Virus record (IMG/VR): IMGVR_UViG_3300048772_000237
Location: 1 to 28,385 of that record
DNA length: 28,385 bases
Direction: 5' to 3' (one strand)
Origin: a virus
Position numbers and translations under genes: made by a program. Shown here one piece after another: positions 1 to 28,385 of this stretch (the first letter of the stretch is position 1; the number at the start of each line of letters is the position of its first letter). Under the pieces are notes generated by a model. It was not told the DNA's origin. It worked only from the letters and a program-made list of their open reading frames with translations, and did not search any database.

Positions 1-552
1 TTAGTTCCGACAGCAGCCAGTACAATGAACCTCGGCAGTGTTGCGTTACCTGTATGGACAGTGTTTTCCGGTACTGCTGGCGGAAATGTTGGCTATGATG
101 ACCTCTCCGCAGGCATGACAACCTCCGCCATGTCAGCGCAATCCTCTGCTACCTGTACCAATATCACCGGCATGACTTGGACCATCGCTGCCAACAAGAA
201 CTATCTGCTCAAGTGCGATATTCCGATGACTTGGGCTGCTACCGCAACGGCGGCATTCTGTCTTTACGGTCCGGGCACGGCGTCTGGATATTCTCTTAGC
301 GCCGAGGGTCCGCTCGGAGCGGCAGGGGTCTACGCCCAGATTAGTACCTTGGCACAGACTACATGGGACGGATCAATTAAAACCACGGCTTCTGGAGCTG
401 TAGCAGGAAGTGGAATTGCTCACGTCTGGGCGGGTATTCGCAATGGCACCACTCCCTCGGGCACGGCGTTGACTTTAGGAACTGCGGCTAACGGAGCACA
501 GAACATTACGGTCGGTGCAAACGCAATCTGCACGCTGACACAGACAAACTAA
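1..552 (+). CDS. C-terminal part of a beta-rich phage virion surface protein (partial)
   Basis: The reading frame is open to the left edge of the window, so the gene very probably starts outside; an internal ATG at 25 has no convincing ribosome binding site. The visible roughly 180 residues are rich in Gly, Ala, Thr and Ser. They show a pattern common at the ends of phage fibre or decoration proteins: an ANKNYLLKC strand, a YGPGTASGYS strand, and a closing TLGTAANGAQNITVGANAIC stretch followed by a few polar residues. This looks like a jelly-roll-type beta-sandwich head domain. It is the first gene of the rightward late run and is followed after 10 bases by a secreted protein. The exact role (fibre, decoration, collar) cannot be settled; virion surface is an inference from composition and context. 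Confidence 0.55.
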   Translation, partial: LVPTAASTMNLGSVALPVWTVFSGTAGGNVGYDDLSAGMTTSAMSAQSSATCTNITGMTWTIAANKNYLLKCDIPMTWAATATAAFCLYGPGTASGYSLSAEGPLGAAGVYAQISTLAQTTWDGSIKTTASGAVAGSGIAHVWAGIRNGTTPSGTALTLGTAANGAQNITVGANAICTLTQTN

Positions 553-562
553 GGAGATAAAG

Positions 563-1174
563 GTGAAACGACTTCTAGAGATTCTCGTAACTTTGTTTTT
601 GGTGATGGCACCGGCACTGGCCCAAGCGACCACGGTTTCCTCTATAACCTGTGCCGGTCAGACAGCTACGGTCAATTCGACAGCTCACGGGCTTATAGCT
701 TCGCAGGGCTTTAGCCTCAGCGGAACTTCCGCGACATTCAATTCCTCGGCCTCAACCGTGACAGCCAACAGCTTTACGTTTGTGCTTCCTTCGGCTAATC
801 CTTGCTCTGGATTCACCAGCGGGTACACGGCGGTCGCACCGGCAAAGCAGATCATTGAACTTAGTAGCGTCGCCAATCCGATGCCCGCGACCGTGACGAT
901 GAACTACCTATTCTGGTTCTCGACGGCATACCCGAATCCTCTTCCGCCCAGCACCGTAAGTGCATGGTCCGGCGCCAGCGCAGCAGAGAACGCGGCTCTC
1001 GTGGCGGGTACGACTGTTGAAACCCAAGGGCAGTTGACGGTCGGCGCTTCCATGCTGGCAAGCGCGGTGACGGCGCAGATAATCTCACAGTACAACGCTA
1101 TGCAGGCGGGATTCGCGGGCTATCTCCTGGCAGGTGGGTATTACTGGAACGGACTGGCGTGGACCCATCAGTAA
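563..1174 (+). CDS. Secreted or virion-associated protein with signal peptide, unknown function
   Basis: Starts with GTG behind an AAGGAGA site at 551-557 that overlaps the preceding stop codon. The first about 22 residues are a textbook Sec signal peptide: basic MKR, hydrophobic LLEILVTLFLVMAPA, then an ALAQA cleavage region. The mature part is Ser/Thr/Ala-rich and beta-like, with one Cys pair candidate (SSITCAG and NPCSG), and ends with an aromatic GYYWNGLAWTHQ tail. A signal peptide is unusual on a virion protein, so the product may be exported to the periplasm. It lies directly upstream of the lysozyme, so it could help lysis or alter the cell surface, but it is not a recognisable holin: after the signal there is no second membrane span. 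I do not recognise the family. Confidence 0.6.
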   Translation: MKRLLEILVTLFLVMAPALAQATTVSSITCAGQTATVNSTAHGLIASQGFSLSGTSATFNSSASTVTANSFTFVLPSANPCSGFTSGYTAVAPAKQIIELSSVANPMPATVTMNYLFWFSTAYPNPLPPSTVSAWSGASAAENAALVAGTTVETQGQLTVGASMLASAVTAQIISQYNAMQAGFAGYLLAGGYYWNGLAWTHQ

Positions 1175-1206
1175 CCATTTTCAGAAACTTGGTGAGGTGT
1201 GGATAA

Positions 1207-1644
1207 TTGATCACCGACCTTAAATCTCAGCTCACTCGTGATGAAGGCAGACGCCTGCACGCCTACCAAGACACTGAAGGCTTCTGGACCATTGGGATTG
1301 GTCATCGTATCTATGGGCTCACAGATGAACAGTGTGCTGTGCTTGAGTGGACAGATGCAGACTGTGATGCTCAATACGAGAAGGACGCCCATCACTCCTA
1401 CACCCACATGCTCTCGCTCGCGCCATGGGCTGTGCTCCTTGATGACGTTCGACGAGCCGCTTTGCAGAACATGTGGTTCAACATGGGGGATAAGGTGCTT
1501 GAGTTCTACAACATGATTGACTGCCTGCGTAAGCAGGATTGGAGCGGTGCCGCAGCGCAGATGTTGAACTCGAAGTGGGCAGGTCAGGTGGGGGCTCGCG
1601 CTTCGCGCCTCGCAGAGCAGATTCGTGTGGGGACTTGGCAATAG
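1207..1644 (+). CDS. Phage endolysin, T4-type lysozyme (GH24)
   Basis: A 145-residue muramidase expected to cleave the MurNAc-GlcNAc bond of peptidoglycan. The N-terminus carries the T4 lysozyme catalytic triad in the normal spacing: Glu13 in TRDEGRRL, Asp22 in YQDTEG and Thr28 in FWTIGIGH. The later ALQNMWFNMG helix and the WAGQVGARASRLAEQI region also match the family. Length is normal for a single-domain GH24 enzyme. The start is TTG at 1207 behind GGTGAGGTG (1191-1199). No signal peptide or SAR anchor is visible, so release should depend on a holin, and no holin is recognisable in this window. Family assignment is secure; host specificity is not deducible. Confidence 0.93.
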   Translation: MITDLKSQLTRDEGRRLHAYQDTEGFWTIGIGHRIYGLTDEQCAVLEWTDADCDAQYEKDAHHSYTHMLSLAPWAVLLDDVRRAALQNMWFNMGDKVLEFYNMIDCLRKQDWSGAAAQMLNSKWAGQVGARASRLAEQIRVGTWQ

Positions 1645-1669
1645 GCCAGAAATACAGGAAGCCAGGAAG

Positions 1670-3061
1670 ATGAAATTCATCGTGTTCAGTGAGTTCGGAG
1701 AAATACTTGACCTCGCCTCCTACCTCTCCCATGTCGAGGGGCACGAGGTCCTGTTTCACGTGCATGACAAGCACAGCGAGACAATCGGCAGGGGAGTTGT
1801 TCCGCATCTCAAAAATTGGTTCAATGAGATTGGGAAGGGCTACACTTGGATTTTCGACTCCTGCTCCTTCGGAGCACTTCAAGACTGGCTGCGAAGCAGA
1901 GGCGAGGCTGTGTTTGGGGGCTGTGAACGAGGAGATGAACTTGAGAACAGTCGGCAGCTCAACCAAGTCTGGTTCAAGGAAGCAGGATTTGACCAAGTCT
2001 TTTCCAAGAACTTCACCTCTTTGGACTCTGCGCAACGCTTTATCGAAAAGCACGTCTCTGGCGGTAAGCGATACATTCTTAAGCAGAACGGTGATGCTCC
2101 GAAAGGGCTGAGTCACCTTGGGAAGTTTGAGCATGGCGAGGACATGCTGTGGCACCTCAACGAACTCCAAAGGAGCTGGAATGAGGCGGAGTACGGGAAG
2201 TTCGACTGTGATATTATGGAAGTGGTGGAGGGCCTTGAAGTCGCAGCATCGGTCCTGTTCAATGGGCAGGACTACTGCCGCAATTCTGAGGGCAAGATTA
2301 TGGGGTATCTCAACTTTGAGGAGAAGAAAGAGGCGGATGGTGGGCTTGGGGAGACGTGCGGGGAGATGGGGACGACGTTCCTCTCGGTGACAGAGGAGCA
2401 TCCACTCTTCAAGAAGATTCTGGTGCGAGAGGCCCTTGTGGCGAAGTTGCGTGAGATCGGCTTCCGCGGTATGTTTGATGTGAATTGCATTGTGACGGAG
2501 AAGGGGAAGATTGTGGGGTTGGAGCCGACGATGCGCCTTGGCGTCCCAGCGACCTCGTATGAGTTGCTTGAGGGGATGGCTTCGCCAGCGGGCGAGGTGC
2601 TGGACTCTGTTGCAAGAGGGGCGTCAAGTCCTGTTGAGCTGCATGAGGGCTTGGGGATGGTCATGTGCGTTGTTGCAAAGCCGTTTCCTCTTGAGGCCGA
2701 TGTGGAGACCAACGCGACCTCGGTTGGGCAGAGGCTCTGGATTCTTGACAAGAAGGGTGAGCCACAGGCTGAGTTCTCTGAGGAGCAGCGTAAACATATT
2801 CATCTGTACAACTTTGAACTTGCCCAGCCTGCGGCTGAGGAGCAGAGTGAGCACAGCGAAGGCAGCGAAGCTGTGTACAAAGTGGCCACAAAGAATGGCT
2901 ACATGCTCACCGCGACGGGGCATGGTCAAGGTTCAATTCGAGTCGTGCGCAAGCATCTCATTGAGTACATCAAATCCAATTTGTACTTGAGTGGGATGAA
3001 ATTCAGATCAGACATCGGCCAGAGAGTGGAAGAGCACGAACAAGACCTTTTGGACACGTAA
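1670..3061 (+). CDS. PurD-like ATP-grasp ligase (GARS-like)
   Basis: A 463-residue protein with the architecture of phosphoribosylamine-glycine ligase. It has an N-terminal Rossmann-like strand-loop (MKFIVFSEFGEILDLAS), an ATP-grasp core with a nucleotide Lys in YILKQN (about 135-140), EVVEGLEVAASVLFNG (184-199) and an EKKEADGGLGETCGEMG stretch (about 218-234) that parallels the DGDTGPNTGGMG loop of PurD. A metal-site segment EPTMRLGVPA (285-294) and a PurD-type C-terminal domain follow. In PurD the metal segment reads EFNARFG; here the Asn is Thr, so substrate or metal binding may differ. The start is the ATG at 1670 with AGGAAG at 1656-1661; an upstream in-frame ATG lies inside the lysozyme gene and lacks a site. 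It sits between lysozyme and tail genes, an odd place for purine synthesis. Ligase chemistry (acyl-phosphate intermediate) is likely; the substrate is unknown. Confidence 0.78.
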   Translation: MKFIVFSEFGEILDLASYLSHVEGHEVLFHVHDKHSETIGRGVVPHLKNWFNEIGKGYTWIFDSCSFGALQDWLRSRGEAVFGGCERGDELENSRQLNQVWFKEAGFDQVFSKNFTSLDSAQRFIEKHVSGGKRYILKQNGDAPKGLSHLGKFEHGEDMLWHLNELQRSWNEAEYGKFDCDIMEVVEGLEVAASVLFNGQDYCRNSEGKIMGYLNFEEKKEADGGLGETCGEMGTTFLSVTEEHPLFKKILVREALVAKLREIGFRGMFDVNCIVTEKGKIVGLEPTMRLGVPATSYELLEGMASPAGEVLDSVARGASSPVELHEGLGMVMCVVAKPFPLEADVETNATSVGQRLWILDKKGEPQAEFSEEQRKHIHLYNFELAQPAAEEQSEHSEGSEAVYKVATKNGYMLTATGHGQGSIRVVRKHLIEYIKSNLYLSGMKFRSDIGQRVEEHEQDLLDT

Positions 3062-3085
3062 TTGCGGAGCGAAGGAGCACTTGAG

Positions 3086-3796
3086 ATGGCATCATTCACC
3101 AACAACTTTGATGTGACGCAGCCCCCTGACACGCAGGCTGCGAATCAGCTTGGGCTTGACGTTAGGAATGCGAAGCTGGACTTGCAGCAGAGGATGGCTG
3201 CGATTAGTGGGCTGGACGCAAATAAACCGACGTTGGGAAGTGACATACAGCCGACAAATTGGACAGGACTGCTGTATTTCGCCACTGATACCAGCAAGGT
3301 CTATCAGTGGAGTGGCAGTGCATGGGTTGATATAACAACCGCTGTGTTCTCGGCGGTTACCTCTGCTCTTGTAATTGCGAGTCTTGGTTTTACCCCAGTG
3401 CAGCAGGGTACAGGGGTCAATCAAAATGCCGCTACGATCAAGCTCGGATGGAACGCTCTGGGAACTGCCCATTTAAGGCTTACCCTAAATAGCATAGACG
3501 AGGGCGATCTCGCTTATGTTACAGATATAGCCGCGGGGTATAGCTCGTCTGTGACTAATGCGGTGGGTTATATAAGACTGCCTAGCTTGTTAGGCGGCAT
3601 CTTGGTGCAGTGGGGAGAGGCACCAGGTGTCGTCTCCGGTTCTGTAACCTTTCCACAAAGCTATAGCCTCACTCCCGGGCTTGTAATTTCCGGCACATAC
3701 GCATATACTGGTCTGACCACTGTAACAACTACTGGATTTACTTACGCCACCGCCGACAGCGGTGGTTTTGTAAATTGGCTTGCGATTGGAGTGTAG
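3086..3796 (+). CDS. Tail fibre protein with gp53-like C-terminal domain
   Basis: The start chosen is ATG 3086, with AAGGAG at 3072-3077; an upstream TTG at 3062 has no site. The N-terminal 40 residues resemble a virion-attachment segment, followed by a WTGLLYFATDTSKVYQWSG motif often found in phage fibre shafts. The C-terminus runs YIRLPSLLGGILVQWGEA, then SVTFPQSYSLTPG, then an alternating Thr/Gly region and a final NWLAIGV. That order (IIQWG, VTFP, GF, W-IAIG) is the hallmark of the gp53-like receptor-binding tip. The gene is flanked by other tail genes and ends two bases before the next start. Trimeric fibre tip is the likely state; the receptor is unknown. Confidence 0.72.
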   Translation: MASFTNNFDVTQPPDTQAANQLGLDVRNAKLDLQQRMAAISGLDANKPTLGSDIQPTNWTGLLYFATDTSKVYQWSGSAWVDITTAVFSAVTSALVIASLGFTPVQQGTGVNQNAATIKLGWNALGTAHLRLTLNSIDEGDLAYVTDIAAGYSSSVTNAVGYIRLPSLLGGILVQWGEAPGVVSGSVTFPQSYSLTPGLVISGTYAYTGLTTVTTTGFTYATADSGGFVNWLAIGV

Positions 3797-3798
3797 CG

Positions 3799-5373
3799 AT
3801 GCCGGTCCAAAGACAAAACCCGAGCACTGAGCTACCTGAGTTCCCCATCCGTGGCCCCTTTGGTGGGATTCAGAGTGAGCTTCCAATCGAAGCCATCGAA
3901 CAGTATGGCTTCGCAGACTCCCTAAACATGCTCTACCGCAAGGGGTCTTGTCGTGTGAGGCCAGCGTTCAACCCCCTGCCTGCGCTCTCAGCGCAGCCTG
4001 TGGGCTTTGCAGACTTCTTCAACTCCAATGGCCTACGGCTTCAAGTTGCAGCAATTCCCACAAAGCTGTATCAGTACAGCGGGGGTGCTTGGGTTCAAGT
4101 CACAGGTGCTCTGACTGGAGCTGCTGCCAACAGGATGAGCTTTGCTGTGGTTGGACAGAAACTCTGCTTCACGCAGGGTGTTGATGCTGTGCAGATGTGG
4201 GACGGGATCACGGCAGGCTTCAGCGTCACAAGTGCGAGCGCAGTGCCAGCGAGCTTCCTCTTTGAGCTTGTGAATCACTTAATGATACTTCGCACAGTCG
4301 AAACTGGAGGTGTTGCGTATCAGCGTGTTCGCTGGACTGGCGCAGGCGATCCCACAGACTGGACCTCCGCCGACAGCGGTGTGACTGACTTGTTCAATGA
4401 TCTTGGGCCGATAAATGGAGGGCTAAAGCTCTTTCAGTGTGGGTACATTTGGCAGCAAAATGGCATTATACAGGTGGTGCCGACTGGAGTTGGGACAGCG
4501 CCATTCTACTTCCTCCCTCTATCAGCAAAATCTAAGGGGCTCACCTGCCCTTATTCTCTTTGCGCAAATGGTGAGGCCATCGCCTCCTACATCGGTAAGG
4601 ACAACGTCTACAACTTTGACGGAACCACATCAACTCCTATTGGAGATCAGCCACTTCAGGGGCGCTCAAGACTTGGAGCACGCAGTCGCATCTTCGGGGA
4701 CTTGCTCCTGTCCAGCCCGAGCTCTGTGTTTGGCTTCGTCACGACCTCAATAAACAGCATCCCGTTCAACGCATACTGGTTTGTCATCCCCAATGTGGCG
4801 ATTTGGATTTACAACTACGAGGAGATGAATTGGACTAGATGGACTGTTGCGGGGACGATGGCTGCGATTGGGGGGTTCAACGCGGCCTCAGCAGTCAGGA
4901 TTTGTGATCTTGTAGGCACTATCGCGCAGCAGCTTTGGACCCCCGCTACTCTGACCAATAACAATCCCTTCGATTCGGTGGTGCTTGGGTTCTCAGATGG
5001 CAGCGTGAAGCAGTTCGACTTCACGGGGTGGAGTGAGCAGCCCTGGTCTGTGACCTCCGGTCAATTGGCGTATGGGGACTACAGGCACGAAAAAACAACG
5101 ACCAAGACACGGTTGATCTACAAGGACAATGGGCCTGCTACAATCCAGTTCTCCCTGACAAGCGACTCTGGGCAGAGTGTCGTGAACACTCAGGCTGAGC
5201 CGAGCGGGCTGGCTATTGGAGGGGTGAATCCTGGCGCATCTATCACCGAGGTGATTGCACACGATCAAATCAGTGGTAAGTATGAGACGCTCCAAATCAG
5301 TGGGGCCGCAGAGCAGCCCTTCGAGTTCACCGAGGTGACACCTGTGTACAATCCTGGAGGTGAGGTGAGATGA
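3799..5373 (+). CDS. Virion tail protein, probable nozzle/propeller-type (tail tubular B-like)
   Basis: A 524-residue protein starting at ATG 3799 with GGAG at 3788-3791, three bases after the previous gene. It opens with a PFPIRGPFGGIQSE-like segment common to podovirus nozzle or stabilisation proteins. It then has repeated short beta-blade units: LQVAAIPTKLYQYSGGAW, NRMSFAVVGQKLCFTQG, VQMWDG, GYIWQQNGIIQV and IASYIGKDNVYNFDG. Such WDG/YNFDG-type repeats suggest a beta-propeller. The neighbouring adaptor-like gene (5966) supports an adaptor-nozzle pair as in T7-like and P22-like tails. Family identification is by pattern and context, not by a strong motif; a generic tail protein is the safe reading. 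Confidence 0.6.
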   Translation: MPVQRQNPSTELPEFPIRGPFGGIQSELPIEAIEQYGFADSLNMLYRKGSCRVRPAFNPLPALSAQPVGFADFFNSNGLRLQVAAIPTKLYQYSGGAWVQVTGALTGAAANRMSFAVVGQKLCFTQGVDAVQMWDGITAGFSVTSASAVPASFLFELVNHLMILRTVETGGVAYQRVRWTGAGDPTDWTSADSGVTDLFNDLGPINGGLKLFQCGYIWQQNGIIQVVPTGVGTAPFYFLPLSAKSKGLTCPYSLCANGEAIASYIGKDNVYNFDGTTSTPIGDQPLQGRSRLGARSRIFGDLLLSSPSSVFGFVTTSINSIPFNAYWFVIPNVAIWIYNYEEMNWTRWTVAGTMAAIGGFNAASAVRICDLVGTIAQQLWTPATLTNNNPFDSVVLGFSDGSVKQFDFTGWSEQPWSVTSGQLAYGDYRHEKTTTKTRLIYKDNGPATIQFSLTSDSGQSVVNTQAEPSGLAIGGVNPGASITEVIAHDQISGKYETLQISGAAEQPFEFTEVTPVYNPGGEVR

Positions 5374-5927
5374 GTATAGTCCCGCAACAGCTTCAATATA
5401 CCCCTCCGACAGATGATGGGAATGGCGGGGTTAGCGTAGACTGGGTGCAGAGCTTTCTTAGTATGCTCCAGAAGACTTGGGGCTTGCTCGTTCAGACACT
5501 CAGAACGCTGGTGAGTGGGCCGACTTCGTCGGTAGCGGGTAACTTAGCTAGCTTCGCGGATTCGACTGGGCTGGTGCTCCAGGACAGCGGGGTTTCATCG
5601 ATGCCGCAGGCGTGGCAAACGCCCACGCTGTTGAACTCATGGGTTAACGTCGGGCCTGGATATTCAGAGGCTGGGTATTACAAGGACCCATTTGGTCGAA
5701 TTTGGCTTAGAGGGCTTTTGAGGGTGGGCGCCTCTGGGACTGTTATATTTACTTTGCCTTCTGGGTATAGGCCTGCAGCTGAAGCAGTGTTTGGTATTGA
5801 TTGCCTTACCTCAGCTTACACACCAGGTGAGCTTGATGTGCGCATCAATGGTGATGTGATTCCTACTTTTGCGGGGGTCCTTAACAATTTTTCCCTCAAT
5901 GGGCTTTCATTTGACACAAGAGCCTGA
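5370..5927 (+). CDS. Tail fibre-like protein with LPSGYRP-type C-terminal domain
   Basis: Overlaps the previous gene by ATGA (5370-5373) behind GGAGGTGAGG, so the two are translationally coupled. Residues 1-50 are a polar stretch and an amphipathic helix (WVQSFLSMLQKTWGLLVQTL) that may anchor or trimerise the chain. The C-terminal 100 residues contain TLLNSWVNVG, GYYKDPFGRIWLRGLL and IFTLPSGYRPAAE. This W-vn-G, K-D-x-x-G-R-v-W-L-R-G, LP-x-GYRP series recurs in many phage fibre and head-fibre tips. At 185 residues it is short for a full fibre, so it may be a tip or an accessory fibre bound to the nozzle. Receptor binding is an inference. Confidence 0.62.
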   Translation: MSIVPQQLQYTPPTDDGNGGVSVDWVQSFLSMLQKTWGLLVQTLRTLVSGPTSSVAGNLASFADSTGLVLQDSGVSSMPQAWQTPTLLNSWVNVGPGYSEAGYYKDPFGRIWLRGLLRVGASGTVIFTLPSGYRPAAEAVFGIDCLTSAYTPGELDVRINGDVIPTFAGVLNNFSLNGLSFDTRA

Positions 5928-5941
5928 GTGACTTAGTATTT

Positions 5942-5966
5942 TGGGTGTTCAAGAGGTGAACACTTA
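5942..5966 (+). promoter_or_regulatory. Inverted repeat, copy 1: hairpin presenting the adaptor gene's Shine-Dalgarno in its loop
   Basis: TGGGTGTTCA (5942-5951), AGAGG loop (5952-5956), TGAACACTTA (5957-5966). Seven inner pairs are perfect Watson-Crick; the outer part adds two G-U wobbles and a U-A pair. The loop is the purine ribosome-binding sequence of the gene starting at 5966, and the last stem base is the A of its ATG. As RNA this would display the SD in a 5-nt loop while holding the start codon at the stem base. Related repeats occur at 11972 and 23198. A DNA operator is the alternative. Confidence 0.6.
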
Positions 5967-6703
5967 TGTCAACAATCGCTGATGTGGCACAAGAGGTTGT
6001 GAACAGGCTTGAGAACAGGCAATCTTCGATTGCACGAGCCTATGTGTGGGTGAAGGACGCCCTGCTTGAACTTACAGGGGACAGGGAGCTGAGAGACGAG
6101 TTTGATGAGCTGGAGGTGTGGGGAGCTCCCTACACCATGCCTCTGACTACCCCGCCAACTGTGGAGTTCCCATTCTCGAACTTGCTCCCAGCAGTCCCGT
6201 CTGGAGGCGAGGTTGCATACAATCAGGCCACCTTGGATGTGATGTTGTGGGTTGATCCGCCAAACAACACAGTCAGAATTAAGCTCAACCCAACTCACTA
6301 CCAAGACGCTGATCGCGTGACCACGCCGACTGGAAGTCAACCTGCTGAGTGGTACAGATTTGGGGACAGCATCGGGTTCAACCCAGCCCCATCTCAGGCG
6401 TATCAAGTGCAAGCGCGCATTCTTCAGATGCACCCTCTGGCCTCGCCACTTGAGAGCACTACGCTGCTCTTGAGTGTGGAGTGGGAAGCTGTGCTCACAT
6501 GGATGGCGGTGGAGGTGGGCTACATCGAGCTTGGGGAGTTTGAGAAAGCCACGATGGTCCACACTCTGCTGCATGGGGATCCAAAGTACCCTACACAGGT
6601 GGGCCTAGTTGGTGCAAAGCACACTCGCAGGAAGAAAGAGAATTTTAGGCAGTCCTTCGGACTTCGTCCGATCATACGTCGAATTTCGTATGGGGGGAGA
6701 TGA
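5966..6703 (+). CDS. Probable head-tail adaptor protein (SU10-adaptor/tail tubular A-like)
   Basis: A 245-residue protein. The N-terminal helix pair (VAQEVVNRLENRQSSIARAYVWVKDALLELTG) is followed by a beta-rich middle with a DVMLWVDPPNNTVRI strand pair and an EWYRFGDSIGFNPAPSQAY segment, typical of podovirus adaptor proteins where a loop is written as yyxxGgxIxfxPaP. A helical bundle and a very basic tail (AKHTRRKKENFRQ) close the protein. Size and gene order next to the nozzle-like gene fit the ring that connects portal to nozzle. ATG 5966 has its SD (AGAGG) in a hairpin loop. The call rests on pattern recognition; some other neck protein is possible. Confidence 0.62.
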   Translation: MSTIADVAQEVVNRLENRQSSIARAYVWVKDALLELTGDRELRDEFDELEVWGAPYTMPLTTPPTVEFPFSNLLPAVPSGGEVAYNQATLDVMLWVDPPNNTVRIKLNPTHYQDADRVTTPTGSQPAEWYRFGDSIGFNPAPSQAYQVQARILQMHPLASPLESTTLLLSVEWEAVLTWMAVEVGYIELGEFEKATMVHTLLHGDPKYPTQVGLVGAKHTRRKKENFRQSFGLRPIIRRISYGGR

Positions 6704-6705
6704 GT

Positions 6706-7704
6706 ATGGCTTCATCAGGTTCTCAGTTGTTTAACTTTGCAAATAACTCAAACACGAGTTCTCCATCAAGCAATCAGTACTTCAGCTCGATGCCGTCGCT
6801 GCCCAACAGTGGGTCGAGTGGGCAGACTACTCCCGGGATTGTGCCGCAGCAAGGGAGCAGCAGCGGTGACTACAACTATCTATCTGGCACAGGAGCAGAT
6901 CCCAACCTTTCCTCTGGCAACACCCCCATTACGTACAATCGAGGCAACACCTCGATCACGAGCACACAGGACCCCGCACTTACAAATGCACTTGGTGACT
7001 ACTTGCAGAGTCAAGTTGGTCAGGGGCTCACGCCATTCGATCTATCAGCACTTCTTCCATCGAGTGGTCAGGCTACCACTCCTGGGACTTTGACCGCTCC
7101 CGAAGATCAGATGCTCTCACAGCTTCAACAAGCCTATCAGACAGGGAACTTCAGCTCAATTCCTGGGATGAACACTCTGGCTCAGATAAGTGCGACAGGA
7201 GACCCCATTGATCAGACTCCTGCATGGCAAGCAATGGTTCAATCCATGGGAACGAACATTGCCCAGAATCAGGCCAATCTGAAAGAACAGATGAATGTTG
7301 GGGGGAATCTTGTGGGCTCGCCCAATGCCGTGGCTCAATCCAACTATTTAGCCCAGACCACAACATCCGAGAACGCGCAACTCGTTTCGGCGCAGACAGC
7401 GGCGTTACAGCAGGCTGTTCAGAATCAGCTCACAGCAGGCACGTCGATGGAGCAGATTGGCAATCAACTTTCCACCTATCTTCAGTCGCTCGATCAGACC
7501 TCGGTCACCAATTTGTACAATGAGTTCCTGCGTACACAGCCTCAGGCCAATCCTCTGCTTAGTGCAGAGACAGCGGTTGCGACAACGTACCCGCCAACAG
7601 GAGGCAAGGTGCCCTCGACTGTGGGTGCAATTCTTGGCGGCTTCGCGTCGGGTGGATTGCTGGGTGCTGCTACGGGCGGCTTCGACGCATCCGCAGCGCA
7701 ATAA
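6706..7704 (+). CDS. Low-complexity virion protein, candidate internal/ejection protein
   Basis: Start chosen at ATG 6706, giving GGGGGAG-N6-ATG. An in-frame ATG at 6700 overlaps the previous stop (ATGA) but has its purine tract too close. The protein has an N-terminal 100 residues dominated by Ser, Asn, Gly, Thr and Pro, then a long Gln/Ala-rich helical part (EDQMLSQLQQAYQTGNF, TAALQQAVQNQL) and a C-terminal Gly/Ala-rich hydrophobic stretch (VGAILGGFASGGLLGAATGG) that could insert into or cross a membrane. This architecture and the position after the adaptor resemble podovirus internal proteins ejected with DNA. No catalytic motif is visible and no specific family is recognised. Confidence 0.6.
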   Translation: MASSGSQLFNFANNSNTSSPSSNQYFSSMPSLPNSGSSGQTTPGIVPQQGSSSGDYNYLSGTGADPNLSSGNTPITYNRGNTSITSTQDPALTNALGDYLQSQVGQGLTPFDLSALLPSSGQATTPGTLTAPEDQMLSQLQQAYQTGNFSSIPGMNTLAQISATGDPIDQTPAWQAMVQSMGTNIAQNQANLKEQMNVGGNLVGSPNAVAQSNYLAQTTTSENAQLVSAQTAALQQAVQNQLTAGTSMEQIGNQLSTYLQSLDQTSVTNLYNEFLRTQPQANPLLSAETAVATTYPPTGGKVPSTVGAILGGFASGGLLGAATGGFDASAAQ

Positions 7705-7731
7705 TGAGTCGAGTATTCGAAGGAGGGGATT

Positions 7732-9657
7732 ATGGCATTGCCTGGGATTCAAAGTGATGATTCGTCTGGGGCGGCAGGGGGCATAAGCCCAGATCAGGCT
7801 GGACAGTTGGATCAGCCGACAAACCCAAGAGGCGAGCAAGGGCTCACTGTGCAGCAGAAGATTGCCCAGATGGTCAAGGCAATGACTCAGGGCAACAGAG
7901 CGTCGGGGATGACCCAAGCTCCAGGCGCTCAGGGGCAACAGCAGCAGCAGAGACAAGGCAACCCTGCTGTGATTGGGACTGCCCCTGCACCTATGTTGCC
8001 TCAAAATGGGATGCCTGGTCAGGCTGGGCAGCAGCCTCAACCTCAGCAGCGGCAGGCCCCCCCTCAAGGAGGACGCCCTCAGTCTCAAGGTGGACAGGTC
8101 CAGGCTCAGGGCGGGAGCCAACTCCCAAGCACCCCAAGCAACTCCGGCACAAATCCTGGAGGGATGCCGCAGGCTGGGCCCACAAGTGGTCGCGGGCAGA
8201 CTGTGGCTGATTTGATCTCACCAAGGATTGGGGCTCTTGTTCAGCAGGTGAAGCAGCAGAAGTTTGCCAAGGAGGGGGAGCAGGCCAAAGTCCTTGCATT
8301 GGCGCAGCTCTACGATGGCAAAAAACAGCGAGGTGAGCAGCCGACGGAGCAGGAGATTAGGGCAAATCAGGTGGCACAAGATCCTAAGTTCAAGTCAAAG
8401 TCGGCTAAGATTGCGGAGCAGATGGTAACTGATCCAACAAGTGCTGCGTACCAAGCGGCAGCTGCGGTAGTTGATGGCGAGAATAAAAGGGTGGCGGCGC
8501 TGGAGGAGCAGCAGCTCAAGATGGAAAATATGAGGCAGCAGGCTTTCGAGCGTAAGCAGATAGCTGAGTGGTATGCCTCGCGGCCTGAAACAGATGCTGC
8601 AAAGGTGGCTGCAACAGCCGCAGCAGCGACAGACAAGTCGATGCAAAAAACTCAGACTGTTATGGGAGCTGATAACAAACCCCATGTTATGGGCTGGAAT
8701 CCCCAAACCAAGGCGTTTGATCGTGATCAGGGTGTTACTCAGTCCAAGAGCCCTATCAAGGATGTGCAATCGCAGATTCAAGAGGCTATGACATCTGGCG
8801 ATACAGCCTCCGCTCAAAGGCTACAACAGACTCTTGGGGCTATGTATAAACAGAACATCAATGATAAAGTCGTTTCGATTCTAAGCAAATCAACGCCGAT
8901 GACTGACGAGGACAAGAGGTTCCTCAAAGGTGTGCAAGGTATGACCCAGATGACAAAGACTGATCCTGCGGTAGAAGCAGGTGTTGCGCGGGCTAACGCC
9001 TTTGCCGGGGCTCGACGACTGCCAGTAGTTGGCGATAATGGCGAAGTTACTTATATGAGGGCTGACGAGGCTGAAAAGGCAGGTATGCAAACCCCACAGA
9101 GCGTCAGCTTTGTGGCTATGAAAGATGCCGACATTTATTTTAAGTCAGGCAAAGGCGGGCAAATGCTCACCAACATCAAGACCGCCGATAGGCATATTGC
9201 CCAGCTTCGACGTATTGCGCAGGCGTTGAATAACAAAGAAAGAAGGTTGGCCAACGCGCTTGGTAATCAGTACGCCATCGAGACTGGCAGCAGCTCCGCC
9301 CCGCTTGATTTTCAAGGAGTCAGCGTCGCTGTCGATGCAGAACTCGCTAAGACTGCGACTGGCGGAATAGGCACCAAAGCTATGACTGACGCACTTGGCC
9401 AGGCTTATAGTGAGGCAAAATCGCCACAAGCAATTGACAGTGTGTTGAATAATTTCCACGAGTTGATGCAATCTAAGCGGGCTGAGCTAATGACTCAATG
9501 GAAAGAGGCAGGGCATGCCACCAACTTCAAGGATGATATGGCTAAGCCTGTGGCTGATCGCCCTACTAAGCCCTCGACAGCGTCTCCTACTAAGGTTGGT
9601 ACCACTAAGCCGGCTCATGATAAGCCAAAATCTGATCCACTAGGATTATTCGAATGA
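7732..9657 (+). CDS. Large Q/P/G-rich virion protein, candidate internal/ejection protein
   Basis: ATG 7732 follows a strong AAGGAGGGG site. Residues about 65-165 are extremely rich in Gln, Pro and Gly (GQQQQQRQG, QPQPQQRQAPPQGGRPQ), a disordered linker. The rest is mostly long helices: KIAEQMVTDPTSAAYQ, VAALEEQQLKMENMRQQ, IKDVQSQIQEAMTSG, and a well-folded-looking region around residues 440-600 with DADIYFKSGKGGQML and HIAQLRRIAQALNN. The C-terminus is basic and Pro/Thr/Lys-rich (PTKPSTASPTKVGTTKP). It overlaps the next gene by four bases (ATGA at 9654). Its place and size fit the middle member of a three-gene ejection-protein set. I do not recognise an enzymatic domain. Confidence 0.62.
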   Translation: MALPGIQSDDSSGAAGGISPDQAGQLDQPTNPRGEQGLTVQQKIAQMVKAMTQGNRASGMTQAPGAQGQQQQQRQGNPAVIGTAPAPMLPQNGMPGQAGQQPQPQQRQAPPQGGRPQSQGGQVQAQGGSQLPSTPSNSGTNPGGMPQAGPTSGRGQTVADLISPRIGALVQQVKQQKFAKEGEQAKVLALAQLYDGKKQRGEQPTEQEIRANQVAQDPKFKSKSAKIAEQMVTDPTSAAYQAAAAVVDGENKRVAALEEQQLKMENMRQQAFERKQIAEWYASRPETDAAKVAATAAAATDKSMQKTQTVMGADNKPHVMGWNPQTKAFDRDQGVTQSKSPIKDVQSQIQEAMTSGDTASAQRLQQTLGAMYKQNINDKVVSILSKSTPMTDEDKRFLKGVQGMTQMTKTDPAVEAGVARANAFAGARRLPVVGDNGEVTYMRADEAEKAGMQTPQSVSFVAMKDADIYFKSGKGGQMLTNIKTADRHIAQLRRIAQALNNKERRLANALGNQYAIETGSSSAPLDFQGVSVAVDAELAKTATGGIGTKAMTDALGQAYSEAKSPQAIDSVLNNFHELMQSKRAELMTQWKEAGHATNFKDDMAKPVADRPTKPSTASPTKVGTTKPAHDKPKSDPLGLFE

Positions 9658-11963
9658 GCAATCCTCAGATTACACCACAGCTCACTCCGGTTACACCACA
9701 GCTCACTCCGACTGAGTTCGCACAGATGGTAAAGACAAAGCATCCTGAGTATAAAGATGTGCCTGATGTTTTGCTTACTCAAAAGATGCTGACGAAGCAC
9801 CCTGAGTACAAGAGTAGGATCAAGGCTGGCCCTGCAATCGGGCAGCATCCGAGCACCGCTCGGCTTGAGATTGCTCGTCAGACCACAAACACGCCGCAAG
9901 GCGGCGCTGGCTATCAATCGCCAGGTTACTGGCAGGAGCAAACAGCGAATGCTAACGCCGCCGCAAGTGCCCATTTTGATAAGGCACTATCATCAGACCC
10001 AAAGACTAGCGGCGAGATTATGCGCGGGGCAGGGCACATACTTGCAGGAGAGGCTAATTGGGCACTTGGCGGAGTTGGCAAGACTGTAGGTGGAGTTGAG
10101 TCGATCAAGGATGATCCAGGCGCCGGCGCAGCCATCGGACTTAGCCTTGCTACTGCCAATCCTCTACCCGTAGCTGCCTACTTCGGAGGCCAGGCATTGT
10201 CTGCAATTCCTGGTATAGCCGGCGATATAAAAGAGCATGGGCTTTCAGTAGGCAATACACAAGATGCGGTACTAACTGCGTTTCAGTTGGGTGGGAGCGC
10301 GGCTGGTGTTAGAGCTGGTGTGCCAGGTGCGGCGGCTGCTTTGAACAAGGCGCCGAAGCTGTCTGCTGAGATTATACGAAACTACACCGAGCATGTCGCA
10401 AACAGAAAGCTAGGCGTGGCAGCTGATCCTGATACCGGAATTTCTCCCGGTGGGGCCTTGTCAAGGGCGATGGATGAGACTACCAAGCTAAAGAATTTGC
10501 AGGCTAAGGGCAAGGAGATTGTAGCCAAGCAGCATGGCCAGCTTACAGCCGAGATTGATAAAGCAGAGACGGCCGGAGTTAAGATGGATGCCGAGACCCC
10601 GCTTGCTGAATGGCTACACCAACGCAGTATAAAAGAGCGTCGTGGCTACCCGCCTTCAACGGGTAAAACGCAGGTGCCAGGCATGACCGACAGAGAACAG
10701 CAGTTGGTGCCGTATTTGAAAACGTGGGGGATGGGTGGTAAGCTGAGCAATATAGGCCCGCGTGAAGGTCAGCTACTTCGTGATAGTTTAGATGGTGTGA
10801 TCTATAACACAAAAGAAGTGCCGTCGTCTGTGCTAGATGCGGCCCAAAGACTTCGTACTATTATAGACCAAGGCTTTGATGAGAAGGTTACCAACTGGAA
10901 AACACTTAATCATAGTATGAGTGGTATCACAGAGACAGTGGCAAAGGCCAAGGCGCGTTACGCTGACAATGCAATGGGCAAATTCAAAGAGCAGCTGCGG
11001 CTTTTGATTATACCCCAATCATATCCAGAGGCAGCTGTTATTCTACCTGCTACATATGTGGCCTACCAACTAGCTGAGATGTTAGGCGGGGGGATGTATG
11101 GACACATAGCAGTGACGGCAGGGTTGGTTGAGGCTATTCGTGGGGTGGCGAAAACTATGTCCTCCGCTACTATGCGAATGAAGTACCTCAACAGGTTTGC
11201 AGACCTTCTTCACAAGGAGGTGCCATCAGGACCAGTGAGTTATCCATCTCCTGGACCTCCTCGTCCCGGCTTGCCTCCTGGGCCAGCCGCCACTGGGCCT
11301 GGGGCTGGACCTGGCGGAAGCTCGCCCTTCAGGACTAATGTAGCAGGGCCCTCAACCGCTGGTATTCAGCCACAGGCTCAGCTACCTGCTCCGCAACAGC
11401 CGCTAGGACAGCAGATGCCTCCTTCAGGAGGCACACCTCCGGGCGGAATACCAAAGTCTGCAAGCTCGTTAACGCCGCAGCGGGTGATGGAGATTACAAA
11501 GCAGGCGTATGAGGAGGCTACGGCAGGTGTGTTGGAGAAGGGAGAGAGTGCGAGGCCGTTGGCTCAGAAGGCTCCTCCCAAGACAAAAGAGAAGCTCGCT
11601 GCGGCAGCGCGAGAGCGAATGCAGCGAAATCGTGCTTCGAAGAAGGCCGCAGGCTCCGCTCAGGCCGCAGAGGAGCTTGCTAAGATGGGAGGCTCCGCAG
11701 GAGCGCAGGGCAAGGGAGCTATGGAGACTGCCGCAGGTGGGGAGTCTGTTCGTGCACAAGTTGTTGCACATGGCTCAGTGCAGTACATGGAGGCTGTGGA
11801 GACTGGGCTCACAGCACTTGAGAAGGCTGTAGGGAAGGATGTGGCGGAGGCCTACAGAGAGACATTCGAGCATGAGAAGATGGGAGCGAAGCAGCAGTAT
11901 GACACCTTGATGGAGGCAATTCACAACATGCAGGAGGCTGGGATTCTGGCGAAGCCAAAATAG
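9654..11963 (+). CDS. Largest virion protein (769 aa), candidate ejection/internal protein
   Basis: Translationally coupled to the preceding gene by ATGA. The N-terminus has two near-identical short repeats (TPQLTP twice) and then two copies of a KHPEYK unit (TKHPEYKDVPDVLLTQKML, TKHPEYKSRI), a paired motif often seen at the start of phage virion proteins. A hydrophobic Gly/Ala region (residues about 125-190: AGHILAGEANWALGG, AAIGLSLATANPLPVAAYFGG) and a second hydrophobic pair around residues 450-500 (AAVILPATYVAYQLAEMLGGG) could be membrane-active. The region from about 525 to 605 is Pro/Gly-rich linker, and the last 150 residues are charged helices. No lytic transglycosylase motif is evident. 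Membrane passage during DNA ejection is an inference from this layout. Confidence 0.62.
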   Translation: MSNPQITPQLTPVTPQLTPTEFAQMVKTKHPEYKDVPDVLLTQKMLTKHPEYKSRIKAGPAIGQHPSTARLEIARQTTNTPQGGAGYQSPGYWQEQTANANAAASAHFDKALSSDPKTSGEIMRGAGHILAGEANWALGGVGKTVGGVESIKDDPGAGAAIGLSLATANPLPVAAYFGGQALSAIPGIAGDIKEHGLSVGNTQDAVLTAFQLGGSAAGVRAGVPGAAAALNKAPKLSAEIIRNYTEHVANRKLGVAADPDTGISPGGALSRAMDETTKLKNLQAKGKEIVAKQHGQLTAEIDKAETAGVKMDAETPLAEWLHQRSIKERRGYPPSTGKTQVPGMTDREQQLVPYLKTWGMGGKLSNIGPREGQLLRDSLDGVIYNTKEVPSSVLDAAQRLRTIIDQGFDEKVTNWKTLNHSMSGITETVAKAKARYADNAMGKFKEQLRLLIIPQSYPEAAVILPATYVAYQLAEMLGGGMYGHIAVTAGLVEAIRGVAKTMSSATMRMKYLNRFADLLHKEVPSGPVSYPSPGPPRPGLPPGPAATGPGAGPGGSSPFRTNVAGPSTAGIQPQAQLPAPQQPLGQQMPPSGGTPPGGIPKSASSLTPQRVMEITKQAYEEATAGVLEKGESARPLAQKAPPKTKEKLAAAARERMQRNRASKKAAGSAQAAEELAKMGGSAGAQGKGAMETAAGGESVRAQVVAHGSVQYMEAVETGLTALEKAVGKDVAEAYRETFEHEKMGAKQQYDTLMEAIHNMQEAGILAKPK
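9670..9710 (+). repeat. 21-bp tandem duplication inside the 769-aa virion gene
   Basis: The 20-base unit TTACACCACAGCTCACTCCG occurs at 9670-9689 and again at 9691-9710, exactly 21 bases apart and in frame. It encodes the doubled TPQLTP peptide at the protein's N-terminus. The perfect identity suggests a recent slippage duplication. Confidence 0.85.
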
Positions 11964-11971
11964 CGTTGTTG

Positions 11972-11996
11972 TGGGTGTTCATCTCTCGAACACTCA
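11972..11996 (+). promoter_or_regulatory. Inverted repeat, copy 2, between the 769-aa and 60-aa genes
   Basis: TGGGTGTTC (11972-11980), spacer ATCTCTC, then GAACACTCA (11988-11996). Six inner bases pair perfectly (GTGTTC/GAACAC) and three outer pairs include one G-U. The left arm is identical to copies at 5942 and 23198. It lies 9 bases after the stop at 11963 and 8 bases before a second, SD-presenting hairpin. No U-tract follows, so it is not a standard intrinsic terminator. Confidence 0.55.
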
Positions 11997-12004
11997 TATT
12001 ACAG

Positions 12005-12019
12005 AGGTTGGAGGAACCT
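12005..12019 (+). promoter_or_regulatory. Small hairpin with GGAGG Shine-Dalgarno as its loop
   Basis: AGGTT (12005-12009), loop GGAGG (12010-12014), AACCT (12015-12019). The arms are exact reverse complements and the five loop bases are the ribosome binding site of the ATG at 12022. It mirrors the arrangement at 5942-5966, where AGAGG is the loop. Confidence 0.55.
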
Positions 12020-12021
12020 AA

Positions 12022-12204
12022 ATGAACAAAGGAGGTCGTATGAAACCATCCGAAGTAATCTCAACCGTCAACTCACTTGAGGTGAGCCCCTCGAAGGGTG
12101 CCGCAAGTGGTGGACACACCCATCCCGACAAGAGCGTGGGAGGGGATGCCAAGACCCCAGGGAAGAAAACTGGAGAGTTGAAGAAGGGCAAGGCGAGCGA
12201 CTAG
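12022..12204 (+). CDS. Small basic protein (60 aa), unknown, with two plausible starts
   Basis: ATG 12022 has GGAGG at 12010-12014. An in-frame ATG at 12040 has its own AAAGGAGG (12028-12034) encoded by the first codons, so 60- and 54-residue forms are both possible. The peptide is Lys/Gly/Ser-rich (GAASGGHTHPDKSVGG, TPGKKTGELKKGKASD), probably disordered and positively charged at the C-terminus. No membrane span, so the dual start is not the classical holin/antiholin case. It is the last + strand gene before the convergent junction. Function unknown. Confidence 0.55.
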   Translation: MNKGGRMKPSEVISTVNSLEVSPSKGAASGGHTHPDKSVGGDAKTPGKKTGELKKGKASD

Positions 12205-12226
12205 GGCGAGGGGGTGATCGCAGTCG

Positions 12227-12270
12227 AAAAAAATGCCCTCACGGAGTACGGAGACTGTGCCGTGAGGGCA
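12227..12270 (-). terminator. Intrinsic terminator at the convergent junction, strongest for leftward transcripts
   Basis: An 11-bp perfect stem, TGCCCTCACGG (12234-12244) with CCGTGAGGGCA (12260-12270), closes a 15-base loop. Seven A residues at 12227-12233 become a U-tract directly after the hairpin in leftward RNA. In the rightward direction the hairpin is followed only by CTTAATT, so it would be a weaker stop. It separates the end of the late operon (12204) from the end of the early operon (12287). Confidence 0.88.
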
Positions 12271-12284
12271 CTTAATTAACCTCA

Positions 12285-12450
12285 AATTACCGCGACCTCG
12301 ACCCCGAGGTCAACCTCGATCTAGACCACGCCTTCGACCACAACTCCGACCTCGAACTAGGCCCCGACCTCGACCTAGACCACGACCGCAATCTCGAACT
12401 AGACCTCGACCACAACCTCGATCTAGACCACGACCACGACCACAACCGCG
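12285..12450. repeat. TCG-NGG hexamer array A
   Basis: On the + strand the stretch is built from CGACCT, CGACCA, CGACCC and CGAACTAG-like units with a 6-base rhythm; on the - strand it reads TCG alternating with AGG, TGG, GGG or AAG. It is the body of the microgene at 12287-12487. Its first 55 bases (12285-12339) are identical to 13169-13223 in array C. Confidence 0.85.
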
Positions 12451-12487
12451 CCTGATCGAAGCCGACTCTAGCTACCGTCGCGTTCAT
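12287..12487 (-). CDS. Ser-[Arg/Trp] dipeptide-repeat microprotein A (66 aa)
   Basis: Starts MNATVARVGFDQARLW and then alternates Ser with Arg, Trp, Leu or Gly to a SGSRSR ending. The ATG at 12487 overlaps the stop of the 110-residue gene as ATGA, and AGGAG lies upstream inside that gene. Two paralogues (12860-13144 and 13171-13401) share the MNAT start and the SRSR end, which argues that this frame is selected rather than a random open frame in a repeat. Composition is extreme: about a third Ser, with Arg and Trp making up much of the rest, hence very basic and disordered with regularly spaced aromatics. Nucleic-acid binding or phase-separating behaviour is conceivable; no function is known to me. 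Confidence 0.6.
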   Translation of the reverse strand: MNATVARVGFDQARLWSWSWSRSRLWSRSSSRLRSWSRSRSGPSSRSELWSKAWSRSRLTSGSRSR

Positions 12488-12816
12488 TTCTGGCTCCTCG
12501 GCAATCCTTTGATCTGCACGGCATCAATCAGTGATCCACGTCCGACGATGACTCGGCCTTCGGGGAATGGTTCGACTTCGTTGAAGTCGAGTGAGATCAG
12601 CGCATCAGCAAAACGACCCGTGTCGGCAATCCACGCCGCATCTTCGATCACAAGCTCTTGGGGTGTAATCGCTACAAGGCGCCCAGTGTCGATCATAGTG
12701 ACAGTACGAATGAGATAGTTCTTGCCGATTTCCCATGCACTGTCATCCTTTGTTTTTGATGAGAACGTCGCGGCCAACTGTTTTGCTCTTTCAGCAGCTA
12801 ATTTATCGATTTTCAT
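12484..12816 (-). CDS. Conserved-looking small phage protein (110 aa), unknown
   Basis: ATG 12816 follows AAGGAG with 7-base spacing. The protein starts with a Lys/Ala-rich helix (MKIDKLAAERAKQLAATF), then a compact beta-rich fold: WEIGKNYLIRTVTMIDTGRLVAITPQEL, AAWIADTGRFADAL and EVEPFPEGRVIVGRGSLIDAV. No Cys and no signal are seen. Codon use and composition are ordinary, in sharp contrast to the repeat genes on both sides. Its stop overlaps the start of repeat microgene A (ATGA), so the two are translationally coupled. I recognise the pattern as one recurring in environmental phage sequences (memory, not checked), but no function is attached. Confidence 0.78.
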   Translation of the reverse strand: MKIDKLAAERAKQLAATFSSKTKDDSAWEIGKNYLIRTVTMIDTGRLVAITPQELVIEDAAWIADTGRFADALISLDFNEVEPFPEGRVIVGRGSLIDAVQIKGLPRSQK

Positions 12817-12857
12817 TGTGTTCTCCTTTTCAAATGTTCACATCTTCACTCAGATTT

Positions 12858-13110
12858 AATTACCTCGACCTCGAGGTCGACCTCGAACTAGACCACGACC
12901 TCGACCTAGACCACGACCACAATCTCGAACTAGAGGCCGACCACGACCTCGAACTAGGCCCCGAGGCCGACCACGACCTCGAACTAGACCACGACCTCGA
13001 ACTAGACCCCGACCTCGACCTAGACCACGACCACAATCTCGAACTAGACCCCGACCACGACCTCGAACTAGGCCCCGACCTTGACCACGACTTCGACCAC
13101 AACCCCGACC
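12858..13110. repeat. TCG-NGG hexamer array B
   Basis: The longest of the three arrays (about 250 bases) with the same CGACCT/CGACCA/CGAACTAG vocabulary. The 60 bases at 13051-13110 are identical to 13308-13367 in array C. On the - strand G-pairs recur nearly every six bases. Confidence 0.85.
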
Positions 13111-13144
13111 CTCTAAGGCCGGTCCCTAAAAGTGTCGCGTTCAT
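12860..13144 (-). CDS. Ser-[Arg/Trp] dipeptide-repeat microprotein B (94 aa)
   Basis: ATG 13144 is preceded by a strong GGAGGAG site. The product reads MNATLLGTGLRGSGLWSKSW and then about 75 residues of S-R-S-W, S-G-S-S-S-R and S-A-S units, ending STSRSR. It is the longest paralogue. Start, SD and stop context are conserved with microgenes A and C, while the repeat interior varies in length and order, the usual sign of slippage or recombination in a tolerated low-complexity body. The + strand of the same region is also open (Asp/Leu/His alternation) but has no ribosome site of its own. Function unknown. Confidence 0.62.
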   Translation of the reverse strand: MNATLLGTGLRGSGLWSKSWSRSGPSSRSWSGSSSRLWSWSRSRSGSSSRSWSSSRSWSASGPSSRSWSASSSRLWSWSRSRSWSSSRSTSRSR

Positions 13145-13168
13145 TTCTCCTCCGTTTCGCCCAGGCTC

Positions 13169-13367
13169 AATTACCGCGACCTCGACCCCGAGGTCAACCT
13201 CGATCTAGACCACGCCTTCGACCCCGAGGCCGACCACAAGGCCGACCACGACCTCGACCACGACCTCGACTCCGACCTCGACCGAGACCTCGACCACGAC
13301 CACGAGGCCGACCACGACCTCGAACTAGGCCCCGACCTTGACCACGACTTCGACCACAACCCCGACC
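13169..13367. repeat. TCG-NGG hexamer array C
   Basis: Same hexamer rhythm as arrays A and B. Its stop-proximal 55 bases match array A exactly (13169-13223 with 12285-12339) and its start-proximal 60 bases match array B exactly (13308-13367 with 13051-13110), so it is a mosaic of the two. Confidence 0.85.
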
Positions 13368-13401
13368 TATCAAAGCCAGCTCTTAGAAGCGTCGCATTCA
13401 T
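13171..13401 (-). CDS. Ser-[Arg/Trp] dipeptide-repeat microprotein C (76 aa)
   Basis: Start chosen at ATG 13401, which overlaps the stop of the 67-residue gene (ATGA) and follows GGAGGAG. An open frame continues upstream but only through that neighbour. The product opens MNATLLRAGFDRSGLWSKSW, shares the next 20 residues with B, and ends SRSRLTSGSRSR as A does. The middle holds a run of SRSRSESRSWSRSW. The shared frame among three copies, each with a good ribosome site, is the main evidence for coding. It is the first of the three to be transcribed. Function unknown. Confidence 0.62.
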   Translation of the reverse strand: MNATLLRAGFDRSGLWSKSWSRSGPSSRSWSASWSWSRSRSRSESRSWSRSWSALWSASGSKAWSRSRLTSGSRSR

Positions 13402-13601
13402 TTCTCCTCCGTTGAAGGCAGCTGCCTCACCCATCTGACCTGGGTGTTCTTGTACATCGCCACACAGTGAGCGCCGTTGGGCATCTTGTTCGAGAACACA
13501 ATGTTGTCTCCGAGCAGGGTGCATTCTTGTGCGGTGATGCGGTTGGACTTCTGAGTCTCGTCGAAGAGACGGACTTCATACTGAATCGGACTATTTGTCA
13601 T
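13398..13601 (-). CDS. Small protein (67 aa), unknown
   Basis: ATG 13601 with AAAGGA and 8-base spacing. A compact, ordinary-composition protein: MTNSPIQYEVRLFDETQKSN, TAQECTLLGDNIVFSNKM, AHCVAMYKNTQVRWVRQLPS. The alternating hydrophobic pattern suggests a small all-beta fold, perhaps five strands. Two Cys are present without a metal-site pattern. It is coupled by ATGA to repeat microgene C, just as the 110-residue gene is coupled to repeat microgene A, so the locus shows a small-folded-protein plus repeat-protein pairing twice. No family recognised. Confidence 0.65.
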   Translation of the reverse strand: MTNSPIQYEVRLFDETQKSNRITAQECTLLGDNIVFSNKMPNGAHCVAMYKNTQVRWVRQLPSTEEK

Positions 13602-13665
13602 CTGAGGTTCCTTTCTTTTGTAATTATTTATTGAATTATCCCAATACCGGGATCGACTAATTCAC

Positions 13666-13683
13666 AAAACGATGAGTCGTTTT
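13666..13683 (-). terminator. Weak hairpin after the GroES-like gene
   Basis: AAAACGA (13666-13672), TGAG loop, TCGTTTT (13677-13683) form a 7-bp palindrome overlapping the GroES-like stop codon. In leftward RNA it ends in UUUU, but the stem has only three G-C-type positions (C-G, G-C) and there is no longer U-run. It may be a partial terminator or an mRNA 3' end protector. An A/T-rich stretch (13605-13640) follows before the next gene. Confidence 0.3.
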
Positions 13684-14087
13684 CATTCTGCATTCATCAA
13701 ACTGTAATCCTCCATCTCAAACTTCATCTCCTCGTTGGTCAGGACCTCTCCCACCAACTCCTCGTAGGAGAATACATCGAGCTTTGGCCTGTCCTGAACA
13801 TAGACAGGTATCCCGCTCATGCGAGTGAACAGAACTCGTTTGCCTAAGAGGCACTTATGATCGTCATCCCCCACAGCTCTGACATGCCCAATGGTTGGGA
13901 GCTGGCGAGTTGTTTTGGGCAGAATCAGAGCGCCTGTGTACTTGAACTCCTCACGCTCCACCACGCAGCGTCCAGAGAATGGCTTGATAAAGCAGACGCT
14001 CCTTCGGTGCTCTGCCCCAGAGTCCTCTTGAAGTATGTCTTGATCTTGGTATGCCGCCGGCAGCTTGTTTGTCTCAGATGATTCCAT
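13683..14087 (-). CDS. GroES-like co-chaperonin fold protein
   Basis: A 134-residue protein. After a polar 30-residue lead, residues about 33-118 follow the Cpn10 plan: VERE-EFKYTGALILPKTTRQLPTIGHV, RAVGDDDHKCLLGKRVLFTR, then PKLDVFSYEELVGEVL. That is the beta-barrel order G-i-i-iP-t, p-G-V-aVG, G-rVlf, y-x-dIlG. In GroES a mobile loop docks to GroEL; here the corresponding segment (GALILPKTTRQL) is short. Viral GroES analogues such as T4 gp31 assist capsid folding by the host GroEL. It overlaps the helicase gene by 14 bases and has GGAGGA upstream. The fold call is reasonable; an actual chaperonin role is inference. Confidence 0.6.
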   Translation of the reverse strand: MESSETNKLPAAYQDQDILQEDSGAEHRRSVCFIKPFSGRCVVEREEFKYTGALILPKTTRQLPTIGHVRAVGDDDHKCLLGKRVLFTRMSGIPVYVQDRPKLDVFSYEELVGEVLTNEEMKFEMEDYSLMNAE

Positions 14088-15336
14088 AGCTTGGTTGTCC
14101 TCCCGCGCCCATAGCGCTTGATTTGGCTTTCGTTCTTCGTCTCACTGCGGAGGGACTGGCAACCTTGCAGACGTAGACCTCTCGTCCCCCCACCGTCTTA
14201 GATTCCACAACTCCCCCATCTCTCAACGTGGTCATAATCACATCAAGCTCTGGGCTAGTGCAGTCTCTCCACACCACACTTTGTATTTGTTTTATTGTTG
14301 CGGCCCCCTTTACTTCGATAAATTGGATTACTTTGTCCATGGTGTTGACCATCTCACTTTCGCCTACAGAGCGAAAGACAATTTTCAAGTCTGCTCGTAC
14401 ATCTGAGGTCATGTCATCAGCTTCCTCAAGCATCTCCTTCGTAATCACGAGATCGTCGGAGCGCGAAGCAGCTATTGACATAGCGAGCTTGGAGGCGTTG
14501 GCCCATCGTGAGATGCTGTAGTGAGTTGTCGCCTCATCTGCATCTGCATCTATAATGAATCGCTCATTCCAAAGTTTCTCAAACATTGGCCTGGCGAGGT
14601 TGTCAAACTTGTACTCACCGCGAAGCTGCGCGATGCGTCTGAGATCGTCTATGAAGGGCTCAATAACTTTATCCCAGTCAATCGGATCAGGCCAGGCGTT
14701 GGACTGTTTACTTTCCCGAGCAAACACAAAATTGACCCGTCTGGTAAATCCACCTCCAATTGCACTTGGGGGTACGGCTGCCTTGAGCCACTCTGGGGCA
14801 CATCCCGAAAGGATGCACGGACAGGGATCCGTAATTGTGACAAGTCCTTTACCCCTGGTCGCATACATATTGGGTCCGACGTTGGCATCCCACAAATCTG
14901 CAAGGTCAGGTAGTTCATCTTCTGGAAATCTCAAAAATACACTTAGCTCAGGCGCAATGATAATGCACGCTGAGTCTGTGCCCACAGCGATGCCGCCGGA
15001 GGCGGTTGTGTTGGTGGTGGGGAAGCCTTTGGCCATGGTGTCTTTGATCCACTCAATCGTCAAGCGATCAGAAAGCACATTGGCTGTGTTGGCTTTGCGA
15101 AGCGCCCTGCTCACTGGAAAGATTGCCTCACCTTTGCCAATCCCAGGTCTCCCCACCAAAGTAACAAAAATGTTTGGCATCAAACGCCATGTGCCACGGC
15201 TTATGAACACGTGGCGTTTTAGCGTGGCTGCTACGCATGTTGCGGCTGCCCAATAGTTGTACTGCTCTGGGGCCGCAACATATCGAGCAACTGTTGCCGC
15301 GTATTCTGTGATCCAATTCTTGTGATGTCGTGGCAT
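14074..15336 (-). CDS. Replicative ATPase/helicase, DUF3987-like
   Basis: A 420-residue P-loop protein. An N-terminal helical segment (NWITEYAATVARYVAAPEQYNYW) precedes RHVFISRGTWRLMPNIFVTLVG, the Walker A GRPGIGKG (62-69) and a Walker B-like SACIIIAPEL (122-131). ITDPCPCILSGC and GGGFTRRVNFVF correspond to sensor and Arg-finger regions of the DUF3987 group. The C-terminal 90 residues look like a winged helix (ATIKQIQSVVW, LDVIMTTLRDGGVVESKTV) and a basic tail. These proteins usually lie beside phage DNA polymerases and are thought to act as helicases. No primase domain is present. The start overlaps the polymerase gene by 106 bases, but the N-terminus is family-like, so the start is probably right. 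Confidence 0.75.
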   Translation of the reverse strand: MPRHHKNWITEYAATVARYVAAPEQYNYWAAATCVAATLKRHVFISRGTWRLMPNIFVTLVGRPGIGKGEAIFPVSRALRKANTANVLSDRLTIEWIKDTMAKGFPTTNTTASGGIAVGTDSACIIIAPELSVFLRFPEDELPDLADLWDANVGPNMYATRGKGLVTITDPCPCILSGCAPEWLKAAVPPSAIGGGFTRRVNFVFARESKQSNAWPDPIDWDKVIEPFIDDLRRIAQLRGEYKFDNLARPMFEKLWNERFIIDADADEATTHYSISRWANASKLAMSIAASRSDDLVITKEMLEEADDMTSDVRADLKIVFRSVGESEMVNTMDKVIQFIEVKGAATIKQIQSVVWRDCTSPELDVIMTTLRDGGVVESKTVGGREVYVCKVASPSAVRRRTKAKSSAMGAGGQPSYGII

Positions 15337-17846
15337 TCTTTAAGATTCCCTAAATTATAGCCCATCATAAATTCGAGAGGAATGTTGATCTTGGTGCCAT
15401 GTGGGAATATGATTGTTCTGTTGAACGCAGCTTTGAGTGCCGCGAAGCCCTCAGAGATGTGCTCAGGGTCATCAAGGACTTCAATCTTGATTGCGTCGTG
15501 GTCGTCTGAGAGAACTGCGAAGCCTCGCCTCTCAATCTCCACAAACGCCATGCCTGTGTTGTCACCTACGGTGCTTTGTGGAATCTGAGCGTAGGCGCTC
15601 TTGATGACATCATAGTTTGAGGAGTTAGGGCGAAGCCCGGAGAAGTATCTTTCACGGCCGAAGGGGGTGACAAGAGTACGAGTCTTTCGTATGGTATCCT
15701 CCACGTACTTGTGAAACACACCCTTGATGTCAGGCTCAAACTCATGGAACTTCTGGAGAAGGAAGGTGGTGTGCGAGACAAGCATCTGAATCCCCGTTTC
15801 AACAAGCATCACCTCGCTCATGCGAAAGGCTTCCATCCCATAGTTGCCTGCATGACGAGTCTTTTTGCCTGCGTAGTAGTACATCCCCGCTTTGTCAATG
15901 TCGCTCTCAGGTTTGGCGAAGAGATATGCAGCGAGACGTTTGTGACGATTTATGCCTGCACGAAGCTCCTCAAGCCCCACATCGGAACCCCCGTTGTCTA
16001 CAATGAGGGCCTGCACCACCCAATCCTCTGCGCCCTTCTGATCTGCCTCCAAAATTATACACCCAGGACGTGCAACATAACACTCACGTAGTCGTAATCC
16101 GAGATCGGAGTGTTTGGGGATATTTTGGAGGTTTGTGCCAAAGCCGAATACATTCTCAGCCGAGCTAAGTCGTCCTGTGATTGTGCCAGCGGCGTTGTAG
16201 GAACTGAAAAGGATGTTGTTGTGAAGGTTGGCATCTATGTTGGTCCCCTTGATCTTGTTGAGTTCTCGAATGTCCAAGACTAGCTTGGGGAGCTTGTCTT
16301 GTGGGTGATCTATGGCTATTTTGAGGAGCGCCGTTTCGTCAACGGTCGGGGTGCCACGCCCTCTCTTGATCGGGACTTTGATGCCACGAGCTTGGAGGAC
16401 TTCAATAAGTTGCTTGGAAGAAGCAATGTTAACAACTTCACCAACTTTGCAGTTTGCCCCAACAGCAACTTTTTTAACCGTGAGTTCGCTGGAGTCCCCC
16501 TTTTTGCAGGAAGCAACTGGCTTGCCAACAAGAGCTTCTGCCTCTTTGCATTTTGTCTCAATATCTGAGATAACACTTTTGTGAAGGGCGAGGATTTTGG
16601 CAGGGTCAGTAGCATAGCCTCGTAACTCTGCGGAAAGTAATGCACGATTTCTTTGGATTTCATACTCGTAGAAGTCCCAGAGTTTTCTTTCATGCAGCTC
16701 CTTCTCTATAGCAAGCCACACTTCATGTGTGATTGCGGCGTCTTTGGCGTTGTAGCGGGCCTTTGAACTCGGATTCTCTTTGGCGCTCCACAGTTTGCCT
16801 TCATCTTTGAAGTAGGGCTCACGAGTGTATTGCATGGCGGTGAATTGGAGTTTGTGCTCCAGCTCAACCCAAAGGACGTGATGCGCGATTAGGGTGTCAT
16901 TGAAGTTCTGGCGCTGTGGACGGAAGCCCAACTCCATTGCCCAATGCCAATCAAAGCTCAGAGCATTCTGGCCGATGATTGGCTTGGTGCGAAGAATTTG
17001 GTCAACGAGCCGCCATATTTTCACAAGACTCACCTCGTCATACTCGAAGAGCATAAATGACATTGCATCCCAAGGTGATTTCGTGAATGCCATCATATCC
17101 GGGGCGATGTAGTGGGTCTTGTTTTTCACACGCCGCCCAGTCAACTCAATGTCCCAACTCGTCGGTCCCTTTTGTAGCAGCACTTCTCTGAGATAGTCTA
17201 TTGTGTCATGAGGCGAAGCCCCAGTTAGAAGTTGACGAGACGGCAATGCCTGGAGTTTCCCGTAGGATACAAAATAATCCAGCTCTTCTTTGGCTTTGGC
17301 AAGGCAGAGCACAGCAACTTGCCTGTCACTCCACTCTCTGAGGATATGGGCTGGGTGCTGTACAGGCACCACGTAGTGAGGCCAGGTGAGCTTGGGACTC
17401 TGTAACAACGAGCCTCGCCATTTTGTAATTTTTGTCTCATTGTCCCGTCTGTCCAGCGTGTGAGGACAGAGGAAAGCGGTAGGCGTTGCACCAAGGGTGC
17501 AGATAATGACGGGCTTATGTTCATAGAGTTGTTCAAGGAGGCAATCCTCATGAGTCTGCTTCGCAATACCAAGCTCCTCAATTCGTGCTTCGTCGTTGTC
17601 GGGAGGACGGAGGAAGAATGTGTTGGTCATCCAACATCCTGAGGATGTATTGATGCCTGCATCGTGAGCCATTCGATCAAGCTCCTTGCCTGAGGAGCCA
17701 ACGAATGGCTTGCCCTCACGATCCTCGTCCACGCCTGGCGCCTCTCCGATTAGACAGAGTGGCGCGGAGACGTTGCCTCGCGTAGCGCAGAAGTTCTTGC
17801 TTGATTGAATGGCGAGATTTCGAAGATGCACCTCTGCTGGACCCAT
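15231..17846 (-). CDS. UDG-domain/family A DNA polymerase fusion
   Basis: An 871-residue replicase. Start chosen at ATG 17846 with GGAGGTG, two bases from the previous gene's stop; the longer open frame lies inside that gene. Residues 30-180 are a family 4/5-type uracil-DNA glycosylase-like domain: LIGEAPGVDEDREGKPFVG, TNTFFLRPPDND and the PVQHPAHIL motif. The Fe-S Cys quartet of family 4 is not evident. The 3'-5' exonuclease has D232-I-E234, N294/D299 and Y365-NAKD369. The PolA core shows TITGRL and TNLQNIPK, motif A EADQKGAEDW (D602), motif B KKTRHAGNYGM and motif C with H783-D784. SPO1 polymerase has a comparable N-terminal UDG-like domain. The final 35 residues overlap the helicase gene. 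Replicase is secure; UDG activity is not. Confidence 0.93.
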   Translation of the reverse strand: MGPAEVHLRNLAIQSSKNFCATRGNVSAPLCLIGEAPGVDEDREGKPFVGSSGKELDRMAHDAGINTSSGCWMTNTFFLRPPDNDEARIEELGIAKQTHEDCLLEQLYEHKPVIICTLGATPTAFLCPHTLDRRDNETKITKWRGSLLQSPKLTWPHYVVPVQHPAHILREWSDRQVAVLCLAKAKEELDYFVSYGKLQALPSRQLLTGASPHDTIDYLREVLLQKGPTSWDIELTGRRVKNKTHYIAPDMMAFTKSPWDAMSFMLFEYDEVSLVKIWRLVDQILRTKPIIGQNALSFDWHWAMELGFRPQRQNFNDTLIAHHVLWVELEHKLQFTAMQYTREPYFKDEGKLWSAKENPSSKARYNAKDAAITHEVWLAIEKELHERKLWDFYEYEIQRNRALLSAELRGYATDPAKILALHKSVISDIETKCKEAEALVGKPVASCKKGDSSELTVKKVAVGANCKVGEVVNIASSKQLIEVLQARGIKVPIKRGRGTPTVDETALLKIAIDHPQDKLPKLVLDIRELNKIKGTNIDANLHNNILFSSYNAAGTITGRLSSAENVFGFGTNLQNIPKHSDLGLRLRECYVARPGCIILEADQKGAEDWVVQALIVDNGGSDVGLEELRAGINRHKRLAAYLFAKPESDIDKAGMYYYAGKKTRHAGNYGMEAFRMSEVMLVETGIQMLVSHTTFLLQKFHEFEPDIKGVFHKYVEDTIRKTRTLVTPFGRERYFSGLRPNSSNYDVIKSAYAQIPQSTVGDNTGMAFVEIERRGFAVLSDDHDAIKIEVLDDPEHISEGFAALKAAFNRTIIFPHGTKINIPLEFMMGYNLGNLKECHDITRIGSQNTRQQLLDMLRPQSSTTIGQPQHA

Positions 17847-17847
17847 C

Positions 17848-18219
17848 TCAATGCACCTCCGTCCTTGCCTCAGGATGTTTGCACCAAATCTCTTTGCCGT
17901 TCGCCCGCGCGAACTCAAGCTCCGCCATCACACCTTTGGATTCTCGCCAACCCTCAAGGAGCAGAACAATGATGCCATCGCAGCGCAGGATTAGTTCTTG
18001 GTCAAATTCCTTCCAGTACTCAAATGCAAACTCCCTGTTGCCAAGCGCCAAACACACTGGATGTGAATGCACAATAGAGGAAAGGCACATAACACCTTCT
18101 GTAAACAGGACTGCAACCTCTCTTACAGCAGCATCATACCGTGCTTGTCTCACTGTTGCATCTGGGTGGCTGTAGGGGGATGCCAAGTACCACAACTTCT
18201 CTGCGTCTGATTTGGACAT
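17848..18219 (-). CDS. DUF1937 family protein, nucleoside 2-deoxyribosyltransferase-like
   Basis: A 123-residue protein with the DUF1937/NDT-like order. LWYLASPYSHPDATVRQARYD forms the first strand and nucleotide-binding loop, followed by VLFTEGVMCLSSIVHSHPV, FAFEYWKEFDQELILRCDGIIVLLLEGWRESKGVMAELEFA and ANGKEIWC. The D-x-x-L-I-x-x-C-D-x-x-x-V-L and G-W-x-x-S-x-G-x-x-x-E segments match the family, whose E of SKGVMAELE corresponds to the deoxyribosyltransferase catalytic Glu position. Known relatives swap bases on deoxynucleosides or hydrolyse them. It sits between an ABC-GNAT protein and the UDG-polymerase, so a role in modified-nucleotide supply or removal is plausible. Activity is inference; family is fairly sure. 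Confidence 0.82.
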   Translation of the reverse strand: MSKSDAEKLWYLASPYSHPDATVRQARYDAAVREVAVLFTEGVMCLSSIVHSHPVCLALGNREFAFEYWKEFDQELILRCDGIIVLLLEGWRESKGVMAELEFARANGKEIWCKHPEARTEVH

Positions 18220-18222
18220 AGT

Positions 18223-19326
18223 TTATTTCCCCACAAGATCATGAGCTTGATGTAAATCCATTTGTTCGCCGCAATACTCAAAGACGGCACAACGTGAGCC
18301 TCCAAACCCTCTCACTGTGCTCGTCTGCCATAGCCTCGGTGAGAACGTCCCACTCCCCTTGGCCTGCTTCCAATCCGGACTCTTCTGATAGGAGCGGATC
18401 CAGGTGGGATGATTCGGATAGCTACGAAGACGGAACCCAAGCGCACTGTAGGCAGAGCCTACGATACTTGCGAGACGAAGGGCGATGCCCATGCCTTGCC
18501 AGTCGGGGAGGCACACCATTCGTGTGAACCCCATGATGTTGGTTACTTTGGGATGCGGACGGTAGAGTATCCCACACATCGCAGCGATACGATTCCCGAC
18601 GAAGAGGCCAAAACATCTTGCAGCTCGATTCAGCTCCACACTCATATAATGGTAGGGTGCGAATAGCTTCCAGCTCGCATATTGGATCCGAGTAACCTCG
18701 CAGTCCAATTTTGGGCGTCCTCGAAGTAACCTCCAGAAGAACGAGGATGAGGCAGGCTCGAAGACCCAATCTGGTTCGAGCCAGTCGATGATGTCGTAGT
18801 GACAGGAGGCACAGACCATCTTACGGGAGTTTGCACGGGCGTATTTGGCCACAGCGAAGGCACCGATCTTCGCGACCTGTCGATCCACAACTGAGGTGAA
18901 TTCGTCGATGGTGACGACGGGACGCTGATCTTCTAACATGCGTCGGGCAAGCTCGCACCTGAATTGCTCTCCGTTGGACAACGTGCTGAACGGCCGCATC
19001 CACGCAGGGATGGTGTTGAACCCCACGCTCTTGAAGGCGTTGACAATCTCGGAGATGCTTAGGTCTTGAGAGATGGCATCGACAACAGGGAGACTGGGCC
19101 AACTCATGGAGAGCGGCGCTCCGAAGAGCTTGTTCAACGAGAGGGTTTTGCCACTTCCGCTCGGGCCAACAATCAGCCCGATGTTCCATTCCTTTGATTC
19201 GATGGGAAGATCAGCGTTCAGGTGGACTGAGAGCTTTTCGGTGGTTGGAACTTCAAATAGACTTTCGAGCTGTTGCACTCGAATGGTGTGTTCAATCTCG
19301 GTCGTAAGTTCAAGTTCAAGTTTCAC
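18223..19326 (-). CDS. ABC-type ATPase fused to GNAT (Mom-like) acyltransferase domain
   Basis: GTG start at 19326 with AAGGAG spaced by 6. Residues 45-200 form a soluble ABC ATPase: Walker A GPSGSGKT (54-61), signature LSNGEQ (116-121), Walker B VVTIDE (137-142) and H-loop His176 in ASCHYD. No transmembrane partner is visible. Residues about 205-345 are a GNAT fold: YHYMSVELNRAARCFGLFVGNRIAAM, the acyl-CoA motif with RMVCLPDWQGMGIALRL (269-285), and a closing SYPNHPTWIRSYQKSPDW. Phage Mu Mom, which modifies adenine in DNA, is also of GNAT type, and ABC-GNAT fusions beside ParB occur in other phages (recalled, not checked). DNA-base modification or protection is therefore the best guess. The gene is between ParB and the DUF1937 gene with gaps of 9 and 3 bases. 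Confidence 0.78.
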   Translation of the reverse strand: MKLELELTTEIEHTIRVQQLESLFEVPTTEKLSVHLNADLPIESKEWNIGLIVGPSGSGKTLSLNKLFGAPLSMSWPSLPVVDAISQDLSISEIVNAFKSVGFNTIPAWMRPFSTLSNGEQFRCELARRMLEDQRPVVTIDEFTSVVDRQVAKIGAFAVAKYARANSRKMVCASCHYDIIDWLEPDWVFEPASSSFFWRLLRGRPKLDCEVTRIQYASWKLFAPYHYMSVELNRAARCFGLFVGNRIAAMCGILYRPHPKVTNIMGFTRMVCLPDWQGMGIALRLASIVGSAYSALGFRLRSYPNHPTWIRSYQKSPDWKQAKGSGTFSPRLWQTSTVRGFGGSRCAVFEYCGEQMDLHQAHDLVGK

Positions 19327-19335
19327 ACGGGCTCC

Positions 19336-20127
19336 TTACACAATAACGGCTTGGGTTTTGTAATTGCGCTTCTGGAACTCTTGCAGAAGCGCGATCTGGT
19401 CCTTCTCGTCCTTGCAGAAGATAAGGACGCGGTAGTCAAGGGCCTTCTGCGCAGCCATTTTAGCGTCATCCTGTGTAATGATCTTGCTTCTGATGGCTGC
19501 GGCCACAACCACCGCAAGACTCTGCGCCTGAGCTGCTGTTTTGGACTGATGGTTCTTAAGCTGAGGCGCGATTTTTACCATCTCTGCAAGACGAAGGTCT
19601 TGTGAGACTGTGGATGGGGCCTCACCGAGCATTGCAGCAAGTCGGCGGACGCCAAACCCCTTGATCTCCCCTGTGCGGCGCTCCTCTCGTGTCAGCCCAC
19701 CTTGAGTCACATGGCCATGAATCTTAGTCATGATTTCGAGGAGCTTTGCCTTGGCAGCAATGACCTCAGGCCAGTCCATCTGCTTGCGTTTGAGATTCTC
19801 TTCGAGTTCGATTGCACTCAAGCGTAGCTTGCCTTCATCTGTGGTGAAGGTCTCCTCACGAAGGAGCCAATCCCTACCATGCAGCAGCTCTTTCCACTTG
19901 AGGAACTTGATTGCTTTGAGGCGACGACCTCCAGCAACTAGGCGAAACACAGGGGCTTTGCCCTCGACACTTTGTTCCTGAGCAAGAATGATTGGCTGAA
20001 TGAGCCCGTACTCCTTGATCGAGGCGACAAGCTCATTGATGTCACCGTAGTCCTTACGAAAGCGGTCTCCAGCCTCGATGTCGTCAGGGGATATTGTTTG
20101 AGGTATTACAAGCTGCTCATGGGTCAT
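19336..20127 (-). CDS. ParB-like DNA-binding protein/nuclease
   Basis: A 263-residue ParB/Srx-domain protein. Residues 10-110 are the ParB N-terminal domain: DDIEAGDRFRKDYGDINELV, SIKEYGLIQPIIL, then the phosphate-binding FRLVAGGRRLKAIKFL box and ELEENLKRKQMDW. Residues about 150-180 hold a helix-turn-helix (GVRRLAAMLGEAPSTVSQDL). The C-terminus is helical. In chromosomal ParB the GGRR/GERR box binds CTP; phage relatives may act as nucleases, partition proteins or partners of base-modifying enzymes. No ParA gene is visible in the window. It overlaps the lipoprotein gene (ATGA) and is followed 9 bases later by the ABC-GNAT gene. Confidence 0.88.
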   Translation of the reverse strand: MTHEQLVIPQTISPDDIEAGDRFRKDYGDINELVASIKEYGLIQPIILAQEQSVEGKAPVFRLVAGGRRLKAIKFLKWKELLHGRDWLLREETFTTDEGKLRLSAIELEENLKRKQMDWPEVIAAKAKLLEIMTKIHGHVTQGGLTREERRTGEIKGFGVRRLAAMLGEAPSTVSQDLRLAEMVKIAPQLKNHQSKTAAQAQSLAVVVAAAIRSKIITQDDAKMAAQKALDYRVLIFCKDEKDQIALLQEFQKRNYKTQAVIV

Positions 20128-20309
20128 TTCTCACGCTCCGTAATCACCGGCACCGGCGGTACTGGCGCCCCAAATCCATCGGGTGTGAACTCGTCGTCGA
20201 AAGCGGAGGCAGGTGTTACTACGCCACTCGTAGCAACTGGGATCAATCTTACCGGCTTGTGATGGCAGCCGGACAGCATCAGCGTGAGGCCCAGCAGTAA
20301 GGTTTTCAT
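20124..20309 (-). CDS. Small proline-rich lipoprotein (61 aa)
   Basis: A clear lipoprotein signal: MKTLLLGLTLMLSGC with a lipobox ending at Cys15. The mature 47-residue chain is Pro/Val-rich (GAPVPPVPVITE). Size and proline content recall Rz1 outer-membrane spanins, but there is no paired Rz gene and it lies in the early operon, far from the lysozyme. Small phage lipoproteins also block superinfection or DNA entry. It is locked by ATGA overlaps between the Imm5-like gene and ParB, so it is certainly co-translated with early genes. Surface lipoprotein is sure; exclusion versus lysis is open. Confidence 0.78.
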   Translation of the reverse strand: MKTLLLGLTLMLSGCHHKPVRLIPVATSGVVTPASAFDDEFTPDGFGAPVPPVPVITEREK

Positions 20310-20848
20310 TTCGTTGACTCCTTGGCTTCGGGGATGCGGAGCATGGGACGAATGATCACCGCAAGTTCTTTAAGGGCTATCGCTCGGGCAGCATAAGCGT
20401 CAGCTGCGGCAGCATAGTAGACATCAGCGGCATCAGCAATGTACATAGCAGCTGCAACAGCATCATTGGGATAAGAAGCCGAGTAGGCAGCAGCCGCAGC
20501 AGCATAAGCATGAGCAATATACGCATCATCCGCCGCAGCATTTACTGCGGCAATAGTCGCTTCGCCATTAGCCCATTTCCGCGCAGTCTCAATCGCCCGT
20601 CGCGCAGCCTCAATCTGCAGCGTGTGAATTTCGGGCTTACGCACGTACTTGGGCGCAGTCTCCGCACAGGCGCAGGCGGCTAGAACAAGTTCCTGCCGTG
20701 TAGGCCAGCCATCCTTGCCACACATGAGGCAGCAAAGCCAGAACATCCAGTCGCCTCTGATGCAATCATTCCACGCTTTCGTTAGTGTCTTATAGTTTAG
20801 TGCCCAAGTTACAATTTCATCGCGTTCATCTACCCAATGTTTTTTCAT
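20306..20848 (-). CDS. Imm5-like domain protein with Ala/Tyr-rich C-terminal half
   Basis: A 180-residue protein. The N-terminal half has KAWNDCIRGDWMFWLCCL followed by RQELVLAACACAETAPKYV, which fits the Imm5-like putative immunity-protein domain (W-x-x-C-x-R-G-D-W-M-x-W, then a helix with A-C-x-C-A-E). The C-terminal half (residues 95-165) is dominated by Ala with Tyr, Asp and Ile (AHAYAAAAAAYSASY, ADAADVYYAAAADAYAARA), probably a helical repeat bundle. ATGA overlaps link it to both neighbours. Imm5-like genes protect against toxins in polymorphic toxin loci; in phages the role is unknown. Domain call moderate, function open. Confidence 0.62.
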   Translation of the reverse strand: MKKHWVDERDEIVTWALNYKTLTKAWNDCIRGDWMFWLCCLMCGKDGWPTRQELVLAACACAETAPKYVRKPEIHTLQIEAARRAIETARKWANGEATIAAVNAAADDAYIAHAYAAAAAAYSASYPNDAVAAAMYIADAADVYYAAAADAYAARAIALKELAVIIRPMLRIPEAKESTK

Positions 20849-21591
20849 TTTGTTGGCTCCTTGTCCTTCAGCTCAGCAAGCGTGGATTCGTCCGCGTCAT
20901 CGACTACCGTGATAGTACCCCACGTCGACAATACCCATTTCAATCTCGGAGGCAATCTTCTGATTTGAATGTCTACGATGTGATCTTTAGTGTCCATGAG
21001 GATGCCACCGATTTGATTGTGCCTTAGCCAGTCAGCGAGTTCGGCCCGTAGGCGCTCGCCTTCTGGCTCTGTCTCTTTGTTCTTCTCGATAACGTCAGTC
21101 GGCGGCGCAATGTGTGGCCACCTCGACCACGGCCCGGAAATCTTGGCTAATTTCAGTTGATGAACTTCCTGCGCCTTGCGGGTGACGGCAAGCTCGGCTT
21201 CGGCAAGCTCGGCTTCGGCAGCCTCGGCACGCTCAATAAGCCTCCTATTCTGTTTCAGTAGAGCCTCCAGTTGCGCTCGCAGTGGAGCGGGATGCCAGCT
21301 AAACAACTTCCGCCCTAACTCTAGGGTGATGTCAAGCATTGCTGTCGGTGTTGGCTTTGGGATAGGTGTAGGGCACCCACAGATACGCAACGTTGTAAAT
21401 CCTTCTGGAGAATGTACGTAGATTACCCCACGAAAAGAATCTATTTCTAGTGTGCAATTTTCTATTTCGATTTGTGTTGACTGCTCCCCGCTCGGCTCGG
21501 CCTGGGGCTTGGCGGGCTGCTCACGCGAGCCCATTGCAAGATCACACCGCCAGCATGAATGCTCTTTATCGTGCTCACACTTGTTGCTCAT
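20845..21591 (-). CDS. Cys/His-motif and coiled-coil protein (248 aa), unknown
   Basis: Start chosen at ATG 21591, which follows AGGAGG with 6-base spacing; the open frame extends much farther upstream but only through the neighbouring genes. The N-terminus carries C-E-H-D-K-E-H-S-C-W-R-C (residues 5-16), a likely small zinc site. Residues 35-75 look beta-rich (TQIEIENCTLEIDSFRGVIY). Residues about 105-155 form a coiled coil (LRAQLEALLKQNRRLIERAE, then AEAELAEAELAVTRKAQEV). The C-terminal part has DWLRHNQIGGILMDTKDHIV and an acidic end. No family recognised; an adaptor or DNA-associated protein is possible. ATGA overlap with the Imm5-like gene. Confidence 0.62.
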   Translation of the reverse strand: MSNKCEHDKEHSCWRCDLAMGSREQPAKPQAEPSGEQSTQIEIENCTLEIDSFRGVIYVHSPEGFTTLRICGCPTPIPKPTPTAMLDITLELGRKLFSWHPAPLRAQLEALLKQNRRLIERAEAAEAELAEAELAVTRKAQEVHQLKLAKISGPWSRWPHIAPPTDVIEKNKETEPEGERLRAELADWLRHNQIGGILMDTKDHIVDIQIRRLPPRLKWVLSTWGTITVVDDADESTLAELKDKEPTK

Positions 21592-21593
21592 TC

Positions 21594-21782
21594 TCATTCC
21601 TCCTCGAGGGGCGCCTGGTCTGGTTTTGGCGCTATGTTGGAATGTTCTCCTGAATGCCCTTGATTCAGCATACAGTAGGTCTCGGCACGCCCCTCCGAAA
21701 TTGTTATTCGGGCATGGCAGAGCATGTGGCCTGCGGGGAATGTGAGTGCGGCATTGGTTCCAGGGAGCTTGATTGTTCTCAT
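21594..21782 (-). CDS. Small protein with CxxxxGHSGEH motif (62 aa)
   Basis: ATG 21782 is preferred because AAGGA precedes it; an in-frame ATG at 21809 has only a weak GAGAG. The sequence MRTIKLPGTNAALTFPAG leads to HMLCHARITISEGRAETYC and MLNQGHSGEHSNI. The Cys-x15-Cys-MLNQ-GHSGEH pattern resembles a family of small phage and bacterial proteins with a C-x-L-x-x-GHxGxH ending, likely a metal-binding turn. The tail is Pro/Glu-rich. It ends within the ribosome site of the next gene. Function unknown. Confidence 0.5.
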   Translation of the reverse strand: MRTIKLPGTNAALTFPAGHMLCHARITISEGRAETYCMLNQGHSGEHSNIAPKPDQAPLEEE

Positions 21783-21838
21783 TTGGATTCCTTGGGGACT
21801 TATATACATGACTCTCTAACTGGTAAAGAATGAACATA

Positions 21839-22432
21839 TTAACCCCATTGCGAAGCCATAGCATCAGCCGGACCCCGAAGTGTTCGGCTGCGCTCTTTCC
21901 AGCGATCCGGTCCCGGCGAGGCGTAATGAACTCTAGGCGTTCTACCTCCAACGATATTCGTCGGGGTGAGGGGCGGCAAACCCTTGAGCCACAAACAGGT
22001 AGCCTTTACTTCGCCGTGACCGAATTGCCAAGGCTGAAAAACCTGACTTTGCCCAACACCGATCAGCGTCTTTCCGTAACCGTGCATAATCGGATTCTCG
22101 ATACATATCTTCGGGATAGGCTGAATCCACAGGTAATGGAAGAACTCGGCAGCTTCCTTCATAAGCTCCCATCGGGTATGATCTATGCCGTTGGTAGCCT
22201 TACCGCCCGTGTAGAGCCACCTGACCCCGCTGTTAGAAAGAAACGTACAGGGAGGATGGGCAACCATCAAATCCCAAGACTGCTTTGCCATCAAGACTTC
22301 CCGAACGTCACGCTGGTAATGCGGTCCAGGTCTCTCAGTGGGGAGCAGGTCACAGCTCCAAGCGTCATGACCACGAGCGAGGAATGCGTCTCGAACAATC
22401 CCCGAATATTCACATGCTACGAGTACGCGCAC
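21839..22432 (-). CDS. Small DNA cytosine methyltransferase-like protein
   Basis: GTG start at 22432. A 197-residue Rossmann methyltransferase-like protein: motif I region MRVLVACEYSGIVRDAFLARG, acidic CDLLPTE for the cofactor ribose, then DLMVAHPPCTFLSNSG with the PPC (60-62) that occupies the catalytic Cys position of C5 methyltransferases. KICIENPIMHGYG matches the ENV-like motif. It lacks the long target-recognition region of full-length C5 enzymes (usually over 300 residues), so specificity or even activity is uncertain. It stands alone without a cognate restriction enzyme, a pattern typical of phage self-protection. Fold call is good; DNA methylation is likely but unproved. Confidence 0.75.
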   Translation of the reverse strand: MRVLVACEYSGIVRDAFLARGHDAWSCDLLPTERPGPHYQRDVREVLMAKQSWDLMVAHPPCTFLSNSGVRWLYTGGKATNGIDHTRWELMKEAAEFFHYLWIQPIPKICIENPIMHGYGKTLIGVGQSQVFQPWQFGHGEVKATCLWLKGLPPLTPTNIVGGRTPRVHYASPGPDRWKERSRTLRGPADAMASQWG

Positions 22433-22613
22433 GCTTTGCCTTCTTTCTCTTTTTGGGTTTGGGCTGCTTTGACTTCGGAGTCAGCAAATTGTTGTGAAGA
22501 AGGCAGCAACGGCTCTGCCTTCCTCGACCAAGAGAGCATACATGGTGCCCGCCATGTGCCGTTGTTTCGGCCCCCCAAACTATGATGCACGACTGTTCAT
22601 AGCTCAGAGCTTG
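22410..22613 (-). other. 180-bp gap with a basic-tailed open frame but no clear gene
   Basis: Between the ssDNA-binding-like gene (ends 22614) and the methyltransferase (starts 22432). The frame of the upstream gene continues open past its stop to a TGA at 22410 and encodes a strikingly basic end (TPKSKQPKPKKRKKAKRART). No ATG with a ribosome site starts it; a TTG at 22487 is possible. A separate short frame begins ATG at 22553 and stops after 24 residues in another frame. I cannot call a gene with confidence. Confidence 0.25.
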
Positions 22614-23117
22614 TTACAGGAGGGAGTCGCGATGAGGCATCGTGCAGTTCGGCACCGCACAGATGTACTTCTTCACCGCGGAGCTTGTCTTGCCCTGATA
22701 CTCGCGCTCGCCCAGCTCCACCTTCCCAATACGCCCAATAAGCGGGCCATTGTAGGTCCACTGAGATGGGTCGTCGGTGGGGCCGCCCTCCTCGGGCGTA
22801 CCGTCCTTCGGACCTATGAACTGCCCAGGTAGTTTAGGATTATCTGAGCCCTCGTCATCATACGGAAGTCCAAGGGCATGACACATATCAAACAGCTCCA
22901 CACCAAACCCGGTGTTGCCTTGGGTGAAGATGGGGCTGTCATTGAGGGTGGGGTGGTTGATTATGACAAGCTGTGGGCGGAGGTTTGCTGTTCGCGGCTT
23001 CCCAGGCTTCTCATTTGCCCACTTGGGCTTGAATCCGTCCAGACGAAACTCGTAGATGCCCAGAGGCGGGTTCTTTAGACCTTCAAGGGATTCTTTGGGG
23101 ACTGTGAATTTTGGCAT
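22614..23117 (-). CDS. Predicted ssDNA-binding protein (DUF669-like)
   Basis: A 167-residue protein starting at ATG 23117 with AAAGGA about 12 bases upstream. It has an OB-fold-like run: LGIYEFRLDGFKPKWAN, RTANLRPQLVIINHP, FGVELFDMCHALGLPYDDEG, then LIGRIGKVELGEREYQGKTS and VKKYICAV. The LFD-x-x-HALGLP helix and the G-r-x-x-V-KkY ending resemble DUF669-type proteins that sit beside Sak4/RecA-like phage ATPases. Two Cys in the tail (CAVPNC) could bind metal. It follows the Sak4-like gene, the usual pairing of a recombination ATPase with its ssDNA-binding partner. Function inferred from position and fold pattern only. Confidence 0.55.
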   Translation of the reverse strand: MPKFTVPKESLEGLKNPPLGIYEFRLDGFKPKWANEKPGKPRTANLRPQLVIINHPTLNDSPIFTQGNTGFGVELFDMCHALGLPYDDEGSDNPKLPGQFIGPKDGTPEEGGPTDDPSQWTYNGPLIGRIGKVELGEREYQGKTSSAVKKYICAVPNCTMPHRDSLL

Positions 23118-23197
23118 AGCTTTGTGTTGTCCTTTCGTGTACGCGTTGACATGTTTTGAGTATGCGTTTGCGTTTGGTTGTTGATGCGTTGGGGTTG

Positions 23198-23222
23198 TGG
23201 GTGTTCAACAAATGAACACCCA
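23198..23222. promoter_or_regulatory. Inverted repeat, copy 3 (perfect 10-bp arms)
   Basis: TGGGTGTTCA (23198-23207), ACAAA, TGAACACCCA (23213-23222): a perfect palindrome between the Sak4-like gene and the ssDNA-binding-like gene. The left arm matches copies at 5942 and 11972. Here the loop is not a Shine-Dalgarno and the nearest start is 81 bases downstream on the - strand. It may be an operator, an RNA processing hairpin or a protein-binding site. Confidence 0.6.
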
Positions 23223-23226
23223 TGAC

Positions 23227-23244
23227 AAAAATCAAGTTTTGATT
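23227..23244 (-). terminator. A/T-rich hairpin with short U-tract after the Sak4-like gene
   Basis: AATCAA (23230-23235), spacer GTT, TTGATT (23239-23244). In leftward RNA the hairpin ends in UUUUU because of the A residues at 23227-23230. The stem is weak (two G-C-type pairs at most), so at best a leaky terminator. It directly precedes the perfect inverted repeat. Confidence 0.3.
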
Positions 23245-24058
23245 ACTGAACCTTCCCCGCCCCCAACTCAATCATTCTCTTGATGTTGGGGACGAACTTG
23301 TCGGGTGTCACCTTGCTGAAGTCCAAGGTGGTGGAGGCGCTGAATCTTTGATCTGGGAGCACCTGCACCGTTGGCACGATCTTCTCCCGAGTGATCCGCC
23401 AAACTTCGTTAAAATTTAGGAGCAAGTTCCGGTAGCGCCCAGGATACACGTCAATCCTCCCTGTCAGGATTTTGCGATCCTCGGTGGAGTTTGGTGCCTC
23501 CTCAGGCTGCTCATGGTAGATCACAATGAGGTCAAGGTCCTTGATGGCGAGCTGGCGGAAGATCAGATTCTCCACTGCCGGGATCTCGAAGTTCCAAAAG
23601 TCCCGGCTCCCTCTTATCTGAAGTTTGCCTCCCACCACCACCATCTCCCGTCGAATGTCTTTGTTGGTGTAGAGGATGTAGTTGGAAGCGCAGCGTGCGA
23701 TGCTAAAGAGGCTGTCGTCCACGAGAGTGCGAGGACGAACGTCCGGCCATCCCTGCGCACCGTAAATCTCACCTATTGTCTTGAGGGTTTTGCCCTGTTC
23801 GATATGGGTGGCGAGGGTGAGCATGTCGTTGTAGGCGGTGGGTTGTCGCCCACTTTCAAGAGAGTCCATTATGGTGAGGGCGTAGACGCCCTTGATGCCA
23901 GCGAGGCTCTCTCTCCTGTTGTCAGCGTCGATGAATAGGACAGGCTCACGAGCTGTGGCAGCAAGTCGGCTCTTCCCACTCTTCCCAGGGCCCACAAGAG
24001 CCATGTGAATGCGGTCTACGGCTGTGGCCTGTTCCATTGATGCTGCTTCGATTGGCAT
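23243..24058 (-). CDS. Sak4-like/RecA-fold recombination ATPase
   Basis: A 271-residue single-domain P-loop ATPase. IHMALVGPGKSGKSRLAATA holds Walker A GPGKSGKS (23-30), followed by PVLFIDADNRRESLAGI, a strand-turn typical of Sak4 and RadA-like proteins. RPRTLVDDSLFSIARCASNYI lines up with the Walker B/strand 3 region, and DLDLIVIYHEQPEE resembles the sensor strand before helix. There is no N-terminal oligomerisation or C-terminal RecA domain, in line with Sak4 recombinases, which anneal ssDNA with an SSB partner. The next gene is a predicted ssDNA-binding protein, and a Cas4-like nuclease is two genes upstream, so recombination or replication repair is the likely job. Confidence 0.8.
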   Translation of the reverse strand: MPIEAASMEQATAVDRIHMALVGPGKSGKSRLAATAREPVLFIDADNRRESLAGIKGVYALTIMDSLESGRQPTAYNDMLTLATHIEQGKTLKTIGEIYGAQGWPDVRPRTLVDDSLFSIARCASNYILYTNKDIRREMVVVGGKLQIRGSRDFWNFEIPAVENLIFRQLAIKDLDLIVIYHEQPEEAPNSTEDRKILTGRIDVYPGRYRNLLLNFNEVWRITREKIVPTVQVLPDQRFSASTTLDFSKVTPDKFVPNIKRMIELGAGKVQ

Positions 24059-24061
24059 AGT

Positions 24062-24337
24062 TTATGGTTCCTTTAGTGTTGTGTTGAGCTGTTGAGCTGT
24101 TGTGTTGAGCTGTGATGTTGTGATGTTGTGTATTGTGTTGGAAAGAGTCCGCATAAGAAATTTAGAGGAACAGTCCAGCCCGCACAGATGATGCGCTTTT
24201 GAGTTGTTTGGGTTTGAAGCATCCCAAGGAACTACAGACGCGCCGCCATTAGGAAGGACCTTCCCAATAAACCAGTTGTTGGACTCCTTTCTGGTTTCGG
24301 GGCAAATCTCACATCTAAACCCATTGAATTTTGCCAT
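24062..24337 (-). CDS. Small zinc-binding protein (91 aa) with repetitive C-terminus
   Basis: ATG 24337 is preferred: it follows GAGGAGGAG and is three bases past the preceding stop; an ATG at 24355 lies inside the neighbour. FRCEICPETRKESNNWFIG and HHLCGLDCSSKFL give a C-x2-C ... H-H-x-C-x3-C site, a treble-clef-like zinc knuckle similar to those in HNH-like or ribosomal-type fingers, but no HNH nuclease triad is complete. The last 25 residues are Asn/Thr/Gln-rich repeats (HNITTSQLNTTAQQLNTT) from a local DNA repeat. It sits between the nuclease and Sak4 genes. Nucleic-acid binding is inferred. Confidence 0.6.
   Translation of the reverse strand: MAKFNGFRCEICPETRKESNNWFIGKVLPNGGASVVPWDASNPNNSKAHHLCGLDCSSKFLMRTLSNTIHNITTSQLNTTAQQLNTTLKEP
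24077..24113. repeat. 16-bp direct repeat in the tail of the zinc-protein gene
   Basis: TGTTGTGTTGAGCTGT occurs at 24077-24092 and 24098-24113 (period 21), followed by further TGATGTTG units at about 24113-24128. It encodes the LNTT-rich C-terminus, so the end of this gene may vary by slippage. Confidence 0.7.
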
Positions 24338-24338
24338 C

Positions 24339-25556
24339 CTACTCCTCCTCATCAAACGGACTCCACGGATCAGTCACAATGTAATCACTCTGGGAGATCA
24401 AGGGCCTCACTCCTGCGGGGCGGCTGCACAGAGGTCTGAAGTCGCACCCGCTCCATTGATGGCAGGCGAACTCATTGCGGGTCCAGCGACCCCTCTCCAT
24501 CGAGCGGCGTAGGTCCTCTGCCTTCGTGAGGATGCCTTGACGCCACTCCTCAATCTCCTCAACGCTGAACTGTGGGCGCACACGAGCGAAACGAGGCTTC
24601 TCCAGCTTCGTCACTCTGTCAGTGGCGGCAGGCAGTCTCCCACACACACTCACGATGCAGCGATCTGGGGTTTGGGTGAAGCCCAAGTCCCGCGCAATCT
24701 GCGCCAATGCAAAGACGTAGCCTGTGAGTTGGCAGTGCGGCTTCCAAATCTCGTTGACATCTTTGGTGATGCAGTCTTTGGTCTTTTGGTCCAAGGGGGC
24801 AAGGACTCCTGTAGCATTCTCGTAGACCACGAGATCAGGCTTGCCCTGCCAATAGACGATGACTTCGCTGGTCTCCCCGACGCACACATCCCCGTGGCGA
24901 CCGAAGGGAGCTTCTGCGGAGATGATCTTGAAGTCTCGGAAGTCCTGCTGCGCAAACCTGTCGTAGTATTGAGCTGCCATGAGAAGGGGACCAACAGGCA
25001 AGGCGGTCTGGGCCTCCACCTTTCGGGCCTCGTCGTGCTCCCCTGCCTCGCGCAGTCTTGCGGCTTTATCCTTGTACATTTGCAAGAATGTCTCTGCAAC
25101 TTGCCCCTGAGGGAAGTACTTTGTGAACTGCCCCGCGGAGATTGGGAGTGCAAACTTCTCGTACTTCTCCACTGCTTTGGGCGAGCCTTGGCTCATGGAA
25201 TCCATGTCGAACTCGACCCAGGCATTCCCAGCAATCACGAGGATGTCCATCATGGTTGGACACAAGTTCGTACCACTTCCGATTGTGTCAGACTGCCTTG
25301 CTGCCATGTGTTTGTAGAAATTCTCACTCACACGACTCCACCAACTTCCAATACTCATCGCTGCGCTCAAGGGGCCCTTGTGCTTGAGCACCTGCGGTGC
25401 ATTGGAGATATATCTGTTGAAGAACTTAGTCGGGCATTCTGAGAACGGAGCCAAGGTATGGGCGTCGAAGTAGAAGGCCCACCGCCCATCCTTCAAGATT
25501 CGGTATATCTGGCCAAGAGGCAAGGTTCTGCCAAGGGCAGGCTCATTGTTGGTCAT
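24339..25556 (-). CDS. Cas4-like PD-(D/E)XK nuclease with Fe-S Cys cluster
   Basis: A 405-residue RecB/Cas4-type nuclease. One Cys at the N-terminus (FSECPTKFFNRY, C41) and three near the C-terminus (C365, C371, C377 in ACHQWSGCDFRPLC) form the four-Cys cluster typical of Cas4 and AddB-like enzymes. The catalytic core shows E215, GKPDLVVYENA with D241, then PLDQKTKD with D256-x-K258, and the Q277-x3-Y280 motif (QLTGYVFAL). It is longer than Cas4 (about 200) because of helical inserts. It lies upstream of Sak4 and the predicted ssDNA-binding gene, pointing to DNA end processing in recombination rather than CRISPR adaptation; no array or cas1 is visible. Family confident, polarity of digestion unknown. 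Confidence 0.86.
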   Translation of the reverse strand: MTNNEPALGRTLPLGQIYRILKDGRWAFYFDAHTLAPFSECPTKFFNRYISNAPQVLKHKGPLSAAMSIGSWWSRVSENFYKHMAARQSDTIGSGTNLCPTMMDILVIAGNAWVEFDMDSMSQGSPKAVEKYEKFALPISAGQFTKYFPQGQVAETFLQMYKDKAARLREAGEHDEARKVEAQTALPVGPLLMAAQYYDRFAQQDFRDFKIISAEAPFGRHGDVCVGETSEVIVYWQGKPDLVVYENATGVLAPLDQKTKDCITKDVNEIWKPHCQLTGYVFALAQIARDLGFTQTPDRCIVSVCGRLPAATDRVTKLEKPRFARVRPQFSVEEIEEWRQGILTKAEDLRRSMERGRWTRNEFACHQWSGCDFRPLCSRPAGVRPLISQSDYIVTDPWSPFDEEE

Positions 25557-25557
25557 T

Positions 25558-26184
25558 TTATTTGCTCTCCCTGATTTGCTTCAGCATTTGGGCAAACTTA
25601 ATCAGCTTCTCCGCAGAGTCTATTCTGATCCCCAGCCCGCTTGCAATCCCCTTGAGGTCGTCTGCTGTTTTTTTGGCTTTGCGTGCAGCCTTCTCCGCAG
25701 CGCTCAAGGCCCCGGAAGAGCCATTTGTGATAATCTTGGCACCCGAGGCGAGCATATCTATACCCTGCTGACGCAGGCGCTTTTGCCTCCCAATGTGTCT
25801 CTCCTCCAGTTCACACTCAGAGGAGGCTATCTCAATTCTCTTCACATCGAGGGTGTGGATGAGGGAGACAATTTGGAGCTTGAGATCGATGATGTGAGAT
25901 CGGAGTTTGTCATCATCCATCTCCACAATAGCTTGGAGTTTGGTCTTGAATGCGAAGCCGATGGGCTTTAGGATTTGGCCCTTGTGTCTCACATCCTCAT
26001 CATCTATGAGCGGAGCTAGCTTGATGGCTGTTTCTGGGTCTGTGCAACGAGCACATACCTTCTCATTGATGGGATTCCTGTGCTCCTCGCAGAATGGACT
26101 ATGACACACAATGCAGAGCCTTGTCGCATCTGCTAAGCCTTCTAGTTCGTGCATAAATCTGCATGGTTGGGCTGAATTGGGCAT
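25558..26184 (-). CDS. B-box-like zinc finger plus coiled-coil protein (208 aa)
   Basis: Residues 24-47 carry C-x2-C-x4-C-x2-H-x8-C-x2-C (CIVCHSPFCEEHRNPI then CARC), a cross-brace zinc finger of B-box/AN1 type. A long helical part follows (DDDKLRSHIIDLKLQIVSL, then a SSECELEERHIGRQKRL helix). Residues 150-180 are Ala/Lys-rich (GALSAAEKAARKAKKTADDL) with a closing helix KLIKFAQMLKQIRES. The layout of zinc finger then coiled coil recalls eukaryotic TRIM-like adaptors, but the similarity may be only architectural. ATG 26184 has a weak GAGAG site; the nuclease gene starts one base after its stop. Function unknown; a nucleic-acid or protein adaptor is possible. Confidence 0.65.
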   Translation of the reverse strand: MPNSAQPCRFMHELEGLADATRLCIVCHSPFCEEHRNPINEKVCARCTDPETAIKLAPLIDDEDVRHKGQILKPIGFAFKTKLQAIVEMDDDKLRSHIIDLKLQIVSLIHTLDVKRIEIASSECELEERHIGRQKRLRQQGIDMLASGAKIITNGSSGALSAAEKAARKAKKTADDLKGIASGLGIRIDSAEKLIKFAQMLKQIRESK

Positions 26185-26198
26185 AGTTGCTCTCTAGC

Positions 26199-26236
26199 GC
26201 GCCTTCGGCGCCTCTTTCTTGCTGCGCGCGGCAGCA
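26199..26236. other. Two GC-rich hairpins between the RHH and zinc-finger genes
   Basis: GCGCC-TTC-GGCGC (26199-26211) and TGCTGC-GCGCG-GCAGCA (26220-26236) stand in tandem. No U-tract follows on the - strand, so they are not standard terminators; they could slow or stabilise mRNA between a repressor-type gene and the downstream operon. Confidence 0.35.
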
Positions 26237-26253
26237 GCCTTCTAACTTCGATG

Positions 26254-26436
26254 TTACATCTTACGTCCTGGGACTTGAACTGTGACTTGCCCGTCCAAGA
26301 ACATCTCCACAAGACGACGGATGAGGATGGCGCGATCTCCCTGACGCGGGAGGCGTCGCGCCAACCTCTCCCAATTCTGCTTGGGGATTCGGACTGTGGT
26401 GATGTGGAGAGGCGAGGCTGCCTGGGCTGAAGACAA
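26254..26436 (-). CDS. Ribbon-helix-helix (CopG/Arc-type) regulator, about 60 aa
   Basis: TTG 26436 is chosen because AAGGAG lies 7 bases upstream; an earlier in-frame TTG at 26460 has none. The core follows the RHH plan: strand ITTVRIPKQNW, helix ERLARRL, turn with GDRAILIRRLVEMFLDG. The strand residues T-x-R-I contact the major groove in this family, and the two helices dimerise. RHH proteins of this size are repressors of phage early genes or plasmid partition/copy control. The tail is basic (VPGRKM). It precedes the recombination genes on the same strand, so autoregulation of that set is possible. Moderate confidence. Confidence 0.65.
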   Translation of the reverse strand: MSSAQAASPLHITTVRIPKQNWERLARRLPRQGDRAILIRRLVEMFLDGQVTVQVPGRKM

Positions 26437-26538
26437 AGTTGTTCTCCTTGACTGAGACAAGTGTATTCTCTCTGTATGTCTTTGTCAACAAGAATAAGTG
26501 CTTTGTTCTCAGCAACTTGCAGCACATCGTGATCTACG

Positions 26539-26862
26539 TCACAATTCTGACTCTTCCTCAGCACTCAACAGTGGCTCACACTCCCACACCGCATCCACCG
26601 CAGGGGCCACAAGAGTACAGACTAGATTTCGTGGCACGCTCATCCTGATACTGATGCCAGAGGTCTTGTAGTCCAGATTAAGATCTGAGGAGGAGTAATA
26701 CTTCGAGATTGGCCGAGGCATCAAAGCTGCCGCTCTCAGGAAAGTGTTTTTATCGTCGTACCACATCAAGATAAAGGGCCGATCCACATCCGCCTCAGGG
26801 TCCTTGTCAAGACAGGCTGCAAACTTACGAAGCTCCGCTGCTACTTCACTTGCTTTGGGCAC
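26539..26862 (-). CDS. Conserved-looking 107-aa phage protein, unknown
   Basis: GTG start at 26862 with purine-rich GAGGAGAAAGAGAG upstream. The N-terminus is an amphipathic helix (ASEVAAELRKFAACLDKDPE), followed by FILMWYDDKNTFLRAAALMPRPISKYY, a strand-helix unit. Then come YKTSGISIRMSVPRNLVCTLVAP and an acidic ending with ECEPLLSAEEESEL. The R-x-x-V-C-x-L-V-x-P then E-C-E-PLLS-x-E-E order is one I associate with recurring hypothetical genes in environmental phages (memory, not checked). No catalytic motif. About 100 bases after it, on the same strand, comes the RHH regulator. Function unknown. Confidence 0.65.
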   Translation of the reverse strand: MPKASEVAAELRKFAACLDKDPEADVDRPFILMWYDDKNTFLRAAALMPRPISKYYSSSDLNLDYKTSGISIRMSVPRNLVCTLVAPAVDAVWECEPLLSAEEESEL

Positions 26863-26911
26863 AGGGTGCTCTCTTTCTCCTCGTCTTGCGAGGTCTTGTC
26901 CAGTTTTAGTT

Positions 26912-28150
26912 TCACTGGAGTTGTCTGTTCTGCGGCGCAGTCACTGGCTGCGTCTCATGGAACTTCGCCATCATCACCGCGGCCTGCACATCCTCCTGCG
27001 TAGCAAGCCCGCTGTGAAGACGGAGAAGTCCCCCTTGGAAGTTCGGTGTTTTGTAGAGCATATCGCCTCGCTCCATGAGATACTGTGCCCCGCCCTCGTC
27101 GAGAACAACACGAGAGTCTATCTCTGTGGGCATCCTAAAGCTGAGGCGCGCAAGGAAGTTGGACTTGATATCCCCAGCCACAACCGCGATGCTTGGGCGC
27201 TGTGTCGCAGCGATGACGTGGATGCCAGCAGCTCGCGCCTTGCGAGAGAGATAGTCCACCTTCTCAATCCCCAAGGTCACTTTCTTGCCCTTGGCATCCT
27301 TGAGACTCACTATATCTGCAAGCTCATCAATCACGAGGACAATGTAGGGGAGAGAGTCGTAGCCTCGCGAGGGCGCCTGGGCGTTGTACTCTTGGATGTT
27401 CTTAGCGCCACACTTTGAGAGGACCTGAAGTCGTTGGTCTGTCTCTTCGCATAGGTTCTCCAAATACTCGATGGTGCGCAAGGGGTTGGTGGCTCTCTCC
27501 CACATGAGATGTGGGCAACCGACAAAATCGGTAAACTCGACTGCTTTTGTGTCGCTGAGTACCAGCTTGACCTCGCTTGCGCGCCTGCTGTACAGGAGCC
27601 CCGCACACATGCTTCGAAGGAGAACTGATTTGCCGCCCCCGGTGGAGCCTGCGATGAGGAGATGTGGGAGTGTTGTGAGATCGTCAATGTAGACCTTGCC
27701 GAGCCAGTCAGTCCCCAAGTACAGAGGGATGTGCTGCTTCGTGGCATGGCCTTCTCCTTCGGAGAGGTCGGAGAGGTCTGCGACACGGGCGTTGCTGGGG
27801 GAACCCACGAGATTTCTCCACAGAACTGTGGTTTGCTCCTTGTTGGGCACATAAATTCCCATCACACCCTCCCCCGCAAGAGGCTTGACTACGATGTGAG
27901 GCGTGCAGAGGGCAAGGGCCAAGTCTGGGGCTAGTGCCTCCACTGCAATGGTCTTGGTGCGTCCCTGCGGAGCGAGCCTGTAGAGTGTGACTCTATTCCC
28001 ATGGGTCACCGTTGATATAGGACGAACGTCGAGTCCGAGGGCAAGGGCCCTCGTCAGAATCACCCCCAGAGTGCTCTGCTGTTGAGGGGACAGGGCTTCG
28101 CCCTTGGGCGACATGGGCGTTGCTGGAGAAGTCGAACTTTTGGGTTCCAT
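26912..28150 (-). CDS. Soluble FtsK/SpoIIIE-type DNA translocase
   Basis: A 412-residue protein with the FtsK motor. Residues 30-130 form an alpha-beta lead (VILTRALALGLDVRPISTV). PLYLGTDWLGKVYIDDLTTLPHLLIAG leads to Walker A GSTGGGKS (168-175); VKLVLSDTKAVEFTDFVGCPHL and Walker B YIVLVIDELAD (269-279) follow. ARAAGIHVIAATQRP and FLARLSFRMPTEIDSRVVLDEGGAQYLMERGDML are typical FtsK segments. The four-helix membrane domain is missing, and no gamma winged helix is clear. Known chromosomal enzymes pump dsDNA as hexamers. In a phage, possible jobs are segregation, packaging help or plasmid-like spread. Start ATG 28150 has AAGGA at 11 bases but overlaps the upstream frame by 158 bases; it might start later. 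Confidence 0.9.
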   Translation of the reverse strand: MEPKSSTSPATPMSPKGEALSPQQQSTLGVILTRALALGLDVRPISTVTHGNRVTLYRLAPQGRTKTIAVEALAPDLALALCTPHIVVKPLAGEGVMGIYVPNKEQTTVLWRNLVGSPSNARVADLSDLSEGEGHATKQHIPLYLGTDWLGKVYIDDLTTLPHLLIAGSTGGGKSVLLRSMCAGLLYSRRASEVKLVLSDTKAVEFTDFVGCPHLMWERATNPLRTIEYLENLCEETDQRLQVLSKCGAKNIQEYNAQAPSRGYDSLPYIVLVIDELADIVSLKDAKGKKVTLGIEKVDYLSRKARAAGIHVIAATQRPSIAVVAGDIKSNFLARLSFRMPTEIDSRVVLDEGGAQYLMERGDMLYKTPNFQGGLLRLHSGLATQEDVQAAVMMAKFHETQPVTAPQNRQLQ

Positions 28151-28385
28151 TCTGGGTGAGTTCCTTTTTCTTGCGAGATGATTTCTCTGCGGCAGGCTTG
28201 GGAGTACCTACGATATCGTAGCCATGCTCTACCGGATTTTGGGTGCTGCGGTATTGACAGACATCCTCATCAAGGAGTGTGATCTTGTAGTGCAAGTTTG
28301 TGAGAATCTTCACTCCACTTTGGGAGTAGAAGAGCAATGTGCCTGGGCGCACCACTGCGCTTTGGCACCACTCATAGTTGCCCAA
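27993..28385 (-). CDS. 3' part of an unidentified gene running off the right edge (partial)
   Basis: The frame is open at the window edge. Visible residues include NYEWCQSAVVRPGTLLFYSQSG, VKILTNLHYKITLLDEDVCQY and a Lys-rich linker (KPAAEKSSRKKKELTQNG). The first 75 residues have normal hydrophobic patterning. The last about 50 residues overlap the FtsK-like gene and look like out-of-frame coding (Ser/Arg/Pro-rich), so either the overlap is real and long or a frameshift near 28150 extends the gene. No family recognised. Confidence 0.45.
   Translation of the reverse strand: MGNYEWCQSAVVRPGTLLFYSQSGVKILTNLHYKITLLDEDVCQYRSTQNPVEHGYDIVGTPKPAAEKSSRKKKELTQNGTQKFDFSSNAHVAQGRSPVPSTAEHSGGDSDEGPCPRTRRSSYINGDPWE

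Follow-up and report, generated by a model that had tools for sequence, protein, structure and literature searches.

A cluster of Ser-X microgenes beside an acidic protein gene

The window analyzed here, the whole 28,385-nt stretch of an IMG/VR virus record (IMGVR_UViG_3300048772_000237, positions 1 to 28,385), carries on its minus strand three microgenes whose products alternate Ser with a second residue (Ser-X), together with a gene for a 110-aa acidic protein, hereafter the partner. The microgenes were read from the sequence and its open reading frames, the ribosome-binding sites from the sequence, and the locus comprises:

12231..12273, no strand assigned: terminator-like inverted repeat and T-run, past copy 1
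12287..12487, minus strand: Ser-X microgene copy 1, 66 aa, MNATVARVGFDQARLWSWSW...GSRSR
12484..12816, minus strand: gene of the 110-aa acidic partner (predicted fold: Sm/LSm), immediately upstream of copy 1
12494..12499, minus strand: ribosome-binding site of copy 1, GAGGAG
12860..13144, minus strand: Ser-X microgene copy 2, 94 aa, MNATLLGTGLRGSGLWSKSW...STSRSR
13147..13153, minus strand: ribosome-binding site of copy 2, GGAGGAG
13171..13401, minus strand: Ser-X microgene copy 3, 76 aa, MNATLLRAGFDRSGLWSKSW...GSRSR
13398..13601, minus strand: 67-aa ORF without a family match, its stop overlapping the copy 3 start (ATGA)
13404..13410, minus strand: ribosome-binding site of copy 3, GGAGGAG

As the preliminary description of this DNA had it, each of the three minus-strand frames has a ribosome site, an MNAT start and an SRSR end. 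The sites are purine-rich and are spaced as GAGGAG-N6-ATG in copy 1 and as GGAGGAG-AA-ATG in copies 2 and 3, and the C-terminal ends read LTSGSRSR in copies 1 and 3 and STSRSR in copy 2. For copy 3 the list of open reading frames holds a longer frame from an ATG at 13524, the MNAT start being at 13401. The three copies are real, but the tandem first described is interrupted by the partner gene (12484-12816), which separates copy 1 from copy 2 and whose stop overlaps the start of copy 1 by ATGA. The inverted repeat at 12231-12273 is probably the end of the minus-strand operon.

The interior codons of the copies are TCG (with some TCT and TTG) alternating with NGG, plus some AAG, GCC, AGT and GAG. 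The Ser alternation seen at the outset stands, but the words are not Ser-Arg and Ser-Trp only: they are Ser-[Arg, Trp or Gly], in near-equal use across the family. The products are basic, as had been proposed, and that of copy 2 is predicted to be disordered: its AlphaFold model (single sequence) has a pLDDT of 47 and contains no secondary structure, which fits disorder.

Genomic context and hosts

The window neighbors of the pair are a GroES-like protein, a helicase/primase-like protein and a DNA polymerase. The GroES/Cpn10-like protein (13683-14087, minus strand; Pfam Cpn10, E 8e-7) adjoins the microgenes. Elsewhere the window encodes a protein combining an ABC-ATPase-like part with a weak GNAT-like one (18223-19326, minus strand; phrog_11143, E 6e-93), a ParB-like protein (19336-20127) and an FtsK/SpoIIIE-like ATPase (26912-28150, minus strand). 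PADLOC found no match among the proteins of the window.

Across the family, the neighbors of the pair are diverse (80 proteins scanned in 22 loci). The most frequent named families were exonuclease, DNA helicase, terminase, Sak4-like and Gp2.5-like annealing proteins, DnaB-like helicase and DNA polymerases, each accounting for two to four of the 80 proteins. Metagenome-assembled genome (MAG) contigs with the partner are labeled with mixed phyla, including Phycisphaeraceae, Isosphaeraceae, Dehalococcoidales, Bathyarchaeota, Bacteroidetes and others; when the phylum of the Isosphaeraceae MAG was searched, one of 294 genomes was positive.

The partner and the Ser-X gene are linked across environmental phages

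Relatives of the 110-aa protein numbered 129 in viral_contigs by single-sequence search and 311 by alignment search, and nine in genome_contigs, all of them MAGs. Among 50,697 phage records the pair is present in one, MW202573, itself an environmental genome, a count for which the named-phage peptide search may have been masked by low-complexity filtering. In 87 of the 89 loci examined, a Ser-X ORF starts no more than about 110 nt downstream of the partner, mostly overlapping or abutting its stop, a linkage far beyond chance; MAG relatives at 44-65% identity are also among the loci with such an ORF. The gene pair occurs in independent samples, in a GenBank record and in MAGs.

The reciprocal scan, for array DNA (TCGNGG x8), detected the partner by HMM in 65 of 119 loci among the matches listed, in every case on the strand of the array and within 1.5 kb of it. 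Among the same matches, 17 of 51 interior arrays had no partner detected at HMM E < 1e-3. In some loci a microgene lies ahead of the partner, the same as in the window, and microgenes commonly occur in tandem, with about eight copies in L078, six in L088, four in L086 and three in L018. Arrays range from 4 to about 40 Ser-Trp, Ser-Arg or Ser-Gly dipeptides across the family.

Several loci depart from this layout. In L225, L236, L237, L239 and L246 the array microgenes have different N-termini (SKQKYR-like in several) and lie beside partners that are only distantly similar (about 27-33% identity); these five probably represent a second subfamily. At L240:5947-6720 a Ser-X array continues in frame and stop-free into a domain that bears a weak resemblance to the Sm-like partner (32% over 44 residues; hhalign P 0.0017); this may be a natural fusion or else a gene with an internal GTG start, and no clear case of an array/Sm-like-domain fusion was found. 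Another tandem repeat, GWLGYR-like in one frame, is present at L044:3300-3620 in a phage that also has a Ser-X gene. Ten contigs (L019, L021, L024, L028, L032, L033, L040, L052, L084 and L089) stop inside the Ser-X array; since metagenomic contigs often end there, the gene is a frequent cause of broken assemblies.

The peptide, rather than the DNA, is kept by selection

The idea that one selected peptide is being kept is borne out by four kinds of evidence: switching of the Ser codon, the frame and position of the stop, purifying selection on the N-terminus, and a control with cellular microsatellites. In the related contigs, start, frame and stop are kept while the repeats vary, and stops or frameshifts are few among the 89 partner loci. 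The exceptions are a TGA within the array (L074), a stop together with a second copy in another frame (L048), ATA in place of ATG (L049), and a short array with only a few Ser-X words (L020).

The Ser codon itself differs between phages (TCG, TCA, TCT or AGC), with one codon accounting for 97.8% of the serines per array. On the weakly resolved partner tree, the AGC/TCN label requires at least eight changes and the four-way codon label 19. When distinct abcNGG runs were collected irrespective of phase, abc was a Ser codon in 223 of 225, a count that holds partly by construction because some loci were fetched by the TCGNGG pattern; the loci fetched via the partner protein are free of this selection. 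In 175 of 197 hexamer runs, the Ser-X frame is the first to reach a stop downstream, at a median distance of 3 codons from the run versus 34-37 in the other frames. Tandem paralogues have differing start frames, yet the frame set by each start is Ser-X. The alternative (RG)n frame is limited to TCG arrays and is destroyed in AGC, TCA and TCT arrays.

The N-terminus, MNAAILRTGFD, is under purifying selection, with a pN of 0.27 and a pS of 0.80 over codons 2-11 (pN/pS 0.34). Its Gly is invariant and uses all four Gly codons; the invariance is partly by choice, because the N-terminal pattern used for picking rows required this Gly, and the codon variety is not. That the peptide and not the DNA is what selection keeps is thus well supported.

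Array composition is fixed while word order is nearly free

Among 1,851 X residues, 624 were Arg, 581 Gly and 558 Trp (35%, 33% and 32% of these three, respectively), the remainder being Leu, Lys, Gln, Ala, Val, Glu and Met. The spread of composition between arrays barely exceeds multinomial sampling (chi-square 248, 212 d.f.). Word order is near-random, with GG and RR neighbors mildly depleted and repeats at longer lags slightly overrepresented. Selection keeps the Ser-X frame and a near-equal Trp/Arg/Gly composition, with the order of the words nearly random.

Codon use within arrays is largely homogeneous. Arg is encoded only by CGG in 72 arrays, only by AGG in 23 and by both in 8, and Gly by GGG in 550 of 581 cases, while the N-terminus uses all Gly codons; 1,781 of the 1,851 X codons end in G. 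Such arrays may have arisen by concerted evolution from a founder hexamer, which would necessarily have carried TGG (Trp), with subsequent selection for Gly and Arg words.

Bacterial genomes served as a control: TCGNGG x8 occurs in 20 of 379 genomes of one phylum. Among the bacterial matches listed, arrays consist of one or two words each, and the only genome with all three words has its matches on a partner-bearing contig. All three words appear within the first eight in 189 of 226 viral runs versus none of seven runs from six bacterial loci. Neutral slippage of a hexanucleotide microsatellite was rejected on the near-equal three-word composition, the fixed frame and stop, and this control.

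The order of the array turns over faster than the flanking DNA, via in-frame block changes. Different arrays occur despite 83-98% identical flanks in the pairs L027/L029, L023/L029, L041/L048 and L059/L064. The nearest relatives of the window, L011 and L012, are 98.6% identical to each other and carry the window's copy 1 unchanged; compared with them, window copies 2 and 3 carry in-frame block replacements with length differences of 6 or 12 bases, and block changes are shared between copies, as by gene conversion. An RVT_1 reverse transcriptase was found in one of 47 records, some of which are fragments, and a diversity-generating retroelement (DGR) target was rejected on that basis.

The partner is predicted to have an Sm-like fold

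An AlphaFold model of the partner built from 36 sequences reached a mean pLDDT of 90.5 and a pTM of 0.73. A Foldseek search of the PDB placed Sm/LSm chains on top (best E 1.5e-3, probability 1.0), and in VIA-align the best 50 PDB matches were all Sm/LSm chains or complexes (Z 8.9-10.2), including archaeal SmAP 1i8f (Z 10.2, rmsd 1.6 over 64 residues, 25% identity). The best viral fold match was a DUF6948 phage protein (BFVD A0A6J5MA76; E 1.6e-4, TM 0.64). A near-invariant GRG[SA] motif (R93, G94) precedes the last strand at an Sm2-like position, in an alignment that is not significant by sequence, and by eye the Sm1 Asn is replaced by Glu.

At the sequence level, no LSM (PF01423) match was found by Pfam in 36 partner members, the window protein matched nothing in Pfam, NCBIfam, PHROGs or PDB sequences, and its relatives gave chance-level family matches only. 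An hhalign comparison with 20 archaeal LSm proteins scored 15.6, with shuffled columns reaching up to 18.5. Because this profile comparison is not significant, the Sm relation rests on predicted structure: an Sm-like fold is predicted, and membership in the LSm family is unsupported by sequence. The partner is acidic (median pI 4.9, charge about -4), and the Ser-X peptides are strongly basic (pI 12, charge about +8.5).

A possible ribonucleoprotein module and its alternatives

We tentatively propose, as a reading with slightly less than an even chance of being right, that the two genes form a ribonucleoprotein module in which a basic sticker-and-spacer peptide and an acidic Sm-like protein act on RNA or ssDNA. 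Gene one would supply the acidic protein with the predicted Sm/LSm fold; gene two, usually start-stop overlapped behind it and often in tandem, would supply the basic low-complexity peptide, laid out as a conserved MNAAILRTGFD-like N-terminus followed by a Ser-Trp/Ser-Arg/Ser-Gly array. Arg and Trp would be the stickers and Ser and Gly the spacers of a multivalent polymer, which may bind nucleic acid, the acidic Sm-like protein or both, so that the pair might build a ribonucleoprotein assembly or condensate. Its likeliest task would be the handling of phage RNA, as by Hfq, or of ssDNA during replication and recombination. That the peptide might condense RNA or DNA, conceived of from the first, becomes somewhat more plausible given the predicted Sm/LSm fold of the partner, the opposite charges (pI 12 vs 4.9) and the replication and recombination neighbors; the composition would also suit a membrane-active or promiscuous protein-binding role.

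The rapid turnover of the arrays could itself be what is selected, with a polyspecific tail blocking or decoying a fast-changing host factor and the tandem copies serving as variants. Word orders that differ wholly between phages with 83-98% identical flanks (L027/L029, L041/L048, L059/L064), the multi-copy clusters in L078, L088 and L086, and the block changes among the nearest relatives of the window would all be expected of such a variable-recognition peptide. However, the same three words recur in the same proportions everywhere, so a composition requirement fits better than specific variants, and both the shortage of linked reverse transcriptases (one of 47 records) and the conserved partner with its Sm-like fold argue against this explanation, which we regard as unlikely. 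A membrane-active or host-toxic cationic peptide, held by the acidic protein as chaperone or antidote, would also agree with the Arg/Trp-rich composition, the opposite charges and the translational coupling of the two genes. This reading is quite improbable: the peptide has no signal or hydrophobic segment, the neighbors that could be named included replication and recombination genes and no lysis genes, PADLOC matched none of the proteins of the window, and an Sm fold would be unusual for an antidote.

The nucleic acid, rather than the peptide, might matter through GG every six bases (a G-quadruplex), ribosome drop-off at NGG codons, or a site of recombination or packaging. NGG codons near the beginning of genes reportedly provoke peptidyl-tRNA drop-off (PMC12204400), RGG motifs encoded by G-quadruplex-forming RNA are known (PMC11789052), and third-base G is nearly universal in the X codons (1,781 of 1,851). 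The latter is accounted for by Trp having only TGG, together with array homogenization. A role of this kind is most improbable given that the Ser codon family switches while the peptide is kept, that the stop lies in the Ser-X frame and that the N-terminus is under purifying selection; moreover, arrays with CAG, CTG, GCG, CGC or GGT (L017, L018, L056, L057) keep Ser-X and break the GG spacing, and the predicted G4 gain is inconsistent across arrays. G-quadruplexes and NGG-codon drop-off were each rejected as inconsistent across arrays. A neutral microsatellite or an assembly artefact has next to no probability: TCGNGG microsatellites do exist in bacteria and many contigs end within the array, but the bacterial arrays among the matches listed have one or two words and the viral ones three, and start, frame, stop and partner are conserved across independent samples, a GenBank record and MAGs.

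A broader form of the ribonucleoprotein reading, to which we give even chances, is that the arrays represent a viral gene class defined by composition: a three-word, near-random copolymer that fast in-frame recombination rewrites while each word stays at about one third, and that would form, together with the Sm-like protein, a phage-made ribonucleoprotein system or condensate widespread among uncultured environmental phages. If the composition-only reading is true, this would be a new viral gene class common in such phages. The arrays are apparently a natural example of a disordered peptide whose composition and alternation are fixed by selection and whose order is left nearly free, and, because the example is seen across dozens of phages, the sticker-and-spacer idea becomes testable with natural replicates. 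Phages would also gain a family of predicted Sm-fold proteins with a dedicated low-complexity partner, a hint of phage-built RNA or ssDNA assemblies. Hundreds of environmental phages carry this recognizable, undescribed gene pair, which is nearly absent among named phages and breaks assemblies.

Comparison with known systems

The window peptides gave only sub-threshold compositional family matches in Pfam, NCBIfam and PHROGs, and a sequence comparison with the PDB returned two chance-level matches. In the open-access literature we found no paper on repeats of this kind, on the WSRS motif, on hexanucleotide phage genes or on DUF6948. Neither protein is covered by a described family in the libraries searched, and we rate the pair as new as a kind of gene, a novelty that would be weaker if the partner turned out to be a standard Hfq-like ring whose tail is encoded separately.

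The main weak matches were Ser-Asp repeat families of MSCRAMM adhesins (E 0.001 to 0.04, far below cut-offs). Like SdrC and ClfA, the phage proteins have alternating Ser-X dipeptides of variable length; unlike them, they lack Asp in the repeats, whereas Ser-Asp repeats belong to a large surface protein with a signal peptide and LPXTG. Membership was rejected, with scores of 12-17 against cut-offs of about 1000-2500 for relatives, window proteins of 66-94 aa, and matches that are compositional.

The predicted N-terminal helix and bent strand barrel of the partner resemble the Sm/LSm/Hfq superfamily (SmAP1 1i8f; environmental Sm-like 3by7); unlike its members, the partner is acidic, has no significant sequence or profile match and usually adjoins a separate low-complexity microgene. 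DUF6948 phage proteins are the best viral match to its fold, although the partner lacks a Pfam sequence match.

The RG tails of SmB/D1/D3 join an Sm-fold protein to a repetitive or charged disordered segment. The phage (RG)n frame, by comparison, is confined to TCG arrays and not kept. A disordered C-terminal tail is likewise described for Hfq (PMC5606850). The phage pair shares with these Sm/LSm tails the combination of an Sm-fold protein and a low-complexity segment, but in the phages this segment usually has a gene of its own, often in several copies, and is basic and Trp-rich, with alternating Ser and a hypervariable order. Eukaryotic SR/RGG domains combine Ser, Arg and Gly with aromatic residues in condensate-forming RNA-binding tails, and the phage peptide has a similar Ser/Arg/Gly plus aromatic composition; it differs from them in its strict Ser alternation, in Trp making up as much as one sixth of the array residues, and in being encoded by a free-standing phage microgene.
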